Shown here piece by piece: positions 1-64,000 of a stretch of 64,000 nucleotides of DNA; position 1 is the first letter of the stretch, and every line of letters starts with the position of its first letter. Made by a program: the position numbers and the translations under genes. Origin of the DNA: a virus; the IMG/VR virus record IMGVR_UViG_3300020187_000009, positions 1-64,000 of that record, one strand, 5' to 3'. Below the pieces are notes generated by a model that worked only from the letters and a program-made list of their open reading frames with translations, was not told where the DNA came from and did no database searches.

Positions 1-2
1 TT

Positions 3-935
3 CAATTCGCAGCAGAAGATTTAGCAAATTCATTAAATAAGCTACCAGCAAAAGACTTAGAGGTTTTTAATAATGGTAAGAGTTTTATGAATATGGAGCT
101 AATCTACTCGAAGAACCCAAATGTAATCTATTACGACAGGGATATTATTCAGTTTCACGGTATTAAACATACTGATGGTGAAGGTAATGAAATAGGAGAG
201 GAAACAAAATACGCTGCATCAATTGCAAAGGCTCTTAAAGACCTTAAGCTTGATATGGGTAAAACATTTTCAATAATTCCCCCACAAATCATTAAACTTG
301 GTAAGGACATTGATTTTGAGGCTAATAAAGCAAAATTCATTAAGAAAGTTGAAGACCTAAGAACTCGTTATAATTTAACAGATGCTGACGAGGTTTCAAG
401 ATACCATGAAATGTGGTGGAGAGAAACTATTGATAAGAACTTTCCGGATTTAACACAAGATTATAAAGAAGGTTTATTATTAAGATGGGCATATGATGAC
501 AAGAAAACTCTTAATATAAGAAGTCTTGATAAAGAACTTGGAAAGGATCAATCTGCATTGATTAAGAAATTTGATAAAGAAAACGTTAAGAAGAAGCAAA
601 AAGAAAACATTAGACCATTTGAAGATTTATTCTTAGAACTAGGTAGTGTTATCTTAATGAATGCTAGTAACTTTGTTGCTGCAAACCCAGATGCTGAAAT
701 GCAAAGGTTACATAATCAAATTAGAACTGAGGCCGAGGCTATTAAAAAAGGAGGAAGTATTGACCAAATAGAAAAGGTTGAATCTGAACTTAAAAGACTA
801 GATAGAATAGGTGGAATAGAATCAATTATCCCAACTGAAGGGCTTGTGTTCGTATATAATGGTAAGACATTTAAACTAACAGGTACATTTGCTGCTATAA
901 ACCAGCTTATGGGTATAATAAAATACGGACGGTAA
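3..935 (+). CDS. Nucleotidyltransferase-like phage protein, 5' end outside the window
   Basis: The reading frame is open to the left edge of the window, so the gene is partial; the first internal ATG is at 87 but in-frame codons continue upstream. The visible 310 residues are mostly charged and helical. The C-terminus carries PTEGLVF followed by GKTFKLTG, which looks like motifs IV and V of the ligase/capping-enzyme nucleotidyltransferase fold (EGxV, then a motif-V lysine). From memory, proteins with this ending recur in T4-like phages of marine hosts without an assigned function. The next gene starts 15 bases downstream and carries motif I- and III-like sequence, so the two may act together. 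Enzymatic activity is inference; the family resemblance is moderate. Confidence 0.75.
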   Translation, partial: QFAAEDLANSLNKLPAKDLEVFNNGKSFMNMELIYSKNPNVIYYDRDIIQFHGIKHTDGEGNEIGEETKYAASIAKALKDLKLDMGKTFSIIPPQIIKLGKDIDFEANKAKFIKKVEDLRTRYNLTDADEVSRYHEMWWRETIDKNFPDLTQDYKEGLLLRWAYDDKKTLNIRSLDKELGKDQSALIKKFDKENVKKKQKENIRPFEDLFLELGSVILMNASNFVAANPDAEMQRLHNQIRTEAEAIKKGGSIDQIEKVESELKRLDRIGGIESIIPTEGLVFVYNGKTFKLTGTFAAINQLMGIIKYGR

Positions 936-949
936 CTAAATAATATAAC

Positions 950-2791
950 ATGGCATTACAGAATTTAAGAACTTACTTTAGTGAATCGAGCATAAATGAT
1001 TTTCAGCAAATGCTAGAACATTCATGCGTTGTAACTGAAAAATTACAAGCATCAAATTTTCATGTACAAAAAACAAACAGTGGATTTAATCATTACAAAA
1101 GTGGTGGTAAGAATCCAATGAATCTTGTTGATAGAACAATCGTGAGGTACTATGAGAATGCAATCTCTCACTTTAATGCGCTAGAAGATGCTGGTAAAAA
1201 AGAAATGCCATTAGATTGGAAATTTGGATTTGACTATATGATTGATTCAAAAACGGTTAACATTAAATACGATAGAATACCAAAGAACAATTTAATGTTA
1301 ACACATATCCAGATTCTTAACCCAGTTGATGAAACATTAATTAAAAAAGTAATTAGAGATCCAAAAATTCTAAACAAATGGGCAGATATATTAGAAGTAC
1401 AAAGGCCACAGGTTCTACATCAAGGTAAGTTAACCGACCTTCAAAAAGAAGAACTCACTAAACTAATGTCAGTTTCAGAGTCTGAGTATTCTGAAAACTT
1501 TAAAGACATTTCGTTTTCTAGAAAAATGTACAGTATTTTTAATTCTTCTTTAAATTCTACAGCACTTAACGACGATTTAGATAGTACTATAGATTCTTTA
1601 GTAATTAATTTCTTTAATGGAAAAAGCGTTAAGAATTTTAAAATTTGTGAAGCTGAATCTCCAAGAGAGAATAGAAAGCCATCTGACATGTACCAAATAG
1701 CACTACTACAAATTGTTGAATTCTTTTCAGCATTCGATATTGAAAAAATAGAGTTAGTAGAAAAGAAAGCTGACCTTAGGTACATTGAATTAACTTCACA
1801 ATTATTTAATGCATATATAGATAAGAACGCATCAAAATACATTGGAGTTAAATTTGAATCAGCGGGTTTTGCAGATTCTCCAGAATTTTCACTAAACACT
1901 GCGTTTATTAAAAATGAAAAAACAATAGAACTAGTTTCAAACCCTATACTTTCTGAGCTTTACAAAATAGCACTGAGTTCTTTTAATAAGAAAAGAATTA
2001 AAGAAACTGATATTATTAACGCAGATCTACTACAGCAAATCAATGAGATAGTTAAAAAAATAGAAGCGGTTGTAATGTTACAAAACAATGAAGATTTATC
2101 AATGATGAATTTTAAAACATTCTTAAACCACGAAAATCTAAAGCATCAAGTAAGCCCAATTACTGAGGCATTAACTGTAAAATATCCAGAACAGGGTAAA
2201 AAACCAGTAAACATGTTTGTTGGCAGATTCCAGCCGTTTACGATGGGACATGCTAAAGTTGTTGAAACAATTAATAAACAAAATGGATATCCAGTAGTAA
2301 TCTTTTTAGTTAAGGCAAAGAATAAGAAAAAAGAAGATGCTTTTAAGAGACCATATGACGAAGATACTCAAGTTAAAATGTTAAAGCAACTTAAAAAGAA
2401 ATACCCAATAGAGAAGGTATATGTTATAGACAGAGGTGCTATAGATTTAATGTTTAATACAATGAGAGCAGATGGATATGAGCCGGTGTTATGGGGTACA
2501 GGATCTGATAGAATTAAAACATATTCATATCAGGTAGATAAGCCAGAATACAGAGAAGATTTAGGAGTTAGGACTGATTTTGGCCTTTTTGAAATTCCAA
2601 GAAATAATGATAATATATCAGCAACTCAAGTTAGAAATGCATTATTAGATGATGATGAAAAACTATTTAAAAAATTAACTCCTAAACAAATACACTCAAT
2701 GTATAGTGAACTAAAATTAAAATTAGAAACATCTATGTCTACTAATGAGAGTACACTACAAACGTTTAATCAATTTTTAAAGAATATATAA
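950..2791 (+). CDS. Two-domain protein: ligase-like N-terminus and NMN adenylyltransferase/cytidylyltransferase-like C-terminus
   Basis: 613 residues. From about residue 420 it has the nucleotidyltransferase alpha/beta signature GRFQPFTMGH (an HxGH variant with T for the first H) and, near 555, ISATQVRNAL, the ISxTxxR motif of NadM/NMNAT and cytidylyltransferases. A nucleotide-dependent transferase, perhaps in NAD metabolism, is the likely role. The N-terminal 120 residues hold VTEKLQASNF at 28-37 and FGFDY...IKYDRIPKN, resembling motifs I and III of RNA/DNA ligases, although the KxDG core is degraded to KLQA. The extreme N-terminus (LRTYFSESS) weakly resembles the capsid-targeting leader seen on other proteins here. 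It follows the preceding gene by 15 bases, so they are probably cotranscribed. Confidence 0.8.
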   Translation: MALQNLRTYFSESSINDFQQMLEHSCVVTEKLQASNFHVQKTNSGFNHYKSGGKNPMNLVDRTIVRYYENAISHFNALEDAGKKEMPLDWKFGFDYMIDSKTVNIKYDRIPKNNLMLTHIQILNPVDETLIKKVIRDPKILNKWADILEVQRPQVLHQGKLTDLQKEELTKLMSVSESEYSENFKDISFSRKMYSIFNSSLNSTALNDDLDSTIDSLVINFFNGKSVKNFKICEAESPRENRKPSDMYQIALLQIVEFFSAFDIEKIELVEKKADLRYIELTSQLFNAYIDKNASKYIGVKFESAGFADSPEFSLNTAFIKNEKTIELVSNPILSELYKIALSSFNKKRIKETDIINADLLQQINEIVKKIEAVVMLQNNEDLSMMNFKTFLNHENLKHQVSPITEALTVKYPEQGKKPVNMFVGRFQPFTMGHAKVVETINKQNGYPVVIFLVKAKNKKKEDAFKRPYDEDTQVKMLKQLKKKYPIEKVYVIDRGAIDLMFNTMRADGYEPVLWGTGSDRIKTYSYQVDKPEYREDLGVRTDFGLFEIPRNNDNISATQVRNALLDDDEKLFKKLTPKQIHSMYSELKLKLETSMSTNESTLQTFNQFLKNI

Positions 2792-2811
2792 AAAAACAAA
2801 AAAATAGTAAT

Positions 2812-4647
2812 ATGATAAATTTTAAACAATTTATAACTGAAGCATCGGTTATAATGGACGCAACAGATCCAGAATCTAGAGTACTGAAAAAATTACTTAA
2901 GAAACATAAGGTTAAAATGGAAATTGTTAATAACGAAGGACCAAGTGGTTTTCCAGAAGTTGAACTAACTGGAGCTAGAAAAGATCTTGAAGCAGTATTA
3001 GCATCTGAAGACGGATGGGACGATGCTGGTTTAAACGATTACATCGAAGAATCTAATTCTGCTAATGAATCTAAGATTGTTATCAAGAGAAGATATACTG
3101 AAAGCTATCCCGCAGTTACTGTTGGTAAAAGCGCAAAAATTAGAAATAAAATGCTTGAGGCTATTTCTGATGGTAAAATTACACAAGAAGAGTTTAATAG
3201 TATCTTAAAAGAAATGTCAACCGATTCTCCTAGGTGGATGCGAAGAAATAATAAATTCTTTAGTATATCTGAAGAGGGTATTTCACTTTCAAAATTTGGT
3301 AAAAAAGCACTTTCACAAATTACAGTAAATGAAGAAGAACTCGACGAGGGTAGAGCATTCGTTGCAGCCGCTAAAAAAGCAAAAGACGAAGGTAAAAAAG
3401 AATTCGAATTTGGAGGCAAGAAATTCCCAGTACAAATAAAGGAAGAAAAGAAATCACAATTTATATATGAATCATTTAGAGACTTTGTAAACTTTTTAAC
3501 TGAATCAAAAGAAGCTACAGAGGCTGAATCAATCTTAGCTGATCTTTTAGACGAAAGAGGCGGAGACATGGGAGAATTGCATGGAATGGAAATTGATGAT
3601 GCACTAGACACGGTAGAATCATACGGACATAAAGGTGCTAAAGCAAAGAAAATTGCACAAGAATTAGTTTCAATGACTAATGAATCTTTAATTAATGAGG
3701 CGTTTGCATCTGTAAAACTTGCAAGCATCTTAACTGGAGGTAACAAAATGCCTAAGGATCTTCCTAAAGCATTTTACAACATGTCTAAAATTGCACTTGA
3801 TAAAGTTCAAGATGTAGATATTATTGAAATAGATCCTCAAGCAGCAAGAAAAGAAAAGAGACAAAACGCAGTTTATTTATACTTTACAACAAACGAAAAA
3901 GAAAATCCATACGCTGCTCGTGGTTCTTATGGCGTTAGCACTATTCCAGCAAATACTTTATTAGCAATTACAGATGGTTCTAATGAATGGATGAATATGC
4001 AATGGCAAAACAAATACAATTCAAAAGATAGAAAAAAATCTTTACAAAAGACTAAAAGAGATGATAGTTCTGGTTTTGACAAATCAAGTTCTAATGATTC
4101 TTATGGAAGTGGTATTTCAAGTTTAACTAAAGTTGCTGAATTAGCAGATAGAGCATATTGCTTAGATTTAGATATTCTTAAAGCAAGATATTCTACAACC
4201 GCAAAAAGAGATGAAAGAGCTGACTCTAAAGCGGGCGCTATATCTTTTAAATCTGATAAAGATTTTAAGAAAGCTAACTTAGACAGATACAACACTATTA
4301 TTTCAGATAGAGCCTCAAAAATGCCTTTAGATAAAATGGTTGCCGATGCTATCGATACTATAACTAAGCAAATTAAAGACGGTCTTGTTAAAGGAGAAAA
4401 AGGAAAATACGGAGATATTATAATAGGAAGAAACAAAAAGGGTAGCGAAGCAAAACTATCAGAAGCAGCAAGGCACATGCAATATATCCTTGATGATTTC
4501 CAAAGATATGTAAGTTCTTCTAACCAAGCTAAAATAGAAAAAGATTCTGGATATTCTGGAAATTACTACGATCAAGAAATTAAAAGATATGCTAAAGATG
4601 TATCTGATAAATTAAAGCAAGTAGAAGATTTTGGATACATTTGGTAA
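2812..4647 (+). CDS. Capsid-targeted polyprotein with several prohead-protease-like sites
   Basis: 611 residues of unrecognised function. It starts MINFKQFITEAS, matching the T4 internal-protein leader type (KTYQEFIAEA) cut by gp21 after Glu. Similar sites recur inside: FLTESKEA near residue 228, LINEAFA near 292 and YIEES near 82. This suggests the prohead protease cuts the protein into pieces inside the head. A segment near 179-205 (RAFVAAAKKAKDEGKK, then FEFGGKKFPVQI) resembles a small domain I recall from other marine T4-like phages. The C-terminal 300 residues are a soluble-looking mixed region. It lies in a short operon with the next gene. The internal-protein role is inferred from the leader and sites. 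Confidence 0.8.
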   Translation: MINFKQFITEASVIMDATDPESRVLKKLLKKHKVKMEIVNNEGPSGFPEVELTGARKDLEAVLASEDGWDDAGLNDYIEESNSANESKIVIKRRYTESYPAVTVGKSAKIRNKMLEAISDGKITQEEFNSILKEMSTDSPRWMRRNNKFFSISEEGISLSKFGKKALSQITVNEEELDEGRAFVAAAKKAKDEGKKEFEFGGKKFPVQIKEEKKSQFIYESFRDFVNFLTESKEATEAESILADLLDERGGDMGELHGMEIDDALDTVESYGHKGAKAKKIAQELVSMTNESLINEAFASVKLASILTGGNKMPKDLPKAFYNMSKIALDKVQDVDIIEIDPQAARKEKRQNAVYLYFTTNEKENPYAARGSYGVSTIPANTLLAITDGSNEWMNMQWQNKYNSKDRKKSLQKTKRDDSSGFDKSSSNDSYGSGISSLTKVAELADRAYCLDLDILKARYSTTAKRDERADSKAGAISFKSDKDFKKANLDRYNTIISDRASKMPLDKMVADAIDTITKQIKDGLVKGEKGKYGDIIIGRNKKGSEAKLSEAARHMQYILDDFQRYVSSSNQAKIEKDSGYSGNYYDQEIKRYAKDVSDKLKQVEDFGYIW

Positions 4648-4675
4648 TAATTTAAAAAATAAAATTATAAACAAT

Positions 4676-5215
4676 ATGTCTAGCACAAAAAATGAAAAAC
4701 TTTCAGAATCTGAATTAAACGAATATGACGGTATTAGTCCTGGTTCTGGATCGCATCCAGGAAATATGGGAGGTATGGGTAAGCTTCAACTTCCATCAGG
4801 AGGAACTACAGGTTCTGGAGATGTACCATCAGGACAAGGAGACGCTAAAGAAATATTTAAAAAGAAAAAGAAAAAGAAAAAGATGAAATACGTTAGCACG
4901 TTTGAATCATTTAATTTAAGCGAATCAGCTAAACCTTCTACTGCATTAATGCAATTTGCAAAAGATGAAAATGCAGAAGAAAGGGTTTATTTAGGATATT
5001 TTTCTGGCAAATCAATGGATGCACAATCTACTAATAAGACATGGGAAGATGGAGTACCAGTAACTAAGAACTTTACTAGAGGAGGTTATAAACAAGTATC
5101 ACCTAACGGTAAAATATGGATTATAGAAACTACACAATGGTGGTACTTTGAAACTAAGGGAACATGGTACGCTGTTAAGAGAAAGGATTACGGTACCCCG
5201 CCTTTTGAATATTAA
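4676..5215 (+). CDS. Small capsid-targeted protein with an internal leader
   Basis: 179 residues from the ATG at 4676. An in-frame ATG at 4631 would overlap the upstream gene, while 4676 follows an A-rich leader typical of this genome. The N-terminal third is Gly/Ser-rich (PGSGSHPGNMGGMGK) and ends in a run of lysines. It is followed by MKYVSTFESFNLSESAK, a copy of the capsid-targeting leader pattern FxxFxxSE. The remainder is a compact Trp/Tyr-rich domain (ETTQWWYFETKGTWYAVKRK). Either the leader is internal and the first 70 residues are cut away, or an ATG at 4883 is a second start. Followed by a strong terminator. Function unknown. Confidence 0.7.
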   Translation: MSSTKNEKLSESELNEYDGISPGSGSHPGNMGGMGKLQLPSGGTTGSGDVPSGQGDAKEIFKKKKKKKKMKYVSTFESFNLSESAKPSTALMQFAKDENAEERVYLGYFSGKSMDAQSTNKTWEDGVPVTKNFTRGGYKQVSPNGKIWIIETTQWWYFETKGTWYAVKRKDYGTPPFEY

Positions 5216-5244
5216 AATAATTTGAGTATCATCGAATTAAAATA

Positions 5245-5271
5245 AAGCCTAGAGAAATCTAGGCTTTTTTT
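5245..5271 (+). terminator. Rho-independent terminator
   Basis: Perfect 9-base arms (AAGCCTAGA / TCTAGGCTT) around a GAAA loop, followed by a T run. It closes the 3-5215 operon. Confidence 0.9.
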
Positions 5272-5292
5272 ATGTAATCTAGCAAATATGTT

Positions 5293-5328
5293 AGAAACAA
5301 TACAACTTTAGCTAATATAACTTCTAAA
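5293..5328 (+). promoter_or_regulatory. Middle-type promoter signal before polymerase N-half
   Basis: GAAACAA at 5294-5300, a 14-base gap, then ATATAAC at 5315-5321, followed by TTCTAAA. The same two-part signal with the same gap precedes the clamp, helicase and gp55 genes and the RNA locus. The start codon is 17 bases further on. Confidence 0.6.
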
Positions 5329-5337
5329 ATAATTAGA

Positions 5338-6741
5338 ATGCTATTAGATATTGAACAAAAAGCCAACGAAGTCATTGTTTCATACTACAACAAAGAAGGC
5401 AAGGTAGCCTTTAAAAGGTATCCAGTATCTCAATTTGAAAATTGGGTAGTTGCTGGTGAAGATGAAAAGTGGAAAGATCAAACATATACAAATTGGGATG
5501 GACGTCCTCTTAAAAGACAGCGCTCTAGAAACTTTAATAAGTTTTCTCTAGTCTATTTTATGGATTCTCTTCCTGAGAATGATCGGAAAGAAATATTCGA
5601 GTTTAATATGCCAAGAACATATTTTGTCGATATTGAAACCGAAATAGTAGATGGTTTTCCAAAAGCGGAAGAGGCTAGAACTAGAATATTAGCGTTCTCC
5701 ATTATTACACCTGAACGCAAGGCTATCGTCTTAGGTCTTGATGATTTATCTAGCGAACAAATCAAGAAGATTGAGGATGACACACTAAAGCACTTTAGGA
5801 AATACGATCAAGATTGGGAGTTTAGCTACTATAAATTTAAGGATGAATACAACATGTTATATACGTTCTTGCATAAATTCCTACCTAAATTCCCAATGAT
5901 GACAGGATGGAATTTTATAAACTATGACTGGCAGTATATTGTAAATCGTTGTAAAAGACTCCAGATAGATCTAACTGAAATTGCAGTAACAGGAGCTCTT
6001 GATAGTAACGATAGTAGACCTTTACATATGGGTATTTTAGATTATATGCAATTATATGACAAATATGACAGATCGGTAAAGGTAAAAGAATCAAATCGCC
6101 TTGATTTTGTTGCTGGCCAAGTTCTTGATGTTGCTAAAATAAAGCACACGGGCTCTCTACAAGATCTTTATGAAAATGATTTTCAAAAGTATGTGTTTTA
6201 TAATGTAGTAGATTCTATTTTAGTATATTATATTGACGAAAAATTAAAATCAATGGAAGTTTTACTTACTCTTGCAACGATTACACAAATGCCTTTATAC
6301 AAAGCAGCAAGCCCCGTTGCAGTAACCGAAGCATTAATGGCTCGTAAGATGGCTGAGCAAAATCACAAGATTGGGGTTGATTATAATCAGAAAGATAATC
6401 AAAAAGATGGCAAATACGCAGGTGCATTTGTAAAACAACCAATAGTTGGATATTATTCTGGAGTAAGCGCATTTGATTTTGCTTCACTATATCCTTCAGT
6501 AATGAGACAGTTTAATATATCACCAGAAGCATATGTAGATATAATACCTAAGACTCAAATAGAGCAACGCAGGAAGAATACAGAAGAAATAGTTTGTGAG
6601 AATGGTGTTGTATATAAGAAAGAAGATTCAGTTCTTAAAAACATACTAGGAGACTTGTATGAGCAACGAAAAGATTATAAGAAATTATCGTACCAGTATT
6701 ACGAAAAGGCTCACGAACTCAAAAAAAGATTTGAAAAATAA
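5338..6741 (+). CDS. 43: DNA polymerase family B, N-terminal half (exonuclease, palm start)
   Basis: 467 residues. It holds the 3'-5' exonuclease motifs ExoI (FVDIETE, about 97-103), ExoII (GWNFINYDWQYI, about 190) and ExoIII (YNVVDSILVYY, about 288), then polymerase motif A (FDFASLYPSVMRQF, about 379). It continues through the fingers segment LGDLYEQRKDYKK and stops. Motifs B and C are missing here and found at 11393-12595. The two halves sum to 867 residues, close to the single-chain T4 gp43 (898). There are no intein residues at the break. The product would replicate phage DNA only with its partner half. Preceded by a middle-type promoter signal. Confidence 0.93.
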   Translation: MLLDIEQKANEVIVSYYNKEGKVAFKRYPVSQFENWVVAGEDEKWKDQTYTNWDGRPLKRQRSRNFNKFSLVYFMDSLPENDRKEIFEFNMPRTYFVDIETEIVDGFPKAEEARTRILAFSIITPERKAIVLGLDDLSSEQIKKIEDDTLKHFRKYDQDWEFSYYKFKDEYNMLYTFLHKFLPKFPMMTGWNFINYDWQYIVNRCKRLQIDLTEIAVTGALDSNDSRPLHMGILDYMQLYDKYDRSVKVKESNRLDFVAGQVLDVAKIKHTGSLQDLYENDFQKYVFYNVVDSILVYYIDEKLKSMEVLLTLATITQMPLYKAASPVAVTEALMARKMAEQNHKIGVDYNQKDNQKDGKYAGAFVKQPIVGYYSGVSAFDFASLYPSVMRQFNISPEAYVDIIPKTQIEQRRKNTEEIVCENGVVYKKEDSVLKNILGDLYEQRKDYKKLSYQYYEKAHELKKRFEK

Positions 6742-6774
6742 TTTTATAGATATAAGCCATGATACCATCTATAT

Positions 6775-6783
6775 GATATATAG
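6775..6783 (+). promoter_or_regulatory. Possible late-type promoter variant (GATATATAG)
   Basis: One-base variant of the GATATATAA signal found before structural genes, 32 bases before nrdB. Weak on its own in AT-rich DNA. Confidence 0.3.
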
Positions 6784-6815
6784 ATTAACTAAATAAAACA
6801 CAGCTACGATAAGAT

Positions 6816-7796
6816 ATGAATAAAAACATTTTTCAACCGAGAACAAATATATTACCATATGAATACCCACAATTGTTAGCGTATAAAGACGCAATTAGAC
6901 ACTCATATTGGATTCATACCGAATTTAACTTCACTACAGATATTGACGATTTTAAAACTAAGGTTTCTGATTCTGAAAGAGAAGTTATTAAGAGAGCAAT
7001 GCTTGCGATCGCACAAATTGAAGTTAATGTTAAAACTTTTTGGGCAGATCTTTATAAAAGAATGCCTATTACAGAAGTTGGTGATGTTGGAATGACTTTT
7101 GCAGAATCTGAAGTAAGACATAAAGATGCTTACGCACAATTACTTAGAGTCCTTGGATTAGAAGATGATTTTAAAAGTGTAGTTGAAATTCCTGCAATTA
7201 AAGACAGAATTTCATACTTAAAGAAATACTTAGACGGTACAAGAAGTAGAGATGATAAAATGTATACTAAATCAGTATTACTGTTCTCATTATTTATAGA
7301 ACATGTAAGTCTGTTTAGTCAGTTCTTAATTATGATGTCGTTTAACAAAGAGAAGAACTTATTTAAAGGAATCTCAAATGTAGTTGAAGCAACATCAAAA
7401 GAAGAAGAAATTCACGGAAACTTTGGATCAGAACTTATTAATATTATTAAAGAAGAAAATCCAGAATGGTTCGATGAGGAGTTTGAACAACTAATAGATT
7501 CAGCATGCAAGAAGGCTTATGTTGCTGAATGTAAAATATTAGATTGGATCTTTGAGCAAGGTGAACTTTCATTTTTGTCAAAAGAAACTATACAGAACTT
7601 TATTAAAAACAGATTCAATAACTCATTAACTCGCATCGGTATGAAACCTGTATTTGATGTTGATTTTACTGAAATTGAAAAGACATTATGGTTTGATGTA
7701 GAAATTACAGCAACTAAAGAAGGAGATTTCTTCTACAAGAAAAGTACCGATTATAATAAGAAAAGCAAATCAATTACTGAAGATGATTTGTTTTAA
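6816..7796 (+). CDS. nrdB: Ribonucleotide reductase class I small (radical) subunit
   Basis: 326 residues, the usual length for the beta subunit. It supplies the tyrosyl radical for reduction of ribonucleotides to deoxyribonucleotides. Iron ligands are visible: Glu in WIHTEF, ESEVRH (about 96-102), Glu in SLFIEH, and EEEIH near 195. The candidate radical tyrosine lies four residues after the first ligand histidine (HKDAY), as in E. coli NrdB. The C-terminus ITEDDLF is the acidic, aromatic-ended tail that docks on the large subunit. nrdA follows after one small gene; the set sits between the two halves of the DNA polymerase. Confidence 0.95.
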   Translation: MNKNIFQPRTNILPYEYPQLLAYKDAIRHSYWIHTEFNFTTDIDDFKTKVSDSEREVIKRAMLAIAQIEVNVKTFWADLYKRMPITEVGDVGMTFAESEVRHKDAYAQLLRVLGLEDDFKSVVEIPAIKDRISYLKKYLDGTRSRDDKMYTKSVLLFSLFIEHVSLFSQFLIMMSFNKEKNLFKGISNVVEATSKEEEIHGNFGSELINIIKEENPEWFDEEFEQLIDSACKKAYVAECKILDWIFEQGELSFLSKETIQNFIKNRFNNSLTRIGMKPVFDVDFTEIEKTLWFDVEITATKEGDFFYKKSTDYNKKSKSITEDDLF

Positions 7797-7799
7797 ATT

Positions 7800-8018
7800 A
7801 TGAAAACAATTATTCACGTTAACCAACACGTAATAAAATCTAATAGAAAGAACAATGTTAAAGATCCTGTATTAACTTGTAAAACATACAAGGATAATAC
7901 ATATGCACATGAAGTAAAAATATTAGGTCCTAGCAAAGTAGTGTATAGCCCTGATAAACCCCTAAGTTGTGGAGCACATGTATGGATTGAAACAGAAGGG
8001 GGAAATAACAATAATTAA
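7800..8018 (+). CDS. Small conserved-looking protein between nrdB and nrdA
   Basis: 72 residues starting four bases after the nrdB stop and ending 12 bases before nrdA, so the three are surely cotranscribed. It reads as a compact beta-rich domain: MKTIIHVNQHVIKSNRK, then TCKTYKDNTYAHEV and SCGAHVWIET. I recall similar small proteins next to ribonucleotide reductase genes or in other phages, but no function is known to me. A link to nucleotide reduction is inferred only from position. Confidence 0.75.
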   Translation: MKTIIHVNQHVIKSNRKNNVKDPVLTCKTYKDNTYAHEVKILGPSKVVYSPDKPLSCGAHVWIETEGGNNNN

Positions 8019-8030
8019 ATAAAATTACAC

Positions 8031-9656
8031 ATGAAATACGAAAAAAATTACTGGTTAAACGAGGATAGCAGGACGTTTCTATCTAGAGGTTACATTTCGG
8101 AAACACCGGAACAGAGGATTAAGGACATTGCAAACACGGCAGAAAGATATTTAAAGATAGAAGGATTTGCGCATAAGTTTGAGGATTATATGACCAGGGG
8201 TTTTTATAGTTTATCAACTCCAGTTTGGATTAACTTTGGAAAAGATAAAGGACTTCCAATCAGTTGTTATGGATCAAACGTAGATGACACATTAGATAGT
8301 ATCTTAAACGGTTCAAGAGAGATTGGAATGATGTCAAAATATGGAGGCGGAACTTCAGTTTATTTAGGAAACATTAGAGAGCGAGGTGCAAGTATTTCTA
8401 CAGGAGGGACAGCAGACGGACCAGTACACTATGCTAGAATGTATGATACTACTGTCGATGTATGTAAACAATCCGAAGCAAGAAGAGGTGCATGCGCAGC
8501 TTGGCTGCCAATAGAACATAATGACATTTTAGAATTTTTAGATATTGGAACTGAAGGAAACCCTATTCAAAATCTACAATATGGAGTTACGGTAACTGAC
8601 AAATGGATTCAAGAAATGAAAGATGGTGATGCAGATAAACGTAAAGTATGGGCTAAAGTTATTCAAAAGCGCAATGAGTTTGGTTTTCCATATATCATGT
8701 TTAAAGACAACTCTAATAATAATTCTCCCTATAAAGAATTAGGACTTGAAATTACAGCTTCAAATTTATGTTCTGAAATTCAATTACCAACAGATTCATT
8801 TAATTCTTTTGTTTGTTGTTTAGGTTCATTAAATCTTTTACACTGGGATGAAATTAAAGAAACTGATGCAATTGAGACATACGTACTGTTCTTAAACGCA
8901 GTAATGGATGAATTTGTTAAGAAATCATATAACTTACCAGGAATGGCAAGAGCTCATAGATTTGCAAAAGAGCACAGAGCTATCGGATTAGGAGTACTTG
9001 GATATCATTCACTATTTCAATCAAAACTTATTGAATTTAATTCATTAGCAGCAAAGGCAATTAACCATGATATATTTTCAACGCTAAAAGAGAGAAGCGA
9101 TAAGGCTTCAAGATGGCTACATGATGAGAAAGATATTAAATCAATTAGACCAGGATATGCAAACTCAACTTTGCTTGCAATCGCACCGACAAAAAGTAGT
9201 TCATTTATTCTAGGTCAAGTAAGCATGGGAATAGAACCAATTAAATCTAATTATTTCGTAAAAGATTTAGCAAAATCCAAGACAATATACAAAAATAATC
9301 ACTTAATAACTGAATTAGAGAAATACGGATTAAACACTCCACAGGTATGGGAGGACATCTTAAAGAAAGATGGAAGTGTACAACACTTAGACTTTCCAAC
9401 AAAGGCAGTATTTAAATCATTTATTGAAATTAGCCCAAAGGAATTAATTCTACAGGCAGCACAGAGACAAAAATTTATTGACCAATCACAGTCTTTAAAT
9501 TTAATGATTCACCCAAGTGTAGCAGCAAAGGATATTAATCAATTGTATTTATATGCACACGAAGAGGGAGTAAAGACGCTATATTATCAATTTAGTCAAA
9601 GTTCAGCACAGTCATTTGCAAGAGACATTCTTGATTGTGATAGCTGCGGAGCTTAA
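8031..9656 (+). CDS. nrdA: Ribonucleotide reductase class I large (catalytic) subunit
   Basis: 541 residues, shorter than E. coli NrdA because the N-terminal ATP-cone is absent, so overall activity regulation by ATP/dATP is probably lost. Visible features are LPISCYGSN (first active-site Cys of the redox pair), KYGGGTSVYLG, the NLCSEIQLP catalytic-cysteine segment near 244 followed by CCLGSLNL, and a C-terminal CDSCGA that would pass electrons from thioredoxin or glutaredoxin. It makes deoxyribonucleotides for phage DNA synthesis together with nrdB. Followed by a row of hairpins and a terminator. Confidence 0.95.
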   Translation: MKYEKNYWLNEDSRTFLSRGYISETPEQRIKDIANTAERYLKIEGFAHKFEDYMTRGFYSLSTPVWINFGKDKGLPISCYGSNVDDTLDSILNGSREIGMMSKYGGGTSVYLGNIRERGASISTGGTADGPVHYARMYDTTVDVCKQSEARRGACAAWLPIEHNDILEFLDIGTEGNPIQNLQYGVTVTDKWIQEMKDGDADKRKVWAKVIQKRNEFGFPYIMFKDNSNNNSPYKELGLEITASNLCSEIQLPTDSFNSFVCCLGSLNLLHWDEIKETDAIETYVLFLNAVMDEFVKKSYNLPGMARAHRFAKEHRAIGLGVLGYHSLFQSKLIEFNSLAAKAINHDIFSTLKERSDKASRWLHDEKDIKSIRPGYANSTLLAIAPTKSSSFILGQVSMGIEPIKSNYFVKDLAKSKTIYKNNHLITELEKYGLNTPQVWEDILKKDGSVQHLDFPTKAVFKSFIEISPKELILQAAQRQKFIDQSQSLNLMIHPSVAAKDINQLYLYAHEEGVKTLYYQFSQSSAQSFARDILDCDSCGA

Positions 9657-9662
9657 AGAAAC

Positions 9663-9747
9663 GCCGATCTGAAATACGATCGGATTTTAGGACCGTAATA
9701 GTTACGGCTTGGGCAGAGAAAAGTTCGCTACTATCTCTGCCCTTTTT
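9663..9747 (+). terminator. Three tandem hairpins ending in a Rho-independent terminator
   Basis: CCGATC/GATCGG (9664-9683) and CCGTAA/TTACGG (9693-9707) are followed by GGGCAGAGA/TCTCTGCCC (9711-9742) with a T run. The last hairpin is a normal terminator; the first two are extra and may protect the 3' end or form a small RNA. Confidence 0.8.
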
Positions 9748-9763
9748 ATTTGTAAAAATAAAA

Positions 9764-9772
9764 GATATATAG
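9764..9772 (+). promoter_or_regulatory. Possible late-type promoter variant (GATATATAG)
   Basis: 25 bases before the ATG at 9798, just after the terminator. It fits the spacing of the GATATATAA signals before other capsid-targeted and structural genes. Confidence 0.45.
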
Positions 9773-9797
9773 ATTATAAAAAATGAAAATAAACATT

Positions 9798-10058
9798 ATG
9801 AAACACATTAAATTATTCGAACAGTTTATCACAGAAGGTAGAAAATCATGGGATGATATAGATCCTTATAATATTGGAGATGAATTTAAGTCTCAATTTC
9901 CAAAAAACAGAGATTGGGAAGACGAAGGATTTGAGTCATTAGAATACTGGATGCAAGAAGAATGGGGACCAAATGCGGGTGTAGAAAAAAACAAAGGATT
10001 TGATGATGCACTTGACGTAGTACAATCGTACTTATCAGACGCCGGTTATTCAGTTTAA
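9798..10058 (+). CDS. Small capsid-targeted protein (MKHIKLFEQFITE leader)
   Basis: 86 residues from the ATG at 9798. An ATG at 9783 would add five residues, but homologous genes all start exactly at MKHIKLF. The leader MKHIKLFEQFITEG resembles the T4 internal-protein targeting sequence, with predicted cutting after Glu13. The mature part is acidic (WDDIDPYNIGDEFKS, DWEDEGFESLEYW) and has no fold I recognise. Probably packaged in the head and injected with DNA; this is inference from the leader. A second leader-bearing gene follows 16 bases downstream. Confidence 0.75.
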   Translation: MKHIKLFEQFITEGRKSWDDIDPYNIGDEFKSQFPKNRDWEDEGFESLEYWMQEEWGPNAGVEKNKGFDDALDVVQSYLSDAGYSV

Positions 10059-10074
10059 TAAAACAAAATATAAA

Positions 10075-10521
10075 ATGAAACACATTAAATTATTTGAACA
10101 GTTTATCAATGAATCTCAATTCGCTGATGATAGTACTTCTAATCAAGATGCTAAGTTAAGGCTAAAAGAACGTACAGAACTAACAAAAAAATTAATTAAG
10201 GCAACCGGGATTACAACATGGGAAGTAGACTATAGCCATGGTTTTTTTACCATGAATACAAAGACTAAAGGAAATACCGGAACTGAAATATTTGGAATAA
10301 AAGATTTGGATTATAGTTTTACTTGGAGAATTCTTAACTCTGACGATTATGAACCATTGGCACCAAAAGAAATGCAGATAGTCGCACAACCAACAGACGG
10401 CAGCGGAGGTCGTACCAAACGCAATTGGTATGTAACAAAAGGTAATGTTGCTACAATTGATGATGTTATAAAAGCAATGTCAAACTTAGAGGTAGGTAAA
10501 AACGGTTGGAAACAAGCATAA
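10075..10521 (+). CDS. Small capsid-targeted protein (MKHIKLFEQFINE leader)
   Basis: 148 residues. The first 39 bases are nearly identical to those of neighbouring leader-bearing genes, so the leader seems to spread by duplication or recombination. Predicted cut after Glu13 (QFINE/S). The mature domain (about 135 residues) has alternating hydrophobic strands (WEVDYSHGFFTMNTKTK, YSFTWRILN) and a basic patch KRNWYVTKG. No family recognised. Followed by a terminator that separates it from the clamp gene. Late expression with the 9798 gene is likely. Confidence 0.75.
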   Translation: MKHIKLFEQFINESQFADDSTSNQDAKLRLKERTELTKKLIKATGITTWEVDYSHGFFTMNTKTKGNTGTEIFGIKDLDYSFTWRILNSDDYEPLAPKEMQIVAQPTDGSGGRTKRNWYVTKGNVATIDDVIKAMSNLEVGKNGWKQA

Positions 10522-10550
10522 AGATTTATAATATAACAAAAACTATTAAA

Positions 10551-10578
10551 AACCTGGACTTTTAGTTCAGGTTTTTTT
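10551..10578 (+). terminator. Rho-independent terminator
   Basis: AACCTGGAC pairs with GTTCAGGTT (one G-T pair) around TTTTA, then a seven-base T run. Confidence 0.85.
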
Positions 10579-10593
10579 ATGTCTACTTCCCAG

Positions 10594-10629
10594 TGAAACA
10601 AACCGATATATCCCCATATAACTTTAAAT
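10594..10629 (+). promoter_or_regulatory. Middle-type promoter signal before the clamp gene
   Basis: GAAACAA at 10595-10601, a 14-base gap, ATATAAC at 10616-10622, then TTTAAA. Lies between a terminator and the clamp start at 10648. Confidence 0.6.
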
Positions 10630-10647
10630 TTAAACAAATAAAAAAAT

Positions 10648-11391
10648 ATGAAATTAGTAATTGATCGAGTTGACCAAAACTCACTAACAGACTTTATTAA
10701 CCGTGTAAAGTTAATTGATTCTTTCATCTACATGAAAATGGATGAAAACCGTATAACTTCGGCAGTGTATCTTCCACAAAGAGACGCTGTAAAATATCAT
10801 GCGGTAAACACTGACACTATTTTTAAACTTGCTAACTCACCGGAAACTAGTAAAGAAATGAAAATAGCATTTTTTGACGGAGCTAAAGTTATTGATGCGA
10901 TCAAGCATTTTGACAATGATTCAATTAAAGGTGAAATCGAATTTATTGAGAATGATGAAGATCTAGTAGCTTCTACACTTCGTCTTTTTAATGACGAACT
11001 AGAGATTACTCTTTCATGTTCAGAACCATCTCTTGGATTTAAAGATCTTACCCAAGAACAAATTAACGTAATCTTTGCAAAAGATGATACTTCGTTTAAC
11101 TTTGAATTAGACACATATTCAATTGGAAAGGTTAAAAACTTATTTTCACTTGATAAAGACGAAACGTTTGCTATTAAATCTGGTGCTAATGGAGTTAACG
11201 TTAAAGGTAAATCATTTAACGTGGTGATTAATCCAGAAAGCAACGGAGATGGAAATGTTACAGTATACAAAAAGTATTTAAACCTTCTTGATAAAGAAGA
11301 ACAAAATGTTTATATTTCTTCATCTAAGGTAGTATTTGCATCTAAAGACAGTGAAACTCTTTTAACAGTTTCAACCTGCCAAACTGCATAA
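10648..11391 (+). CDS. 45: Probable sliding clamp (gp45-like)
   Basis: 247 residues, slightly longer than T4 gp45 (228). No catalytic motif; the pattern is two similar beta-rich halves, as in processivity clamps. The ending NVYISSSKVVFASKDS followed by LLTVSTCQTA is a typical last-strand pattern. The call leans on context: the gene lies one base before the C-terminal half of the polymerase, has a middle-type promoter signal, and the window holds a gp44 clamp loader but no other clamp candidate. Clamp-binding-like tails (LF endings) are present on the polymerase C-half and RNase H. Moderately sure. Confidence 0.65.
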   Translation: MKLVIDRVDQNSLTDFINRVKLIDSFIYMKMDENRITSAVYLPQRDAVKYHAVNTDTIFKLANSPETSKEMKIAFFDGAKVIDAIKHFDNDSIKGEIEFIENDEDLVASTLRLFNDELEITLSCSEPSLGFKDLTQEQINVIFAKDDTSFNFELDTYSIGKVKNLFSLDKDETFAIKSGANGVNVKGKSFNVVINPESNGDGNVTVYKKYLNLLDKEEQNVYISSSKVVFASKDSETLLTVSTCQTA

Positions 11392-11392
11392 T

Positions 11393-12595
11393 ATGGACGT
11401 GACTGGGTTACAGAGCAAACCAATTGATCAATTGACTAAAGAAGAAGCAGAGAGCCTCATTAAACAATATGAGGCACTCTCTGCTAAATATACAGCGTAT
11501 GAACAAGCGGTAAAAGTTACTTTGAACTCTATTTATGGTGCGTTTGGTAATAAGTGGTTTCACTTCTTCAATATAGATATAGCAGAATCTATTACATTAC
11601 AGGGACAGGACGCTATTCTTTACTCAGAAAATATATTAAATAAGTATTTTCATGATTTTTTCCACAAGGACGCAATTGTTCATGAGCATTTTAATATTAA
11701 GGTAAGGCATCAGCTTGAAAGACCATCTGTAATTTACATAGACACGGATTCTTGCTATGTACAGTTTGAAGAAATGTACAACTCAATAGAGTGGCTAGGA
11801 GAAGAGCTTACAATCGATACCTTTATTATTCAAATCTATAACTTTAGACTAAGGGAATATATTGCTAAGACAATGGAGAGGTATGCTGTAATCAGAAACA
11901 CTGACAATTTCTTACAATTTGAACTTGAAACAGTAGCATACTCTGGTATATGGTTAGCAAAAAAGAAGTATATACAAAACATAGCATGGGATGATAAGCT
12001 AGAGGTAACTGACAGGCATGCTTCTTTAAAGAAAGTAAAAACAATAGGATACGATACAATTCAATCATCTACTCCTCCTTTCGCAAGAAAGAAATTAGTA
12101 GATGCTCTTAAGTTACTTTTTACAAAGAATAAAAAACCAACAGCTGTAGAATTAGAAGAACTAGTTATCTTTATGAAGCAAACTAAAAAAGAGTTTGTGC
12201 TCGCTGATATTGACGATATAGCCTTTAATAAAAGAACTAATAATATTGAAAAATATATCGTTGATGATCAGATTTCATTAGAAGTTGGCCTTAAATGTCC
12301 ACCTAATGTAAAGGCTGCTGGTTTCTATAATTACTTACTAAATAATAATCAAAAATATAAGAATAAGTACAAGTTAATTGGTAACGGTGAAAAGTTAAAA
12401 CTCTATAGCGTTAAGGATAACATTAGCGATGTGTTTGCATACATGCCAAGCGAACATCCTTATGAGTTTGCTCCACCAATTGACTACGATACACAATTTG
12501 AAAAATGTATGATTGATCCTTTAAATAGAGTATTAAAGGCAATCGGTTTACAAACACTAGATACTAATTTAATTTACGCATCTGCATTATTTTAA
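11393..12595 (+). CDS. 43: DNA polymerase family B, C-terminal half (motifs B and C, thumb)
   Basis: 400 residues. Motif B, KVTLNSIYGAFGNKWF (about 43-58), and motif C, YIDTDSCYV (about 117-125), complete the palm begun in the 5338-6741 product. KKKYIQNI near 187 is the thumb-side KKxY-type motif. The first 40 residues (LTKEEAESLIKQYEALSAKY) form the second helix of the fingers, so the chain break lies at the fingers tip. The C-terminus ASALF resembles the clamp-binding tail of T4-type polymerases. It starts one base after the clamp gene and 4.65 kb from its partner, so the two halves come from separate transcription units. Confidence 0.93.
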   Translation: MDVTGLQSKPIDQLTKEEAESLIKQYEALSAKYTAYEQAVKVTLNSIYGAFGNKWFHFFNIDIAESITLQGQDAILYSENILNKYFHDFFHKDAIVHEHFNIKVRHQLERPSVIYIDTDSCYVQFEEMYNSIEWLGEELTIDTFIIQIYNFRLREYIAKTMERYAVIRNTDNFLQFELETVAYSGIWLAKKKYIQNIAWDDKLEVTDRHASLKKVKTIGYDTIQSSTPPFARKKLVDALKLLFTKNKKPTAVELEELVIFMKQTKKEFVLADIDDIAFNKRTNNIEKYIVDDQISLEVGLKCPPNVKAAGFYNYLLNNNQKYKNKYKLIGNGEKLKLYSVKDNISDVFAYMPSEHPYEFAPPIDYDTQFEKCMIDPLNRVLKAIGLQTLDTNLIYASALF

Positions 12596-12600
12596 AAAAA

Positions 12601-12780
12601 ATGGAATTAAAAGAAATACTATACAAACTAGAAGGAGAAAATCCAAATAACATGGCATTTGGAGCATGTATAAGAGAGCTTATACGGAGTATGAAAGATG
12701 CTCAAAGCCAAAAAGTTAATGATGAACAGCTTCCGGGTCAAATAAATATATTTGGTGAGGTTAAAAAAGTTAAAAAATGA
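12601..12780 (+). CDS. 59-residue replication-linked small protein with clamp-binding-like tail
   Basis: A complete small gene between the polymerase C-half and the next gene, overlapping the latter by ATGA. The product starts MELKEILYKLEGENPNNM and ends QINIFGEVKKVKK. The tail QINIF resembles the QLxLF-type peptide by which bacterial proteins bind the beta clamp, and is followed by basic residues. Its position in a tight clamp-polymerase-recombinase operon supports a replication accessory role. The function is unknown; the clamp link is inference. Confidence 0.6.
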   Translation: MELKEILYKLEGENPNNMAFGACIRELIRSMKDAQSQKVNDEQLPGQINIFGEVKKVKK

Positions 12781-12968
12781 TAGATTCAACTAAACTTAGC
12801 GACGAGCAAAATGAGATCGTAGAACAGTATAAAAAGGTACATACTAGACTATTATTTCTTGAAGACAAAATGTCAAACTTAAGCGCAGAGGCTGACAAAT
12901 TAATAGAAGAGCTTACGGCTCTTCGAGAACTAGATAAAAATATATTAAAAAACGATGGCAAAAAATAA
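12777..12968 (+). CDS. Small coiled-coil protein upstream of uvsX
   Basis: 63 residues, overlapping the previous gene by four bases (ATGA) and the uvsX start by 14 bases. The overlaps on both sides point to translational coupling. It is nearly all helix with heptad-like spacing (LFLEDKMSNLSAEADKLIEELTAL split over several heptads). No catalytic motif. It could be a recombination accessory factor or scaffold; no family recognised. Confidence 0.65.
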   Translation: MIDSTKLSDEQNEIVEQYKKVHTRLLFLEDKMSNLSAEADKLIEELTALRELDKNILKNDGKK

Positions 12969-14067
12969 TAAAACATTTAGCTTTGCAGATTTAAATGCAG
13001 AGTTAGCAGAATTAAATCCCCTTGGATCTGTTATGGACCAGTCCACTTTTTCTGAAGTTACTGAATGGATTAACACGGGAAACTATCACTTGAATGCGTG
13101 TGTTGGTGGTTCTCTTTTTAAAGGATGGCCAAATAACAGATCTTGTTCTGTTGCAGGTCCTTCAGGAACAGGTAAAACTTTCTTGACTCTAAATTCAGTA
13201 CGAGAAGCAATAAACATGGGTTATAATATAATCTATTATGATTCTGAAGCGGCTGTAGATAAAGAACAAATGATTAAGTTTGGCATTGATATTACCAAGG
13301 TAAACTATCAGCCGATTAATACCGTTCAAGAGTTTAGAACATCAGTAACTACGATTACTAAGAAGATGCAGGAGATTAAAAGATCGGGTGGAAATATACC
13401 AAAGCTAATGATTATCTTAGATTCTGCAGGTAACTTAGCAACTGCAAAGGAAATAGCAGATGCTGCAAGTGGAAGCGAAAAGAGTGATATGACTCGTTCA
13501 AAGATTCTTAAATCAATTTTTAGAATTATAATGACCCCATTGGCCGATTTAAAGATTCCATTTATTTTTACAAATCATACATACCAATCTCAATCCTTTA
13601 TTCCAATGCAAATAGCAGGCGGTGGAACTGGACCAGAGTATGCGGCCTCTATTGTATTGATGCTGAACAAGGCACAATTAAAAGATGGCGCAGATAAAGT
13701 CGGTATTATTGTAACAGCAAAGCCTTCTAAGAATCGTTTTGCAAAACCAACTAATATTAAATTCCATTTGAATTTTAGTGAAGGTATGAATCCTTATGTC
13801 GGTCTCGAACAGTACGCAACCTGGGATATTTGTGGCATCACTAGAGGAACTATCGAAAAGGGTGTTAAAGTTCCTAAGTCTACCGCAAGAGGTTGGATCT
13901 GTGATCATCTGGATACAGTAGTACCAAACTCGGAATTCTTTACAGAAACGGTGTTTACTCGCGAGGTTCTAGAAAAAATAGACGAACACATACAGCCTCT
14001 TTTTAATTACAATTCAGAATCAAGTACTTTAGACATTGAAGAAATGTTAGAAGAAACAGAAGACTAA
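12955..14067 (+). CDS. uvsX: UvsX/RecA-like recombinase
   Basis: 370 residues, close to T4 UvsX (391). Walker A GPSGTGKT lies near 69-76, a Walker-B-like strand LMIILDSAGNL near 149-159, and the RecA-type glutamine/loop region IFTNHTYQSQ near 203-212. It catalyses strand exchange and recombination-dependent replication, working with gp46/gp47 encoded 1.8 kb downstream. The acidic C-terminus (LDIEEMLEETED) is typical of RecA family proteins. Close linkage to polymerase, helicase and nuclease genes supports the call. Confidence 0.92.
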   Translation: MAKNNKTFSFADLNAELAELNPLGSVMDQSTFSEVTEWINTGNYHLNACVGGSLFKGWPNNRSCSVAGPSGTGKTFLTLNSVREAINMGYNIIYYDSEAAVDKEQMIKFGIDITKVNYQPINTVQEFRTSVTTITKKMQEIKRSGGNIPKLMIILDSAGNLATAKEIADAASGSEKSDMTRSKILKSIFRIIMTPLADLKIPFIFTNHTYQSQSFIPMQIAGGGTGPEYAASIVLMLNKAQLKDGADKVGIIVTAKPSKNRFAKPTNIKFHLNFSEGMNPYVGLEQYATWDICGITRGTIEKGVKVPKSTARGWICDHLDTVVPNSEFFTETVFTREVLEKIDEHIQPLFNYNSESSTLDIEEMLEETED

Positions 14068-14088
14068 AATTGTATATAACCTTTAAAT
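14052..14088 (+). promoter_or_regulatory. Middle-type promoter signal before the helicase gene
   Basis: GAAACAG at 14053-14059 lies inside the end of uvsX; after 14 bases comes ATATAAC at 14074-14080, then TTTAAA. The helicase start is at 14097. Confidence 0.55.
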
Positions 14089-14096
14089 AACTATAT

Positions 14097-15413
14097 ATGC
14101 AATTCGGACAAGACTTTGAAAAAATATTTTTTAGACTATCATTAGTAAAACCAAAGTATCTTCAAAGTATTAAATCTGGGTATTATACTTCAGAAGAAAT
14201 TGATATTTTAAGCTACCTTGCTAATAAATTTTACATTAAGTTTCATGAAGCTCCTGGAAAGGAGCAACTTAAACTCTTAGCTCAAAATAGTAAAAAATCA
14301 AAAGAAAAGATAACAGACGGTATTCTTGATGTTATTTTTGGAGTTGACTTAGATCAATATGACGATGAATGGCTAACTAGTACTGCCGAATCTTGGATCA
14401 AGTGGAGAACGTTTGACACTTCTCTTACAGATACTATTGAATTTATTAAAACGACGAAAGTAACTCCTGAAAATTCAGACAGTATTATTCAAAAGGTTAA
14501 GGGTTTAATTAACGAGAGAAACAACATTACGTTTAACTCTGATCTTGGATTAAACTTTTTTAATCCAGATGATCACGATCAAAAAGAATCTGAAAAAGTA
14601 AGTTCTGGATATAATTTTGTTGATCGAGTTCTTAGTGGAGGTTATGATAAAGGAGGTAACTTAGTGGTATATGCTGGAGAGCAAAATATTGGTAAGTCAA
14701 TATATCTTGCAAACGATGCTGCTAATTTTGTTAAAATGGGAGTAAACACTGTTGTTATTACGGCAGAGATGGCCGCTCATAAATTCGTAAAGAGGATAGG
14801 TTCTAATTTATTGTCAATTGATATTAATGAATACGCTGAAAAAGCAAAAAACAAAGACAGTATTAAAAGAAGGCTTGAGACAGTAGGAGATGGACTAACT
14901 CCACCCGGTCAGCTATTTATTAAACAAATGCCAACATCACAGGCTACTGTTTTAGATATTGATGCTTATTTAACACAAGTTGAAGAAGAGCATCAGGTTA
15001 AGATAGGAGCAGTAGTTATTGACTATATTAACATTTTAGCAAACTATAGAAATCCTAATAGCGAAAACACATACTTAAAAATAAAGCAAATAGCTGAAGA
15101 TTTAAGAGCAATGGGTCAAAGACATGATTGGTTAATAGTTACAGCAACTCAGATAACAAGAAGCGGATATAATTCAAGCGATATTACGATGACTGATATT
15201 GCCGAATCTGCAGGACTTTCACATACTGCAGATGTTATGTTTGGAATTATTCAAGATGATTTAATGAGAGCAAGTAATGAATATTGGCTTAAAATATTAA
15301 AGATGAGAGATGGAGAAGGAAAAGGAACTAAATGTCAGTTAAACATTAATTGGAACTATATGCGATTAATAGAGACTGATAATATAACAAACAGTAATTT
15401 ACACGGAATATAA
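14097..15413 (+). CDS. 41: Replicative DNA helicase (gp41/DnaB-like)
   Basis: 438 residues; T4 gp41 is 475. A P-loop variant, GEQNIGKS, sits near 194-201 in a RecA-like core, followed by TAEMAAHKF, VVIDYINILANYR (Walker B) near 321 and LIVTATQITRSG near 350, all typical of DnaB-family hexameric helicases (F4 type). It unwinds the fork ahead of the split polymerase. The stop overlaps the start of the next gene. No separate primase gene is recognisable in the window. Confidence 0.88.
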   Translation: MQFGQDFEKIFFRLSLVKPKYLQSIKSGYYTSEEIDILSYLANKFYIKFHEAPGKEQLKLLAQNSKKSKEKITDGILDVIFGVDLDQYDDEWLTSTAESWIKWRTFDTSLTDTIEFIKTTKVTPENSDSIIQKVKGLINERNNITFNSDLGLNFFNPDDHDQKESEKVSSGYNFVDRVLSGGYDKGGNLVVYAGEQNIGKSIYLANDAANFVKMGVNTVVITAEMAAHKFVKRIGSNLLSIDINEYAEKAKNKDSIKRRLETVGDGLTPPGQLFIKQMPTSQATVLDIDAYLTQVEEEHQVKIGAVVIDYINILANYRNPNSENTYLKIKQIAEDLRAMGQRHDWLIVTATQITRSGYNSSDITMTDIAESAGLSHTADVMFGIIQDDLMRASNEYWLKILKMRDGEGKGTKCQLNINWNYMRLIETDNITNSNLHGI

Positions 15414-15850
15414 TGAAAACAGATAAAATATTTGATAATAATTTCGAATCTCCGGATTTTGAAATGATACCAAACTTCTCTTTTGAAGTAGATCCTAACT
15501 ATAAGGACAATACTCCAGAAGAAGATAAGATTCAATATGCATTAATAGCTAAAGAAATTCATGAACTAATAACATCATCTAGATTTAAAGAATTTAATGT
15601 GATTGATGAACATGGAAGAAACGTAAAATTAAAAAAGTTAGACATCAACAATGTGTATGGATATATTGTAGGAGAAATGATAGATACTAACACTAGAATA
15701 GATTTATTCAGCGAGTTGTGTGTTTATTTCGATATTAATCCAACTAAATTTTACAGCTCACTATCTAATAATTACAAAGAAGATCTAATACAAGAACTAG
15801 ATAGTAAAACAGGAGTATTAGGAAGAAAAAACATATCAAAATTATTTTAA
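15413..15850 (+). CDS. Unrecognised protein between helicase and gp47
   Basis: 145 residues, starting on the last base of the helicase stop codon and ending one base before gp47, so it belongs to the replication/recombination operon. It is acidic at the N-terminus (FESPDFEMIPNFSFEVDPNY) and helical after that; FSELCVYFDINPTKFYSSL is a possible helix-turn-helix-like or helical bundle segment. No known family recognised. A helicase-loading or primase-accessory role would fit the position but is only a guess. Confidence 0.7.
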   Translation: MKTDKIFDNNFESPDFEMIPNFSFEVDPNYKDNTPEEDKIQYALIAKEIHELITSSRFKEFNVIDEHGRNVKLKKLDINNVYGYIVGEMIDTNTRIDLFSELCVYFDINPTKFYSSLSNNYKEDLIQELDSKTGVLGRKNISKLF

Positions 15851-15851
15851 T

Positions 15852-16961
15852 ATGATTGATGCTAAAACTTTTAATCAAGGAGCAAACCGAGTATGGGTAC
15901 TCGGTGATCTCCATTTTGGAGTCAGGGCAAACTCAATAGAATGGCTAGAGATACAAAAAGAATTCTTTGAGAAGGTATTTATACCAACTCTAAAAAAAAA
16001 TGTAAAACCAGGAGATGTTCTGGTACAAGTTGGAGATACTTTCGATAATAGACAATCAATTAATCTTAAAGTTTTAAGTTACGTTGTAGATCTGTTTGAA
16101 AGGCTAGGTGAAATATTACCAGTTCATATTATATGCGGAAACCATGATATATGGGCAAAGAAGAGTAATGATATCACTTCAATAGATTCATTAAAATGGA
16201 TTCCAAATGTTCAGATCTATAAAGAACCAAAGTTAATGAAATGGCATAATAAGAATATATTAATGATGCCATGGAGAAGAGACGCTTCTCATGAAACCGA
16301 TACTTTATCTGAATTTCCAGAAGCTAATATAGTGTTTTGTCACTCTGAGGTCAGTGGAATATATTTAAATGCTAAGGTTAAAAATCAGCATGGAAACAGG
16401 CCAAACATATTTAATAAATATGATAGAGTTTTTTCTGGACATATCCACTATAGGCAAGAAAAAGGAAGATTATTAATGGTTGGTACACCATACGAGCTTA
16501 CAAGATCTGACAGCGGCAATCAAAAAGGATTTGACCTAGTTGATCTAGAGACAATGGATGAGACATTCTTTCCAAATAACGTATCACCAAAGTTTTTAAA
16601 GTATAATATCACAAAGTTGTTCGATGTAACTCTTGGTGATTTTAAAGATGAAATTAGAAATAATTTTGTTGATCTATACGTTCCAAGTAAAATTGCAACA
16701 TCTAACTCATTGAGTTTATTTATTAATAAGATTCAAAATGTAGGCAGAAAATTAGATCCTAATATCTACCAAGAAGACGATATAATTGACAAGGATTTTC
16801 ATGACTTAGATGATGAAATTTATAAGAATTATAACATCTTAAACTTATGCAGCTCATACGTTGATAATTTAAATCACGATGAAGATACTAAACAAAAGTT
16901 AAAAAACAAGCTAAAGCAGTTGCATGATCTTTGTGCATATAACCACGATATAGACAGATGA
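15852..16961 (+). CDS. 47: Recombination nuclease subunit gp47 (Mre11/SbcD-like)
   Basis: 369 residues, similar to T4 gp47 (339). All metallophosphoesterase motifs are intact: LGDLHFG near 17-23, QVGDTFDNR near 58, CGNHD near 96-100, CHSEV near 160 and SGHIHY near 196. With gp46 it forms the nuclease that resects double-strand ends for UvsX-driven recombination and recombination-dependent replication. The stop overlaps the gp46 start by four bases. Confidence 0.93.
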   Translation: MIDAKTFNQGANRVWVLGDLHFGVRANSIEWLEIQKEFFEKVFIPTLKKNVKPGDVLVQVGDTFDNRQSINLKVLSYVVDLFERLGEILPVHIICGNHDIWAKKSNDITSIDSLKWIPNVQIYKEPKLMKWHNKNILMMPWRRDASHETDTLSEFPEANIVFCHSEVSGIYLNAKVKNQHGNRPNIFNKYDRVFSGHIHYRQEKGRLLMVGTPYELTRSDSGNQKGFDLVDLETMDETFFPNNVSPKFLKYNITKLFDVTLGDFKDEIRNNFVDLYVPSKIATSNSLSLFINKIQNVGRKLDPNIYQEDDIIDKDFHDLDDEIYKNYNILNLCSSYVDNLNHDEDTKQKLKNKLKQLHDLCAYNHDIDR

Positions 16962-18628
16962 GAATAGATTCAATACAATTTAAGAATTTTGCAAGCTACG
17001 GTAATCAGATTCAAAAGCTAGAGTTTGATGAAGAATTTTCAGAGTTGTTTCTAACACTAGGTAAAAACGGTGACGGAAAGACAACTATTGCAAATGCAAT
17101 TATATATGCGTTATATGGCAAGGTTGAAGGAGTAAAACTTGGAGACTTGCCTAATAGAATTAACGGAGAACTTTGGGTTAAAATAAATCTACAATGCGGA
17201 AACATCAGCGTTGAAATAGAACGTGGCCTTTCTCCTGGACTATTTAGTGTTAAGTTAAATGGGGTAGAATTTGATAAAGCTGGTAAAAAAAGCGTCCAAG
17301 ATTATCTAGAGGAAGAAGTTTTTGGAATACCTTATCATGTTTTTAAGAACATTATTATTCTATCAATTAACGATTTTAAATCATTCTTAACAATGAGCAA
17401 CAGTGACAAGAAACAAATTATTGATAAAATGTTTGGGTTCTCGGTGTTGAATGATATGCAAAATCAAATTAAAGAAGAGAGAAAACTAATAAAGAACGAT
17501 ATTACAACGTACGATCATGAGCTGAGTCAAATAATGGAATCAATAGGTTCAGTACGCCAAAAATTAAATACTCTATTAGAAGAATCTTCACTAAAAAATA
17601 AAGAAAAGATACAAGATCTAAAAAATCAACTAATAGAACTTAATGATTCAGCAAAAGATCTAAAAATAAGTAAAGGAGAACTTGCATTAACTATTGGAGA
17701 TCTTAATACAAACTATGACGAGGCTAGAAACAATGCAAGTACATTAAAACACGAGATTGAATATCTTAAAAAGAAAGTGAATTTATATGAGAGTGGTAAT
17801 TGTCCAACTTGTGAAACTAAATTAGACAGCGATTGGCATACTCAAAAATTAGATGAGTTTACTAGCCAACTAGAGAATAGTGCTGAACAAATTAAGACGC
17901 AAAAAATATTAATGGATAATACCAAAGTTAAAATAGATCATTTATTAAAAGATAAAAAGAAAATTGATAATTCAGTTTCTGAAATAAAATACCTAATGCA
18001 TTCTTTAAAGAATGAATTAATTAAAATAAAAGATACATCAAGTGGAGATCAATTTGAACACCTTAAGACATTAGTTAAAGAATTTGAAGAAAAAGAGTCT
18101 GAAAAGTCTAAAGAATCTAGTAAGCTATCAAATGACTATCAATTCATGGAAATGGTAGAAACTATATTAGGCGAGGACGGTGTTAAAAATCTAGCTGTTA
18201 AAACTATCTTACCAGGATTAAATACTAATATTGCAGCTATGGCTGCAACAATGCACTTGCAGTTTCATATTAGATTTGATGAAAAGTTCAATTGTATTAT
18301 TAATCATTTAGGTGAAGAAATTAATCCAATGACTCTTTCTACTGGAGAACGCAAAAAAGCAGATTTCATTATTATTATCGCAATCATTAAGATCCTTAAA
18401 TTAAGGTTTCCTCAATTAAACTTATTGTTCTTGGATGAGTTATTAAGTTCTGTTGATCCAGACGGAGTACATAACATATTAAAGATATTAAGCCAAGTTA
18501 TTAAAGAAAATAAGATAAATACGTTTGTAATAAATCATTCTCAACTACCACATGAGATCTTTGATAAAAGATTGCTGATATATCGAGACAATGGATTTTC
18601 TAAGTTCGATATCGAAAGGATAGAATAA
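16958..18628 (+). CDS. 46: Recombination ATPase subunit gp46 (Rad50/SbcC-like)
   Basis: 556 residues, matching T4 gp46 (560). P-loop GKNGDGKTT near 34-42; two coiled-coil arms flank a zinc hook CPTC near 281-284; ABC signature LSTGERKKAD near 460 and Walker B LLFLDELLSSVD near 488. It drives and gates the gp47 nuclease in DNA end resection. Translationally coupled to gp47 through the overlapping ATGA. It ends the replication/recombination block; a late-type promoter signal follows. Confidence 0.94.
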   Translation: MRIDSIQFKNFASYGNQIQKLEFDEEFSELFLTLGKNGDGKTTIANAIIYALYGKVEGVKLGDLPNRINGELWVKINLQCGNISVEIERGLSPGLFSVKLNGVEFDKAGKKSVQDYLEEEVFGIPYHVFKNIIILSINDFKSFLTMSNSDKKQIIDKMFGFSVLNDMQNQIKEERKLIKNDITTYDHELSQIMESIGSVRQKLNTLLEESSLKNKEKIQDLKNQLIELNDSAKDLKISKGELALTIGDLNTNYDEARNNASTLKHEIEYLKKKVNLYESGNCPTCETKLDSDWHTQKLDEFTSQLENSAEQIKTQKILMDNTKVKIDHLLKDKKKIDNSVSEIKYLMHSLKNELIKIKDTSSGDQFEHLKTLVKEFEEKESEKSKESSKLSNDYQFMEMVETILGEDGVKNLAVKTILPGLNTNIAAMAATMHLQFHIRFDEKFNCIINHLGEEINPMTLSTGERKKADFIIIIAIIKILKLRFPQLNLLFLDELLSSVDPDGVHNILKILSQVIKENKINTFVINHSQLPHEIFDKRLLIYRDNGFSKFDIERIE

Positions 18629-18634
18629 TTTCTA

Positions 18635-18643
18635 GATATATAA
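18635..18643 (+). promoter_or_regulatory. Late-type promoter signal (GATATATAA)
   Basis: Exact GATATATAA ending 21 bases before the structural gene at 18665, at the switch from replication to virion genes. Confidence 0.6.
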
Positions 18644-18664
18644 ATAAATCAAAAGTTAAATTAA

Positions 18665-19471
18665 ATGGCTTCCTACAATATAAAATGGAATAAGGACGAT
18701 AGTGTTGTAAGGCATTTAATCATCGGCCTTCTTGCAGATCTAAATAAAAAATTAAGCTTCAGCAGGCAGTTATCAAATGATAACAGGGTTGAAGTCGACG
18801 TCCCATTCTATTATTCTATAACTGGAGACGATAACTTTTTAAGAGATAACTTTTTATTTACAACAGTAGGAGGTACAAATTGCGTACCGGGCGCTGAAAA
18901 AGCTGATGGAAATTACGATCAAGTACCAAGAGGAGTTGTAAACATGACATCTCTTAATGTAGATCCAACAAAAATAGTAAACAAGAGGAATTTAGGCCAA
19001 TACGCAATACTTGATTCTGATGGAACGATGCAAAGTTACGTTGCAGAGTTTAATATGATTCCAATAGTAATAGGAATAGAAGTATCTATCGTGTTATCAA
19101 GCCAACTAGATATATTTAAAGTTACCGAAGCGATCATTAAAAAAATGTATAGGGCTAATTACTATAATGTAGAGGTTGGCCATTTAGAAGAAGGCGTATA
19201 TCGAGTATCTTCAGAGTACGCAGTACCTGATGATTATTCTACTGAAAGACCTATTGAATTTGGATTTGGAGAAAAAGAAGACTTTAAAGTCACATTTAAC
19301 CTAGACATTAATTCGTTTATTCCAGTATTTGATTTTGATACAGCAAGACACGCTGGAAATAGAATGGTTGAAATAGGAAGTTTTGATAATAACGAAGGAG
19401 GAGGATCTAATTCTTCATTATTAGGAGACAACTATAAAGTAGTAGGAAGAGATCTTCCATTTAAAGAATAA
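18665..19471 (+). CDS. Probable virion structural protein (tail or baseplate)
   Basis: 268 residues with no membrane segments or catalytic motif. It opens the structural block after a GATATATAA signal. The segment IPIVIGIEVSIVLSSQLD, followed by IFKVTEAIIKKMYRAN, looks like a virion-protein fold I associate with T4-like phages of marine bacteria, but I cannot assign a gp number. The C-terminus is Gly/Asn/Ser-rich (NNEGGGSNSS). The call as structural rests on promoter type and neighbours. Confidence 0.65.
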   Translation: MASYNIKWNKDDSVVRHLIIGLLADLNKKLSFSRQLSNDNRVEVDVPFYYSITGDDNFLRDNFLFTTVGGTNCVPGAEKADGNYDQVPRGVVNMTSLNVDPTKIVNKRNLGQYAILDSDGTMQSYVAEFNMIPIVIGIEVSIVLSSQLDIFKVTEAIIKKMYRANYYNVEVGHLEEGVYRVSSEYAVPDDYSTERPIEFGFGEKEDFKVTFNLDINSFIPVFDFDTARHAGNRMVEIGSFDNNEGGGSNSSLLGDNYKVVGRDLPFKE

Positions 19472-19477
19472 AAAGAT

Positions 19478-19486
19478 GATATATAA
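19478..19486 (+). promoter_or_regulatory. Late-type promoter signal (GATATATAA)
   Basis: Exact match ending 22 bases before the start at 19509. Confidence 0.6.
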
Positions 19487-19508
19487 ACAAAATTAAGAAC
19501 CAAATAAA

Positions 19509-20717
19509 ATGGAAAAAATAAGAAAAAACATTTTCACAATCTGTTTTGATGCTAACGAATCTTCAAAGGTATTGTATTCATCAGATACTTTTTTTAATAT
19601 CACTGAAGGTAATGTTAGAACTATTAATAGACCTGATAATTCACTAAAAGCATTAGAATACGCGATGCGTAATTTTAAAGTAACTAATGAAGGATTACAT
19701 TTCTACTACAATTTATCCTCAAAATCAATTATGAGAGTTGTAGAAGGCTCTTCTTTAGAATTACAAGAAGATAAAAATAAGGCATCTGTATTAGCATTTG
19801 AAAAGATTGAAAAGATTAATGAAAAGATTAATGATCTAGAATCATTAAGAAATGAGCATACGCTTGCTGGAAACACAGTAGCAGTAAATGAAGCTGGAAT
19901 GATGATCAGCAGTGCGATGTCACAAATCGCTAACCTTAAAAAAGAAGCAAACTTCGTACTTTATAAATATGTTGCTGAAGAAAACAAGGTTTATATGAAC
20001 AATAGAGAAGTTTTTTTAGATAGTTTAACTGAAGACGCATTTGCTTCTGGATTAATTGAATATTCTGATAAGGCAATTTTAGAAACATTTGCTTTTGCTG
20101 CTAAGCAGTTTAATGCATTCGGAATAGCTGAAAATTTAGTTGAAGTTAATGATAACGATATTAAAATATCAACAATTAGAGTTAATGAAAAAGCTTTCGT
20201 ATTTAGAAACAATACATCAGCTAAAGTTACATCATTAAATGAGCTCTCAGCAGTAGCAACCATTGATTATGTTGCAGAAAATACTGGAGAAGATGTTTCT
20301 TTTATGTTTAAAGATGTTTTAGAATCTCAAATTTCTATAAAAGAAAGAATTGCTGAAAGAATTCTAGAGAGTTATGAATTAATTTCATTCTTAAAAGATC
20401 AGCGAAATGTTTTAGCAGAATCTAATAAAAACATTCCAGAAATTAAAGAAGCAGATTCTTTAATTAATTCTGAAATAAAAAGAATACAAGAAAATATTAC
20501 TATCCTAGAGAACGATGAACTTACTAGAAACGATGGATTTATTAATGGAGTCCTACTAGTAGATTCAGAAGGAATTACAAAAGGAACAGAAATAAAAGTA
20601 GATGCACTAGACTATACTACAGCATCTAGCGACGATATGGTAAATATTGTTTATGGAGAAGATATCCTTAAGATTAATAAAAGATCTATAGAGATATCCC
20701 CAAAAGAAACAATATAA
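19509..20717 (+). CDS. Unrecognised late protein with coiled-coil segments
   Basis: 402 residues, preceded by a late-type promoter signal and followed by a strong terminator, so probably a single late transcript. Two helical coiled-coil stretches are visible near residues 95-150 (EKIEKINEKINDLESLRNE) and 275-335 (ERIAERILESYELISFL and on). The rest is mixed alpha/beta. No signal peptide or enzyme motif. It could be a minor virion or assembly protein; no family recognised. Confidence 0.65.
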   Translation: MEKIRKNIFTICFDANESSKVLYSSDTFFNITEGNVRTINRPDNSLKALEYAMRNFKVTNEGLHFYYNLSSKSIMRVVEGSSLELQEDKNKASVLAFEKIEKINEKINDLESLRNEHTLAGNTVAVNEAGMMISSAMSQIANLKKEANFVLYKYVAEENKVYMNNREVFLDSLTEDAFASGLIEYSDKAILETFAFAAKQFNAFGIAENLVEVNDNDIKISTIRVNEKAFVFRNNTSAKVTSLNELSAVATIDYVAENTGEDVSFMFKDVLESQISIKERIAERILESYELISFLKDQRNVLAESNKNIPEIKEADSLINSEIKRIQENITILENDELTRNDGFINGVLLVDSEGITKGTEIKVDALDYTTASSDDMVNIVYGEDILKINKRSIEISPKETI

Positions 20718-20743
20718 CACATAATATAGAACACTAGTAGTTG

Positions 20744-20771
20744 AAGGCTCAGAGAAATCTGAGCCTTTTTT
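20744..20771 (+). terminator. Rho-independent terminator
   Basis: AAGGCTCAGA / TCTGAGCCTT around GAAA with a T run; same stem-GAAA-stem design as the one at 5245. Confidence 0.9.
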
Positions 20772-20784
20772 AATAAAAAATATT

Positions 20785-20820
20785 AGAAACAAATGCGTTT
20801 TTTTTAATATAACATCTAAA
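20785..20820 (+). promoter_or_regulatory. Middle-type promoter signal before gp55
   Basis: GAAACAA at 20786-20792, 14-base gap, ATATAAC at 20807-20813, then ATCTAAA. It would make the late sigma gene a middle gene. Confidence 0.6.
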
Positions 20821-20836
20821 CAATTAAATTAACAAA

Positions 20837-21217
20837 GTGGCTAGAAAAAAGAATTACTTAAACAATAAAGATCTTTACGCTGAAATCGTATTATCAAAAG
20901 AACAGGATAAGCTCACAAAAACCGCTGAAAAAATGCTAGTGATGCTTGCTGAAAGGGCCATTAGAAAATTAACATATGTTAGTGATGATGATAGACAAGA
21001 TTGTCTTCAATTTGCACTGTTGGACTTACTAAAGTACTGGCGTAATTTTAATCCAAAGTATACTAACGCATTCGCTTACTTTACAGAGATAGCTAAAAGA
21101 GGATACGCAAAGGGATGGAATAAGATACACCCTAAAAAATATAAGTCGACATTAAGTTTGGACAAGGGTAACTCCGGAGGTTCTGAATATAATGGAGGAG
21201 GACTCTTTAACATCTAA
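20837..21217 (+). CDS. 55: Late transcription sigma factor (gp55-like)
   Basis: 126 residues from a GTG start. It contains a stripped-down sigma-70 region 2: DDRQDCLQFALLDLLKYW, followed by FNPKYTNAFAYFTEIAKRGYAKGW, the pattern of T4 gp55 and its cyanophage relatives. It has no region 4, as in gp55, which reads a -10-only late promoter. The C-terminus (LSLDKGN, then GGGLFNI) is a plausible clamp-binding tail, as T4 gp55 is activated by the clamp. It would read the GATATATAA signals before virion genes. Coupled to the next gene by overlap of one base. Confidence 0.8.
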   Translation: MARKKNYLNNKDLYAEIVLSKEQDKLTKTAEKMLVMLAERAIRKLTYVSDDDRQDCLQFALLDLLKYWRNFNPKYTNAFAYFTEIAKRGYAKGWNKIHPKKYKSTLSLDKGNSGGSEYNGGGLFNI

Positions 21218-21693
21218 TGTCAATAAAAAACGTTAAGCCTACCAAGAACTCTGGATTTAGTCAAGGATATTTTAATCCAACTAATCCAATAAAGTATCTA
21301 GGGAAGCCACCGATAATATATAGGTCATCTTGGGAAAGGAAGTTTATGATATTATGCGATACTAGAGAAGATGTAACAGGGTGGTCTAGCGAACCTGTAG
21401 AGATTAAATATTGGTCTACCTTAGATTCTAAAGAGAGGAAGTATTATCCAGACTTTTATATGAAAGTTAAAAAACAAGATGGCACGCTTGAAGAGCTTTT
21501 AATCGAGATAAAACCTTCAGATCAAATCAAAAAACCTAAGCAACCTACGACAAACTCAAAAAAAGCATTAAAATCTTATAAATTCTTAGCAGAGCAATTT
21601 GTTATTAATCGTGATAAATATTCATATGCTAAACGATGGGCTGAAGAAAGAGGATGGAGGTTTATAGTTCTCACAGAAAAGTCGCTTAAATAA
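21217..21693 (+). CDS. 4: Head completion protein gp4-like
   Basis: 158 residues; T4 gp4 is 150. It has a TnsA/nuclease-like pattern: SSWERKFMILCDTRE, then VTGWSSEPVEIKYW, YYPDFYMKV and LLIEIKPSDQ, giving the E...D...ExK metal-binding set. The T4 homologue acts late in head maturation, before tail joining. It overlaps gp55 by one base at the start and the next gene by one base at the end, so all three are translated together. Confidence 0.8.
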   Translation: MSIKNVKPTKNSGFSQGYFNPTNPIKYLGKPPIIYRSSWERKFMILCDTREDVTGWSSEPVEIKYWSTLDSKERKYYPDFYMKVKKQDGTLEELLIEIKPSDQIKKPKQPTTNSKKALKSYKFLAEQFVINRDKYSYAKRWAEERGWRFIVLTEKSLK

Positions 21694-22298
21694 TGGGGAA
21701 AATTAAAAAAGATATAAGAGATTTAAGTAAAGATGCTGGCAGTAAACAAAAAGCTGTCGCTAATGCTGAGTCTTGGTTTTTAAAATCTAAAAGCGACAGT
21801 AAAAATAAAGAAGTATCAGCGACTAGTGATAAGTTTATGCCTGGTAAAATATATGTTTTTGAATATAGAATGCCTAAAGGAATTGAAACTCTTGAATGGT
21901 GGGATAGCGCTCCTGTTGTTTTAGCACTAGATCAATCACCCACAGGAAACGACTGTGGTATTAACTTAAACATACTACCAGTACTTGTTAAAGAAGAGCT
22001 ACTAGACTTTGTTTATGAAAAAATGCAAGGTCAAATTAAAAGCAATTCAGCTGGAAAAAGAGCAATGAATGCTAAAAGACAAGGACTTCTTAAACTTACA
22101 TATAAGGGTGCATCTTTATTTCTAAAACAATATGGATACGATTTCGCAATAAGGCAATATATCACAAAACTTAAGTCAAGACAAGCAGTTGTATCTTATG
22201 AAAACTGGGCAAAGATTGTTTTATGTGACTTTGCAAATCTTAAAGGAATAAATCCAAATACACTTAAAGAACAATTTAGAAAACACCTCAAAAAATAA
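21693..22298 (+). CDS. T4-like virion or assembly protein with PGKxYxFxY motif
   Basis: 201 residues, starting on the last base of gp4 and ending shortly before the portal gene. It contains FMPGKIYVFEYRMPK, then LEWWDSAPVVLAL and GINLNILP. I recall this PGK-Y-F-Y ... P-L-V-L ... N-L-H/N-x-L-P pattern in many T4-like phage proteins of the head/neck/baseplate region, but not the exact gp number. In T4 the gene after 4 is 53, but this product does not resemble T4 gp53. Probably structural. Confidence 0.65.
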   Translation: MGKIKKDIRDLSKDAGSKQKAVANAESWFLKSKSDSKNKEVSATSDKFMPGKIYVFEYRMPKGIETLEWWDSAPVVLALDQSPTGNDCGINLNILPVLVKEELLDFVYEKMQGQIKSNSAGKRAMNAKRQGLLKLTYKGASLFLKQYGYDFAIRQYITKLKSRQAVVSYENWAKIVLCDFANLKGINPNTLKEQFRKHLKK

Positions 22299-22300
22299 AG

Positions 22301-22309
22301 AATATATAA
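22301..22309 (+). promoter_or_regulatory. Late-type promoter variant (AATATATAA)
   Basis: One-base variant ending 23 bases before the portal start. Confidence 0.45.
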
Positions 22310-22332
22310 TCAGAATACAATATTAAGCTACT

Positions 22333-23928
22333 ATGGCAGGATTTACAGAAAAAAGAAATGGTCCATTAAGTACCAACAAGATTAATTTTAGTCTTTCAGA
22401 CTCTCTGAAGGCATTATCTTCGTTCGGTATGAGATATGACGATCTAGTACTTAGACAGTCTCAAGCGATCGGTCCAATGGAGGATCAAATTGGGTATGGT
22501 CAAATGAACCCAATGGGATGGGATAACGATGACATTTACGGTGCATTTGCCGCAATGTCTATGACCGATACTAATTTAAAGAAAAACATCCCGTTTTTTG
22601 ACAAAGATTATGCAGGTAAAAGAGATGATTTAAGAAGATTTGCGCTAAATGATGAGATAGAAGACATTCTCGATATTCTATGTGATGAGACCGTAGTATA
22701 TGATGAAAAGAACTTTTTTGCGCAGCCTGAAATTCTTGGAATGGATGTTTCCGATGAGGTTCAAAAGGATCTTCAGAAATACTTTAAGCAAATCTATCAA
22801 TATTTTGGATTTACAACAGATCAATCAGCTTGGTATTACTATCGTAAATTTTTAATTGATGGTTACTTAGCATTTGAGATTGTTTATTCACCTGACCAAA
22901 AAGATGTAATAGGATTTAAAGAGATCGATCCAATTACATTAGTACCAGGTTATAATCATGATGATGGTAAGAAGATATGGGTACAATATAAAGATGATCC
23001 AATAAAGCAGAGAAAATTATATGATTCTCAAATAATATATCTTTCATATTCTTCAATAACAACAGCTTCTAGAGCATCATACATTGAAAGACTTGTAAGG
23101 GCATTTAACCTACTAAGAATAATGGAACATACTAGAGTTATTTGGGCAACCACAAACTCTAGTTTTAGAATGAAGTTTATTATACCAGTTGGTGGTAAAT
23201 CTAAAACTAGAGCAAAGCAATCTCTAGCGCAGTTAATGCATTCATATAAAGAGAACGTTGATTTTGATTGGGATAGTGCATCTCTACAAACAGATGGTAA
23301 GCCGATGCTTCAATTCAATAAAGAATATTGGTTACCAAGCAAGGAGGGAGAAACTCCTGAAATTGAAACACTAGGTGGAGATGGTCCAGATCTTTCAGAC
23401 ACAGAAGCTCTAAAATACTTTTCTGATAAATTAAAACATGTTTCTAAAATTCCATACTCTAGGTTTTTATACGAAGACGGTGGAGGAGATTTCAACATGG
23501 CAGCTGATGGTATGATAAGAGACGAAATTAAATTCTCTAAGTTTATTAAGAGACTTAGATCTGTATTTCAAGAAATATTAGTAAAGCCGCTTTATATTCA
23601 AATGTGTCTTAAATATCCAGAGTTCGAAAACGATCCTCAATTTAAAACACAAGTTGCTTTAAGGTTTAATGAAGAAAACGTATTCTCTGAGTTAAAGGAT
23701 ATGGAGATCATGGAAAAAAGACTTGAATTTATAGGTAGCATGCGAGATAGTTTAATGACAACAAATCAAGAAACAATGGAAGAAGAATATTACTTCTCAT
23801 TAGATTATCTTGTTAAGAGGTATCTTAAGTTGACCGACGATGACATTACAGCAAACGATTCAGCAAAAGCAAAAGACACTGCAGACGAGGCCGGAGAAGA
23901 TTCAGGAGATGATGAAATGGGCTTCTAA
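22333..23928 (+). CDS. 20: Portal vertex protein gp20
   Basis: 531 residues; T4 gp20 is 524. Segments typical of T4 portals are present: YYRKFLIDGYLAFEIVY, FKEIDPITLVPGYN, the stem-helix region ending KIPYSRFLYEDGGG and FSKFIKRLRSVFQEIL, and an acidic C-terminus (EDSGDDEMGF). It forms the dodecameric ring for DNA entry and the seed for prohead assembly. It is followed by core protein, protease-scaffold and capsid genes in the T4 order 20-67-21-22-23. Confidence 0.93.
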   Translation: MAGFTEKRNGPLSTNKINFSLSDSLKALSSFGMRYDDLVLRQSQAIGPMEDQIGYGQMNPMGWDNDDIYGAFAAMSMTDTNLKKNIPFFDKDYAGKRDDLRRFALNDEIEDILDILCDETVVYDEKNFFAQPEILGMDVSDEVQKDLQKYFKQIYQYFGFTTDQSAWYYYRKFLIDGYLAFEIVYSPDQKDVIGFKEIDPITLVPGYNHDDGKKIWVQYKDDPIKQRKLYDSQIIYLSYSSITTASRASYIERLVRAFNLLRIMEHTRVIWATTNSSFRMKFIIPVGGKSKTRAKQSLAQLMHSYKENVDFDWDSASLQTDGKPMLQFNKEYWLPSKEGETPEIETLGGDGPDLSDTEALKYFSDKLKHVSKIPYSRFLYEDGGGDFNMAADGMIRDEIKFSKFIKRLRSVFQEILVKPLYIQMCLKYPEFENDPQFKTQVALRFNEENVFSELKDMEIMEKRLEFIGSMRDSLMTTNQETMEEEYYFSLDYLVKRYLKLTDDDITANDSAKAKDTADEAGEDSGDDEMGF

Positions 23929-23934
23929 AAATAC

Positions 23935-23943
23935 GATATATAA
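23935..23943 (+). promoter_or_regulatory. Late-type promoter signal (GATATATAA), very close to the start codon
   Basis: Exact match ending four bases before the ATG at 23948. If used, the message would be nearly or fully leaderless; it may instead be a chance match. Confidence 0.35.
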
Positions 23944-23947
23944 TACT

Positions 23948-24289
23948 ATGAAACACATTAAACTATTTGAAGAATTTGTTAGTGAGAATACAATGTCTCC
24001 TAGCAAAGAATCTGAAGTCTTAATAGACGACATTAAATTAGAGAATGGTAAAATAATATCATCCGCTGAAATTGTAGGAACTATTATAAACTCCGAAACT
24101 GAAAAAGCGATCGAAGACCTATTATATGATAAGTATGGTCAAAACGCGTTTAAAGCTGGAGAAATGGAAACCATTAAAAAGTATTGGAATGAATTTCAGG
24201 CTGAAGAAAAAGAAGCCGAGGCTGAAGAAGAAACAGAAGCCGAGGGAGAAGATGAAGGTGGAGAAGATGATCCGCTAGCAGATCTATAA
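23948..24289 (+). CDS. 67: Prohead core protein (gp67-like) with capsid-targeting leader
   Basis: 113 residues from the ATG at 23948 (an in-frame ATG at 23840 overlaps the portal gene and is unlikely). It begins MKHIKLFEEFVSEN, the leader type cut by the prohead protease. The C-terminal third is a run of Glu/Asp with Ala and Gly (AEEKEAEAEEETEAEGED), like the highly acidic T4 gp67. Its position between portal and protease matches T4 gene 67. Role: part of the prohead core, then cut into small acidic peptides. The family call rests on composition and position. Confidence 0.75.
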   Translation: MKHIKLFEEFVSENTMSPSKESEVLIDDIKLENGKIISSAEIVGTIINSETEKAIEDLLYDKYGQNAFKAGEMETIKKYWNEFQAEEKEAEAEEETEAEGEDEGGEDDPLADL

Positions 24290-24307
24290 TAAAAGTATTC
24301 TTAAATA

Positions 24308-24316
24308 GATATATAA
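24308..24316 (+). promoter_or_regulatory. Late-type promoter signal (GATATATAA)
   Basis: Exact match ending 20 bases before the protease-scaffold start at 24337. Confidence 0.6.
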
Positions 24317-24336
24317 AGAAACAATAAATTCAAAAT

Positions 24337-26184
24337 ATGAAAAATAATAATAACCTTTTGATTCTCGAAATGTCATCGAATCCACTTTCGGTAGCAAATG
24401 AAGGAAAGAAAGATTACGTTTTAGAAGGTATATTTGGTGAAATAGATGTAAAGAATAAAAACCAAAGAATCTACACCGAATCTGAATACGTACCGCAAAT
24501 CGAATCATTGCAGCAAAAAATTAAGTCTGGTAAACTATTAGGAGAATTAGATCATCCCTCTCAATTTGATGTTTCTTTAAAAAATGTGTCTCACGTAATA
24601 GAAGAGTTATATTATGATAAAGACGCAAAGCAAGTTAAAGGTAAGATTAGATTATTAGATACAGATGCTGGTAAACAAGCAAAGGCTCTAGTCGATGCTG
24701 GAGTACCTCTTCAAATATCGAGCAGAGCAGCAGGAGCTGTTGAATCTAATGGTACTGTAAAAATTAAACAACTATTTACTTATGACCTAGTAGCCGATCC
24801 AGGTTTTGAAAATGCAGAGCTTAAAAGAGTTAATGAATCTTTTGGATTTTCAAGCGAAAGCGGTCTCTATATTTATGAGATAAATAATACAGAAAACAAT
24901 AACAAAACACAAATCATAGAAAACGAAGACATGGCAGAATATGTAAACGCTGATGACTTTAACAAGTACACTGAGTATCTTGCAAAAGAAATTAAGACAA
25001 TCAAAGAATCAATGGACGTTTCAACTCCAACTGCAGACGCAGTAACTGAAACCGAATTAAATGAAGTTAAAGCTCATAACGATCATATCGTAGAAAGCGT
25101 TAATGGAATTAAGGAATATATGGAATATGTTTCAGAAAAACTAGACCAATCTATACAGTATACAGAACATGTTGCTGAAAAGGCCGACAGTGGAATTCAG
25201 TATTCTGAAGAATTATCTGGAAAACTAGATCAATCTATACAGTATACAGAACATGTTGCTGAAAAACTAGATGAAGGAATTCAGTATTCTGAGCACCTTT
25301 CAGAAGGTATTTCTAAAATTAAGGAGTACGCTAACTATTTAGCAGAATCTCACAATGAAAGTACAACAACTGGAGAAAAACTAGTAGAGTATGTTGATTA
25401 CTTAAAAAACAGTTTGCAATCAGTTACTGAATATGCTGAATATGTTGCTGAAACTGTTAATTCTAATCTATTATTAGAAGATGAAGGTGATCTTAACCTT
25501 CCAGCTGAAGAGCTAGAAAGCGAATTAGATGATAAAACTCCAGAAATTAAAGATGCTGATGGTAAAAAATACGTTAAGGCTAAAGACAGATCTGAAGAGA
25601 CTGAAGAAGTTGAAGATGAGTTGGTTGATGGCGAAGATGGAGCTAAAGAAGTAGCTAAAGAATCTTACAAAAACGAAATAGCTTCAAAACTTTCAAACCT
25701 AGTAGAAGCTGCTACCAAGAAAGAAAATGAAAATCCAACATTCTTTAAAATTGTATCAAATAAAGTTCAAGAGAAATACAACGCTCTGAATGAAGATGCT
25801 AAAATAGAAGTTAGAAGATCAGTATCAAAAAGAGGATTTATGACTGAGGGTCAAATTGAATCTATCATCGAATCTTCTAATCTAATTGTTGAAAATAAAA
25901 ATGCTACACCATATTTTATTGATGCAATGCCAAAGGAATATGGCGAAACATGGAAAAATCTTTCTGAAGCTAAGAAGAACCAAATTACAGCACAATCTAA
26001 ATATCACTCTTTAAATACTGAGTATCAGGTAAGAAACTTCTGGGAAACTAGAGATCTTAGAGAAAGTGCAAAGGTAATGGAGAAACTAAATATGATAACT
26101 GAATCTAAAGTTGAAGAGAAAAAAGGTCTCGGATATGATGCAACAGCGTACACTGATTCATTTAAGAAAAGATTTAATAAATAA
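24337..26184 (+). CDS. 21: Prohead protease fused to scaffold (gp21-gp22-like fusion)
   Basis: 615 residues, almost the sum of T4 gp21 (212) and gp22 (269) plus an acidic linker. Residues 1-180 are protease: KDYVLEGIFGEIDVKNKN, LGELDHPSQFDV (catalytic His) near 68, SSRAAGAV (catalytic Ser) near 129, and LVADPGFENAELKRV. From about 200 to 380 there is a helical, heptad-rich region with 14-residue repeats (LDQSIQYTEHVAEK twice, related copies around it), then an acidic stretch and a helical C-terminal domain that resembles a scaffold core. There is no separate gp22 gene before the capsid gene, so one chain probably supplies scaffold and protease. Confidence 0.85.
   Translation: MKNNNNLLILEMSSNPLSVANEGKKDYVLEGIFGEIDVKNKNQRIYTESEYVPQIESLQQKIKSGKLLGELDHPSQFDVSLKNVSHVIEELYYDKDAKQVKGKIRLLDTDAGKQAKALVDAGVPLQISSRAAGAVESNGTVKIKQLFTYDLVADPGFENAELKRVNESFGFSSESGLYIYEINNTENNNKTQIIENEDMAEYVNADDFNKYTEYLAKEIKTIKESMDVSTPTADAVTETELNEVKAHNDHIVESVNGIKEYMEYVSEKLDQSIQYTEHVAEKADSGIQYSEELSGKLDQSIQYTEHVAEKLDEGIQYSEHLSEGISKIKEYANYLAESHNESTTTGEKLVEYVDYLKNSLQSVTEYAEYVAETVNSNLLLEDEGDLNLPAEELESELDDKTPEIKDADGKKYVKAKDRSEETEEVEDELVDGEDGAKEVAKESYKNEIASKLSNLVEAATKKENENPTFFKIVSNKVQEKYNALNEDAKIEVRRSVSKRGFMTEGQIESIIESSNLIVENKNATPYFIDAMPKEYGETWKNLSEAKKNQITAQSKYHSLNTEYQVRNFWETRDLRESAKVMEKLNMITESKVEEKKGLGYDATAYTDSFKKRFNK
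25130..25320 (+). repeat. 42-base coding repeats in the scaffold region
   Basis: Four to five tandem 42-base units encoding variants of a 14-residue helix repeat; two units are almost identical in DNA (25141 and 25225 region). They extend the predicted coiled coil of the scaffold. Confidence 0.75.
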
Positions 26185-26202
26185 GGATAATACGACTAAG
26201 TT

Positions 26203-26781
26203 ATGCAGTATGTAAAATTGTTTGAGCAATTCATAAATGAAGCCAAATCACAAGTTAAATTTGGTAGATTTACTGATAAGAATATAGAAGACAAGGCAGC
26301 AAATGCCTTGTCTATTCTAAATGGCGCAATTGGCAAAACAATTACAGGTACAGATCTTAAAAAAATTGAAGGTGTTAACTTTTTTGGTCCTAATCCAGGT
26401 AAAAATTTAAAGAAAACTTCTTTAAAATTTATTGATGTGCATGCTTTAGTTTACAATAATAATAAAGCTATAAAGTTTTATTTAATATATGAGACTAAAT
26501 ATGACTTAAATAATAATTTTGTTAAGGGTTCAAACGAAGATAATCCATTACTTTCAACAGATCCAGAATGGTATAAAACGCCTGAAGCAGAATGGGTTGT
26601 AGATATGCAAAGGAAATCAAGCTATCCTTACATAAGACCTCTTAGACCACAAGATGGAAGTAAAGTATATAAGTCTACTTCAGACACAATGTACAATTTT
26701 CTTGAATTAGAAACACCATCAAATAACAAAAAGATTGAAAAGGCTTTAAGCGTATTAGGTTTAGGAGATATTATTCTATAA
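26203..26781 (+). CDS. Capsid-targeted protein between scaffold and major capsid genes
   Basis: 192 residues. Leader MQYVKLFEQFINEAK with predicted cut after Glu13 (FINE/A). The mature domain is mixed alpha/beta: VKFGRFTDKNIEDKAANAL, FIDVHALVYNNNKAIKFYL, YETKYDLNNNF. No enzyme motif recognised. In T4 this position between 22 and 23 holds no internal protein gene, so it is an insertion in the head module. Late expression and packaging are inferred from neighbours and leader. Confidence 0.75.
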   Translation: MQYVKLFEQFINEAKSQVKFGRFTDKNIEDKAANALSILNGAIGKTITGTDLKKIEGVNFFGPNPGKNLKKTSLKFIDVHALVYNNNKAIKFYLIYETKYDLNNNFVKGSNEDNPLLSTDPEWYKTPEAEWVVDMQRKSSYPYIRPLRPQDGSKVYKSTSDTMYNFLELETPSNNKKIEKALSVLGLGDIIL

Positions 26782-26787
26782 AATAAA

Positions 26788-26796
26788 GATATATAA
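26788..26796 (+). promoter_or_regulatory. Late-type promoter signal (GATATATAA) upstream of the capsid gene
   Basis: Exact match ending 82 bases before the capsid start, giving an unusually long leader with GGGCGACAG and CAGAAAGCCC segments that may fold. Confidence 0.55.
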
Positions 26797-26878
26797 AAAG
26801 ATATCGACGATAGGGCGACAGAAGCAGAAAGCCCACTAAAGTCGAAAATAACCATAACAAAAAATAAATACTTAAAAA

Positions 26879-28264
26879 ATGGCTACATTAATAAATGAGG
26901 CAGAGATCAGAAGTACTTGGGCACCCGTAATCGAGGAAGCTACTGGTATTAATGATTCAACTAAGTTGGCTTGGATGTCTACTTACTGTCACAATCACAA
27001 ACTTTACGAAGATGCAAACATCATGGCTCTTAACCCTAATATGAATATTGGTGGTATGGGTGCTGTAACTCTTCCAAACATGGCAACTGGATTTGACGCA
27101 CAAAGAGGTTCTGGAGACAAAGCTCCAACTTTACTTCCTTTGGCAATGCAAGTTGCTGCACAAACTATCGGACTTGATTTAGTACCGGTAATTCCTATGG
27201 CTGGTCCAATGGGTCTTCTATCTTACCTAGATTTCGTTTACGAAGGCGGTACTCTTAGAAACACTGTTTCTCCAACATACATCAAAACTGATGATGCAGT
27301 TGCAGGAGCTGACTTAGTTGTTGGTACTTCACGTCTAGACGGTAAAAGTATCATCAAAATAGTTGACGCTATTACTGCAGGAGAAGGAACTATCGTTGGT
27401 AGATATGCTAACGCTGAATTAGTTGCTGCTCTTAACGATCATATTCCAGGATTCTCAGGTACTGAGGACGCTGATGGCGATCTATTAGATGCTCAACCAT
27501 TCTCAAGAGAAGAAGGCGAAAGAACTCCAGACAAAGTAATGGGTCTTTCTTTATTCTCTAAAGCGGTTGAAGCTGAAACTTTCCAAGTTGCAGCTGCAGT
27601 TACAAGAGAGCAGGTTCAAGATCTTAAGCAATTCGGCGTTGATGCTGTTGCTCAAGTTGAAGCTGTATTGACTAACGAATTAACTCAGTCAATTAACTCT
27701 TACATTTTAGGAACAATGAGAACTATGGCTGAGTCAGGTATCTCTGCACTTTCTTTAGATTACACTTTAGGTGGTAACACTTATGGTGATGTTAACAGAA
27801 GAATCCTTACTCACGTATTGGCTGCTGCTAACTTGATCGCTAACAGAGGAAGAAGAGGAGCTGGTAACTTTGCTGTTGTTGATGCTAAAGTTGCATCTGC
27901 ATTACAAGGTGTTGCTGGATTCGTTCCAAACCCATTCTCTAACACAATTTCACAAGTTGCAGGAGCAATCTACCCAGTAGGTTCTGTAGCTGGTATTAAC
28001 ATCTATACTGACCCAAGATTACCGTTCGACGGTGCAACTGTTGGATCTGATGAGGTACATGAAATCTTAGTTGGTAGAAAAGGCGATGGTAACGGTGCTG
28101 GATTAGTATTCATGCCTTACTTAATGGCTGAATCAGTTCAAACAATTGCTGAAGGAACTATGGCTCCTAAAGTAGCTGTTAAATCTAGATTCGCTCTAGT
28201 AAAAGCTGGTTTCCACCCAGAAACTCAATACCAAAAGTTCAACGTATTGAACATCGCTCTATAA
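26879..28264 (+). CDS. 23: Major capsid protein gp23
   Basis: 461 residues; T4 gp23 is 521. Typical features are NPNMNIGGMGAVTLPNM, LLPLAMQVAAQTIGLDLVPVIPM followed by GPMGLLSYLDFVYE, AAAVTREQVQDLKQFG, and the C-terminal KSRFALVKAGFHPETQYQ. The N-terminus MATLINEAEIRSTWAPVIEEATG has two prohead-protease-like sites (LINE/A at 6, VIEE/A at 20), so the removed piece is far shorter than the 65 residues lost from T4 gp23. Codon use is richer in C-ending codons than its neighbours, as expected for very high expression. Ends in a strong terminator. Confidence 0.95.
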   Translation: MATLINEAEIRSTWAPVIEEATGINDSTKLAWMSTYCHNHKLYEDANIMALNPNMNIGGMGAVTLPNMATGFDAQRGSGDKAPTLLPLAMQVAAQTIGLDLVPVIPMAGPMGLLSYLDFVYEGGTLRNTVSPTYIKTDDAVAGADLVVGTSRLDGKSIIKIVDAITAGEGTIVGRYANAELVAALNDHIPGFSGTEDADGDLLDAQPFSREEGERTPDKVMGLSLFSKAVEAETFQVAAAVTREQVQDLKQFGVDAVAQVEAVLTNELTQSINSYILGTMRTMAESGISALSLDYTLGGNTYGDVNRRILTHVLAAANLIANRGRRGAGNFAVVDAKVASALQGVAGFVPNPFSNTISQVAGAIYPVGSVAGINIYTDPRLPFDGATVGSDEVHEILVGRKGDGNGAGLVFMPYLMAESVQTIAEGTMAPKVAVKSRFALVKAGFHPETQYQKFNVLNIAL

Positions 28265-28290
28265 TTTTAAAATTAGAGTAATTATATTTG

Positions 28291-28320
28291 AAAGGGATCC
28301 TAGCGGATCCCTTTCTTTTT
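28291..28320 (+). terminator. Rho-independent terminator after the capsid gene
   Basis: Perfect ten-base arms AAAGGGATCC / GGATCCCTTT around TAGC, then CTTTTT. Confidence 0.92.
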
Positions 28321-28334
28321 GCGATAAATACAGT

Positions 28335-29021
28335 ATGATAAGTGTTATAATGATCTCATACCTGGGAGAATATCCAGGATCTAGGACAAACCCTGATCAA
28401 AAGTTTCTTCGAGCTGTTGATTCATTCATTAACCAGACAATAGGGTTAGAGAATAGTGAGCTAGTGATTGTGAGTGATGGATGCGAGGTCACGAATTCAT
28501 TATATAATCAACATTATAGTAATCAATCAAATATATTACTAATAAAAAAACCTAAGATAAGATCAGGTATATTCCCAGGATCATATAGACAAATTGGAAT
28601 AAATCATGCTAAGTTTGATTACATAACATATTTAGACACCGACGATTTTTTAATGGAAGATAGATTAGAAAAAGCATATAATAAAATTAAAGAATCAGAC
28701 AGGGTAATAGTACTTGATAACATGTACATTATACCAGACGTTAGAGATTCGTACGGTAATATTAAATTCGGTAAGTTTCTATATGAAATTACAATAAAAA
28801 ATGAACCCTTTATAAAAGTAAAAGTAGATTGGATATCTAGTACCTTTCAAATGATACATATTAAAAAAACAGGCGTTTATTGGAAAGATGGCCCAAGAGG
28901 AGAGGATTTCATATTCGCAGATGCTTTATACAGAAAGCACAAAATAAATCCAAATAAAATAGGTGAAGAAGTAGGAGGATATGTTGTCTGTCATCACCCT
29001 AAATATGGGTTCGATATATAA
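28335..29021 (+). CDS. Family 2-type glycosyltransferase
   Basis: 228 residues of GT-A fold: SVIMISYLGEYPG at the N-terminus, SELVIVSDGCE near 44, the metal-binding YLDTDDF near 98-104 and GEDFIFADAL near 196, the catalytic ED-type motif of GT2 enzymes. It transfers a sugar from a nucleotide sugar to an unknown acceptor. It sits alone between the capsid terminator and a late-type promoter signal, inside the head module, which suggests a virion protein or host surface polysaccharide as acceptor. DNA glucosylation cannot be excluded, but no base-modification genes are seen. Confidence 0.85.
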   Translation: MISVIMISYLGEYPGSRTNPDQKFLRAVDSFINQTIGLENSELVIVSDGCEVTNSLYNQHYSNQSNILLIKKPKIRSGIFPGSYRQIGINHAKFDYITYLDTDDFLMEDRLEKAYNKIKESDRVIVLDNMYIIPDVRDSYGNIKFGKFLYEITIKNEPFIKVKVDWISSTFQMIHIKKTGVYWKDGPRGEDFIFADALYRKHKINPNKIGEEVGGYVVCHHPKYGFDI

Positions 29022-29031
29022 AGATATATAA
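29013..29031 (+). promoter_or_regulatory. Two tandem late-type promoter signals (GATATATAA twice)
   Basis: Exact matches at 29013-29021 and 29023-29031, the first overlapping the glycosyltransferase stop; the second ends 34 bases before the gene at 29066. Confidence 0.6.
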
Positions 29032-29065
29032 ACTATTATATTATTAAATACAAAAAAAAAAGATT

Positions 29066-30814
29066 ATGAAATTTAAAAAAGTTTTACTATTCGAAGAACT
29101 TCAAAACCAAGAAGCAACTCAAACTAGACCTTCTGCTGATTCTAACACATCGAGCTCTGAGGTTAAAGTAGGAGATTCTAAAAAAGAAGCAATCAGAGAC
29201 GTCGACAATATTTTATTAAACCTTAAAAAGCTATCAGCAAGTATTGTTGAGGATATAGAAATGTCAGAAGAAGATTCAGTAATTGAAGATTTTGCCAATT
29301 CTATATTTTATATTTCTTCATCTCTCTTAGAAGATAATACTGGTAATAGATTATTTAGTGAATCAGTAGTTACTGAAGCTTCAGGAGATTTAAAAGTTGG
29401 AGATACTGGTGTCGATTATAATGACAACGTTGTAGAAATAATTGCTATTGGTAGATTTGCTAAAATTGCTAAAATGTTTAAGAAAGAAACAAAAGAAGAT
29501 GCTGAAGATTATGGGATTGAAGAATTAATGGTAAATACAGATTATTATCTTACTAAAAATATTGAATCACCTGAAGGTAATGTTGGAGATTATTACATTT
29601 ATCCAGTAAGATATGATATGGCTAATTACTGGGGATTAGATCCTCTAGACGAATCAGTAGTTAACGAAGCTAAATTTAAAAAAGGACAGTATATTAAAGC
29701 CAAAAAAGATAGCGATAATTTTGATGGAGATGTTTATGATAAAACTAACGACGTTGATGGATCTGAAATCTTAAAAAACTCATCGTTCGAAATTTACGAA
29801 ATTGGTAAAGATGAAGTTATTCTTTGGAGTGATGCGGATGAAGTGGAATACTCTATAGATCCAGATGATCTTAAGAATTTCGTAAAGGAATCAGTAGTTA
29901 CTGAAGCTGATGGCGCAATGAAAAGTGCAATTGATTTTATGATTAGAGCACCTAAGGCTAGAAAGGCCCAAGATAAAGTTAATAAGCTAAAATTAAAAAT
30001 TGCAGGTATGGAAGCATCAATAGCAGCATCTGATGCTGAGAAGCCTGTAAAAGATAAGCTTAAGGCGAAGGTAGACATGATGAAGGCGCAATCTAAAGAC
30101 TTACAATCTTCTGTAAATGACAGATGGGATGATAAGGGCAATATTGTTAAAAAAGCAAAACAATCTGAAAAGATTAAAGGAGAGCTATCCGTTCTTAAAA
30201 CTGCAATGGGTGAAGAAGGTTCAGATAAGGGCGAACTTAAAAAAACAGCGGCTAACTTAAAGGCAAGACTTCGCGATGAAGAAAGTGCGTTAAAGGATAT
30301 GGAACCTAATAAAGAAGAACAAGCAGATGCTGTTGATCAATTAAAGAAAGAAAAAGAAGCTAAGGAAAAAGAAGCTAAGGAAAAAGAAGCGGCAAAGGAC
30401 AAAGGAACTAGCGGTAAAGACAAAGGAACTAGCGGCAAGGACGAAGGAACTTCAGGTAAAGACAAAGGAACTAGCGGCAAGGACAAAGGAACTTCAGGTA
30501 AAGACAAAGGAACTAGCGGCAAGGACGAAGGAACTTCAGGTAAAGACAAAGGAACTAGCGGCAAGGACGAAGGAACTTCAGGTAAAGACAAAGGAACTAG
30601 CGGCAAGGACAAAGGAACTAGCGGCAAGGACGAAGGAACTTCAGGTAAAGACAAAGGAACTAGCGGCAAGGACAAAGGAACTTCAGGTAAAGACAAAGGA
30701 ACTTCAGGTAAAGACAAAGGAACTTCAGGTAAAGACAAAGGAACCTCAGGTATAAATGATTCAGTATATGTTAACGAATCAGTAGCACAAAAATTTAAAA
30801 GACTAATGAAATAA
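29066..30814 (+). CDS. Late polyprotein with repeated ESVVTEA sites and a KDKGTSG repeat tail
   Basis: 582 residues. It starts MKFKKVLLFEELQNQEA, a variant of the capsid-targeting leader. Three near-identical sites, ESVVTEAS (about 99), ESVVNEAK (about 196) and ESVVTEAD (about 275), fit a (hydrophobic)-x-Glu/Ala protease pattern and divide the chain into about 100-residue domains, followed by a helical Lys/Glu region. Residues 444-562 are 17 copies of KD(K/E)GTSG. The C-terminus is NESVAQKFKRLMK. Probably cut in the head into several internal proteins plus a flexible basic/acidic tail. No enzymatic motif is recognised. Confidence 0.8.
   Translation: MKFKKVLLFEELQNQEATQTRPSADSNTSSSEVKVGDSKKEAIRDVDNILLNLKKLSASIVEDIEMSEEDSVIEDFANSIFYISSSLLEDNTGNRLFSESVVTEASGDLKVGDTGVDYNDNVVEIIAIGRFAKIAKMFKKETKEDAEDYGIEELMVNTDYYLTKNIESPEGNVGDYYIYPVRYDMANYWGLDPLDESVVNEAKFKKGQYIKAKKDSDNFDGDVYDKTNDVDGSEILKNSSFEIYEIGKDEVILWSDADEVEYSIDPDDLKNFVKESVVTEADGAMKSAIDFMIRAPKARKAQDKVNKLKLKIAGMEASIAASDAEKPVKDKLKAKVDMMKAQSKDLQSSVNDRWDDKGNIVKKAKQSEKIKGELSVLKTAMGEEGSDKGELKKTAANLKARLRDEESALKDMEPNKEEQADAVDQLKKEKEAKEKEAKEKEAAKDKGTSGKDKGTSGKDEGTSGKDKGTSGKDKGTSGKDKGTSGKDEGTSGKDKGTSGKDEGTSGKDKGTSGKDKGTSGKDEGTSGKDKGTSGKDKGTSGKDKGTSGKDKGTSGKDKGTSGINDSVYVNESVAQKFKRLMK
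30395..30751 (+). repeat. 17 tandem 21-base repeats encoding KD(K/E)GTSG
   Basis: Uninterrupted array of 21-base units alternating between GGAACTAGCGG and GGAACTTCAGG codon forms, with K or E at the third residue. Prone to length change by slippage. Confidence 0.95.
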
Positions 30815-30816
30815 TA

Positions 30817-31326
30817 TTAAAGAGAGCGTTTAGCGTTCTTTTTAGCAAGCTTAAGAAACTCCTCTCGTCCATCGAGTAGGAGTTTTTTACATTTCTTGCG
30901 AAACTCAATTGAACTTTTAAGAATTCTACTATCTACCATTGGAGCCTTTAAAACGTCATAATACTCTTCATGAATAAAGTTTTCTAGATCAAAGTTCATG
31001 AACTTAGCCCTAATTGGTTTTTTAGATAGCGCGCATATCCAATCAATATTATTATAGTTATCATGTAGAGTTTGCTTATTAACTACTACCTCACTTTCCC
31101 AATCCCAGTACAGTTTTAATGAACTTGAATTCTTTACGGGTGGTTTTTGTAATTTAAGAGCACATTTAATAAATTGATCGCTTTTTGCCCATCTGCCAAT
31201 ATGTCTATTCTTAATTAAAAACTGTCTAAATGATTTTGGCAAGTATTCTAGGATTATTCCAAATCTAGTCGCAGACCTAGTACTGTCCGATCTCTTAATA
31301 ATTATTTTAGAGTAACTTATTGCCAT
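30817..31326 (-). CDS. Unrecognised protein, the only supported minus-strand gene
   Basis: 169 residues read from 31326 down to 30817; no + strand frame competes here and the space between neighbours is filled exactly. It is basic, with MAISYSKIIIKRSD, a central KLYWDWESEVVVNKQTLHD and a helical Lys-rich C-terminus. It converges on the 29066 gene across a hairpin and diverges from the clamp loader gene. No family recognised. Opposite orientation suggests separate regulation or recent acquisition. Confidence 0.65.
   Translation of the reverse strand: MAISYSKIIIKRSDSTRSATRFGIILEYLPKSFRQFLIKNRHIGRWAKSDQFIKCALKLQKPPVKNSSSLKLYWDWESEVVVNKQTLHDNYNNIDWICALSKKPIRAKFMNFDLENFIHEEYYDVLKAPMVDSRILKSSIEFRKKCKKLLLDGREEFLKLAKKNAKRSL
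30819..30845. terminator. Possible bidirectional terminator between convergent genes
   Basis: AAAGAGAGCG can pair with CGTTCTTTTT (G-T pairs included). It overlaps the 3' end of the minus-strand gene. Confidence 0.5.
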
Positions 31327-31341
31327 ATTATTATTTATTTA

Positions 31342-31378
31342 AGAAACAAAGTGAGCATTTGCGAATATAATTACTAAA
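31342..31378 (+). promoter_or_regulatory. Middle-type promoter signal before the clamp loader gene
   Basis: GAAACAA at 31343-31349, 15-base gap, ATATAAT at 31365-31371, then TACTAAA. It is in the 62-base divergent spacer. Confidence 0.5.
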
Positions 31379-31388
31379 CGAAAAATAT

Positions 31389-32348
31389 ATGATGAATTCA
31401 ATACACCAGCTGTTCACTGAGAAGTATCGTCCTAAGAATTTAGAAGAGTTAATCTTACCTGACAGAGTCATGGGTAAATTTAAGGATGGTCTTGTACAGA
31501 ACATGCTTTTTTCAGGAAGTCCAGGTACTGGTAAAACTTCAACGGCAAAGGCAATAGTTAATCAATTTGAATTACCATACCTGTATATTAACGCATCTAC
31601 CGATACTTCTGTAGATGTTATTAGAACAAGAATTACTGATTTTTGCTCTACTGTATCTATTATGGATAAGCCTGGAATGTTTAAAGTTGTAATCCTCGAC
31701 GAGCTAGATGGTGTATCTGATCAATTCTTTAAGGCGCTTCGTGCAACTATGGAAACCTTTGCATCGAATAGTAGATTTATTGCAACGTGTAATTACATTA
31801 ATAAATTACCAGACCCAATACTTTCTAGATTTGAAGTAATTAACTTTGATTTTGATAAGGAAGAAGAATCTGAATTAACTAAAAAATACATAAAGAGAGT
31901 TTATCAGATTTGTAAAAATGAAGAGCTAAGTATTGAAAAGGACGCACTTGTCGAATTTGTTCGTCGTAACTTTCCAGATCTTAGAAATACTCTTAATAAG
32001 TTACAGGGATTCAAAACACAAGGAACTCACAATATTACAATAAACGACGTAAAGCGATTTAACTCAGTATTTAAAGATGTCTTTGCACTAGTATTCAATC
32101 AAACAGATCCTGCAGTAAACTATAAAACACTAGTAAGCGGCTATTCTAATAGAGTAGATGAGGTTCTTGCAGCATTAGGATCTGAATTTATTGAATACAT
32201 ACAACAAGAAAAACAACAAAGTGTTAAGCACATACCTCAAATTATAGTAGCAGTTGCACATCATCAATCACAAAGAATACATGTGATCGATCCTGTCATA
32301 ACAATGTTAAGTTGTGTATATTCATTACAAACAATAGTTAATTCATAA
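31389..32348 (+). CDS. 44: Clamp loader large subunit gp44 (AAA+ ATPase)
   Basis: 319 residues, exactly the size of T4 gp44 (319). FTEKYRPKNLEELIL at the N-terminus; Walker A GSPGTGKT near 43-50; Walker B VILDELDG near 101; sensor 1 FIATCNYINK near 133; SRF arginine finger near 147. It opens and loads the sliding clamp for the split polymerase and late transcription. The start could be either of two adjacent ATGs (31389 or 31392). Confidence 0.94.
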   Translation: MMNSIHQLFTEKYRPKNLEELILPDRVMGKFKDGLVQNMLFSGSPGTGKTSTAKAIVNQFELPYLYINASTDTSVDVIRTRITDFCSTVSIMDKPGMFKVVILDELDGVSDQFFKALRATMETFASNSRFIATCNYINKLPDPILSRFEVINFDFDKEEESELTKKYIKRVYQICKNEELSIEKDALVEFVRRNFPDLRNTLNKLQGFKTQGTHNITINDVKRFNSVFKDVFALVFNQTDPAVNYKTLVSGYSNRVDEVLAALGSEFIEYIQQEKQQSVKHIPQIIVAVAHHQSQRIHVIDPVITMLSCVYSLQTIVNS

Positions 32349-32384
32349 AATAAATCACACCAGATTTTTTTATGTCAACAAAAA

Positions 32385-32410
32385 TGATTATATTTAAATA
32401 GTAAAATAAA
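32385..32410 (+). promoter_or_regulatory. Partial early-type promoter element before RNase H
   Basis: TGATTATATTTA at 32385-32396, 18 bases before the start, preceded by TCAACAAAA. It shares only the downstream third of the 80-base element found at five other places. Confidence 0.45.
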
Positions 32411-32414
32411 AAAC

Positions 32415-33677
32415 ATGAAAGTGGGAAGACATACATTATTAATAGACGGCAATTACTTTATTTTTAGTAGATTATTTGTTATGCCTAGGCCTAACACTGG
32501 CAAACTTCTAGGAGATGATACTCAAAAGGCGCAATTTATGCGTAAACTATCGCTTGACTTTGCATCTGAAATGCGAAAACTACAAGGATTTGTAGATGAC
32601 GTCGTACTGACAGTTGATTCAAAATCATGGCGAAAGGATCTTTTTCCAGCAGCAGATTATAAAGGCACTAGAAAGCAAAGCACAGAAGTAGAATGGTCTA
32701 ATGTATATGATGTTTATGAAAAATGGCAAAAAATACTTAAGTCGCGTGGAGTTACAGTACAGCAAACACAGGGCGCAGAAGCAGATGATGTTATTTTTGG
32801 TTGGTCAGTTGCACTAAATGACAGAGGTAAATCATGTATTGTTTGGTCAGGTGATAGAGATTTAATTCAATTAGTAAATCATTCTAAAGCAAACGATGCT
32901 CATACTCTTTGGTTCTATAATTCTAGAAAGTCTTTATATACATATCAAGGATTTAAGCAGGATATGGAAAACACTGAATCTTCTAAACTAACAGACGATG
33001 ATATGTTATTTAACATGGGAGGATCTCATTTAAAACGAGATGACTATCAACATCAGGTTCTAGAATGGATTCAAAAAAATAAAATTGAAATTACAGAAGT
33101 TGATTGTGATGAGTTCATCTTTAAAAAAGTTCTAGTTGGAGACAGTAGCGATAATATACCATCAGTAGTTACTTGGCAAAAAGAAATGAAAGACGGTAAA
33201 TTAAGAAACTATTCTATTACTGACAAAATGGCTCACAAAATATGGGATCAATATGTTAAAGAATTTGACACCTTTTCAATTGAATACTTATTTAAAGATT
33301 CTCAAAAGCAAATTGTATCTGATATCATTCACAGGGTTATTGGTAAGAGTACACCTAATATAATCAAAGCGGCTCTTAATAATAATATATCATTAATGGT
33401 TTTGCATAACGAGATTATACCGGATTCAATACAGAAGGCCATCTACAAAGAGATTGATTCTGAATGGGAAGGAGCTGTTGAAAACATAAGCATCTTATTT
33501 AATAAAGACACTATTTTAGAAGGAACCGGATGGTTAGAAGGATCTAATAACCCTGCAGGAATGGATCCATTCTCTGGTATGGATATTCCCGAAACTAAAA
33601 AGCCAATGAAATTAGTTGGCAAAAAGAATGAAACAAAAGACAAAACTTTAACTAAAAACTTAAATAACCTATTTTAA
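32415..33677 (+). CDS. rnh: RNase H / 5'-3' exonuclease (FEN1-like)
   Basis: 420 residues; T4 RNase H is 305. FEN family residues are visible: LLIDGNYF near 8-15, VVLTVDSKSWRK near 64, GAEADDVIFGW near 120, WSGDRDLIQLV near 145 and VGDSSDNIPS near 241. It removes RNA primers and flaps from lagging strands. The C-terminal 60 residues are a linker (NPAGMDPFSGMDIP) ending in LTKNLNNLF, a plausible clamp-binding tail. The stop overlaps the next start. Confidence 0.88.
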   Translation: MKVGRHTLLIDGNYFIFSRLFVMPRPNTGKLLGDDTQKAQFMRKLSLDFASEMRKLQGFVDDVVLTVDSKSWRKDLFPAADYKGTRKQSTEVEWSNVYDVYEKWQKILKSRGVTVQQTQGAEADDVIFGWSVALNDRGKSCIVWSGDRDLIQLVNHSKANDAHTLWFYNSRKSLYTYQGFKQDMENTESSKLTDDDMLFNMGGSHLKRDDYQHQVLEWIQKNKIEITEVDCDEFIFKKVLVGDSSDNIPSVVTWQKEMKDGKLRNYSITDKMAHKIWDQYVKEFDTFSIEYLFKDSQKQIVSDIIHRVIGKSTPNIIKAALNNNISLMVLHNEIIPDSIQKAIYKEIDSEWEGAVENISILFNKDTILEGTGWLEGSNNPAGMDPFSGMDIPETKKPMKLVGKKNETKDKTLTKNLNNLF

Positions 33678-33859
33678 TGAAACTACCAACTCTTTCGGAA
33701 CAGATAATTATAGAAGAGATTAGAGAAGAGGCGAGAGCATATGGTATATCGCAGGAACTTGTAATATTAGCTGAAGAAATATGGGAATCCAGAAAGGACG
33801 ATAAAGAATTTACGTTGCTTAATGCATATCACAAAGCGTTTCACCAACTTATAAACTAA
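33677..33859 (+). CDS. Small helical protein, first of a tandem pair
   Basis: 60 residues, starting on the last base of the RNase H stop. All helix: IIIEEIREEARAYGISQ, then ELVILAEEIWESRKDDKE and NAYHKAFHQLIN. It is a clear paralogue of the next gene product: E-I-x-x-x-A-x-x-x-G-I, then I-L/S-L-A-E/K, then YxKAFxxLxN align without gaps. Function unknown; coupled to RNase H. Confidence 0.7.
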   Translation: MKLPTLSEQIIIEEIREEARAYGISQELVILAEEIWESRKDDKEFTLLNAYHKAFHQLIN

Positions 33860-33860
33860 C

Positions 33861-34022
33861 ATGTCAACTTCAGAAAAACAAATAGAAGAAATTCTATATA
33901 AAGCAAGTAAACTCGGAATTAGATCTGAAGTAATTTCACTAGCAAAGAATTACATAGAATCTAATAAATACGCCGACAGAGTATCTGTATATGAAAAAGC
34001 CTTTAACAAATTGACAAACTAA
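33861..34022 (+). CDS. Small helical protein, second of a tandem pair
   Basis: 53 residues, starting two bases after its paralogue: MSTSEKQIEEILYKASKLG, then VISLAKNYIESNKYADRV and YEKAFNKLTN. The similarity to the 33677 product covers nearly the full length, so this is a local gene duplication in the clamp loader / RNase H operon. The function is unknown. Confidence 0.7.
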   Translation: MSTSEKQIEEILYKASKLGIRSEVISLAKNYIESNKYADRVSVYEKAFNKLTN

Positions 34023-34026
34023 TTAT

Positions 34027-34455
34027 ATGCTAGACGAAACAAAGCTTTTTGACTTTATAAAAATAATGTTTACTAAGAAGAATGAGTATTCAAAAATAAA
34101 ACAAGTTAATAAAAAAAGACATCACTTTATGATTAATCGATTTTTTTCGATTAAATATCCAGCAAATGCTCAAATGTTTAATGTTAATGGAATTGATGGA
34201 GCAAATGTAGTAGAGAGTTGGTCAATGGTTGCTTCTAGATTTAAAAGCGTTCCGCCTTGGATTTACACTAGAACTAAAAAGAGCGAAAAAAATATTAAAG
34301 ATAAGTACATACCAGATCCAGCAGTAGTTCAACTATACATGGAAAAGAATGAAATAGGAATCAGAGAATTTGAAGAGGTAAAAATATTTGCAAAAGATCA
34401 ATTATATTCGGAATTACAAAAAATAGAAAAACAGATGGATGTTTACTCAAAATAG
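34027..34455 (+). CDS. Possible clamp loader small subunit (gp62-like)
   Basis: 142 residues in an operon with gp44 and RNase H. It starts FDFIKIMFTKKNEYSKI and has KKRHHFMINRFFSIKYP and VESWSMVASRFKSVPPWIYTR, a pattern similar to the short gp62 proteins of T4-like cyanophages (fvNRfls... then a basic W-containing segment). There is no ATPase motif, as expected for gp62. The assignment is tentative and relies on position plus this pattern. Confidence 0.6.
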   Translation: MLDETKLFDFIKIMFTKKNEYSKIKQVNKKRHHFMINRFFSIKYPANAQMFNVNGIDGANVVESWSMVASRFKSVPPWIYTRTKKSEKNIKDKYIPDPAVVQLYMEKNEIGIREFEEVKIFAKDQLYSELQKIEKQMDVYSK

Positions 34456-35086
34456 AAATAAATTTATAGAGATTGTCGATATTATATTGTACAAGTATAA
34501 TATGGTAGATTCTAAATTGTGGAGTTTAATTAAAAAAGACAACGGACATCGAAAAATAGACAAAGATTCAGTGCTTGTCGGCGCCGAAGGATTAAAACAT
34601 ATAATACTAAATAACTTTAGATCTGAAATTAATAAATTTAATTCACTAGAAGGATCTGTAGTTTATAAAGAAGCAACTTCAGTATACTTTATCTGGAAAA
34701 TGTTAGAAGAAATGGAATCTTTAATGTGGATTAAATGTAATCTAAATAAAAATGCAAGCTATACTAGAATTGTAACTACAGATGAAGTAAAGACTATTAA
34801 GTTTTCTCTTAGACCAATCAGAGGAACTTTTAGAACGTTTGATCATTTCAATAGACATGAACTACCACTTGTAAATGAAATACTATATAAATCTAGAATT
34901 TTAAATACAGGAGATAATTATGATACTATTAAATTAGCAGAAATGCTAAATAGATTAGACCACTATTTGAGCTTTAATAACACGAGCGAGGTATCATTTG
35001 CGATATCAACAATTATCAATCAATTAGAAGATTACGAATCAGATAACCCAGAAGTTTTAGTAATTACAGATTTTGAAGATATATAA
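34439..35086 (+). CDS. Unrecognised protein after the clamp loader operon
   Basis: 215 residues from the ATG at 34439, which overlaps the previous gene by 17 bases; an ATG at 34502 is an alternative start. Mixed helical with WSLIKKDNGHRKIDKDS, SVYFIWKMLEEMESLMWIK and IKFSLRPIRGTFRTFDHFN. Its stop codon lies inside a GATATATAA signal serving the next gene. No family recognised. Confidence 0.7.
   Translation: MFTQNRNKFIEIVDIILYKYNMVDSKLWSLIKKDNGHRKIDKDSVLVGAEGLKHIILNNFRSEINKFNSLEGSVVYKEATSVYFIWKMLEEMESLMWIKCNLNKNASYTRIVTTDEVKTIKFSLRPIRGTFRTFDHFNRHELPLVNEILYKSRILNTGDNYDTIKLAEMLNRLDHYLSFNNTSEVSFAISTIINQLEDYESDNPEVLVITDFEDI
35078..35086 (+). promoter_or_regulatory. Late-type promoter signal (GATATATAA)
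   Basis: Exact match overlapping the stop of the preceding gene and ending 20 bases before 35107, at the start of the terminase/tail block. Confidence 0.6.
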
Positions 35087-35106
35087 AGAAAAATATCTTT
35101 ATTAGC

Positions 35107-35496
35107 ATGTTAGAAATTGGAAAAAGAGAGGGACTAGTATATTTAACAGTTGTTCTATGGATAATTATGGGTATTCTAGGTGCACTTAAGCAGGCTGACT
35201 TAAAAGATTTAGCTGTGTATTTCGGATCTTTAACTGCGTACGTTGCGACATATGTTTGGGCTGAATCAAAAAGACCTTCAATTAAAAGTGGAATCCTTAA
35301 AAGGGGTCCAAATTCTCGTAGAGAAGCAATGATATATTCTATTGTTTGTATATGGGCAATTGCAGGTGGATTCGCGATTTGGTTTAACTCTAATTTAAAT
35401 GATCTAGCAGTATACTTTGTATCTCTTACTGGTTTCGTAGCTAGTTGGATCGCTGGAGAAGTATTTACACCACAAGATAGGATTGGAAAAGAATAA
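35107..35496 (+). CDS. Four-helix membrane protein with internal duplication
   Basis: 129 residues with four predicted membrane segments. The two halves are copies: (R)EGLVYLTVVLWIIMGILGA, then LKDLAVYFGSLTAYVATYVW, versus REAMIYSIVCIWAIAGGFAI, then LNDLAVYFVSLTGFVASWIA. The loop between is basic (KRPSIKSGILKRGPNSRR), so it should face the cytoplasm. Late promoter and location at the head of the terminase/tail operon allow a holin or a membrane-anchored assembly factor; neither is shown. It overlaps the next gene by one base. Confidence 0.75.
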   Translation: MLEIGKREGLVYLTVVLWIIMGILGALKQADLKDLAVYFGSLTAYVATYVWAESKRPSIKSGILKRGPNSRREAMIYSIVCIWAIAGGFAIWFNSNLNDLAVYFVSLTGFVASWIAGEVFTPQDRIGKE

Positions 35497-37514
35497 TGGC
35501 AAATAACTATAAAGTATCAAACATTGGAGAATCTTTTATAGCAAAGCTAAAGGATTCCTATTCAAATGTAATTTCAATTAACGATTGGACTATTGTTTCT
35601 GGAGTGAGTAATTCAAATACCATTGGTAAGTTGAGTTTAACTTCTGATAGTAAAACAGTAGTTGGAATTGGGACTAATCTAAACCTATCTAGCGGTAGTA
35701 TATTTATTATTGGAAATATAAAATTTACAGTAGATCAAATAATCACAAAAACAGAATTTACAATAACAGAACCTTCACCAGTTACTGGAACATTTAATTT
35801 TTATTTAGATACTGATTCTAACAACTACTTTACACATCAATATAGATGGTCACAGAGCAAATCTATAGATGGAGGACAGTTTAGCGAATTTAGAGAATTA
35901 AATAAATCAACAAATTCTACGGATTTACTAGCAAGAACATTTGATAATACGCTTCCTCTTTGGATAGACATTAGACTAGAGTCTGAGAGAATTTCAGCAG
36001 AGCATAGTATATCATTACTAAGTATTACATTTGAATTAGAAACAGCAGACGGTATTATTGAAAGCTGCCCAATATGGTGTGATGATTGTACCGATCCGTT
36101 TGCGATGGACGGATGCTCAAACATAATAATTGACTGTGGTGACGGAATGTATAACCCATATGCTCTTAAGAAGCCTTCTGCAATATATAGACAATTAAGT
36201 AGCCTTAGTAATGAAATGTGGGGCCATGATGTAAAATATTTTAGAGTAGAACCAGATCAAAGAACAAAAGATGTTATTTTAATGGAATATTCTCTATACA
36301 ACGTTGTAGAAGAAGGAACATTAAAGGTACTAGTACCTGACAATGAATTTCCAACTAGAGAGTTTAACTTTGACATTTTTGGAATGGATTTTGAGGAGTT
36401 TGAAATTCACGTATCAGGCGAAGCATTTACTAATCTATTTGGATTAAAGAAAGAACCTAGAACTAGAGATTATCTGTACTTCCCCTTAATCAATAGAATG
36501 TATGAGATAAGCAGTGTTTCTTTAGCCGATGAATTTAATTTATCAACGACATATTGGAGAGTACAGCTTAGAAAATTCGAAAACAGGACAAGTTCAATTC
36601 ATAATGATACGTTAATAGAACAAGAAGTTGATTCTTTAATAACTGGAATCGATGAAGTATTCGGAGAAGAAATACAACAAGAGTTCGAAAAAGTTACAAA
36701 ACCTCAACAATATAAAACAGTATACCAAGAGCTCGAAGATGATGTTAGGTATAGTAAGCATTCTGCTTTAGTAATACAAGATATTGAGATTAAAAATAGA
36801 TGGACTCTAATTTCTAAAAATAACTATCTACTAAATAATGTTCCTCCTGGAGAGAGATTCGCGTTAACATATAACAGGAGATCAATATTAACATCGGTTG
36901 GTAATTTAGCGATTACTGCTTGGGTAAGGCCTCAATTTAAGGCTAATGATAACGAAGATCATGTTATAATTGATGGAAGATCAGAAAGTGATCTTAATGT
37001 AGGATTATCTGTTTCAATCAGTAAAACTCAATTAAAAATAACAATAAATGGAAATGATTCTGTAAAGAATCTTCCAAGTAGTCTAGAAAATAACGTATGG
37101 TACGGTATTGTTGTTAATGTTAATAATTCAATCGAAGGATCAGATATTTATGGAACTAGCGGAACTAGCGGAACTAGCGGAACATCATGGAACTCTGAAA
37201 TAGGAGCACATATTTATAGATTGGATCCAGATTCAAATAAAACACTGCCTCATCAAAAAACTGGAACATTTGCAAAATTTGCGGAACATGTAGATACTCT
37301 TTCTGAAAAGGCAACATGGGACGCTGGGAAGGGATGGAGCCTTTCTTCTTCTCCGACTAATATGACAAACATAAGAGTATTTACAAAGGTAATTGAGCAA
37401 GAACAACATATGAATGTTCTTCAGCAATATGTTGTCAGAGATGCGGAACTAGCAATATTAGTAGATAATGCAATACCATCGATTAGACTAAGACAATATA
37501 GCAACCCTAGGTAA
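35496..37514 (+). CDS. Large virion protein with a LamG-like C-terminal domain
   Basis: 672 residues. The middle has a cluster of five cysteines (CPIWCDDC, then DGC and DC) before MYNPYALKKPSAIY, a segment I associate with structural proteins of T4-like marine phages. Residues about 460-560 read as a concanavalin/LamG jelly roll: SILTSVGNLAITAWVRPQF, then HVIIDGRSESDLNVGLSVS and NNVWYGIVVNVNNS. Four GTSG-type repeats (GTSGTSGTSGTSW) near 549 interrupt this region. Lectin-like folds in tails often bind glycans. It precedes the terminase genes. Exact place in the particle is not known. Confidence 0.75.
   Translation: MANNYKVSNIGESFIAKLKDSYSNVISINDWTIVSGVSNSNTIGKLSLTSDSKTVVGIGTNLNLSSGSIFIIGNIKFTVDQIITKTEFTITEPSPVTGTFNFYLDTDSNNYFTHQYRWSQSKSIDGGQFSEFRELNKSTNSTDLLARTFDNTLPLWIDIRLESERISAEHSISLLSITFELETADGIIESCPIWCDDCTDPFAMDGCSNIIIDCGDGMYNPYALKKPSAIYRQLSSLSNEMWGHDVKYFRVEPDQRTKDVILMEYSLYNVVEEGTLKVLVPDNEFPTREFNFDIFGMDFEEFEIHVSGEAFTNLFGLKKEPRTRDYLYFPLINRMYEISSVSLADEFNLSTTYWRVQLRKFENRTSSIHNDTLIEQEVDSLITGIDEVFGEEIQQEFEKVTKPQQYKTVYQELEDDVRYSKHSALVIQDIEIKNRWTLISKNNYLLNNVPPGERFALTYNRRSILTSVGNLAITAWVRPQFKANDNEDHVIIDGRSESDLNVGLSVSISKTQLKITINGNDSVKNLPSSLENNVWYGIVVNVNNSIEGSDIYGTSGTSGTSGTSWNSEIGAHIYRLDPDSNKTLPHQKTGTFAKFAEHVDTLSEKATWDAGKGWSLSSSPTNMTNIRVFTKVIEQEQHMNVLQQYVVRDAELAILVDNAIPSIRLRQYSNPR
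37148..37189 (+). repeat. Short GTS-coding repeat
   Basis: Four units of GGAACTAGC / GGAACATCA encode GTSGTSGTSGTS, the same word as the 30395 array. Confidence 0.8.
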
Positions 37515-37545
37515 ATTAGATACATATCTTATAATTTAGGAATCT

Positions 37546-38211
37546 ATGAGTGATAACACACACCGAATAAAAGACCAAGCGGATGAAATTCGCAGGGAAT
37601 TAGACAATCTTATTGGCGATACAGAAAGCTTAGACGTTGAGACTGATCCAACTAATTTACCAGTAATCAAGCAAGAGTCTTCATTACCGAAAGTAAATTA
37701 TGCTGAGTTAAAACATAGCGCAACAAAAAAGGCTAAAAAAACAATCACTAGCCTGATGAAGTTCTATCTCGATTCTGATATTATAGAAAAGGACGAGTAT
37801 ATTGCTGCCAAGAAAAAAATGGATGAGATGACAATGTCTTCTCTAATCTATCAACTACAGGCTGGAGAACGCGCACTTACCACTCTATTAGAAACTATTG
37901 AAAGTGGAGAACTTGCACCTAGGATGTTTGAGGTACTTGCTACTTTACAGAAATCAATGTTAGATATAATTAAGTCACAGACTATGTATCTAATGGCTGC
38001 TGAAGAATCAACAAAGAGAATAGCAAGAGATATCGAAATCTATAAAAAGAGAGACGATGTTAAAGAAATAGAAAATTCAGGAGGAGATACATCTTCTAAA
38101 AATATACAAAGAGGTACTAAAGACCTAATGGCTGCAATTCAAGCAGGGATAAAAAATGGAAATGAAGAGGAAATTATTGATGTTGAAATAGACGAAAGTA
38201 AAACTGAATAA
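37546..38211 (+). CDS. 16: Terminase small subunit gp16
   Basis: 221 residues; T4 gp16 is 164. Mainly helical with a central coiled-coil-forming region (EKDEYIAAKKKMDEMTM, then LLETIESGELAPRMFEVLATL and QKSMLDIIKSQTMYLMAAEE), typical of the oligomerising core of T4-like small terminases. It recognises concatemer DNA and regulates gp17. Its stop overlaps the gp17 start by one base, the usual 16-17 arrangement. Call supported mainly by position and fold. Confidence 0.8.
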   Translation: MSDNTHRIKDQADEIRRELDNLIGDTESLDVETDPTNLPVIKQESSLPKVNYAELKHSATKKAKKTITSLMKFYLDSDIIEKDEYIAAKKKMDEMTMSSLIYQLQAGERALTTLLETIESGELAPRMFEVLATLQKSMLDIIKSQTMYLMAAEESTKRIARDIEIYKKRDDVKEIENSGGDTSSKNIQRGTKDLMAAIQAGIKNGNEEEIIDVEIDESKTE

Positions 38212-40028
38212 TGGACGATAATAAATGGATTCCTAAAGAAGAAGGAGACGTTGCTGCAGATCGTATCGTTTGGTCATCAAAGCAAATTGATGATTTAATG
38301 ATAGCGCTTGATCAGGGATACCGACCAAAGGTAAAGATGCCGTTCTATGAGGGTAAGCAATATTTACGAAAAGGTAGTATCGTATTTGAATATACTGACG
38401 AAGAGATTAGTGAGCTTGCTAGATGTGCAGCTGATATAGTATACTTTGCAGAAAATTATGCAGTTGTAATGACTGATGACGGTATTCGTAAAGTTAAATT
38501 ACGAGAGTATCAAAAAAGAATGTTGCGTAGTTTTCAATCTGACAGATTTAATATTGTCCTAGCAAGCAGGCAAATGGGGAAAACAATTACCGCATCTATT
38601 TTTAATGCATGGTACGTAACCTTTAATACCGATAAAAACACTCTACTTCTTGCAAACAAATCAGATACTACTAAGGAAATTATTGATAAGGCAAAGGTAG
38701 TAATTGAAAACTTACCATTCTTTATGAAGCCTGGTATTATTAAATACGATGTTATGAATGTTCGTGCTGACAACGGATGTCGGTTAATTGGACAGTCAAC
38801 AACAGCAAAGGCAGGTATAGGTTTTACAATACACAACCTGTATATTGATGAGTTTGCTCACGTACATCCAAGTATTGCTGATTCTTTTTATGAAAACGTT
38901 TATCCTACACTTTCAGCATCTAATATTTCTAGGTTAACGATTACCTCTACACCAAACGGGTTTAATAAGTTTTATCAAATATATGCAGCCGCTGAAAGAG
39001 GAGATAATGATTACACTTCGATGCGGGTCGATTGGTGGGAACACCCTGACAGAGATGACGCATGGTATCAAAGAGAGCTTGGAAATCTTGGTTCTATTGA
39101 GGCGTTTAACAAACAATATGGAAACGAATTTGTAAGTTCTTCAAATCTTCTTTTAGATCCAGTAGACATGAAGAAGATGAGAAAGAACATGAAAAAATAT
39201 GTACACCATGAATTACAGGAATTTGAAGATATTAGTATTGATACCGAAGGCCTACTAGAATGGAATCCTGATTTTGATGTTGAAGATGTTAGGCATAGCG
39301 AAAGTTATTGGGTATTTACAGTAGATATTGCTGAAGGAAATGGAGGAGACTATTCAGTAATTAACATTTTTAAAGTATGTGCAATGGACGCTAAAGAAAT
39401 AGAAAATGTTCAAAACCCAGGAGCAATGTACGACTTCTTTAAATTTAAGCAAATTGCTAGGTTTAGATCTAATACTTTGGTAATAGAAGATTTCGCCAAG
39501 GTGCTGTATACACTTGCTGTAGATGTATTTTACAATGAAAACGTAAAGCTAATAGTAGAATATAACACATATGGATCTGTGTTGTTTCAATACCTAAGAT
39601 CAGTATTTCCCCAACGAAATGATTTCGACGACGAGATGGTTGTACGATTTAAACATAGACATGATAGTAGAACCCTAAAGCCTGGAATCAAACTAAAATC
39701 TGATAACAAATCAATATTTTGTCAAAACTTTTCAAAACTTTATAAGAATAATAGGATTACAGTAACTGATGAAGTTACGGTTACTGAGGCTAGCCTGTTT
39801 GGAACATTACCTAATGGTAGTTATGGAGCTCAGATGGGACATGATGATGTTATAATGTCATGTATAACTGCTACTGAATTTTTTAACACAACCGACTACG
39901 CAGATTACGTCGAAGAACTTTTAGACTTTGTAGATCCTGAAATACATATTAAGATGGAACAGACATTATATAAGGATTCTGAAGATCAAGGCGATCTTCA
40001 ATTTGACATTTATTCGCTATTAGATTAA
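38211..40028 (+). CDS. 17: Terminase large subunit gp17
   Basis: 605 residues; T4 gp17 is 610. ATPase motor: REYQKRMLRSF (adenine-binding Q), Walker A variant ASRQMGKT near 117-124, Walker B LYIDEFAH near 210, coupling motif TSTPNG near 243. RNase H-type nuclease: VDIAEGNGGDYS near 371, IVEYNTYGS near 448 and GHDDVIMS near 542. It cuts concatemers and pumps DNA into proheads. It is in the T4 order 16-17-18-19. Confidence 0.96.
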   Translation: MDDNKWIPKEEGDVAADRIVWSSKQIDDLMIALDQGYRPKVKMPFYEGKQYLRKGSIVFEYTDEEISELARCAADIVYFAENYAVVMTDDGIRKVKLREYQKRMLRSFQSDRFNIVLASRQMGKTITASIFNAWYVTFNTDKNTLLLANKSDTTKEIIDKAKVVIENLPFFMKPGIIKYDVMNVRADNGCRLIGQSTTAKAGIGFTIHNLYIDEFAHVHPSIADSFYENVYPTLSASNISRLTITSTPNGFNKFYQIYAAAERGDNDYTSMRVDWWEHPDRDDAWYQRELGNLGSIEAFNKQYGNEFVSSSNLLLDPVDMKKMRKNMKKYVHHELQEFEDISIDTEGLLEWNPDFDVEDVRHSESYWVFTVDIAEGNGGDYSVINIFKVCAMDAKEIENVQNPGAMYDFFKFKQIARFRSNTLVIEDFAKVLYTLAVDVFYNENVKLIVEYNTYGSVLFQYLRSVFPQRNDFDDEMVVRFKHRHDSRTLKPGIKLKSDNKSIFCQNFSKLYKNNRITVTDEVTVTEASLFGTLPNGSYGAQMGHDDVIMSCITATEFFNTTDYADYVEELLDFVDPEIHIKMEQTLYKDSEDQGDLQFDIYSLLD

Positions 40029-40066
40029 TTATTAGGCAACCTTGTTAAAACAAGCAAGATTAATTA

Positions 40067-40075
40067 GATATATAA
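40067..40075 (+). promoter_or_regulatory. Late-type promoter signal (GATATATAA)
   Basis: Exact match ending 27 bases before the tail sheath start. Confidence 0.6.
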
Positions 40076-40102
40076 CATATAAAAAAATAAAAATATAAAA
40101 CT

Positions 40103-43003
40103 ATGGCACTAAGTCCTCAATTACAACAATTCAAGAGTTCAGGTGTTTATCGATTAGAATTCGATAAATCACAAACTGTCAATATCCCTGCAGAAACTAT
40201 TAGATTAGTTGTAGGTCACTCTAAAAAAGGACCATACAACACTCCAGTTTTTGTCGAAGATACTGAAACTTTTGTACAAATCTTTGGTTCTATCGATAAG
40301 AACCTAGAAAGAAAAGGAATGTATTTCCACAGATCTGCTCTTGAGACTCTATCTAGAGGTCCAATTATAGCATTAAACCTTACTTCTTCAAATGACGTTG
40401 ATAAAGTATGGTGGAATTCTCCAACTACTAATGGTTCAATTCAAGGAAACCCTGCAGCTAGCGGATCTACCCTATATAAGAACATCTTTAATAGAGATAA
40501 GTTCTGGACACCGGAAGATCAAAAGTTATTAACAGTAGCTGGAAATACTGCAGAAACTTCAAACAACGCACTAACATTTACTAACATTAAACAAGATCCA
40601 ATAACTATAATAGTTACTCAATCTGGAGATACTAGAGGATTTGATGTTACTGCTAGAGAATGGTATGGCGAAGGAAATACACCAGAAGGAGTAGATGATC
40701 TAGATTATATTTCAGATTATATGGTTGACGTTTATGTATTTAAAGGAAGATTTGTAACTGCTGATTTAAACAACGATCCAACTTATGGAAACTACTTTAA
40801 TTCAAACGGTATAATTCCAGCACAGTTTGGAAATTTTGCAAACTTAAGAGAAGTTTCTCTTCTTGCAAAATATACCGGTTCATTAATTCCAGATTTTCAA
40901 GATAATGAAGGAAAACAATACTATATTGAAACATTAATTAACGCAGAAGCTAGAAGAACTGGTTTATTTGCAGCAGTTAATGAAGATGCTCTAGACAAAA
41001 TTGATTTTGTTGGTGAAGCTTTTGAAATCTTTCAAGACTATGAATTATTATCGCATGTTGTTGTTCAACAACAACCTAGTCAATTAAATGACCCAAGAAA
41101 CTCAGCGTTTGATAAAATATGCGAAGTTACTGGAACTGAAATGTTAATAAAAAATGTATCAGTATCAGATTACAATACAATGGTATCTACTGGTCTTTTA
41201 TCTGATAACTTCCTAGTAGCTAATGTTACTGGAGAATATACTAAGATTCTTACAACTTCAAGAAACGCAATAACTGGAGATGTTACTGTTGTTGCTGAAG
41301 AGGCAATCAATAAGGCATACTATGAAAAATTTGCAGCTGATTTAAATGCAGCATCATTTGCACAGGCTGGTTTTGTTGGACAAAACTTAGTAATATCATA
41401 TGCTGGTACTTTTTCACCTGGAGATCTTACTGCTGGAAAATATCTTCCAAGCTCAAATAGCGGAGAATATACAAAAATTCTTTCAGTAACAGATGATCTA
41501 GGAGGAGCTGGTACAAGTGGAAGTGGTGGTATTGTAACTATCGTTCCTGCTGGAAATGCTGGATTTAGTTCTGGATTAGCTAGCGGAACTGCTGGTAACC
41601 TAACAACATACGCTCAATCAAACAATACAGTGTTTGATCTATTTGAAATTGGAGTTAACGAAAGAACATTCTTCTTCCCAACTGGAGCTGGATGGACTTT
41701 TGCAAATGCTGCAACAGCAGGAGAGTTTAAGTACGTTTACACAGTGCCTGCTGCAACTGACGAAGATACTTCGTTAACAGATAACATTAAAGTTGGTATG
41801 TATCTTCCAATACAAGGAAGCGATAAACTAGCAAGAATTCTTGAAATTAGAAGAAAATTCGAAGCTGGCGTTAACGGTGGAAAGGATGACAGATATACTT
41901 ATACTTTTATCTGCCACAGAGATGTACCAACCGCTCCGGCATACGCATTAGGATCTTTTGATTCTGCATCAGATGCATATAAGCCATTTGTATTAGAAGC
42001 TGCGCAAAATAGCGAAAAGACAATCAAAGAATTAATTGATGTTCTAATCCCTGGAAATGGTGTTTCTAACACTCTAATTGATAAGGACGCTATTACTTAT
42101 AGATACTTAGTAGATACCTTTGGATCATTTGAGGGTGCTAGTGGACTTCTTAATAAAGAACAATACACACAGTTGGCAAAAGCAAGACAAAACGTTTCTG
42201 CAATTCTTAACGCACCTATGGTAAAAGAATTTAAGGCTTCGACTAATCCTTCTTTCATTGATGAAAACACAGGATCTTTCCAAACAAGATACATTCCAAC
42301 TGGAGGTAACTTAAACTTAAATCCTCAGGCTCTATATACTTTACCTTCAATTAATGAAGGAGCAAGTTATGGATTCTTCTTTTCACCTGGATTAAACGTT
42401 ATAGAAAACGGAAGAGTTAAAGTTGTTCCACCAGCGGCGTTTGTATCAAACAACTTTGTTGATAAGTATACTGATTCATTACCATGGTCAATTGTAGCAG
42501 GTCCTAGAAGAGGAGTTGTTGGAGGTACTGGAGTACAAGGAATAGAATACGCATATGATAAAGACGATAGAGATTACTTAGAGCCATTTGGAATTAACCC
42601 AATTATCTTCGAAAGAGGAGCTGGTATTGTAATCAAAGGTAATAAAACAGCACAACAATCAATTCAATCGGCGCTTTCTACTGCTCACGTAAGAGAAGTA
42701 TTAATCTACATTGAAGATGGTCTAGCTGAAATCTTGAAAAACTATTTATTTGAATTCAACACTGCTCAAACAAGACTTGAAATTAAAACTCTTGCGGACA
42801 GCTTTATGGAATCTGTTAAAAAAGATCAAGGTGTTTACGATTACAGAAACATAATGGATGGAACTAATAATACTTCTGAAGTTATAGATAACAATATGGG
42901 AGTCATAGACACTTATGTTGAACCAGTTAAAGGATTAGAAATTCTAGTTTCTAGAGTAACAGTACTAAACACTGGAGAAATAGCAACAGGAAACTTTGCA
43001 TAA
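40103..43003 (+). CDS. 18: Tail sheath protein gp18
   Basis: 966 residues, much longer than T4 gp18 (659). N-terminus FKSSGVYRLEFDKSQTVNI, then RLVVGHSKKGPYNTPVFV and TFVQIFGSIDKNLERKGMY is typical of sheath proteins; the C-terminus (GIVIKGNKTAQQSIQSAL, then VREVLIYIEDGLAEILKNYL and VDTYVEPVKGLEILVSRV) is the conserved contractile core. The extra 300 residues lie in the middle (about 350-630) as Gly/Ala/Thr-rich beta domains, including AGTSGSGGI. These would project from the tail surface. Confidence 0.93.
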   Translation: MALSPQLQQFKSSGVYRLEFDKSQTVNIPAETIRLVVGHSKKGPYNTPVFVEDTETFVQIFGSIDKNLERKGMYFHRSALETLSRGPIIALNLTSSNDVDKVWWNSPTTNGSIQGNPAASGSTLYKNIFNRDKFWTPEDQKLLTVAGNTAETSNNALTFTNIKQDPITIIVTQSGDTRGFDVTAREWYGEGNTPEGVDDLDYISDYMVDVYVFKGRFVTADLNNDPTYGNYFNSNGIIPAQFGNFANLREVSLLAKYTGSLIPDFQDNEGKQYYIETLINAEARRTGLFAAVNEDALDKIDFVGEAFEIFQDYELLSHVVVQQQPSQLNDPRNSAFDKICEVTGTEMLIKNVSVSDYNTMVSTGLLSDNFLVANVTGEYTKILTTSRNAITGDVTVVAEEAINKAYYEKFAADLNAASFAQAGFVGQNLVISYAGTFSPGDLTAGKYLPSSNSGEYTKILSVTDDLGGAGTSGSGGIVTIVPAGNAGFSSGLASGTAGNLTTYAQSNNTVFDLFEIGVNERTFFFPTGAGWTFANAATAGEFKYVYTVPAATDEDTSLTDNIKVGMYLPIQGSDKLARILEIRRKFEAGVNGGKDDRYTYTFICHRDVPTAPAYALGSFDSASDAYKPFVLEAAQNSEKTIKELIDVLIPGNGVSNTLIDKDAITYRYLVDTFGSFEGASGLLNKEQYTQLAKARQNVSAILNAPMVKEFKASTNPSFIDENTGSFQTRYIPTGGNLNLNPQALYTLPSINEGASYGFFFSPGLNVIENGRVKVVPPAAFVSNNFVDKYTDSLPWSIVAGPRRGVVGGTGVQGIEYAYDKDDRDYLEPFGINPIIFERGAGIVIKGNKTAQQSIQSALSTAHVREVLIYIEDGLAEILKNYLFEFNTAQTRLEIKTLADSFMESVKKDQGVYDYRNIMDGTNNTSEVIDNNMGVIDTYVEPVKGLEILVSRVTVLNTGEIATGNFA

Positions 43004-43009
43004 TAAAGA

Positions 43010-43018
43010 TATATAAAA
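43010..43018 (+). promoter_or_regulatory. Late-type promoter signal (GATATATAA)
   Basis: Exact match ending 18 bases before the tail tube start. Confidence 0.6.
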
Positions 43019-43036
43019 TAAAAGAAACATAAAGAT

Positions 43037-43597
43037 ATGGCCTTACCACATTATAGAGAAGATCAAACAAGTAAGAAAGGTAAACACTTCGAACCAGTAC
43101 AGACTAACCTGTTCGAAGTTAGTATTTTGCCTCCAGATGGAGTTGCAGGAGCCGACCTATTACTACAGCATATTAATTCAATTGCAGGATTAGACACTCT
43201 TAGCAGAGAAGTTGCTGCAGTAGAACAAAAATATAAGTTCGCAACGCGTTCTTATGCTGGAATGCCAGACGGTTCTGCGCATAACATTACTATTAACTTT
43301 TCTTTAAACTTAAACGATTCTAACCAAGCTTACGTTTACAAAACGATGAGAGAATGGTATAGAAAACAATACAATCCTGAAACCGGTGAAATGGGACTAA
43401 AGAAGGATTATGTTGGTACATTAGTTGTCGTACAGTTTAATAGAGCTGGAGACATTTATAGAAAGATTACTTTAGAAGATTGTTTCATTACTTCAGCTAT
43501 AGGATTTACTGGAGAGCTAAACTACGAATCAGGAGCTGAACCTGCTGCTTTAGAAATAGTTTGGAGATGTGATACGTTTTCAGAAGAAATTAACTAA
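43037..43597 (+). CDS. 19: Tail tube protein gp19
   Basis: 186 residues; T4 gp19 is 163. FEVSILPPDGVAGADLLL, then INSIAGLDTLSREVAAVEQ and KFATRSYAGMPD match the T4 tube fold, and MREWYRKQYNPETGEMGLK, then VQFNRAGDIYRKITLEDC and the ITSAIGFTGELNYESG ending are typical. It forms the inner tube inside the sheath. Follows gp18 as in T4 and ends in a strong terminator. Confidence 0.93.
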   Translation: MALPHYREDQTSKKGKHFEPVQTNLFEVSILPPDGVAGADLLLQHINSIAGLDTLSREVAAVEQKYKFATRSYAGMPDGSAHNITINFSLNLNDSNQAYVYKTMREWYRKQYNPETGEMGLKKDYVGTLVVVQFNRAGDIYRKITLEDCFITSAIGFTGELNYESGAEPAALEIVWRCDTFSEEIN

Positions 43598-43610
43598 ATA
43601 ACTTAAATAG

Positions 43611-43640
43611 GGGAAGGACTTTCATCCTTCCCTTTTTTTT
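43611..43640 (+). terminator. Rho-independent terminator
   Basis: GGGAAGGA / TCCTTCCC around CTTTCA, then eight T. Confidence 0.92.
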
Positions 43641-43687
43641 ACCACCGAAAACATATTAAAATATAAACATATTAAAATACTATATTT

Positions 43688-43915
43688 ATGTCAATACACA
43701 ACCACAAATTAACCAAAAAGCTTCAAGTTTTATTGACTGAAGATGAGGTTGACATGGTAAATAGACTAATACTAATAGAAGCAGTTGAACATCAGGCCCG
43801 ACCCATTTCTATTAGTGCATTTATTAGAGGCCTGATTCAAACAGAATTAAAAACCCAGATACCAGAAACTAAAAAAATAACTAAAGATCAAATTACAAAA
43901 ATATACAAAAAATGA
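43688..43915 (+). CDS. Small protein, possible ribbon-helix-helix type
   Basis: 75 residues: KKLQVLLTEDEVDMVNRLIL, then ARPISISAFIRGLIQTEL. The pattern of one strand (LQVLLT), a helix and a second helix starting with S-x-S-A-F-I-R is like ribbon-helix-helix DNA-binding proteins. It overlaps the next gene by four bases (ATGA) and heads the hub/tape-measure operon. It could be a regulator or an assembly factor; tentative. Confidence 0.65.
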   Translation: MSIHNHKLTKKLQVLLTEDEVDMVNRLILIEAVEHQARPISISAFIRGLIQTELKTQIPETKKITKDQITKIYKK

Positions 43916-44901
43916 ATAAAGATTTAAACAAAAATAGCGAAGAGTTGGCAAGAGATCTAGAATCTAGAGAAATGTCTAATCAGACTACAGAAGCTACGGA
44001 AGATCAAACTAGTAAAATGGAAGAGGCACTTGATAAAGAAGGGTTAGGTTCTATCAACATGGATAGGTTCAAGCCAGACACTGCAGTTGCACCAGACCTT
44101 GCACTCGGATGGCACGATGTACCACTAGATAGTTTACCATCATATGGTAGGTTTTATCCAACAGATACCATTATCAAAATTAGATCTGCTAAAGTTGCTG
44201 AAATTAGACACTTTTCAACAATGGATGAGAACAACTTGCTCGACATAGATGATAAGCTAAATGCAATTGTAGAGTCTTGCACTAGAGTTACTGCTAAAAC
44301 ATCTAGAGTTTCTTACAAAGATTTATGTGAAGAAGATAGATTTATACTTATTTTAGCAATCAGAGATCTTACATTTCCTGAACCTGAAAATAAGCTAAAA
44401 GTTGATTGGTCTAATAGTAAAGGTAAAAACCACGAAGTTGAAATAAAGAGAGAGCATTTTCAGTATTTTGACGTTCCTGCGGATATTGAAAAATACTATG
44501 ACGAAGAGCATAGAGCGTACTTAGTTAAAACAAAGACATATGGTGATATCATAATGAAGCCACCATCAATTGGAGTAATGCGCGAAATTACAACATATAT
44601 TAAAGAACGTAGAGATAAAGGTCAAGAAATAGATCAGTCTCTTCTTCAAATAGCGCCGTTTGTTGCTTCTGATTGGAGAACATTTAGTCAAAAAAGATTA
44701 TGGGAACTTGAAGTTGAAATGAATGGATGGGACAATAAAAAATATTTGTTACTATATAAGCTAGCTGAAAAATTAAAAATAGGTATTCAACCAGAAATGA
44801 AAGTTATGATCGAGGAAGAGGAGGCCTCGATCCCTATAAACTTTCGCGACGGGATCAAATCTCTTTTCATTGTTCAAGATCTCTCTGGAGAACTTCTTTA
44901 A
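43912..44901 (+). CDS. 26: Baseplate hub assembly protein (gp26/T4_baseplate-like)
   Basis: 329 residues; T4 gp26 is 208. After an acidic 50-residue N-terminus comes DVPLDSLPSYGRFYPTDT, then VAEIRHFSTMDENNLLDIDD and NAIVESCTRV, the signature of the T4 gp26 family. Later: EDRFILILAIRDLTFPEP and ITTYIKERRDKGQ. It works in hub/tail initiator assembly. It ends at CTT TAA G, a possible +1 frameshift site into the next frame (see 44887-44902), and precedes the tape measure gene, as tail assembly chaperones do. Confidence 0.8.
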   Translation: MNKDLNKNSEELARDLESREMSNQTTEATEDQTSKMEEALDKEGLGSINMDRFKPDTAVAPDLALGWHDVPLDSLPSYGRFYPTDTIIKIRSAKVAEIRHFSTMDENNLLDIDDKLNAIVESCTRVTAKTSRVSYKDLCEEDRFILILAIRDLTFPEPENKLKVDWSNSKGKNHEVEIKREHFQYFDVPADIEKYYDEEHRAYLVKTKTYGDIIMKPPSIGVMREITTYIKERRDKGQEIDQSLLQIAPFVASDWRTFSQKRLWELEVEMNGWDNKKYLLLYKLAEKLKIGIQPEMKVMIEEEEASIPINFRDGIKSLFIVQDLSGELL

Positions 44902-45121
44902 GGTACGGTTTTACATATATAAAAACCTATCGATACAGCCTTCTGAATTAGACAAGTTAGAATATTATGAATTTCATTATATTGTCAAAGATTTAGTAGA
45001 GGACGTTAAGAAAGAAAACGAAGCAAATAAAGGACAGCAAGAAGGTATGGGTAATATGATGGGAGGTATGAAAATGCCTAACATGAGTATACCAAGTATG
45101 AAAATGCCTAAAATGTCTTAA
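44870..45121 (+). CDS. Downstream frame of a possible tail chaperone frameshift product
   Basis: The frame is open from about 44870 (a TTG, the only start-like codon) to 45121 and overlaps the preceding gene by 32 bases in the +1 frame. There is no ATG before the conserved-looking part (FYIYKNLSIQPSELDKLEY, then YEFHYIVKDLVEDVKKENE). So it is either started at TTG or made as a +1 frameshift extension of the gp26-like protein. The C-terminus is Met/Pro/Gly-rich (MGGMKMPNMSIPSMKMPKMS), echoing the ending of the 47772 product (FPKMKLR). Followed by a terminator and then the tape measure gene. Confidence 0.65.
   Translation: MFKISLENFFKVRFYIYKNLSIQPSELDKLEYYEFHYIVKDLVEDVKKENEANKGQQEGMGNMMGGMKMPNMSIPSMKMPKMS
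44887..44902 (+). other. Candidate programmed +1 frameshift site
   Basis: GGAG at 44887-44890, then CTT at 44896-44898 immediately before the stop TAA and a G. This is the same layout as the bacterial prfB site (purine-rich element, CUU, stop). Slipping +1 on CTT continues into the open frame to 45121. Confidence 0.5.
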
Positions 45122-45131
45122 TGTGACTAAT

Positions 45132-45161
45132 GGGGAGGTATATATACCTCCCTATTTTTTT
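45132..45161 (+). terminator. Rho-independent terminator
   Basis: GGGAGGTATATATACCTCCC is a 20-base perfect palindrome, followed by a T run. Confidence 0.88.
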
Positions 45162-45170
45162 GATATATAA
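45162..45170 (+). promoter_or_regulatory. Late-type promoter signal (GATATATAA)
   Basis: Exact match directly after the terminator and 44 bases before the tape measure start. Confidence 0.6.
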
Positions 45171-45214
45171 CATAAGAGCATGTTCTCGTGCCGTTAAAAT
45201 AATAGATAACACAA

Positions 45215-47770
45215 GTGACTGATAAACAGTATTCAAATATATTAAGTCCTATTCAAAAGCTAACTTTATTAGCTGAGAAGGAAACGGTACCTTTACTAAG
45301 TTCGATTAAACAAACTAATTTTCGATTAGTTATCGCTGCTGTGTTAACTGCAAAGGAATTAAAGAAGCAAACGGTGCTTCTTACTGAATTAAGAGACTTA
45401 ATTAAGGCAGAGTCTAAGAAATCTAAGACTGAATCTAAAGACAAGAAGGGTAAGAAAGGTGGTGGATCATCCTTTAAACCAATGTCAATGAAAGATACAG
45501 GCATGACAGCGTTCATGGTTGTCGGAATGACTGCAGCAATAGTTGGGGCAGCTGCTCTTATAGGACTGACACCTAATGTAGAAATGAGGCAAGTAATTAC
45601 GATACTTGCAGTTACCGCAGCTCTTGCATTAATGACTCCAACTTTCTTAAAAATATTTAAAACATTATCAAAAACAGGAAAGGGTATTGCTAATAGGAAG
45701 GGTAAACTTGGGAAAGGCGGCGGCAGCGCTGCAGGAATATTAGGATTGATTGGTGCTACCGCACTTTCTCTTATTGGAATGGCAGGAATAGTTGTAATAA
45801 CTTCTATGCTGTTTCAATTAGTAATGCCAGTAACAGGAGATAAATTAATGACTGCTATTGTAATATCAGGTGCTTTATACCTAATGGGAATGGCTTTTAC
45901 TAAAATAATGAAAGCTATTAAAAAAATAAAGACAAAGCATCTTAAAAATGCAGCAATTGCAATTGGGGTAATGATAGGGGCAATTGTTGTAGCTTCATGG
46001 GCTTTTCAATTAATAATGCCTGTTCCTTTTGAAAAGTTATCTGCTGCATTTTTAATAGGACTTGCATTAATACCAGTATCTTTCGCATTCTCATTAATTC
46101 TTAAGAGTATTAAGAAAACTTCTATCAAAGAGGTTATTTTTGCTTCTTTGGCTTTACCATTAATCGCAATTGGAATCGCAGGAGTTGCATGGATATGGAA
46201 TTCTACATTACCTGATGATTACAAGGCACCTCCACTAGGATGGTCACTTCTTGCTGGTATATCAATGTTAGCATTTGCACTTTCATTTTATTTTATAATG
46301 AAAGCTGTCAAGGGAGCTTCAGTAAAACAATTAATTTTTGGAACTGCAGCAATCGCAGCAATCGCAGTAGGTATAGTAGCAGCTGGATGGATATTTAGCT
46401 ATTTGGCAGAAGAATATAAAGCGCCTCCGGTCGAGTGGTCACTATTATCTGGACTAGCAATGCTTGCATTCGCAGTTCCATTCGTACTGATAACTGTAAT
46501 ATTTAAGAAAATGGGAGTAGGTGTAAAGGATTTATTTATGGGAGTGCTAGGAATCGCAGCAGTAGCTATTTCAGTTCTTGCAGTTTCGTATCTGTTTGCT
46601 TATTTACCATCATCTTGGTTATTTCCACCACAAGACTGGGTAATAGGAGCTGCAATAGCTCTTGGTATAATGGCAATCCCAGTAGGACTTATTGCCGCAA
46701 TTATAAAAATACCAGCGGTTGGTGCTGTTGGATTCTTGCTTGGAGTAGTAGGTCTAATTGTATTAGCGGTTGGAATGTTAGCAGTCGCATGGATATTTAG
46801 CTTTATGCCAGATCTTGGTTCAATTGCAACAAACTTTACAAATGCATTAATGACACCAATAAACGCAATGATTGACGCATTCGCTAGGCTTAAAGATGAA
46901 ATCGGAGTCGATAATCTTTTACCAATGGCACTCGGAATAGCAGCACTTGGTATTGCATGGTTGGTATTCGTTGGAGCAACAGCAGGTGCAAGTGTTGTTG
47001 GAGGAGTAGGAAATGTAATAGGAGGACTACTTGATGGCATTGCTGGTCTATTTGGCAGTGACGCACCTTCTCCATTGGAGATTTTAGAAAAACTAGCAAT
47101 GCTAGGTCCACAGATACAAACTCTAGCAGATCCATTAAATATGGTTGCAGAAGCTTTTGGCAAATTCAGCGTTCTTGTTGCAGGAGGCGCAGTAGAAAAG
47201 ATCGCGAAATTAGTAAACGCTGTAGTTATGCCATTTGACTTGGAAACTATTGCTGCTTTGGGAATAAGTGATATTGATGCATACTACGATAAGTACGCAG
47301 CTACTATGAGAAGCGTTGCTGATTCATACGGTAAAATAGCAAAGCATTCTAATAATTTTAATGTCGACGCAATTAAGGCTAGTACTGAACTATTTAATGC
47401 TCTTGCCTATCTAGCAGCAAATGGAAGCGAGTCTGCTCTAGAAAAATTAGGAGACAAGTTAATAGGAGCTGTTGAAAAACTAGCTGAAATGATAGCAAAC
47501 TTTGAAGGTACAGTATCTGACGCTAATGAAAATACTAAGAGCGCTACAGCCTCTGATAATGGAGGCTCTAAAAGTACTCTTGAAAGAGCAGTCGATAGCG
47601 GAAAATCATTCTTAGGAGTAGGATCAGACACAGGAGGATCAAATAATTCATCTCAATCTTCCGGAGCTGGAGGATCTGCACCTCAACAGAATTTCGATAC
47701 TAGTGAAATCGTTAGCGAAATTAAGAAATTACAAAAAGCTCTTACTGTTAAGGGAGTTAAGATACAATAA
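45215..47770 (+). CDS. 29: Tape measure protein, hydrophobic and repetitive
   Basis: 851 residues from a GTG start. After a helical N-terminus and a basic Gly/Lys linker, residues about 95-600 hold a long series of hydrophobic helix pairs arranged in about 75-residue repeats: each has a W(I/A)F-type end (WIWNSTLP, WIFSYLAEEYKAPP, YLFAYLPSSWLFPP, WIFSFMPDL) and a following GWSLLAG/EWSLLSG-like segment. The C-terminal 200 residues are helical and then Ser/Gly/Asn-rich. Length, position after the gp26-like gene and membrane-active segments fit a tape measure that sets tail length and helps DNA entry. Confidence 0.78.
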   Translation: MTDKQYSNILSPIQKLTLLAEKETVPLLSSIKQTNFRLVIAAVLTAKELKKQTVLLTELRDLIKAESKKSKTESKDKKGKKGGGSSFKPMSMKDTGMTAFMVVGMTAAIVGAAALIGLTPNVEMRQVITILAVTAALALMTPTFLKIFKTLSKTGKGIANRKGKLGKGGGSAAGILGLIGATALSLIGMAGIVVITSMLFQLVMPVTGDKLMTAIVISGALYLMGMAFTKIMKAIKKIKTKHLKNAAIAIGVMIGAIVVASWAFQLIMPVPFEKLSAAFLIGLALIPVSFAFSLILKSIKKTSIKEVIFASLALPLIAIGIAGVAWIWNSTLPDDYKAPPLGWSLLAGISMLAFALSFYFIMKAVKGASVKQLIFGTAAIAAIAVGIVAAGWIFSYLAEEYKAPPVEWSLLSGLAMLAFAVPFVLITVIFKKMGVGVKDLFMGVLGIAAVAISVLAVSYLFAYLPSSWLFPPQDWVIGAAIALGIMAIPVGLIAAIIKIPAVGAVGFLLGVVGLIVLAVGMLAVAWIFSFMPDLGSIATNFTNALMTPINAMIDAFARLKDEIGVDNLLPMALGIAALGIAWLVFVGATAGASVVGGVGNVIGGLLDGIAGLFGSDAPSPLEILEKLAMLGPQIQTLADPLNMVAEAFGKFSVLVAGGAVEKIAKLVNAVVMPFDLETIAALGISDIDAYYDKYAATMRSVADSYGKIAKHSNNFNVDAIKASTELFNALAYLAANGSESALEKLGDKLIGAVEKLAEMIANFEGTVSDANENTKSATASDNGGSKSTLERAVDSGKSFLGVGSDTGGSNNSSQSSGAGGSAPQQNFDTSEIVSEIKKLQKALTVKGVKIQ

Positions 47771-47771
47771 T

Positions 47772-48479
47772 ATGAGCGAACAACTTAAACAATCATTTAC
47801 ATTCGAGTCTAGCGTATTGAGTAAAATCAATGGTATTAGTAATGGTGAATCTGTTAGTTCAAATAGTAATGTTCCATCTGGAAAGCAACTGAATTCTGGA
47901 GAATCTGGAATATCTAATTCAAATTCAAAGGTTACTGAAAATAATTCTTCAATGTCTACTGAGATTGACAAGGGTGATAGAAGCGTTAATGAAAGAGAGA
48001 ATCCTGGCAAGAATAAAGATATTTCTAGGAATAAAATGGAAAGTGAATCCAAAAAACCAATTCCTAATCAAAAGCTAGAAATTAAAAATCAGGACGTTAT
48101 ATCAAAGGACGATGGAAATGGAAACATTACATCAGAAGTAATAAATAAGACACCAGCTGCCGAGCATACTGAGCTAAACAGTAAGAAAGATGAGGCAAGA
48201 GGCGATATGATGAATTATACAATGGAGTCATTCTCTAAAGTAGGTCAGCCTGAAACTGGTGAAAAACAACAAGACCAAAAATCTGTAAATAAGCCAGCTA
48301 AAAAAGGCAATGGAGTTGGTAATATACCAGCAATTGATTCAAAGAAACCAACGCCAAGTTATCCTAGCCCTGGAAATATTAACGTTAAAACAGGCCCAAG
48401 ACCTTCAAAGGGACCTACTCCTAACAGGCCTAATGTTCGCGCTCCAAAGATTTCTTTTCCTAAAATGAAACTAAGATAG
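47772..48479 (+). CDS. Disordered, hydrophilic late protein
   Basis: 235 residues from the ATG at 47772 (an in-frame ATG at 47703 lies inside the tape measure gene). The sequence is low in hydrophobic residues and rich in Ser/Asn/Lys/Pro (SNSNVPSGKQLNSGESG, KKPTPSYPSPGN), so mostly disordered; only the termini look ordered (LKQSFTFESSVLSKI and APKISFPKMKLR). The ending resembles that of the 45121-terminating frame on the other side of the tape measure gene, suggesting a shared partner. Function unknown; probably tail assembly. Confidence 0.65.
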   Translation: MSEQLKQSFTFESSVLSKINGISNGESVSSNSNVPSGKQLNSGESGISNSNSKVTENNSSMSTEIDKGDRSVNERENPGKNKDISRNKMESESKKPIPNQKLEIKNQDVISKDDGNGNITSEVINKTPAAEHTELNSKKDEARGDMMNYTMESFSKVGQPETGEKQQDQKSVNKPAKKGNGVGNIPAIDSKKPTPSYPSPGNINVKTGPRPSKGPTPNRPNVRAPKISFPKMKLR

Positions 48480-48510
48480 GATTGGTCATATAAATTCTAA
48501 ACTAAGAATT

Positions 48511-48765
48511 ATGATCACATCAACAATTTCACAATACAATAGCTCTACTCTAAAATCTGCGTCATATAATTATGATAAGCATACTCTATTAGTTCAATTT
48601 AACGGAGCATCTTATTTATACAGTGGGGTTAATTTAGAAGATTGGAACAAATTTAACCTTGCAGATTCTCAAGGCATTGCGCTTAACCAATATATTAAAG
48701 GTAAGTATGAATTTAAAAAGATCAATGAAGATTCTGATATAGCAATTAAAGAAAAAACCCAATAA
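48511..48765 (+). CDS. KTSC-domain protein
   Basis: 84 residues: STISQYNSSTLKSASYNYD, then LLVQFNGASYLYSGVNLED and IKGKYEFKKI. This is the compact KTSC domain, first noted at the C-terminus of some lysyl-tRNA synthetases and common as a lone phage protein. The biochemical role is not established. It lies one base before the oxygenase-like gene and probably shares its transcript. Confidence 0.75.
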   Translation: MITSTISQYNSSTLKSASYNYDKHTLLVQFNGASYLYSGVNLEDWNKFNLADSQGIALNQYIKGKYEFKKINEDSDIAIKEKTQ

Positions 48766-48766
48766 T

Positions 48767-49351
48767 ATGGCAGACTTAAGCGCCATAATAGTAGATGACT
48801 TCTACGATGATATAGATGCTGTTCGAGAGATGGCAATGAAATTAGAATTTGGAGTACCTGGTAATTATCCAGGTAGAAGAACAGATCCTGTATGGACAGA
48901 ATCTACTAAAAAGTTAATACAGGATATTATTAGACCAATAGCTGGAAAAATTACATACTGGCCAGATACTTATACCGGAGCATTCCAATATACGACATCT
49001 CGAGATAGAAGTTGGATTCATGCAGATTCTGGTACAACTTGGGCAGGTGTTTTATATCTTACACCAGATGCACCATTATCTGCAGGAACTGGTTTATATA
49101 AACATAAAGAAACAGGACATGAGAGGGCACCTATTAACCCTGACGGATCCATTAATACTAAGCTATTAGATGAAATTAATAAAGATTCTCAAGATATGAC
49201 GAAATGGGAATTAGTTGATAGAATAGGAAACAAATACAATCGTCTTATATTATATAGAGGAGATTTATTTCACATGTCACTTGACTACTTTGGACAAGAC
49301 ATAAAAGATGGCCGTCTTTTTCAAACTTTCTTTTTTAGTACTGAAAAATAA
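48767..49351 (+). CDS. 2-oxoglutarate/Fe(II) oxygenase-like protein (DUF6445-type)
   Basis: 194 residues. IIVDDFYDDIDAVREMAMK, then NYPGRRTD at the start; HAD (HxD) in SWIHADSGTTWAGVLYL near 84 and FHMSLDYFG near 165, with R in GRLFQTFFF near 186, supply the metal and 2-oxoglutarate ligands. The fold is the double-stranded beta helix of prolyl-hydroxylase-like enzymes. T4-like phages of cyanobacteria carry many such genes; substrates are unknown. The stop overlaps the next ATG. Confidence 0.8.
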   Translation: MADLSAIIVDDFYDDIDAVREMAMKLEFGVPGNYPGRRTDPVWTESTKKLIQDIIRPIAGKITYWPDTYTGAFQYTTSRDRSWIHADSGTTWAGVLYLTPDAPLSAGTGLYKHKETGHERAPINPDGSINTKLLDEINKDSQDMTKWELVDRIGNKYNRLILYRGDLFHMSLDYFGQDIKDGRLFQTFFFSTEK

Positions 49352-49422
49352 TGGAAGATGAAATTATATTTTGGGACGATCAATGGAATGTTGACTCCCA
49401 ACCAACTGCTGCTAATTGTTAA
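49351..49422 (+). CDS. Possible 23-residue peptide
   Basis: ATG overlaps the stop of the preceding gene (TAATG), which would allow coupling. The peptide MEDEIIFWDDQWNVDSQPT... is very acidic with two Trp. It ends inside the 80-base promoter element. Too short to be sure it is made. Confidence 0.25.
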   Translation: MEDEIIFWDDQWNVDSQPTAANC

Positions 49423-49490
49423 TAACTTTTTAAAATCATTTCAACAAAAGTTTTTTATATCAATAAAATTGATTATATTTAACTATAATT
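49415..49490 (+). promoter_or_regulatory. Early-type promoter element, diverged copy
   Basis: ATTGTTAATAACTTTTT at the left, AAAAGTTTT in the middle and TGATTATATTTA then ACTATAATTA at the right, as in the four 80-base copies downstream. Ends seven bases before the gene at 49498. Confidence 0.65.
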
Positions 49491-49497
49491 AAAAAAT

Positions 49498-49821
49498 ATG
49501 AAAAAGATAATTACAATAGCAGCATTAGTATTTAGTATGAATGCAATGTCTCAAGAAGTTTACATTCCAAATGCATTTACACCTAATGGTGATGGCATTA
49601 ATGATACATGGAAACCAGAGTTTGGAGATACCCTTAATGTTAAAGATTACAATTTAGAAATCTATGATAGGTCAGGTATTCAAGTATTTCAGTCAAGTAA
49701 TCCAAATGTTTGGTGGGATGGTTTACCTTTTGATACAATATATGTTTATAGATTTTATATGAAATGTAGAGGATATAATGAAGCTATCATTAAAAGTGGA
49801 AGTATAACTGTAATACATTAA
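49498..49821 (+). CDS. Secreted protein made of a signal peptide and a T9SS type B sorting-domain-like fold
   Basis: 107 residues. MKKIITIAALVFSMNAMSQ is a clear signal peptide. The rest reads as the gliding-motility-associated C-terminal (type B T9SS sorting) domain: YIPNAFTPNGDGINDTW near 21-37, then LEIYDRSGIQVFQSS near 54, WWDGLPFD near 73, YVYRFYMKC and a final SGSITVIH. In host proteins this domain sits behind a large cargo and directs export through the type IX system, partner SprF. Here no cargo exists. It stands behind an early-type promoter element. It could compete for the T9SS machinery or cover the surface; a host-derived fragment is another reading. Confidence 0.85.
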   Translation: MKKIITIAALVFSMNAMSQEVYIPNAFTPNGDGINDTWKPEFGDTLNVKDYNLEIYDRSGIQVFQSSNPNVWWDGLPFDTIYVYRFYMKCRGYNEAIIKSGSITVIH

Positions 49822-49855
49822 AGAATTAAAACAATAGATCTAATTAAAAAGAAAC

Positions 49856-50536
49856 ATGAAGATAACATGTATATCAGATACTCACACTAAGCATAAGCAA
49901 TTAGATTTGCCTGGTGGAGATTTACTAATTCATGCTGGGGATATAATGAATAGTGGTTATAGCAAATCAGATATCCATGCATTCTGTGAATGGTTTGGAG
50001 CACAAGATTACAAACATAAAATCTTTATTGCAGGTAATCATGACCGAATGTTTGAAAATCATCCATTAGAAGCAAATACAATTGTAAACGACTATGATGT
50101 TACTTATTTACAAGATGAGCAATTAGATTTATGGGATGAGGAGGACCAACAATTAGTTATTTATGGAACTCCTTGGCAACCTGAATTTTGTAATTGGGCA
50201 TTTAATCTTCCTAGAAATGGTAAAGAACTTGAAGAAAAGTGGAATGCAATCCCAAAAGATACAGATATTCTTATTACACATGGACCACCACAAGGTCATT
50301 TAGATATTAGTGGTCCTCCATATAATGAAGGAAATCTTGGTTGTGAATTGTTAAGAGTTAAGGTAGATAATCAACCACCAAAGGTTCATGTATTTGGGCA
50401 TATTCACGGAAGTTACGGTTATAAATTCCACAATGGTACACATTTCATTAATGCATCAGTATTAAACGAAAGATATGACCAAGTAAATAAGCCAATAACT
50501 ATAGATTGGGATCCTGAATCAAATATATTATTCTAA
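49856..50536 (+). CDS. Calcineurin-like metallophosphoesterase
   Basis: 226 residues with all five metal-site motifs: CISDTHTKH near 5, LIHAGDIMNSG near 24, IAGNHDRM near 57, LITHGPPQGHLD near 141 and FGHIHGSYG near 180. The size and the THGPPxGHLD motif resemble the bacterial/eukaryotic MPPED-like phosphoesterases. The substrate is unknown; a phosphodiester such as a cyclic nucleotide would fit, which would matter for host signalling. It follows the T9SS-like gene by 34 bases on the same probable transcript. Confidence 0.88.
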   Translation: MKITCISDTHTKHKQLDLPGGDLLIHAGDIMNSGYSKSDIHAFCEWFGAQDYKHKIFIAGNHDRMFENHPLEANTIVNDYDVTYLQDEQLDLWDEEDQQLVIYGTPWQPEFCNWAFNLPRNGKELEEKWNAIPKDTDILITHGPPQGHLDISGPPYNEGNLGCELLRVKVDNQPPKVHVFGHIHGSYGYKFHNGTHFINASVLNERYDQVNKPITIDWDPESNILF

Positions 50537-50548
50537 AAAATAAAAGTT

Positions 50549-51193
50549 ATGATAGTCAAAAGTAGATTTGAAATAAAAGATACGAGAACGTTTAGCGAGA
50601 AGGCTAAATCATTCGGGCAAAGTATATTATTCTGGATGGGACGAAAGAAAGGAATTATTCACACAATGAATATTGGATTCAAAGATATTCGTGCTGTTTT
50701 CTTTCCAAAGGATTTCGCTGAGAAATACAGATATTTAGGAACTTTAGTTTGGAACGAGAACACTATACACTACAGGGCGTTATTTCCATTAGTTCTTGCA
50801 TTAGATTATGAAGCCAAACCAAAATGGTGTCCAAGATGGTTCTTAAGATTTTTACACCTTTTTGGTTCAGATAATTCAATAGTTAGAGTTAGAAATCGTA
50901 GACTACATAATCTAGAAAAGAAATTAACTAATGGTATTATGTTTGTTGATTGGAAAACAAAATGGTCTGATTATGATTTAAGAATTAGTATTTATGGACC
51001 GGAACACTTACAAGAATTGGCAAGTGCTATTGAAAATAGATTTTATAGTAAAGGTAGACAAACTGAATTAGTTGAGCAAATTAAAGCAATAAATCCAAAA
51101 GCAAATCCAATGTGGGGTAGTATTGGTAGTATTTCTAGATTGGAAAAAGAATTAGAGGAATTAGAAAATGAAAGAACAACTAATAACATTTGA
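50549..51193 (+). CDS. Unrecognised protein
   Basis: 214 residues, basic, with MIVKSRFEIKDTRTFSEKA, then KKGIIHTMNIGFKDIRAVFF, CPRWFLRFLHLFGSDN and a C-terminal helix SRLEKELEELENERT. Not clearly membrane-bound. It lies in the early-type operon after the phosphoesterase. No family recognised. Confidence 0.65.
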   Translation: MIVKSRFEIKDTRTFSEKAKSFGQSILFWMGRKKGIIHTMNIGFKDIRAVFFPKDFAEKYRYLGTLVWNENTIHYRALFPLVLALDYEAKPKWCPRWFLRFLHLFGSDNSIVRVRNRRLHNLEKKLTNGIMFVDWKTKWSDYDLRISIYGPEHLQELASAIENRFYSKGRQTELVEQIKAINPKANPMWGSIGSISRLEKELEELENERTTNNI

Positions 51194-51206
51194 AACAAAC
51201 TAGAAG

Positions 51207-51359
51207 ATGAAGATAAGTAAACACATAATAGTAGGTCAATTCCATGTATTACCATTCATTAAGATAACTCATGATATACTTCTTCCGGAAGAATATGAAT
51301 TGATAGTTGGATGGTTTAATATAGGAGTCTCATTATCATATAAACCAAAACAAAGATGA
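51207..51359 (+). CDS. 50-residue small protein
   Basis: Short gene 14 bases after the previous one: MKISKHIIVGQFHVLPFIK, then ILLPEEYELIVGWFNIGV and SYKPKQR. One moderately hydrophobic stretch (LIVGWFNIGVSLS) could be a strand or weak membrane helix. No family recognised; kept because it fills the space neatly with the usual A-rich start. Confidence 0.5.
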   Translation: MKISKHIIVGQFHVLPFIKITHDILLPEEYELIVGWFNIGVSLSYKPKQR

Positions 51360-51384
51360 TTAATTATAAAGATAGATTATAAAT

Positions 51385-52062
51385 ATGCGTTATTTAAGTA
51401 TAGATATCGAGACGACAGGTCTAGATCCTAAAACATGCCAAGTGCTTAGCATTGGAGCAGTAATAGAAGATACGAATAATATAGAACATATTGAAGATTT
51501 GCCAAAATTCCATGGAGTGATTAGTCAAATAAATATTAGTGGAGATGCATACGCAATTGATATGAATCGAGACTTAATATCTAATATTGTAGAATATCAA
51601 GGCATTAATAATTATGGAGATAGGTCTAATCTGGAAAAAACAACTGGCATGAAATTCTACAATAATCACGAGATTGTAGAAGAATTTTATTATTGGCTAG
51701 CCGCTAATGGTTTTACAGAACTTGGAAAATCTCAGTATACTACAACAAGTCGAGATGGACTTCCAGCACCAATGATTACAAATAAGACAAAGCCAGTAAA
51801 TATCACAGCCGCTGGTAAAAACTTTGGAACATTCGATCTCAAATTCTTAGAGCAACTCCCAAGATGGAAGCAATTAGTAAGAGTACGCCAAAGAATCTTA
51901 GATCCTAGCATTTTATATACTAATTGGGTAGATGATGAAAGTTTACCTAGCCTTTCAACATGCAAGCAACGTGCTAATTTACCAGGAGATGTTGCACATG
52001 ATGCACTAGAAGATGCGAAGGATGTAATAATGTTACTAAGAAAAGAATACTGTAATCCTTAA
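51385..52062 (+). CDS. DnaQ-like 3'-5' exonuclease (DexA-like)
   Basis: 225 residues. DEDDh motifs: LSIDIETTGLDPKT near 4 (ExoI), KNFGTFDLKFLEQ near 146 (ExoII) and VAHDALEDAKDVIML near 209 (ExoIII with His). T4 DexA (227 residues) is of the same size and type. It may degrade host or single-stranded DNA or trim ends. Stop lies at the left edge of an early-type promoter element. Confidence 0.85.
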   Translation: MRYLSIDIETTGLDPKTCQVLSIGAVIEDTNNIEHIEDLPKFHGVISQINISGDAYAIDMNRDLISNIVEYQGINNYGDRSNLEKTTGMKFYNNHEIVEEFYYWLAANGFTELGKSQYTTTSRDGLPAPMITNKTKPVNITAAGKNFGTFDLKFLEQLPRWKQLVRVRQRILDPSILYTNWVDDESLPSLSTCKQRANLPGDVAHDALEDAKDVIMLLRKEYCNP

Positions 52063-52140
52063 TTGTTAATAACTTTTTGAAAATAAATCACTAAAAGTTT
52101 TACCGATTCATTTTAAATGATTATATTTATACTATAATTA
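52061..52140 (+). promoter_or_regulatory. Early-type promoter element, 80-base copy
   Basis: One of four nearly identical copies (52061, 55271, 55586, 59981). All have AATTGTTAATAACTTTTTG at the left, TCATTTTAAATGA (inverted repeat) and TGATTATATTTATACTATA at the right. The gene starts 12 bases later at 52152. Confidence 0.75.
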
Positions 52141-52151
52141 AAAAACAAACA

Positions 52152-52394
52152 ATGACAAAGAAGAAAGAAGAGCTAAAGGTAATATCAGTTAAGAAACCTA
52201 AAATAGGACAGAATTATGTTTTTTCATTTGCAGGTTCTACAATGTCTGGTAAGATAGAAGAAAGATGTGAAAAACTAGAGGCGCATTATGGAGAACCATG
52301 GTTCACGTTTACTGTAGAATCAAAATGGAAAAACAAAAAAAGAAGAACAATGAGATATCCTGTATCGATTTATAATATTTTACGCAAACTATAA
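52152..52394 (+). CDS. Small early-type protein
   Basis: 80 residues, basic: VISVKKPKIGQNYVFSFAGSTM..., then EAHYGEPWFTFTVESKW and KNKKRRTMRYPVSIYNI. A small beta-barrel-like pattern (SH3 or similar) is possible. First gene behind an early-type element; no family recognised. Confidence 0.65.
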   Translation: MTKKKEELKVISVKKPKIGQNYVFSFAGSTMSGKIEERCEKLEAHYGEPWFTFTVESKWKNKKRRTMRYPVSIYNILRKL

Positions 52395-52395
52395 T

Positions 52396-52740
52396 ATGAT
52401 AAAATTAGAAAAAATAACAGATAAAAATCAAGCATTTGATATGATGCATGGAACTTCTAAATCAGGGAATCTTTTTAATACAAAATACGTTGATTTAATC
52501 GAAGCGTTCGGCCAACCAACATTTGATCAAGAATCTGGAGATGGTAAAGTAAATTTTGAATGGGTATTTGATTTTAATGGAGATACATTTACCATTTATG
52601 ATTGGAAAACTTGGGATGCAGAATATACAAAGAATGAATTAACATCATGGAGTATTGGCAGTAGAGTATATTATGGAGATTTCTCTGACTGTGTAGAATC
52701 AATATTAAGAATCAAATCTAAAAAAATACAAGATGCCTGA
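52396..52740 (+). CDS. Small early-type protein
   Basis: 114 residues, acidic and aromatic: YVDLIEAFGQPTFDQESGD, then VNFEWVFDFNGDTFTIYDW and WDAEYTKNELTSWSIG. It reads as a beta-rich single domain. It overlaps the glycosylase start by eight bases, so the pair is coupled. Function unknown. Confidence 0.7.
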   Translation: MIKLEKITDKNQAFDMMHGTSKSGNLFNTKYVDLIEAFGQPTFDQESGDGKVNFEWVFDFNGDTFTIYDWKTWDAEYTKNELTSWSIGSRVYYGDFSDCVESILRIKSKKIQDA

Positions 52741-53593
52741 ATTAGCAGAACTTAAATTAACAGCCGACTATATTAACAAAGCAGCTTCTGGGCGTACCTT
52801 TGAAAGTATTAAAAAGAATCCAGCGCATAAGGGAACACTCTTTGATGTACCCTTTAAAAAGTTTTGGATGATGGCAAAAAGCAGAGGGAAAGAACTTATT
52901 GTTTATATACGAGAAGCAGATACTAATGAGGTAATACCGGTTCGAATGACGATGGGAATGTCAGGACACTTCAGGTTATCACAATCTGGAAATGAAAATA
53001 AACATGCACATTTAATGTTTAAGTCAACTGACGACCACACGCTGTCTTTTGTTGACGTCAGGAGGTTTGGCAAATGGAAACCAGGATTTGAATGGTCTGA
53101 CAATAGAGGACCAGATCCAACTTTTGAATTTGAAGAATTTAAAAAGAATATACTTGATAATATTAATAAGAAAGAGTTTGATAAGCCTATTAATGAGGTA
53201 TTAATGAACCAAAAATACTTTAACGGAATTGGCAACTATTTACGGGCTGAGATATTATACAGAATGGAAACTTTAAATCCTTTCACAAAGGCAAGGGATG
53301 TCATTGAACAGTCAGGTGAAGAATTATTCATGCTTTGTAAAGCAGTACCTGACCTTGCTTATGTATTAGGAGGTGGTCAAATAAAAGATTGGGTTAACCC
53401 ATTTAAAAACGATACTGATTATATAAAAACAAAATCAGATTTCTTTTTATGCTATGGAAATGAAACAATGTCCAATGTTGTTGATAAAACAGGTAGACGT
53501 TTTTGGTATGATCCAAAATGGGATATATTAGATGTAGAATCTGAATGGGACCACTACTCAGGACTACCGAATCCAAATGCATATACTAATTAA
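52733..53593 (+). CDS. Formamidopyrimidine-DNA glycosylase (Fpg/Nei family)
   Basis: 286 residues. It begins MPELAELKL, so after Met removal the catalytic Pro and Glu are in place. MGMSGHFRL near 80 and VDVRRFGKW near 105 are family motifs; NQKYFNGIGNYLRAEILY near 162 is the helix-two-turn-helix that binds DNA. The C-terminal zinc finger is degraded: FFLCYGNETMSNVV, then KTGRRFWYDP keeps one Cys only, as in zincless-finger NEIL1-type enzymes. It excises oxidised bases. A repair enzyme of this family is unusual in a T4-like phage. Confidence 0.9.
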   Translation: MPELAELKLTADYINKAASGRTFESIKKNPAHKGTLFDVPFKKFWMMAKSRGKELIVYIREADTNEVIPVRMTMGMSGHFRLSQSGNENKHAHLMFKSTDDHTLSFVDVRRFGKWKPGFEWSDNRGPDPTFEFEEFKKNILDNINKKEFDKPINEVLMNQKYFNGIGNYLRAEILYRMETLNPFTKARDVIEQSGEELFMLCKAVPDLAYVLGGGQIKDWVNPFKNDTDYIKTKSDFFLCYGNETMSNVVDKTGRRFWYDPKWDILDVESEWDHYSGLPNPNAYTN

Positions 53594-53627
53594 TAAACTT
53601 TTTAAAAACTAAACATATAACTAATCA

Positions 53628-54101
53628 ATGAAAATAATACTAGTAGGAAAAGCGGCATCTGGTAAAGACCATTTAAAAAATAGATTACGTGAACGCGGAT
53701 TTAAGGCAGGAATTAGTCATACGACTAGGAAACCAAGAAATGGTGAAGTAGATGGTGTTGATTATCATTTTATATCTGAGTTTGAATTCATTGAAATGGT
53801 AGGAAACGATAAATTTATCGAGCACATGGACTTTAATGGAGGATTTTATGGACAAACTAAAGAAGATTTCGATAATGCAGACGTAATGATTATGTCTAAG
53901 GACGGTTTAGATATTTTACCAAAAGAATACAGAGACCAGGCTATGGTAATTTATTTAGACATTGATCGAAAATCTAGAATAGAAAGATTAAACAACAGGA
54001 ATGATACAAATGACACGCTATTAAGGAGATTAGATGCTGATGATCTTCAATTTGAAAAATTTGAAGACTTTGATTTTAGAGTAACGAACAATAATTTTTA
54101 A
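53628..54101 (+). CDS. gmk: Guanylate kinase-like nucleotide kinase
   Basis: 157 residues, a short guanylate kinase. P-loop GKAASGKD near 7-14 with Asp where Ser/Thr is usual, GMP-binding HTTRKPRNGEVDGVDYHF near 31-48, then FIEHMDFNGGFYGQTKED and VIYLDIDRKSRIERL. It would convert (d)GMP to (d)GDP for phage DNA synthesis, complementing the ribonucleotide reductase. The Asp substitution is something I recall from phage enzymes too, so it need not mean inactivity. Confidence 0.85.
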   Translation: MKIILVGKAASGKDHLKNRLRERGFKAGISHTTRKPRNGEVDGVDYHFISEFEFIEMVGNDKFIEHMDFNGGFYGQTKEDFDNADVMIMSKDGLDILPKEYRDQAMVIYLDIDRKSRIERLNNRNDTNDTLLRRLDADDLQFEKFEDFDFRVTNNNF

Positions 54102-54103
54102 CA

Positions 54104-54112
54104 AATATATAA
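54104..54112 (+). promoter_or_regulatory. Late-type promoter variant (AATATATAA)
   Basis: Ends 24 bases before the gene at 54137. One-base variant; weak. Confidence 0.35.
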
Positions 54113-54136
54113 ACAGTAACATTTAAATTAACAAAT

Positions 54137-54661
54137 ATGAGTAACATCAAAACACTAAGCTCTAAAAGAACTGAGCTAGAAAAGAAGGCAGAAGAATTAC
54201 AATTACACAATGCCGAACACCAATTTCAATTAGATCTAGAAGATCGTAAAGTTATTAAAACAATTATTGAGCACCTTGATAAAGGGTACACTTGGAAAAC
54301 CCAAAATGCTGCAGTAGTTGTAACACTCCACGACAGATTAAAACAACAATACAAAGATCTTTCAGATTCTGAAGACGCTGTTGTTTCTTTAAAGGCATAT
54401 GAATTAAATGGTCTTTATCAAGCACTTCTTGCAGTAGAAGGTACTGGAGTAGAAAGCGCTAGACGCTTTATCAGAATGTTAACACTAGTAGGTGAAGCAG
54501 TAACTGATGCTATGAAATCTCTAGGCGAAATGAACACCGAAATTCAAAATGTTCATATGGAGCTTTCTCAATTAGACGAAGAGATTAAAGAACTTGAGGC
54601 AGCTGCTGATCAAACCGAAAGCGTTGACGCAGAATTAGAAGAATCATCAACAAATTTATAG
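54137..54661 (+). CDS. Coiled-coil protein of unknown function
   Basis: 174 residues, nearly all helix: SSKRTELEKKAEELQLHNAE, then a central globular helix pair and MNTEIQNVHMELSQLDEEIK at the end. No catalytic motif. It is bracketed by a late-type signal variant and a 28-base perfect palindrome, so it is probably a single-gene transcript. Possibly a virion or assembly factor; not recognised. Confidence 0.65.
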   Translation: MSNIKTLSSKRTELEKKAEELQLHNAEHQFQLDLEDRKVIKTIIEHLDKGYTWKTQNAAVVVTLHDRLKQQYKDLSDSEDAVVSLKAYELNGLYQALLAVEGTGVESARRFIRMLTLVGEAVTDAMKSLGEMNTEIQNVHMELSQLDEEIKELEAAADQTESVDAELEESSTNL

Positions 54662-54700
54662 TAGCATAGATTTTAATATTCAAAACAGTATTGACAATTA

Positions 54701-54728
54701 AAGGCAAGGTGATATATCACCTTGCCTT
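54701..54728. terminator. 28-base perfect palindrome, terminator-like
   Basis: AAGGCAAGGTGATA and its exact reverse complement, without a spacer. The following T run is poor (GTCGAT), so it could also be a protein-binding site. Confidence 0.65.
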
Positions 54729-54755
54729 GTCGATAATAAAGACAGCAATTAAATA

Positions 54756-55271
54756 ATGAAAAGATTTGTAATTTCTAACCTACAGATAGGTAGGCCATCT
54801 GCTATTAAAAAGTATAACCGTCCATTTAAGAATGTTGACGAAATGGATAAAAAGATTATTCAAACATGGAATAGTATTGTCGGAAAAGATGACCTTGTAT
54901 ATCATCTTGGTAATTTTGCATGGGATCCTAAAACAGCACAAGATGCCATAAGCAAGCTTAATGGTACGATTTGGTTTATTGCTGGAGAACATGATAAGCC
55001 CATATTGGAGCTAGCGACAAAAAACATGTTAACGGATAATAGCAAACTAAACCCACCAATTATGCCGCTTCATAAAATGGAAGTTACTATATCTTATTGG
55101 CCTCTTTTAGATTGGCCTGAAAAGAATAATGGGTATTGGTCTATTATTGGAAACCCAGATCCTAAACATAGGTCAGATCCTAAAGAAAGAAGAATTAATG
55201 TTTCTGCCGATTTATGGAAGTTTAAGCCACAGGAACTACAGAAAGTGGTTGGTATATTTCAAGATTTGTAA
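54756..55271 (+). CDS. Degenerate metallophosphoesterase-like protein
   Basis: 171 residues with the layout of phage/bacterial phosphoesterases: NRPFKNVDEMDKKIIQTWN, then VYHLGNFAWD and WFIAGEHDKP. But the metal ligands are replaced: ISNLQIG for SDxHxG, HLGNF for HLGDF, GEHD for GNHD, and IGNPDPKH instead of GHxH. So the fold is kept while catalysis is probably lost. It may have a binding or decoy role. An early-type element follows the gene. Confidence 0.8.
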   Translation: MKRFVISNLQIGRPSAIKKYNRPFKNVDEMDKKIIQTWNSIVGKDDLVYHLGNFAWDPKTAQDAISKLNGTIWFIAGEHDKPILELATKNMLTDNSKLNPPIMPLHKMEVTISYWPLLDWPEKNNGYWSIIGNPDPKHRSDPKERRINVSADLWKFKPQELQKVVGIFQDL

Positions 55272-55350
55272 ATTGTTAATAACTTTTTGAAAATAATTCA
55301 CCAAAAGTTTTCAGGATTCATTTTAAATGATTATATTTATACTATAATTA
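55271..55350 (+). promoter_or_regulatory. Early-type promoter element, 80-base copy
   Basis: Same 80-base sequence as at 55586 except for two bases (CAG for CCC in the centre). Start codon 15 bases after its end. Confidence 0.75.
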
Positions 55351-55365
55351 AAAAACGTACAAGAT

Positions 55366-55587
55366 ATGTCAACAGAATTAAAATCACTTAAAGGTAAGAA
55401 TTGGAACGAAGAAGCTTCTGAATTTGAAAACACTGAAATGTCATTGACAAGATTCAGTGGAGGTAAAGAAGGTATGAAACTTCAATTAACAATGAGAAAT
55501 AATGGAACCTTTTTTACAACTATTGCTCTTAATAAAAAAGAGATTAAAAAGTTAATCAAAGAACTTCAAGAAAACTTTGAACTTTAA
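55366..55587 (+). CDS. Small early-type protein between two promoter elements
   Basis: 73 residues: LKSLKGKNWNEEASEFENTE, then MKLQLTMRNNGTFFTTIALN and KKEIKKLIKELQENFEL. One small beta sheet followed by a helix. It has its own 80-base element in front and another right behind, so it is a single-gene unit. No family recognised; an early host-takeover protein would fit. Confidence 0.65.
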   Translation: MSTELKSLKGKNWNEEASEFENTEMSLTRFSGGKEGMKLQLTMRNNGTFFTTIALNKKEIKKLIKELQENFEL

Positions 55588-55665
55588 TTGTTAATAACTT
55601 TTTGAAAATAATTCACCAAAAGTTTTCCCGATTCATTTTAAATGATTATATTTATACTATAATTA
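55586..55665 (+). promoter_or_regulatory. Early-type promoter element, 80-base copy
   Basis: Begins inside the stop codon of the previous gene and ends 18 bases before the ECF sigma gene. Nearly identical to the copies at 52061, 55271 and 59981. Confidence 0.75.
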
Positions 55666-55683
55666 AAAAACAAACATATACTT

Positions 55684-56292
55684 ATGAGTAAAACAAAAAA
55701 AACGTACAGAGAATTAGGAGAAGCATTCTTCGAGCATCGTGATGAAAAAACATATAACGAGCTTTACAATAGAGTTAGGCCAGGATTAAAGAGTTATATT
55801 TGGAAAATTCTTAAAGATCAAGAAGCTGTAGAAGACGTTATGGCAAATACTCTTATTAAACTCTGGACTAAAATTGAACAATATAAGCCACAATATCAAA
55901 TTACTACATGGCTTTATCGTATTGCGTTTAACGAGAGCTTAGGGTATATTAGAGAACGTAATAAAAAGTATAGTTTAGATGGAATGAAAGAGTTCGGTAT
56001 AGAAGTTAATGGTAACAGTAGACTGAATGAAACTCTAAGCATGGCTATGGAAGATCACACAGATAAATCTGAAGCTGAATTCTGGGACGAAGAAAATGAA
56101 CTAATGGAAAGATATGGAAATGCGCTAGAGTGTATTAACAATCTTAAACCAATGTATCGTGATATTCTCGCAGACAGATTAATTGCAAAGATGAAATACG
56201 AAGATATTGCTAATAAATATGGAGTACCATTACAAACAGTTAAAAATCGCATACGTAGAGGTAAATCATTAGTAATTGACGCAATGTCTTAA
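55684..56292 (+). CDS. ECF-type sigma-70 family RNA polymerase sigma factor
   Basis: 202 residues with regions 2 and 4 only, the ECF layout. Region 2: EAVEDVMANTLIKLWTKIEQ near 51-70, then ITTWLYRIAFNESLGYIRER. Region 4: LKPMYRDILADRLIAKMKYED followed by the helix-turn-helix IANKYGVPLQTVKNRIRRGKSL near 178-199. It directs RNA polymerase to a promoter subset and is unlike gp55. It has its own 80-base early element. A reasonable inference is that it drives the GAAACAA/ATATAAC promoters, because many ECF factors read a GAAC/AAC-type -35. Probably taken from a Bacteroidota host. Confidence 0.88.
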   Translation: MSKTKKTYRELGEAFFEHRDEKTYNELYNRVRPGLKSYIWKILKDQEAVEDVMANTLIKLWTKIEQYKPQYQITTWLYRIAFNESLGYIRERNKKYSLDGMKEFGIEVNGNSRLNETLSMAMEDHTDKSEAEFWDEENELMERYGNALECINNLKPMYRDILADRLIAKMKYEDIANKYGVPLQTVKNRIRRGKSLVIDAMS

Positions 56293-56310
56293 AAATTACA
56301 CAATCTATTT

Positions 56311-56351
56311 AATATGGCAGTTTGGAATCATATTCTAGTCTGCCATATTTT
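56311..56351 (+). terminator. Rho-independent terminator
   Basis: AATATGGCAG / CTGCCATATT arms with a 19-base loop and a short T run after the sigma gene. Confidence 0.7.
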
Positions 56352-56409
56352 GATAAATACTAATAGGATGAAACATATTTAGCAAGCTAAATTTATCAAG
56401 CTAAAATAA

Positions 56410-56418
56410 GATATATAG
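56410..56418 (+). promoter_or_regulatory. Late-type promoter variant (GATATATAG)
   Basis: Ends 23 bases before the leader-bearing gene at 56442; starts a cluster of three capsid-targeted genes. Confidence 0.5.
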
Positions 56419-56441
56419 TAAAAGCACAAAATACAAGAAAT

Positions 56442-56759
56442 ATGAAACACGTTAGATTATTCGAACAATTCGTTAGCGAGAAAACTAGCTTTTCTCAAAT
56501 GAAAAAAGACAGTAAAACTAAAGAATATAAAGAAGTATCTCAGGCAATTAATAATGCTGAAGAAGTTGCAGATATTTGGAACATGCTGGATCCTAAAATG
56601 TTTAAATTTACGGAAAGTGAATTTGAAGATATATTTGATGATTGGTGGAATAATATTTCAAGATACGATAGTGTTGCAGATTTTTCTAGAAATGCATTCT
56701 GGGAAGACGTACACTCATTATACTTACACCTATTACCACATGTAATAAAACAAAAATAA
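56442..56759 (+). CDS. Small capsid-targeted protein (MKHVRLFEQFVSE leader)
   Basis: 105 residues. Leader MKHVRLFEQFVSEK, predicted cut after Glu13. The mature part is helical and acidic: NAEEVADIWNMLDPKMF, then EDIFDDWWNNISRYD and HSLYLHLLPHVIKQ. First of three consecutive genes with this leader, each six to thirteen bases apart. Function unknown; probably packaged in the head. Confidence 0.72.
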   Translation: MKHVRLFEQFVSEKTSFSQMKKDSKTKEYKEVSQAINNAEEVADIWNMLDPKMFKFTESEFEDIFDDWWNNISRYDSVADFSRNAFWEDVHSLYLHLLPHVIKQK

Positions 56760-56765
56760 AATAAA

Positions 56766-57053
56766 ATGAAACACATTAAATTATACGAACAATTCTTAAA
56801 CGAAGGCGTATTAGCACATGATGGCCAAACGTTTAAACCTAAGCAAGAGATTTATTTCAGATTAAAAGGTGATGTTATTTCTGGTGTAATAAAATCAATT
56901 AAATTAGATAAATCCAAGCCAGAAGATAGTACAATTGAAGTAGAACATAAAGGTGATTCTGGTATTACTTCATCTAAATCTTGGAAAAAAGAAACAATAT
57001 ATGCTAATCAAATAAATGTCAATGACGCTTTTGCTAGCTGGAAAATTAAATAA
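56766..57053 (+). CDS. Small capsid-targeted protein (MKHIKLYEQFLNE leader)
   Basis: 95 residues. Leader MKHIKLYEQFLNEG, predicted cut after Glu13. The mature part looks like a small beta barrel with charged loops: FKPKQEIYFRLKGDVISGV, then STIEVEHKGDSGITSSKSW. That shape (KOW/SH3-like) would suit nucleic acid or protein binding, but no family is recognised. Second of three tandem leader-bearing genes. Confidence 0.72.
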   Translation: MKHIKLYEQFLNEGVLAHDGQTFKPKQEIYFRLKGDVISGVIKSIKLDKSKPEDSTIEVEHKGDSGITSSKSWKKETIYANQINVNDAFASWKIK

Positions 57054-57066
57054 AAAACAAAACAAA

Positions 57067-57492
57067 ATGAAACACATACAATTATTTGAACAATTCTTAA
57101 ATGAAGGATTGAAGGTAGGAAGAGATCAAGATTTAGCAAACGAAATTATCGCAGTGCTATACGCCGAAATAGACACTCCAGAAGGTGAAGCACTACAGAA
57201 CGCAGGAGGAAACCCAGGAGGACCAGATACTGCTCGTGAAGAAATGTATTTAAGCGGATTTAATAAAAACAGCGTAAAGGTATTGCATGGTTCAAAAGTA
57301 AGAGTTCCTGGTAGTTTTATGCTAGGCACTCTAATTACGGTTGCTGCTGACAACGGAAATGACTATTATTTCGATGGCGCATTTGTTGAAGGAGATAAAA
57401 ACATAGCAGGAACTAAAGTTGGCATGCCGTTTAGAGATTTTATCGATATCCTTATTAAGAAAAAGATTATCGATACACCAGAATATTCTTAA
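57067..57492 (+). CDS. Small capsid-targeted protein (MKHIQLFEQFLNE leader)
   Basis: 141 residues from the ATG at 57067; an in-frame ATG at 57016 overlaps the previous gene and is unlikely because all relatives start at MKHI. Leader MKHIQLFEQFLNEG, cut predicted after Glu13. The mature domain is acidic with VGRDQDLANEIIAVLYAEI, then SVKVLHGSKVRVPGSFML and MPFRDFIDILIKKKII. No family recognised. Last gene before a long non-coding stretch. Confidence 0.72.
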   Translation: MKHIQLFEQFLNEGLKVGRDQDLANEIIAVLYAEIDTPEGEALQNAGGNPGGPDTAREEMYLSGFNKNSVKVLHGSKVRVPGSFMLGTLITVAADNGNDYYFDGAFVEGDKNIAGTKVGMPFRDFIDILIKKKIIDTPEYS

Positions 57493-57496
57493 TAGT

Positions 57497-57685
57497 ACTG
57501 TACTTATCACGCTACCCGTAAGAACAGCGTCCCATGATAAGTCTTTTGAAAGAGAGGTAGTGAAGCAGTTAGGCAAAACACACAAAGAACAAAGGTTAGT
57601 ATTACGATTGCAAACCTGTAACCTTGAAATACCCGAAACCTTTCTTTATTATAAAAAGGCATACAATCAACGTATGTCTTTTTTT
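57497..57685 (+). ncRNA. Structured leaderless region ending in a terminator, possible small RNA
   Basis: After the 57492 stop there is no supported gene. Three stems can be drawn: ACTTATCA/TGATAAGT (57502-57542) enclosing ACGCT/AGCGT, AAGGTTA/TAACCTT (57592-57625), and the terminator stem at 57653-57685. It could be an RNA processed from the upstream transcript or simply a structured 3' region. Confidence 0.35.
57653..57685 (+). terminator. Rho-independent terminator
   Basis: AAAGGCATAC pairs with GTATGTCTTT (one G-T pair), followed by a T run. Confidence 0.82.
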
Positions 57686-57696
57686 ATGCAATTAAT

Positions 57697-57736
57697 TTTG
57701 AAACCCTTTTTAAATTCTGTATATAACTATTAAATT
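57697..57736 (+). promoter_or_regulatory. Middle-type promoter signal before the RNA locus
   Basis: GAAAC at 57700-57704 (GAAACCC), 14-base gap, ATATAAC at 57721-57727, then TATTAAA. It lies between a terminator and a long non-coding stretch, so it should make an RNA without a coding gene. Confidence 0.55.
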
Positions 57737-57784
57737 AAAAGTTCTTACATTTATCGATAGTAACGCGGAACTTAAAACACTCCG

Positions 57785-57813
57785 GGACTTGTAGGTAGTC
57801 CTTAAACCCTACA
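57785..57813 (+). other. H-type RNA pseudoknot
   Basis: Stem 1 GGACT (57785-57789) with AGTCC (57797-57801); stem 2 TGTAGG (57790-57795) with CCTACA (57808-57813). Both stems are perfect and interleaved, with a 0/1/6-base loop pattern. Confidence 0.65.
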
Positions 57814-58060
57814 GGCAACAACCTCGCGAAGCCTATATAATCAATGAGTGAGGTCTTGGATCTATGGGACACAACACACCCTCCAAGTAGTTTGACTTTG
57901 TTTTATGTGGTAAGACACTAATGTGATTGTTTCAATATGAAATCAAACCGTTAAAATCCAGCACAGACCGTTTTATCTGGGCAAATTATGCATATCGCGA
58001 CTAATCTCGACAATTAAACAAACGAGGATTGGTTTCCAAGATCGCTGCAAAGCGTTTGAG

Positions 58061-58085
58061 ATGGGTTCGATTCCCAGTTGCTTTA
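58061..58085 (+). other. tRNA-like T arm and acceptor strand
   Basis: TGGG-TTCGATT-CCCA has the T-loop consensus TTCRANN, followed by TTGCTTTA where an acceptor strand and discriminator base would be. No complete cloverleaf is found upstream at the normal distance. A partner for the acceptor strand, AGGCAAC, occurs at 57813-57819, about 265 bases away. Confidence 0.45.
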
Positions 58086-58370
58086 TGTATATTAAAAACA
58101 TTACGATGATATATAACTAACAGTTCTAGAATTAGCAATACAATAAAATATAATAATAGAATTTTATACCGAGGGTTTAATATGGCTCCAGAGCAGAGCG
58201 CAAGAGTTGTTCCTAAAAACAAAATTCGTATATGCTTGGTTACTAGATAGAGTGAGAATTACTATCGATTTTACCAAAAAAAATGCTTTAAGGCTAGCCA
58301 GATTTTAAAATATTTTAAAATGGTTTCCTATGAGAAAAAAACTAAAGTGGTCTCTTGACGGAGAGATGTC

Positions 58371-58410
58371 AGGGAGAGTATAGCTTCGGTAGGTTAGCTC
58401 TCCCTTTTTT
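58371..58410 (+). terminator. Rho-independent terminator of the RNA locus
   Basis: AGGGAGAG / CTCTCCCT arms around a loop with an inner AGC-TTCG-GT hairpin-like part, then six T. Confidence 0.85.
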
Positions 58411-58442
58411 AAATATATAGACTATAAAAAATAATTAAAGCA

Positions 58443-59927
58443 ATGTCGACTAGAATATTATCATATCAAGATTTTGTGATTAACGAAGCTAAAAAAGCAA
58501 GTAAATCTCAAGACAAGCCCAAAGTAGTTTTACTTTCAAATATAAATACAGAGTCAAAATCGGTTCCTGGTATTATTGCTGAATGTAAAAAGCAAGGAAT
58601 TCAGATTGCCGTAATTAGCGTCGATTCAGTTCAATTAGATCTTAACAAAGACAAAGAGTCATTTACTATTTCTGATGATAAATCTAAAATGAAAATATCT
58701 TCTGAAGATACTGTTATTTTAACAAGGAGAGGAATAGTTAAAAGTACGTATACTAGAGATATTGTTGAACAATTAGAGTTGGCTAATTTCTTTGTTGTCA
58801 ACACTCTTGATTCAGTAATGACATGTGAAAACAAGTACACCACTTCTAAAATATTAGCAGACGCTGGAATTCCAATTCCTAAAATGTCACTCATAGATAA
58901 CGAAGAATCTTTAGATAGTGCAGTTGCTGCAATAGGTGGTAAATTCCCACTAGTTCTTAAAATGCTATCAGGATCCCAAGGTATTGGTGTTTCTATTGTT
59001 GATTCATCAACATCTTTAAAATCGGTAATTCAGACAATATGGAAAGCTAATCCTAGTGTTGAACTACTTATTCAAGAAAAAATAGAAACAGAATACGATC
59101 TAAGAATTCATGTATTGACTCGTAGATTTAACTCTCCAGTTCCGTCAGAAACTGATTCAGTTCTATTAGGTTACATGAGAAGAAATAAAGTTGGAGATGA
59201 TTTTAGAACTAATTATACACTAGGAGGAACTGTTGAAAAAACTGAGCTAACACCCGAACAAAAACAAATTGCAATTGAAAGCGCTAAAGCTATTGGATGT
59301 AACTGGTGTGGCGTTGATATTATAGTAGACGCAAAGACTGGTAAAAACTACGTGCTTGAGGTTAATGCATCTCCTGGAACGGAAGGTCTTAAAAAAGCTA
59401 CCGGAGTAGATGTAGTAAAGGATGTTATTGATTTTCTTGCAGATAAAGAAAATTGGATAAGATCTAGAAAAACTGTAGGATTTAGAGAAGCCGTAGGTAT
59501 TAAGGGTATCGGAGATATAGTAGCAAAATTCGATACTGGTAATGGAGGAGCAGCAAACACTCTAACTTATGATAAGATCGATATATCCAAAGATAAAAAA
59601 TCAGTCAAATGGGAACTTGGAGATAAGAAATTCGAAAATGATATTATTGGATTCTCTGAACCAGAGGTTGGAGAAGATACCCATAGAAGACCTATTATTG
59701 AATTAGATATTACATTTTCTGGTAAAACTTATAACGACGTCTATGTTTGTCTAGGAGATAGGACTGATAAATCAACTCCTATCCTAATAAATCGTAAATT
59801 TATGGAAAGAATAGGATGTTCGGTTAATCCATTTAAAACATTTATGGCAACTTCATTTGACAGCGAGTATCTACCAGTTGAATCAAAGGGAGATAATCAT
59901 GGAGGCATAATATTTGAAAAGGATTAA
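58443..59927 (+). CDS. Capsid-targeted RimK-like ATP-grasp ligase with retropepsin-like C-terminal domain
   Basis: 494 residues in three parts. Residues 1-16, MSTRILSYQDFVINEA, are a capsid-targeting leader (YQDFVINE/A, like T4 KTYQEFIAE/A). Residues about 25-335 are a RimK-type ATP-grasp ligase: VILTRRGIV, ENKYTTSKILADAGIPIPKM, FPLVLKMLSGSQGIGV, CGVDIIVD and YVLEVNASPGTEGL. Residues about 345-480 look like the RimK-associated aspartic-protease-like domain (AKFDTGNGG..., then HRRPIIELDITFSGKTY). RimK adds glutamate to ribosomal protein S6; cyanophages carry related ligases. With the leader, this enzyme may be carried in the head and injected. A GTAGG-rich RNA locus lies upstream. Confidence 0.88.
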   Translation: MSTRILSYQDFVINEAKKASKSQDKPKVVLLSNINTESKSVPGIIAECKKQGIQIAVISVDSVQLDLNKDKESFTISDDKSKMKISSEDTVILTRRGIVKSTYTRDIVEQLELANFFVVNTLDSVMTCENKYTTSKILADAGIPIPKMSLIDNEESLDSAVAAIGGKFPLVLKMLSGSQGIGVSIVDSSTSLKSVIQTIWKANPSVELLIQEKIETEYDLRIHVLTRRFNSPVPSETDSVLLGYMRRNKVGDDFRTNYTLGGTVEKTELTPEQKQIAIESAKAIGCNWCGVDIIVDAKTGKNYVLEVNASPGTEGLKKATGVDVVKDVIDFLADKENWIRSRKTVGFREAVGIKGIGDIVAKFDTGNGGAANTLTYDKIDISKDKKSVKWELGDKKFENDIIGFSEPEVGEDTHRRPIIELDITFSGKTYNDVYVCLGDRTDKSTPILINRKFMERIGCSVNPFKTFMATSFDSEYLPVESKGDNHGGIIFEKD

Positions 59928-59947
59928 ATTATATACATTAAATATTT

Positions 59948-59974
59948 AAACCCGAACTAGATTCGGGTTTTTTT
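59948..59974 (+). terminator. Rho-independent terminator
   Basis: AACCCGAA / TTCGGGTT around CTAGA, then a T run. Confidence 0.9.
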
Positions 59975-59980
59975 ATGTGA

Positions 59981-60060
59981 AATTGTTAATAACTTTTTGA
60001 AAATAAATCACCGAAAGTTTTCCCGATTCATTTTAAATGATTATATTTATACTATAATTA
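59981..60060 (+). promoter_or_regulatory. Early-type promoter element, 80-base copy
   Basis: Fourth close copy of the 80-base element, right after a terminator and 13 bases before the DNA ligase start. Confidence 0.78.
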
Positions 60061-60073
60061 AAAATAAAACAAA

Positions 60074-61363
60074 ATGACAGACTTACAATTAATTTATGAT
60101 TTCGTTGAACAATCAAACACAACTAACTCAAACACAGACAAGCTTGATGTATTAAAGACGTACACCCAGTATGATAGCGTTAAGAAGGCTCTTCTATATA
60201 CTTATGATACTTATAAGCAATATGGAGTAACTTCTAAGAACTGTAAAAAGAATTCAGATCTTATGGGTCATCCAAATACTTATGGAGATTTCTTCGGTTT
60301 ATTAGATGACTTAAATAATAGAGTTTGTACAGGACATGCTGCAATTGCAAACGTCAATAGATTTGTACAAGAGAACTATGTATACGCAGATCTTATTTGG
60401 AATATTATTGATAGAAACCTAAAGACACGTTCTACGACTTCTATGATTAACAAAGTAGTTCCAGGGTTAATTCCAACGTTTGACGTAGCGTTAGCAAACA
60501 CATATAACGAAAAAACCTCAAAGAAAGTAGATTGGAATGATAACTGGTACGTTAGCCGCAAATTAGATGGTGTTCGTTGTTTAACAATAATTGACGAGAT
60601 TGGAAATGTTAATTTCTTTAGTAGAGCTGGAAAGCCGTTCTTAACATTAGATTCTTTAAAGCCTTCTATTCAGAAATTAGGACTTACAAATATGGTTATT
60701 GATGGAGAGATTTGTATGACTGATAAAGATGGAAACGAAGATTTTCAAGGAATTATTAAAGAGATCAAGAGAAAAGATCACACAATCGAAAATCCTGTAT
60801 ATTTTATGTTTGATCTATTAACATTAACAGAGTTTAACGAAGAAGTATCTACATCACTTCTAAGTGAAAGACTAGAATCTCTTAAATCTATATCATTAGA
60901 CAATAAATTTATCAAGGTATTAGACCAGAGAATAGGAAGCGATGATCTACTAGAAGATATGATGGAGATCTCTAAGAACGAGGGTTGGGAAGGACTAATG
61001 TTACGCAAAGATGATACCTATCAAGGAAAACGTTCTAATGATATTCTTAAAGTTAAGAAATTCTTTGATGACGAATACGTTGTTGTAGATCTTGAAAACG
61101 CAGTAAATAGAGTTATTGTAGAAGGAAAAGAGGTTGATGAGTTAATGCTCAAAAATGTTGTGGTTGAACATAAAGGAAACAGGGTTCAAGTTGGCTCTGG
61201 ATTTTCTCACGAACAAAAAAGATACTTCTTTGAAAACCCTGATCAAATCTTAGGAAAAACAATAACAGTGCAGTACTTCGAAACCACAAAGAACGATAAA
61301 GGAGAAGAATCGTTAAGATTTCCAGTAATGAAAGGAATTTACGAAGGAGAAAGGACATTTTAA
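60074..61363 (+). CDS. 30: ATP-dependent DNA ligase (gp30-like)
   Basis: 429 residues; T4 gp30 is 487. Nucleotidyltransferase motifs are intact: motif I SRKLDGVR near 161-168 with the adenylated Lys, motif III YFMFDLLTL near 242, motif IV EGLMLRKDD near 306 and motif V LKVKKFFDDEY near 326; an OB-fold C-terminus ends KGIYEGERTF. It seals nicks in replication and repair. It has an early-type promoter element. Confidence 0.95.
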   Translation: MTDLQLIYDFVEQSNTTNSNTDKLDVLKTYTQYDSVKKALLYTYDTYKQYGVTSKNCKKNSDLMGHPNTYGDFFGLLDDLNNRVCTGHAAIANVNRFVQENYVYADLIWNIIDRNLKTRSTTSMINKVVPGLIPTFDVALANTYNEKTSKKVDWNDNWYVSRKLDGVRCLTIIDEIGNVNFFSRAGKPFLTLDSLKPSIQKLGLTNMVIDGEICMTDKDGNEDFQGIIKEIKRKDHTIENPVYFMFDLLTLTEFNEEVSTSLLSERLESLKSISLDNKFIKVLDQRIGSDDLLEDMMEISKNEGWEGLMLRKDDTYQGKRSNDILKVKKFFDDEYVVVDLENAVNRVIVEGKEVDELMLKNVVVEHKGNRVQVGSGFSHEQKRYFFENPDQILGKTITVQYFETTKNDKGEESLRFPVMKGIYEGERTF

Positions 61364-61367
61364 ACAG

Positions 61368-61376
61368 AATATATAA
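61368..61376 (+). promoter_or_regulatory. Late-type promoter variant (AATATATAA)
   Basis: Ends 18 bases before the leader-bearing gene at 61395, consistent with late expression of a packaged enzyme. Confidence 0.45.
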
Positions 61377-61394
61377 TTAAATAACATTATTGAC

Positions 61395-62549
61395 ATGAAG
61401 ATAAAAACATATACAGAATTTAAGTTGCTAACTGAAGCACAGAGTACACTTAAGCTCAACGTGCCGTCTGATGTTATTGACCTACATAAACTATTTAAAG
61501 AGAACGGCAAAGAGCTCTATATTGTAGGAGGTGCAGTTCGTGATGCGATACTTGGTAAAAAGCCAAAGGATTTTGACTTAGCAACTGATGCTTTTCCAGA
61601 AGAGGTTGTTAAAATAGTAACAGCTGCTGGATACTCAACAATTGGAGAAGTTGGGCAGCAATTTGGAGTCGTTATCGTACAGATTCCTTCAGATAGAAAT
61701 GGAGTTGAGATCGCAACCTTTCGCGAGGATATCGGAAGTGGCAGACGACCTGAAGGTGTAAATTACTCAACAATAGATAAAGACGTTCTCAGAAGAGACC
61801 TAACAATTAATGCTCTTTTCTATGATATTAGTAAGGGTGAAGTTATAGATCTAGTAGGTGGTTTAAGAGATATTCAAGATCAAAAGATTAGAACTGTTGG
61901 AATCGCCGCAGAAAGATTTGCTGAGGATCCATTAAGAAAGTTAAGAGCCCTTCGATTTGCGGGTAAAACAGGATCAAGGCTTGAGAAAGAAACTGCAGAT
62001 GCTATTTTAACCGATAATAATTTAGAGGGTGTTAGTCCTGAGAGAATTAGAGATGAGTTTAAAAAATCAATTGAATCCGCAAAGAAGACAAAAGACTACC
62101 TAAAAATGGTAAGCGAGTTTAACCTCTGGCCAGTAATGTTTCCTAATCTACAAGTTAGCGAGAATTTTATAGAGTCAAGCCTATGGTTAGTACAGTTAGC
62201 AACAATATTTGGTAACAACGACCGTGAGTTGATTAAAAAAGAGATGAATCGAATGACTTTCTCTAGTGATGAAGTAAATTGCGTCATATTCTTAAAAAGT
62301 CTATTAACATTTAAACCTGAAGGAGTTTTTGATTTATACAAAGAATTCGAAAGAACGGTATTGGATAAAAACAACATTATTGTATTCTCAAAGATAAATA
62401 GATTAGATCTTAAGCTAATAAGAGCATTCTTAAAATACAAACCAAGTACTGACGGAAACAAGGTAATAAAAGAGTTTGGTGTAAAAGGTCCTCAAATAGC
62501 ACAAAAAATTAAAGAAATAGAAACAAAAATTTTTAAACAATCAATATGA
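61395..62549 (+). CDS. Capsid-targeted CCA-adding enzyme/poly(A) polymerase-type nucleotidyltransferase
   Basis: 384 residues. The first 16, MKIKTYTEFKLLTEAQ, form a capsid-targeting leader very like T4 IPIII (KTYQEFIAEA). The catalytic domain follows: GGAVRDAILGKKPKDFDLAT near 46-65 (with the DxD metal site), then RRDLTINALFYD near 136 and FAEDPLRKLRALRFA near 175, the class II nucleotidyltransferase signature shared by CCA-adding enzymes and bacterial poly(A) polymerases. The C-terminal part is helical. It could repair or alter tRNA 3' ends or tail RNA. The leader and a late-type signal suggest a virion-borne enzyme. Confidence 0.9.
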   Translation: MKIKTYTEFKLLTEAQSTLKLNVPSDVIDLHKLFKENGKELYIVGGAVRDAILGKKPKDFDLATDAFPEEVVKIVTAAGYSTIGEVGQQFGVVIVQIPSDRNGVEIATFREDIGSGRRPEGVNYSTIDKDVLRRDLTINALFYDISKGEVIDLVGGLRDIQDQKIRTVGIAAERFAEDPLRKLRALRFAGKTGSRLEKETADAILTDNNLEGVSPERIRDEFKKSIESAKKTKDYLKMVSEFNLWPVMFPNLQVSENFIESSLWLVQLATIFGNNDRELIKKEMNRMTFSSDEVNCVIFLKSLLTFKPEGVFDLYKEFERTVLDKNNIIVFSKINRLDLKLIRAFLKYKPSTDGNKVIKEFGVKGPQIAQKIKEIETKIFKQSI

Positions 62550-62612
62550 CGTGGAAGTTTATTAGGTGCATATTCTAGAACAACTACAGGAAATGGCAAG
62601 GCACATGCTTCT

Positions 62613-62825
62613 ATGATAGAATCTACTAAAGGAACTACAAAACCGAGAAGAGTTATTAGAACTAATACTACACCAATTAATAACAATACCACAAAACCGA
62701 GAAGAGTTATTAGAGAGAATCTGGTAGTTCCTGTGATTAGAAACAATAATGGAAATAGTAATATAAGACCTACTAATACAACACCTGTAAGATCGACGCG
62801 ATCAAGAAAAAACAACGATATATAA
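62613..62825 (+). CDS. Basic low-complexity peptide with a short repeat
   Basis: 70 residues from an ATG at 62613. The frame is open upstream to about 62550 without a start codon. It contains two copies of TTKPRRVIR and many Asn/Thr, ending RSTRSRKNNDI; pI would be very high. It may be a DNA-binding internal peptide or a decayed gene. The stop codon lies within the GATATATAA signal of the next gene. Confidence 0.45.
   Translation: MIESTKGTTKPRRVIRTNTTPINNNTTKPRRVIRENLVVPVIRNNNGNSNIRPTNTTPVRSTRSRKNNDI
62639..62722 (+). repeat. Direct repeat of about 27 bases in the basic peptide gene
   Basis: ACAAAACCGAGAAGAGTTAT then TAGA occurs at 62639 and again at 62691, encoding TKPRRVIR each time. Confidence 0.75.
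62817..62825 (+). promoter_or_regulatory. GATATATAA signal three bases before a start codon
   Basis: Exact match ending three bases before the ATG at 62829; like the one at 23935, it would give a leaderless message if used. Confidence 0.3.
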
Positions 62826-62828
62826 ACC

Positions 62829-63584
62829 ATGAAGCACATTAAACTATTTGAACAATTTACAAACAAAGCTAAATCAATAAATGAAGAAGCTGGATCATAT
62901 AAACCGGGAAACATATCAATACCCGATACATATGATATTAAATGGACTACTACTGATTTAGACCTAGGTGAAGGAATCTTCGCTAAGAAATATGACTTTG
63001 AGTTTGAAATGACAATGGAAGATTCCGCTGTTTTTGGCGAGAAAATTAAACAAACCGTTGTTATGTCTATGTCAGATGATTCTACTGGAGTTTTTGCTTT
63101 AGGAGATGATGTTGAAAAGTTTTCTGGTATCCCAGAAGAAGAAGTTAAAAAGGATGTTGCTGCAGGAAAAGAATCTGAAAACGATGCCATAATTTATGGA
63201 TTAGTTAATATAATGAATGGAGGTAAAGATCAGTACTTTTGGACAAACGGTACAAGATTAAGTGGCGCTGCAAAAAACGTAAGTTCTATGTCCGCTGTAA
63301 TTGAACAAATTGCTCATGAAGTAGGAGTTACTCTTACTCGTCTAATTCTAGTAAAGACAATTGCACAGAAACTAAAGATCGATATTACAAATGAAGATTG
63401 GGTAACACATGATTATGGGTCTGGTGAATATATGTGGCCGGCAGTAGGCGATACTAAAGATGATAAAAATCCTATTGTCATGATCGACCAAGAGACATTT
63501 GCTACTGCGGGATCTGCTATGATATCTATGCTTACAGATGGTTTCTTTGAAATGGCATCTAACTATTTACCAGATTTAAAATAA
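62829..63584 (+). CDS. Capsid-targeted protein (MKHIKLFEQFTNK leader)
   Basis: 251 residues. Leader MKHIKLFEQFTNKAKSINEEAG; here the Glu site is shifted to SINEE/A near 20, because residue 13 is Lys. The mature part is acidic mixed alpha/beta: TTDLDLGEGIFAKKYDFEF, then TVVMSMSDDSTGVFALGD and VSSMSAVIEQIAHEVGVT. A lone HE pair (AHEVG) lacks the rest of a zinc protease motif. Function unknown; expected inside the head. Confidence 0.72.
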   Translation: MKHIKLFEQFTNKAKSINEEAGSYKPGNISIPDTYDIKWTTTDLDLGEGIFAKKYDFEFEMTMEDSAVFGEKIKQTVVMSMSDDSTGVFALGDDVEKFSGIPEEEVKKDVAAGKESENDAIIYGLVNIMNGGKDQYFWTNGTRLSGAAKNVSSMSAVIEQIAHEVGVTLTRLILVKTIAQKLKIDITNEDWVTHDYGSGEYMWPAVGDTKDDKNPIVMIDQETFATAGSAMISMLTDGFFEMASNYLPDLK

Positions 63585-63592
63585 AAAGTTAT

Positions 63593-63958
63593 TTGATTAA
63601 ATATTCAACAAGACTCGTTTTCATTCTAAGGAATGTAGTTATTAAGATTCCAGTAAGTAGAAAAGGATATTTACAAGGACTTAATGAAAAGAAGATTTGG
63701 GATAAGTACCGCGATACTATCTCTTTGGCGGAGCTAAAATGGGCGTGGATGGGTATCGTTTGTCAGAAAAGATATAATACAGTCTCATCAATACCAAATA
63801 ATGTGGTTATTCGTATCAAGGAATTGATTCCCGAGTTTGGTTTTAATAACTGCGATCTTCATAATCCTGAGAACTGGGGAATAGATGGTAAGACATATAT
63901 CCTACTTGATTATGGAGTGACTGCATATATTGCAAGCTTATATAAACAAGAAAACTAA
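63593..63958 (+). CDS. Small kinase-like protein
   Basis: 121 residues from a TTG start eight bases after the preceding gene. It shows a shrunken protein-kinase pattern: NVVIKIPVSRKGY near 14 (beta-3 VxIK), NNCDLHNPENWGI near 85 (catalytic loop D-x-x-x-x-N) and YILLDYGVTAYI near 102 (DFG-like). The chain is far too short for a normal kinase, so either it is a minimal kinase-like fold or a pseudo-kinase. Other in-frame starts are lacking near the N-terminus. Moderately supported as a gene; the kinase link is inference. Confidence 0.6.
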   Translation: MIKYSTRLVFILRNVVIKIPVSRKGYLQGLNEKKIWDKYRDTISLAELKWAWMGIVCQKRYNTVSSIPNNVVIRIKELIPEFGFNNCDLHNPENWGIDGKTYILLDYGVTAYIASLYKQEN

Positions 63959-64000
63959 ATGTGTTATGCGTAGAGTATAGAAATGGCGAGTTCAGTATTC

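Follow-up and report, generated by a model that had tools for sequence, protein, structure and literature searches.

A stand-alone type B T9SS C-terminal domain encoded by a T4-like phage, a possible decoy of host adhesin export

The stand-alone CTD gene and its product

The gene under study occupies positions 49498–49821 (+) of the window, i.e., the whole 64,000-nt stretch of DNA that was analysed, which belongs to an IMG/VR virus record of 148,784 bp (G000). It starts with an ATG at 49498, ends with a stop codon at 49819–49821 and comprises 107 codons, with the reading frame opening no more than three codons upstream of the ATG (open frame of 110 aa). On the basis of HMM matches, an AlphaFold2 model and dN/dS values, the product, MKKIITIAALVFSMNAMS followed by QEVYIPNAFTPNGDGINDTWKPEFGDTLNVKDYNLEIYDRSGIQVFQSSNPNVWWDGLPFDTIYVYRFYMKCRGYNEAIIKSGSITVIH, is predicted to be a secreted stand-alone type B C-terminal domain (CTD) of the type IX secretion system (T9SS). 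The window gene is the only CHU_C copy in the 148,784-bp record.

The first 18 residues (MKKIITIAALVFSMNAMS, followed by QE; 49498–49551, +) look like a strong signal peptide. Its end was predicted between S18 and Q19 by eye and from hydrophobicity, and this segment appears in the AlphaFold2 model as a disordered or low-confidence helix. The CTD encompasses residues 22–107 (49561–49818, +). Only about three residues, the sole part of the mature chain outside the CTD, separate the signal peptide from the start of this domain and no passenger domain is present between them. An earlier note, made from the sequence alone, had described a 107-residue product at this position composed of a signal peptide and a CTD with nothing attached; the ORF and all of the motifs quoted there were found as described, and so was this organisation, given the signal peptide predicted by eye and hydrophobicity.

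The note had also assigned the domain to type B and had proposed HMM searches and structure prediction as checks. The window protein scored 52.6 bits (E = 5e-14) against Pfam PF13585 (CHU_C) and 43 bits against TIGR04131 (Bac_Flav_CTERM), above the curated cut-offs of 27 and 35 bits, respectively. AlphaFold2, run with 23 window and locus sequences, gave for this protein a confident Ig-like beta sandwich spanning residues ~21–107 (block pLDDT 91–98). The second PDB match in Foldseek was 8glk_D, the CTD of NucA bound to the F. johnsoniae T9SS, with a modest score (TMt 0.63, E = 9.5e-3), and a profile of the stand-alone relatives found the CTD of Aureispira GhpA (9flp, E = 5e-9). A PHROG search with the window protein gave no convincing match (best E = 0.23), and phmmer against the PDB with the window sequence alone as a query returned nothing useful. 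Matches to Vibrio phages in tblastn (E = 0.09) were rejected as chance.

Among the conserved CTD motifs, the core PNAFTPNGDGIND (residues 24–36; 49567–49605, +) and WxG (WWDG, residues 72–75; 49711–49722, +) are present in the window protein, and P24, P29, G31, D32, N35 and D36 of the core are unchanged in all stand-alone relatives compared. The comparison of CTDs placed DRSG (residues 57–60; 49666–49677, +) at the position of the NRWG motif, with Ser59 in place of the usual Trp. The final beta strand SITVIH (residues 102–107; 49801–49818, +), apparent from the sequence and the AlphaFold2 model, has His in place of the terminal R/K.

Genes of the T4 type coding for the major head protein, sheath, tube, terminase and portal were identified in the window with the use of PHROGs, a content that marks the carrier as a T4-like phage. 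The nearest relatives of its capsid and terminase belong to huge uncultured phages, Prevotella Lak phages and phages of Tenacibaculum and Flavobacterium, from which a Bacteroidota host can soundly be inferred. Contamination with host DNA was rejected, as the window represents a T4-like phage and the relatives of the CTD gene lie among phage genes. No CHU_C domain was found in six known relatives of the phage (LR756500, PTm1, MaF61, PAU, LR756504 and Lak-A2), which indicates that the CTD gene is accessory and dispensable. Elsewhere in the window, the ORF at 29066–30814 (+) contains a long GTSGKDK repeat tract (region 30337–30738).

Promoter element and neighbouring genes

The CTD gene is preceded by a copy of a promoter-like 95-nt element (49408–49496, +), the end of which is located 2 bp before the ATG. 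An nhmmer model trained on 10 other sites, with this one left out, assigned it 43.6 bits (E = 3e-12), and the best score in the reversed genome used as a control was 11.1 bits. The element, TTGTTAATAAC...AAAAGTTTT...GATTATATTTATACTATAATTAAAA, occurs at 21 genomic sites, nearly all of them 1–13 bp upstream of the starts of small accessory genes; it also precedes the gene of a sigma-70 family factor (55684) and a gene at 60074. Its sites include 52056–52151, 55267–55361, 55583–55676 and 59976–60070. A second motif, GATATATA, was detected up to ~60 bp (mostly 22–38 bp) upstream of many genes, including those of the tail sheath (40103) and tail tube (43037). The CTD gene carries the element of the accessory-gene class, distinct from the GATATATA motif of the structural genes. 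The early-type promoter claimed in the earlier note is thus a real recurrent element, and the gene sets that it precedes suggest an early or middle class. The window's element was not found upstream of the CTD genes of the relatives.

At 49856–50536 (+) lies a gene encoding a metallophosphoesterase (Pfam Metallophos, E = 3e-13), a match to the PADLOC candidate defence family PDC-S10 (E = 1.5e-80), which may be a co-transcribed partner of the CTD gene. Its homologues were also found near the stand-alone CTD in two related viral loci (L006 and L013), the three strongly matching loci representing one clade. A metallophosphoesterase gene was present within 2.5 kb of the CTD in 3 of 12 other stand-alone loci versus 1 of 51 loci encoding CTDs with cargo. 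Many phages encode metallophosphoesterases, and the PDC families have candidate status only. The linkage of such a candidate anti-phage gene in three phages would fit a role of the CTD in exclusion.

Conservation in phages and scarcity in hosts

Five homologues of equal length were compared, the window protein and those of L012, L013, L014 and L006 (74–56% identity to the window protein). Values of dN/dS between 0.24 and 0.36 were obtained for every pair, and in every pair the mature part was constrained at least as strongly as the signal peptide. Judged by these values, the CTD gene is intact and under purifying selection.

The analysis of viral contigs and phage records revealed 63 distinct proteins with a type B CTD that were complete, and 11 further ones cut at the 5' end. 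The 63 proteins, the window protein and a 107-aa protein of LR745206 (L169) made up the tree set, with 14 stand-alone CTDs and 51 CTDs with cargo; L052 was counted as stand-alone, though just outside the length rule. The earlier note had recommended a search for homologues in other phages; the passenger-less form is conserved there and accounts for 14 of the 65 phage CTD proteins examined, the window protein included. The clade of the window protein contains the stand-alone CTDs of L012, L013, L014, L006, L016 and L017, and other examples come from L003 (a 642-kb phage), L169 (a 635-kb phage), L026, L018 and L044/L051/L052. The TIGR04131 cut-off was exceeded by 7 of 10 stand-alone CTDs tested, the other three scoring 29.6–33.5 versus 35 bits. 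Type B T9SS proteins encoded by phages, with 65 distinct members collected, are widespread, far beyond the single case of Cryophage, the T9SS cargo of which was called unique by its authors (PMC7468147).

Some of these loci have additional features. The 93-aa stand-alone CTD of L018 (4001–4282) contains a lipobox-like LLTMSC sequence; it is probably a lipoprotein, which might hold the CTD at the membrane. Tiny cysteine-rich putative lipoproteins are encoded directly beside the stand-alone CTD gene in L006 (4792–4977 and 5304–5555) and L017 (3666–3998).

Two host loci shorter than 150 aa were found among the best 80 matches to the stand-alone profile. Of the CHU_C frames listed for 12 host genomes, two were shorter than 170 aa, and one of them, 114 aa long, had no long ATG-started ORF. 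A search of 396 Bacteroidota genomes with the window protein as a query listed ~160 frames, each at least 295 aa long apart from two that start 23–31 bases from a contig end, and no credible stand-alone CTD was found among these best-match frames. Stand-alone CTDs are strongly enriched in phages and near-absent in hosts, as judged by best matches, in which rare cases could be missed. Their occurrence in phages that are not related to one another, together with this near-absence from host genomes, suggests that phages use them to interfere with the surface display of the host. The origin from a stand-alone host gene was rejected, with no credible host case among the matches listed.

The Trp of the NRWG motif was present in 50 of the 51 CTDs of phage cargo proteins and in 62 of the 78 CTDs from hosts, but in only 4 of the 14 stand-alone ones. 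In other words, it was missing in 10 of the 14 stand-alone CTDs (Ser59 in the window protein) as opposed to 1 of the 51 phage CTDs with cargo. In the tree of phage CTDs the stand-alone label changed six times, although the alignment of 89 columns is also compatible with a single origin. An independent-pairs test of cargo loss against the loss of the NRWG Trp found one pair on supported branches and had no power. A phylogenetically independent link between the two losses was therefore not retained, as the tree columns were too few, and the numbers given are raw counts. The loss of the NRWG Trp is treated as a lead, a candidate functional signature of stand-alone CTDs.

Possible functions of the stand-alone CTD

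Type B substrates need dedicated SprF-like shuttles, which are stoichiometric, not recycled and, in F. johnsoniae, of low abundance, and overproduced type B CTD fusions were secreted only when the shuttle was co-produced (PMC12618676). Almost all SprF is disulfide-linked to GldK in gliding cells, and this linkage arises only upon the export of SprB and its loading onto SprF (PMC12635249). A search for a PorP/SprF shuttle in the window phage and 19 other phage records gave no hits, and the same search gave 43 hits in four hosts, which served as a positive control. Given such a limited supply of shuttles, a bare CTD that is produced without one of its own should use up those of the host.

Our tentative reading is that the window protein may be a passenger-less type B T9SS substrate acting as a decoy. 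The gene's own promoter would drive production of the CTD outside the late programme; the CTD would pass the inner membrane via Sec and then fold as an Ig-like domain, to be recognised by a host PorP/SprF-like shuttle at the SprA translocon. With no shuttle brought by the phage, each CTD would remove one scarce, non-recycled host shuttle from use, and SprB-like host type B adhesins would then be neither exported nor anchored. Surface adhesins, some of them likely phage receptors, would be stripped or immobilised, with later phages excluded or gliding stopped as the outcome. Flavobacterial phages probably use parts of the gliding machinery as receptors (PMC7345892), and the loss of type B adhesins could in this way exclude later phages. 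In favour of the decoy are also the family match and fold of the CTD, the lack of a passenger in a form that recurs in phages and is near-absent in hosts, the purifying selection, the non-structural promoter class, the persistent binding of type B CTDs to PorP/SprF and the cap role suggested for PG1035 (PMC9143113). A decoy had already been suggested in the earlier note and gains external support from the limiting, non-recycled type B shuttles (PMC12618676). The export, the shuttle binding and every consequence are what we infer.

Several observations count against the decoy. The export of SprB requires all five conserved CTD motifs, A–E (PMC12618676), and with the NRWG Trp lost in the window CTD, the binding of the shuttle itself could be weakened. 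The genomic surroundings of the CTD gene vary from relative to relative: tiny lipoproteins accompany it in L006 and L017, and it is part of a lysis-like cassette in L026. The failure to find the window's promoter element upstream of the relatives' genes and the lack of CHU_C in related Bacteroidota phages weigh in the same direction. Pairs of type B CTDs and shuttles are also fairly specific, so that one CTD may affect one shuttle only. It is possible, though doubtful, that stand-alone type B CTDs are phage-specific T9SS antagonists, i.e., cargo-free viral mimics of the export signal altered at the NRWG position, which would jam adhesin shuttles or the translocon, remodel the surface and exclude rivals.

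The window protein could also be exported normally and stay on its shuttle outside the cell, where the CTD or the empty adhesin site would mask or replace a receptor. Exclusion would then arise from what is displayed and not from a block of export, and only in this respect does the explanation differ from the decoy. Type B CTDs indeed stay attached to the PorP/SprF shuttle at the surface (PMC9143113, PMC12618676), the CTD is mostly intact according to the CHU_C match and the AlphaFold2 model, and phages with a CTD on small Ig-like passengers are common. We nevertheless regard such a cap as unlikely, since a bare 89-residue domain offers little for masking and the window protein has lost the Trp that nearly all phage cargo CTDs keep.

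Operons of another organisation were observed in L022 (1577–4267), L027 (2174–4273), L041 (3169–4803), L042 (2769–4421), L172 (605–3702) and L029 (3686–5763). They encode separately translated PKD/Ig-like proteins, each with a signal peptide and a shared C-terminal tag, I.H[NDYF], beside one protein composed of a signal peptide, an Ig part and a type B CTD. Tagged ORFs numbered 17 (duplicates included) among 1095 phage ORFs versus 0 among 298 host ORFs. The operons resemble an adhesin that has been divided into parts, with a tail of the docking or donor-strand kind. In the model of the tagged Ig protein of L022, the tag was disordered (pLDDT < 50) and uninformative about docking.

A CTD that ferries separately made phage proteins to the surface, in a non-covalent split secreted complex, would be consistent with L022, L027, L041, L042 and L172, in which the CTD protein is found among signal-peptide-bearing Ig-like proteins with a common C-terminal tag, and with the small lipoproteins beside the homologue in L006 and L017. 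For the window protein such an adaptor is improbable, as no tagged protein and almost no other classical secreted protein were found in the window phage and the mature chain has only those ~3 residues beyond the CTD.

In L026 (780–4276) and also in L171, the CTD gene is located in a lysis-like cassette with holin-like, peptidase-like and transglycosylase-like genes. A function in the envelope or in lysis, as an Ig-like periplasmic protein that acts together with holin/spanin-like genes when infection ends, is suggested only by L026. There the CTD gene overlaps by 4 bp the gene of a small coiled-coil protein, which is secreted and has a TM segment at its C-terminus, and holin-like and transglycosylase-like genes lie nearby. 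This function is hardly probable for the window protein: L026 is a distant relative (~38% identity), no lysis gene adjoins the window CTD and the promoter class differs from that of the structural genes.

Highly improbable is a neutral passenger, i.e., a 3'-terminal fragment of an adhesin gene, from a host or a phage, that came to lie behind a signal peptide and has no role, for although CTDs are plentiful in hosts and occur in phages also as 38 long and 12 one-domain versions, the dN/dS of 0.24–0.36 over five phages, the complete signal peptide, the gene's own 95-nt promoter element and the presence of stand-alone CTDs in several phage lineages led us to reject a 3' remnant of a longer gene. 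The HMM hits, the structural match and the rejection of a remnant answer each of the objections that the earlier note had raised against itself.

Comparison with known systems

T9SS and the gliding adhesins exported by it define the surface of much of Bacteroidota, and the receptors of flavobacterial phages probably lie in that machinery. If the decoy reading were true, a viral protein reduced to the export signal would lend itself naturally to silencing or probing a single branch of export, and it would explain one means by which phages of Bacteroidota could keep competitors out. The window protein also opens to direct test the question of whether the supply of type B shuttles is limiting during infection.

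The likeness of the window protein to CTDs of the SprB/PG1035 type consists in scores above both HMM cut-offs, the presence of PNAFTPNGDGIND and WxG, the Ig-like fold and the C-terminal location behind a signal peptide. It differs from them in the lack of a passenger, the replacement of the NRWG Trp by Ser, the phage origin and the absence of PorP/SprF from the genome. Type B cargo is usually genetically linked to a PorP/SprF-like shuttle, but orphans exist.

T9SS sorting domains encoded by phages, a feature shared with the window protein, are known from Cryophage, for the T9SS cargo of which superinfection exclusion has already been speculated (PMC7468147), and from gut phages (PMC6949934). 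The domains of Cryophage are of type A and located on enzymes or a PA14 protein, whereas the window CTD is of type B and without cargo. The same CTD fold is found in the UniProt/BFVD proteins A0A6J5L8Z9, A0A6J5NJX2 and A0A7S9STS8 of tailed phages, named 'gliding motility-associated C-terminal domain'; these are 187–406 aa long with an N-terminal part, whereas the window protein is the CTD alone. The earlier note knew of no described phage T9SS decoy. Phage T9SS cargo had in fact been published (PMC7468147, PMC6949934), and in the published papers searched neither a passenger-less CTD nor a viral T9SS antagonist was found described. The new element therefore appears to be the passenger-less form, with phage T9SS cargo and UniProt-named phage CHU_C proteins already known. 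PG1035 of P. gingivalis, also a type B protein, was suggested to act as a PorP cap, i.e., to occupy its PorP shuttle (PMC9143113). It is a host-encoded protein of ~50 kDa with an N-terminal region and a single cognate PorP, whereas the window protein is a bare CTD encoded by a phage.

Follow-up and report, generated by a model that had tools for sequence, protein, structure and literature searches.

Stepwise control of transcription by phage-encoded sigma factors is already known from SPO1, which has a middle sigma (gp28) and late sigmas (gp33/gp34), and in which gp28 and gp34 are phage-encoded sigmas of a transcription cascade (PMC9429907). Sigma factors have also been reviewed for all group 2 (T4-like) jumbo phages, including phages of Bacteroidetes; these are described as minimal HTH or RpoD-like, and the term ECF does not occur in that review (PMC7824862). 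The crAss-like phages (e.g., cr50_1), presumed phages of Bacteroidota, carry a sigma-W-annotated ECF-like sigma with 29% identity to the one analysed here; they belong, however, to Crassvirales and not to the T4-like phages, and their helix, TVKSDLNKAK, lacks the R..R pair. Our search of open-access papers turned up neither an ECF middle sigma nor a GAAAC-N17-TATAA middle promoter described for T4-like phages, and an ECF middle sigma in such phages appears to be undescribed in the papers covered.

We analysed a 64,000-nt stretch of DNA (the window), which corresponds to positions 1-64000 of a virus record 148,784 bases long. The T4 core genes found (gp23 capsid, gp20 portal, prohead protease, UvsX, gp44, gp55, and SbcC/D-like gp46/47) confirmed that the phage is T4-like, as the original prediction had claimed. 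The nearest relative in the phage collection was LR756500, a 462-kb metagenomic phage with a portal identity of 59.5%, and the portal gene had 42 relatives in IMG/VR. Further along the contig, at 119236-120414 (L004:17236-18414), the phage encodes an inositol-3-phosphate synthase-like protein behind a middle-type promoter; because this protein is 70-75% identical to Pedobacter and Dyadobacter genes, it points to a Bacteroidota host. Taken together, the sequences point to a T4-related virus of marine Bacteroidota bacteria. The gp43 DNA polymerase is split into an exonuclease-side gene (5338-6741) and a polymerase-side gene (11393-12595), an arrangement also found in Rhodothermus phage RM378. 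A 21-bp coding repeat array occupies 30311-30807, inside ORF 29066-30814, and GGAGC-rich short-period repeats lie near the contig end (about 146-148 kb).

The candidate middle switch is encoded by the following gene.

55684..56292, + strand: ECF-type sigma factor, 202 aa, ATG start; region 2 at residues 27-93, region 4 at residues 147-194; 118 relatives in IMG/VR

Pfam matches above the curated cut-offs defined these two regions (Sigma70_r2, PF04542, 3.2e-12; Sigma70_r4_2, PF08281, 1.1e-7), and the NCBIfam sigma70-ECF family (TIGR02937) scored 72.8 bits versus a cut-off of 42.9. The AlphaFold model, built from 29 relatives, had a mean pLDDT of 77.7 and consisted of two helical domains and a disordered linker (105-126). 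Structure comparisons (Foldseek, VIA-align) matched sigma-E region 2 (Z 12.9, 94 residues, rmsd 2.2), SigW (Z 12.5, 94 residues, rmsd 3.0), and sigma-E region 4 on -35 DNA (Z 11.2, 67 residues, rmsd 2.3), with AlgU and further ECF sigmas also among the matches; in the PDB family-profile search, SigW was best (5WUQ, 3.9e-12), and AlgU and sigma-E also matched. Regions 1.1 and 3 are absent from the protein, the linker between region 2 (ending near 93-103) and region 4 (starting near 135-147) is short, and in sequence and fold it is nearest to ECF members. The ORF is real, and the Pfam, NCBIfam, and structure matches agree on an ECF sigma with regions 2 and 4, as had been proposed.

Scanning IMG/VR with an alignment as query returned 118 phage contigs with relatives of the sigma, compared with 0 matches in a single-protein scan of viral contigs. 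The sigma was present in all five fragments that extend at least 30 kb past the portal gene (G003, G004, G007, G015, G027), and lay at the same place with respect to the portal gene in five relatives. We recognised no anti-sigma gene adjoining the phage sigma gene. One GTDB scan detected no bacterial relatives, so that a recent host origin is not demonstrable.

Listing the gene upstream regions over the whole contig revealed three signals: early, middle, and late, names that rest on gene content and analogy with T4. Within 150 nt upstream, 24 genes were marked early, 21 middle, and 25 late; the sets are nearly separate, and the signals mostly lie at tight distances from the start codon. The early signal is a long element that has TATATTTA or TATATTAG at its end, with the -7 box consensus TATATTWR; the middle signal is (G/T)AAAC, 17 bp, and TATAA; the late signal is GATATATA. 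The sigma, the three promoter classes, the assignment of genes to them, and the conservation described below can be read directly, at the level of sequence. The early boxes TATATTTA and TATATTAG match the -7 box, of TAnnTTTG type, that belongs to the primary sigma of flavobacteria (PMC9723704), and one such element precedes the sigma gene.

55588..55671, + strand: early-type promoter element of the sigma gene, member of a repeat family; -7 box TATATTTA at 55647-55654

This element of ~84 bp has near-identical copies ahead of 52152, 55366, and 60074, and related copies precede about 20 genes of the contig. Among 66 distinct upstream regions of the sigma in relatives, 62 carried the host-type -7 box (14% in shuffles), and none carried a strict middle or a late signal. 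With its repeated copies and conserved box, the early-type element postulated ahead of the sigma gene is real.

Middle-type signals preceded the following genes of the window, among them gp55.

5294..5320, + strand: middle promoter GAAAC-N17-TATAA, DNA polymerase N-terminal-half gene (5338-6741)
10509-10536, + strand: second middle site (N18) ahead of the 10648 gene
10595..10621, + strand: middle promoter, 10648 gene and, in line, DNA polymerase C-terminal-half gene (11393-12595); conserved in relative G004
14053..14079, + strand: middle promoter, DnaB-like helicase gene (14097-15413); 5/11 relatives
20786..20812, + strand: middle promoter, gp55; 16/19 distinct upstream regions in relatives
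20837..21217, + strand: gp55-like late sigma; PHROG 234 (late sigma), 9.6e-11
31343..31370, + strand: middle promoter (N18), clamp loader gp44 (31389-32348); 11/11 relatives
48467..48493, + strand: middle promoter, KTSC-domain gene (48511-48765); 23/23 relatives
53594..53620, + strand: middle promoter, TAAAC variant, guanylate kinase-like gene (53628-54101); 40/59 relatives, loose pattern

The middle promoters originally cited at 5293 and 20785 are thus genuine GAAAC-N17-TATAA sites, and gp55, which had likewise been ascribed to the phage, is present. The 10648 protein had no PHROG, Pfam, or PDB match.

We then investigated the spacing and composition of the middle signal, which is bipartite. 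The contig contains 20 GAAAC-Nn-TATAA sites at N17 and 4 at N18, with 0-3 at the other spacers from 10 to 25. When six relatives were pooled, GAAAC ranked first of the 1024 pentamers located 17 bp before TATAA (57 vs 3.7 expected, p 8e-47), followed by TAAAC (26 vs 5.2 expected). Across 981 kb around 60 distinct related sigmas, 149 sites occurred at N17 and 41 at N18, with 2-13 at other spacers. Changing a single base of the motif mostly brought the counts in these regions down to background; the exceptions were a first-position T (86) and, weakly, an A in place of the third -10 base (31). The -35 core GAAC/GAAAC, initially put forward as the left half of the middle signal, is best restricted to (G/T)AAAC, which a constant spacer of 17 bp separates from TATAA. 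Coding repeats overwhelmed an unbiased search for dyads, although GAAAC-N14-TAGTA in Sphingomonas phage PAU still emerged; GAAAC-N13-TATGG in LR756500 was rejected as a promoter, being a coding repeat.

In several relatives (L015, L017, L021, L032 and others), the GAAAC box upstream of gp55 lies in the terminator hairpin loop of the preceding gene, so that terminator and promoter overlap there. This would suit a reading in which GAAAC, instead of being a promoter element, represents the GAAA tetraloop of intrinsic terminators that precede the genes, yet of the N17 sites, 141 of the 149 near related sigmas and 18 of the 20 in the contig are in no hairpin of at least 7 bp, and the 17-bp spacing to TATAA is unchanged there. 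We rejected the terminator loop as a general explanation, which is now exceedingly improbable, while the overlap stays at some loci.

The recognition helix of the phage sigma, Q184-TVKNRIRRG-193, was compared with that of SigW, for which a crystal structure of region 4 on the -35 element places R175/R172 at G-35, T171/T168 at A-34, and K170 at C-31 of GAAAC (PMC6713349). In the alignment, these correspond to R192/R189, N188/T185, and K187 of the phage protein, respectively; 4 of the 5 hydrogen-bonding positions by which SigW reads GAAAC are identical. Helix residues T-K-N-R..R are invariant in 29 aligned relatives and in the 38%-identical LR756500 sigma, and the string QT(V/I)KNR..RG is kept in the relatives examined. 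The helix variants (RRG, LRG) showed no covariation with the -35 element; GAAAC and TAAAC are retained with either variant. With a GAAAC promoter class and a SigW-like helix both found, binding of the ECF -35 type is predicted from sequence, and we infer that GAAAC is what this sigma reads. Against this reading, TATAA departs from the -10 customary for ECF sigmas; Flavobacterium psychrophilum has CGT in its ECF-type motif (PMC9723704). LR756500 encodes four sigma-70 family proteins (L121, L131, L138, L143), and its ortholog of the phage sigma has an insertion of roughly 40 residues directly ahead of the recognition helix.

Phage sigmas can also be non-essential, as with the sporulation-like sigmas of Bacillus phages (PMC9429907), and the present one might be an auxiliary or host-reprogramming gene of that sort with no role in middle transcription. 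We consider this very unlikely, given its occurrence in the 118 phage contigs, its single position relative to the portal in five relatives, the invariance of its DNA-reading residues, the matching promoter class on core replication genes, and the one GTDB scan without a bacterial relative.

A replacement of the MotA/AsiA system of T4 had also been predicted, and the searches in three records (G000, G004, G015; 130-176 kb, contigs that may be incomplete) were in line with this: AsiA (PF09010) had no match in any of them, and MotA (PF09114) had none in G000 and G015 and, in G004, one sub-threshold match that lies within a long frame. For T4-style sigma appropriation, another activator would have to bind GAAAC while the host primary sigma reads the -10, leaving the ECF sigma with a different role. 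In T4, the MotA box replaces the -35 box with AsiA-remodelled sigma-70 (PMC2988021), and TATAA does resemble a generic -10. However, T4 middle promoters keep the host -10, with the MotA box 12 bp (+/-1) away (PMC2988021), whereas here the -10 is TATAA and not the host-type TAnnTTTG of the early class, neither box is of host type, and the spacer of 17 is a sigma-promoter spacing. Considering also the AsiA and MotA searches and the fit of the phage sigma helix to GAAAC, we hold such appropriation to be improbable, and favour direct reading of the middle promoters by the phage sigma.

The late signal was located ahead of head and tail genes.

24308..24315, + strand: late box GATATATA, prohead protease; 17/17 relatives
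26788..26795, + strand: late box GATATATA, major capsid protein gp23; 13/15 relatives
40067..40074, + strand: late box GATATATA, tail sheath gene; 4/4 relatives
43008..43015, + strand: late box GATATATA, tail tube gene; late in 9/9 relatives, middle in 0/9

The GAAAC-N17-TATAA at 42990, which overlaps the tail tube late box, is probably there by chance, since it is not conserved in any of the nine relatives. The presumed reader of GATATATA is gp55. At least seven ORFs of the window (9783, 10075, 26203, 56442, 56766, 57067, 62829) start with a common N-terminal motif, M(K/Q)(H/Y)(I/V)(K/R/Q)L(F/Y)EQF(I/V/L/T)(N/S/T)(E/K), preceded in ORF 9783 by a five-residue extension. The motif resembles the T4 capsid-targeting sequence cut by the prohead protease, and these ORFs probably encode internal head proteins; three of them come after the sigma gene, behind a late box (56410).

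The gene-by-gene counts, which refer to distinct upstream regions of orthologs, gave these classes at the frequencies stated above: middle for gp55, gp44, the KTSC gene, and the guanylate kinase-like gene, and late for the protease, gp23, tail tube, and sheath. The portal upstream regions had GATATATA in 11/20 and ATATATA in 20/20, those of DNA ligase were mixed (early 6/14), and those of UvsX orthologs were without middle or late signal. Since the sigma is early, gp55 and gp44 are middle, and head and tail genes are late in the relatives, the order would be host sigma, ECF sigma, and gp55. The promoter class of each gene in the relatives and the SigW-like helix support this chain, which had been the core of the original prediction, and we consider it highly probable that the phage ECF sigma is the middle-gene switch; early to middle to late would then be the temporal order as well. 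In such a programme, host RNA polymerase with the Bacteroidota primary sigma would transcribe the early genes, including the sigma, from TATATTWR (TAnnTTTG-type) promoters. The phage sigma would bind the host core polymerase and direct it to (G/T)AAAC-N17-TATAA promoters, with region 4 reading the GAAAC -35 box and region 2 the TATAA -10 box. These promoters would serve the polymerase, helicase, clamp loader, and gp55, and gp55 would in turn drive the late head and tail genes from GATATATA.

Sigma and motif were expected to occur together in related phages, and they do: besides the 149 N17 sites around the 60 related sigmas, LR756500 has both an ortholog (38% identity) and the motif (19 at N17 and 9 at N18 in 240 kb). 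MA9V-2 and PTm1 had neither a detected sigma ortholog or helix signature nor a motif excess (0-1 at N17 in the 180 and 160 kb examined), and LR756502, LR745206, and the Lak phages, which have ECF sigmas with other helices, showed no clear motif excess over the reversed control. In PAU, whose host is presumably Sphingobacterium, a TGAAACTT-N-TAGTATAAT class is strongly represented (23 at N17, extended -10 TAGTATAAT) ahead of genes such as ligase and helicase; no sigma ortholog was detected there, and none of its ORFs of at least 100 aa has the sigma helix signature. Something else can therefore read GAAAC, and the presence of this sigma does not follow from GAAAC alone in a phage of Bacteroidota. 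PAU, which has its own TGAAAC-N17-TATAAT promoter class, encodes a sigma-70-like protein at the start of its record (JQ362498.1, 94-1182); the annotation of this protein, internal capsid vertex protein subunit 2, would be in keeping with a sigma packaged in the virion.

The PAU class, together with the several ECF sigmas encoded by flavobacteria (PMC9723704), would be compatible with a host alternative or ECF sigma acting on the middle promoters and the phage sigma having other targets, for instance genes of the host. However, eight Bacteroidota genomes, picked via a phage-like inositol-phosphate synthase gene and none of them the proven host, showed no GAAAC-N17-TATAA excess over the control, and across phages the motif goes with the recognition helix of the sigma. 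Reading by a host sigma therefore has only a small probability, and the phage sigma remains the favoured reader.

These results make it likely that a large undescribed group of marine Bacteroidota T4-like phages swapped sigma appropriation for a three-tier relay (host sigma; ECF sigma on GAAAC-N17-TATAA; gp55 on GATATATA), with code and helix conserved to ~38% sigma identity. From sequence alone, one would thereby obtain the complete transcription programme of T4-like phages that have not been cultured, in a form open to testing. Bacteroidota would gain a candidate pair of sigma and promoter, and the genes of many environmental phage contigs could be sorted into early, middle, and late.

SigW of Bacillus subtilis shares with the phage sigma its fold, four of five helix positions, and a GAAAC-containing -35 box (TGAAAC); it differs as a bacterial stress sigma with an anti-sigma, RsiW, and its -10 is CGTA. 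SPO1 resembles the present phage in its sigma cascade on host RNA polymerase, and the promoter hierarchy and conservation found here fit a gp28-like functional kind, i.e., an early sigma that would serve middle promoters. SPO1 is, however, a Bacillus phage and not T4-like, its gp28 is not known to be an ECF sigma and reads another promoter, and the late switch here is a T4-type gp55. As in T4, middle promoters serve replication and late-switch genes, and the late step uses gp55; in T4, however, it is the host sigma itself that is remodelled, with the host -10 retained, whereas here a separate sigma would act with its own -35/-10 pair, suggesting that an ECF sigma, a switch of an altogether different kind, can take the place of the T4 middle switch with the gp55 late step kept.
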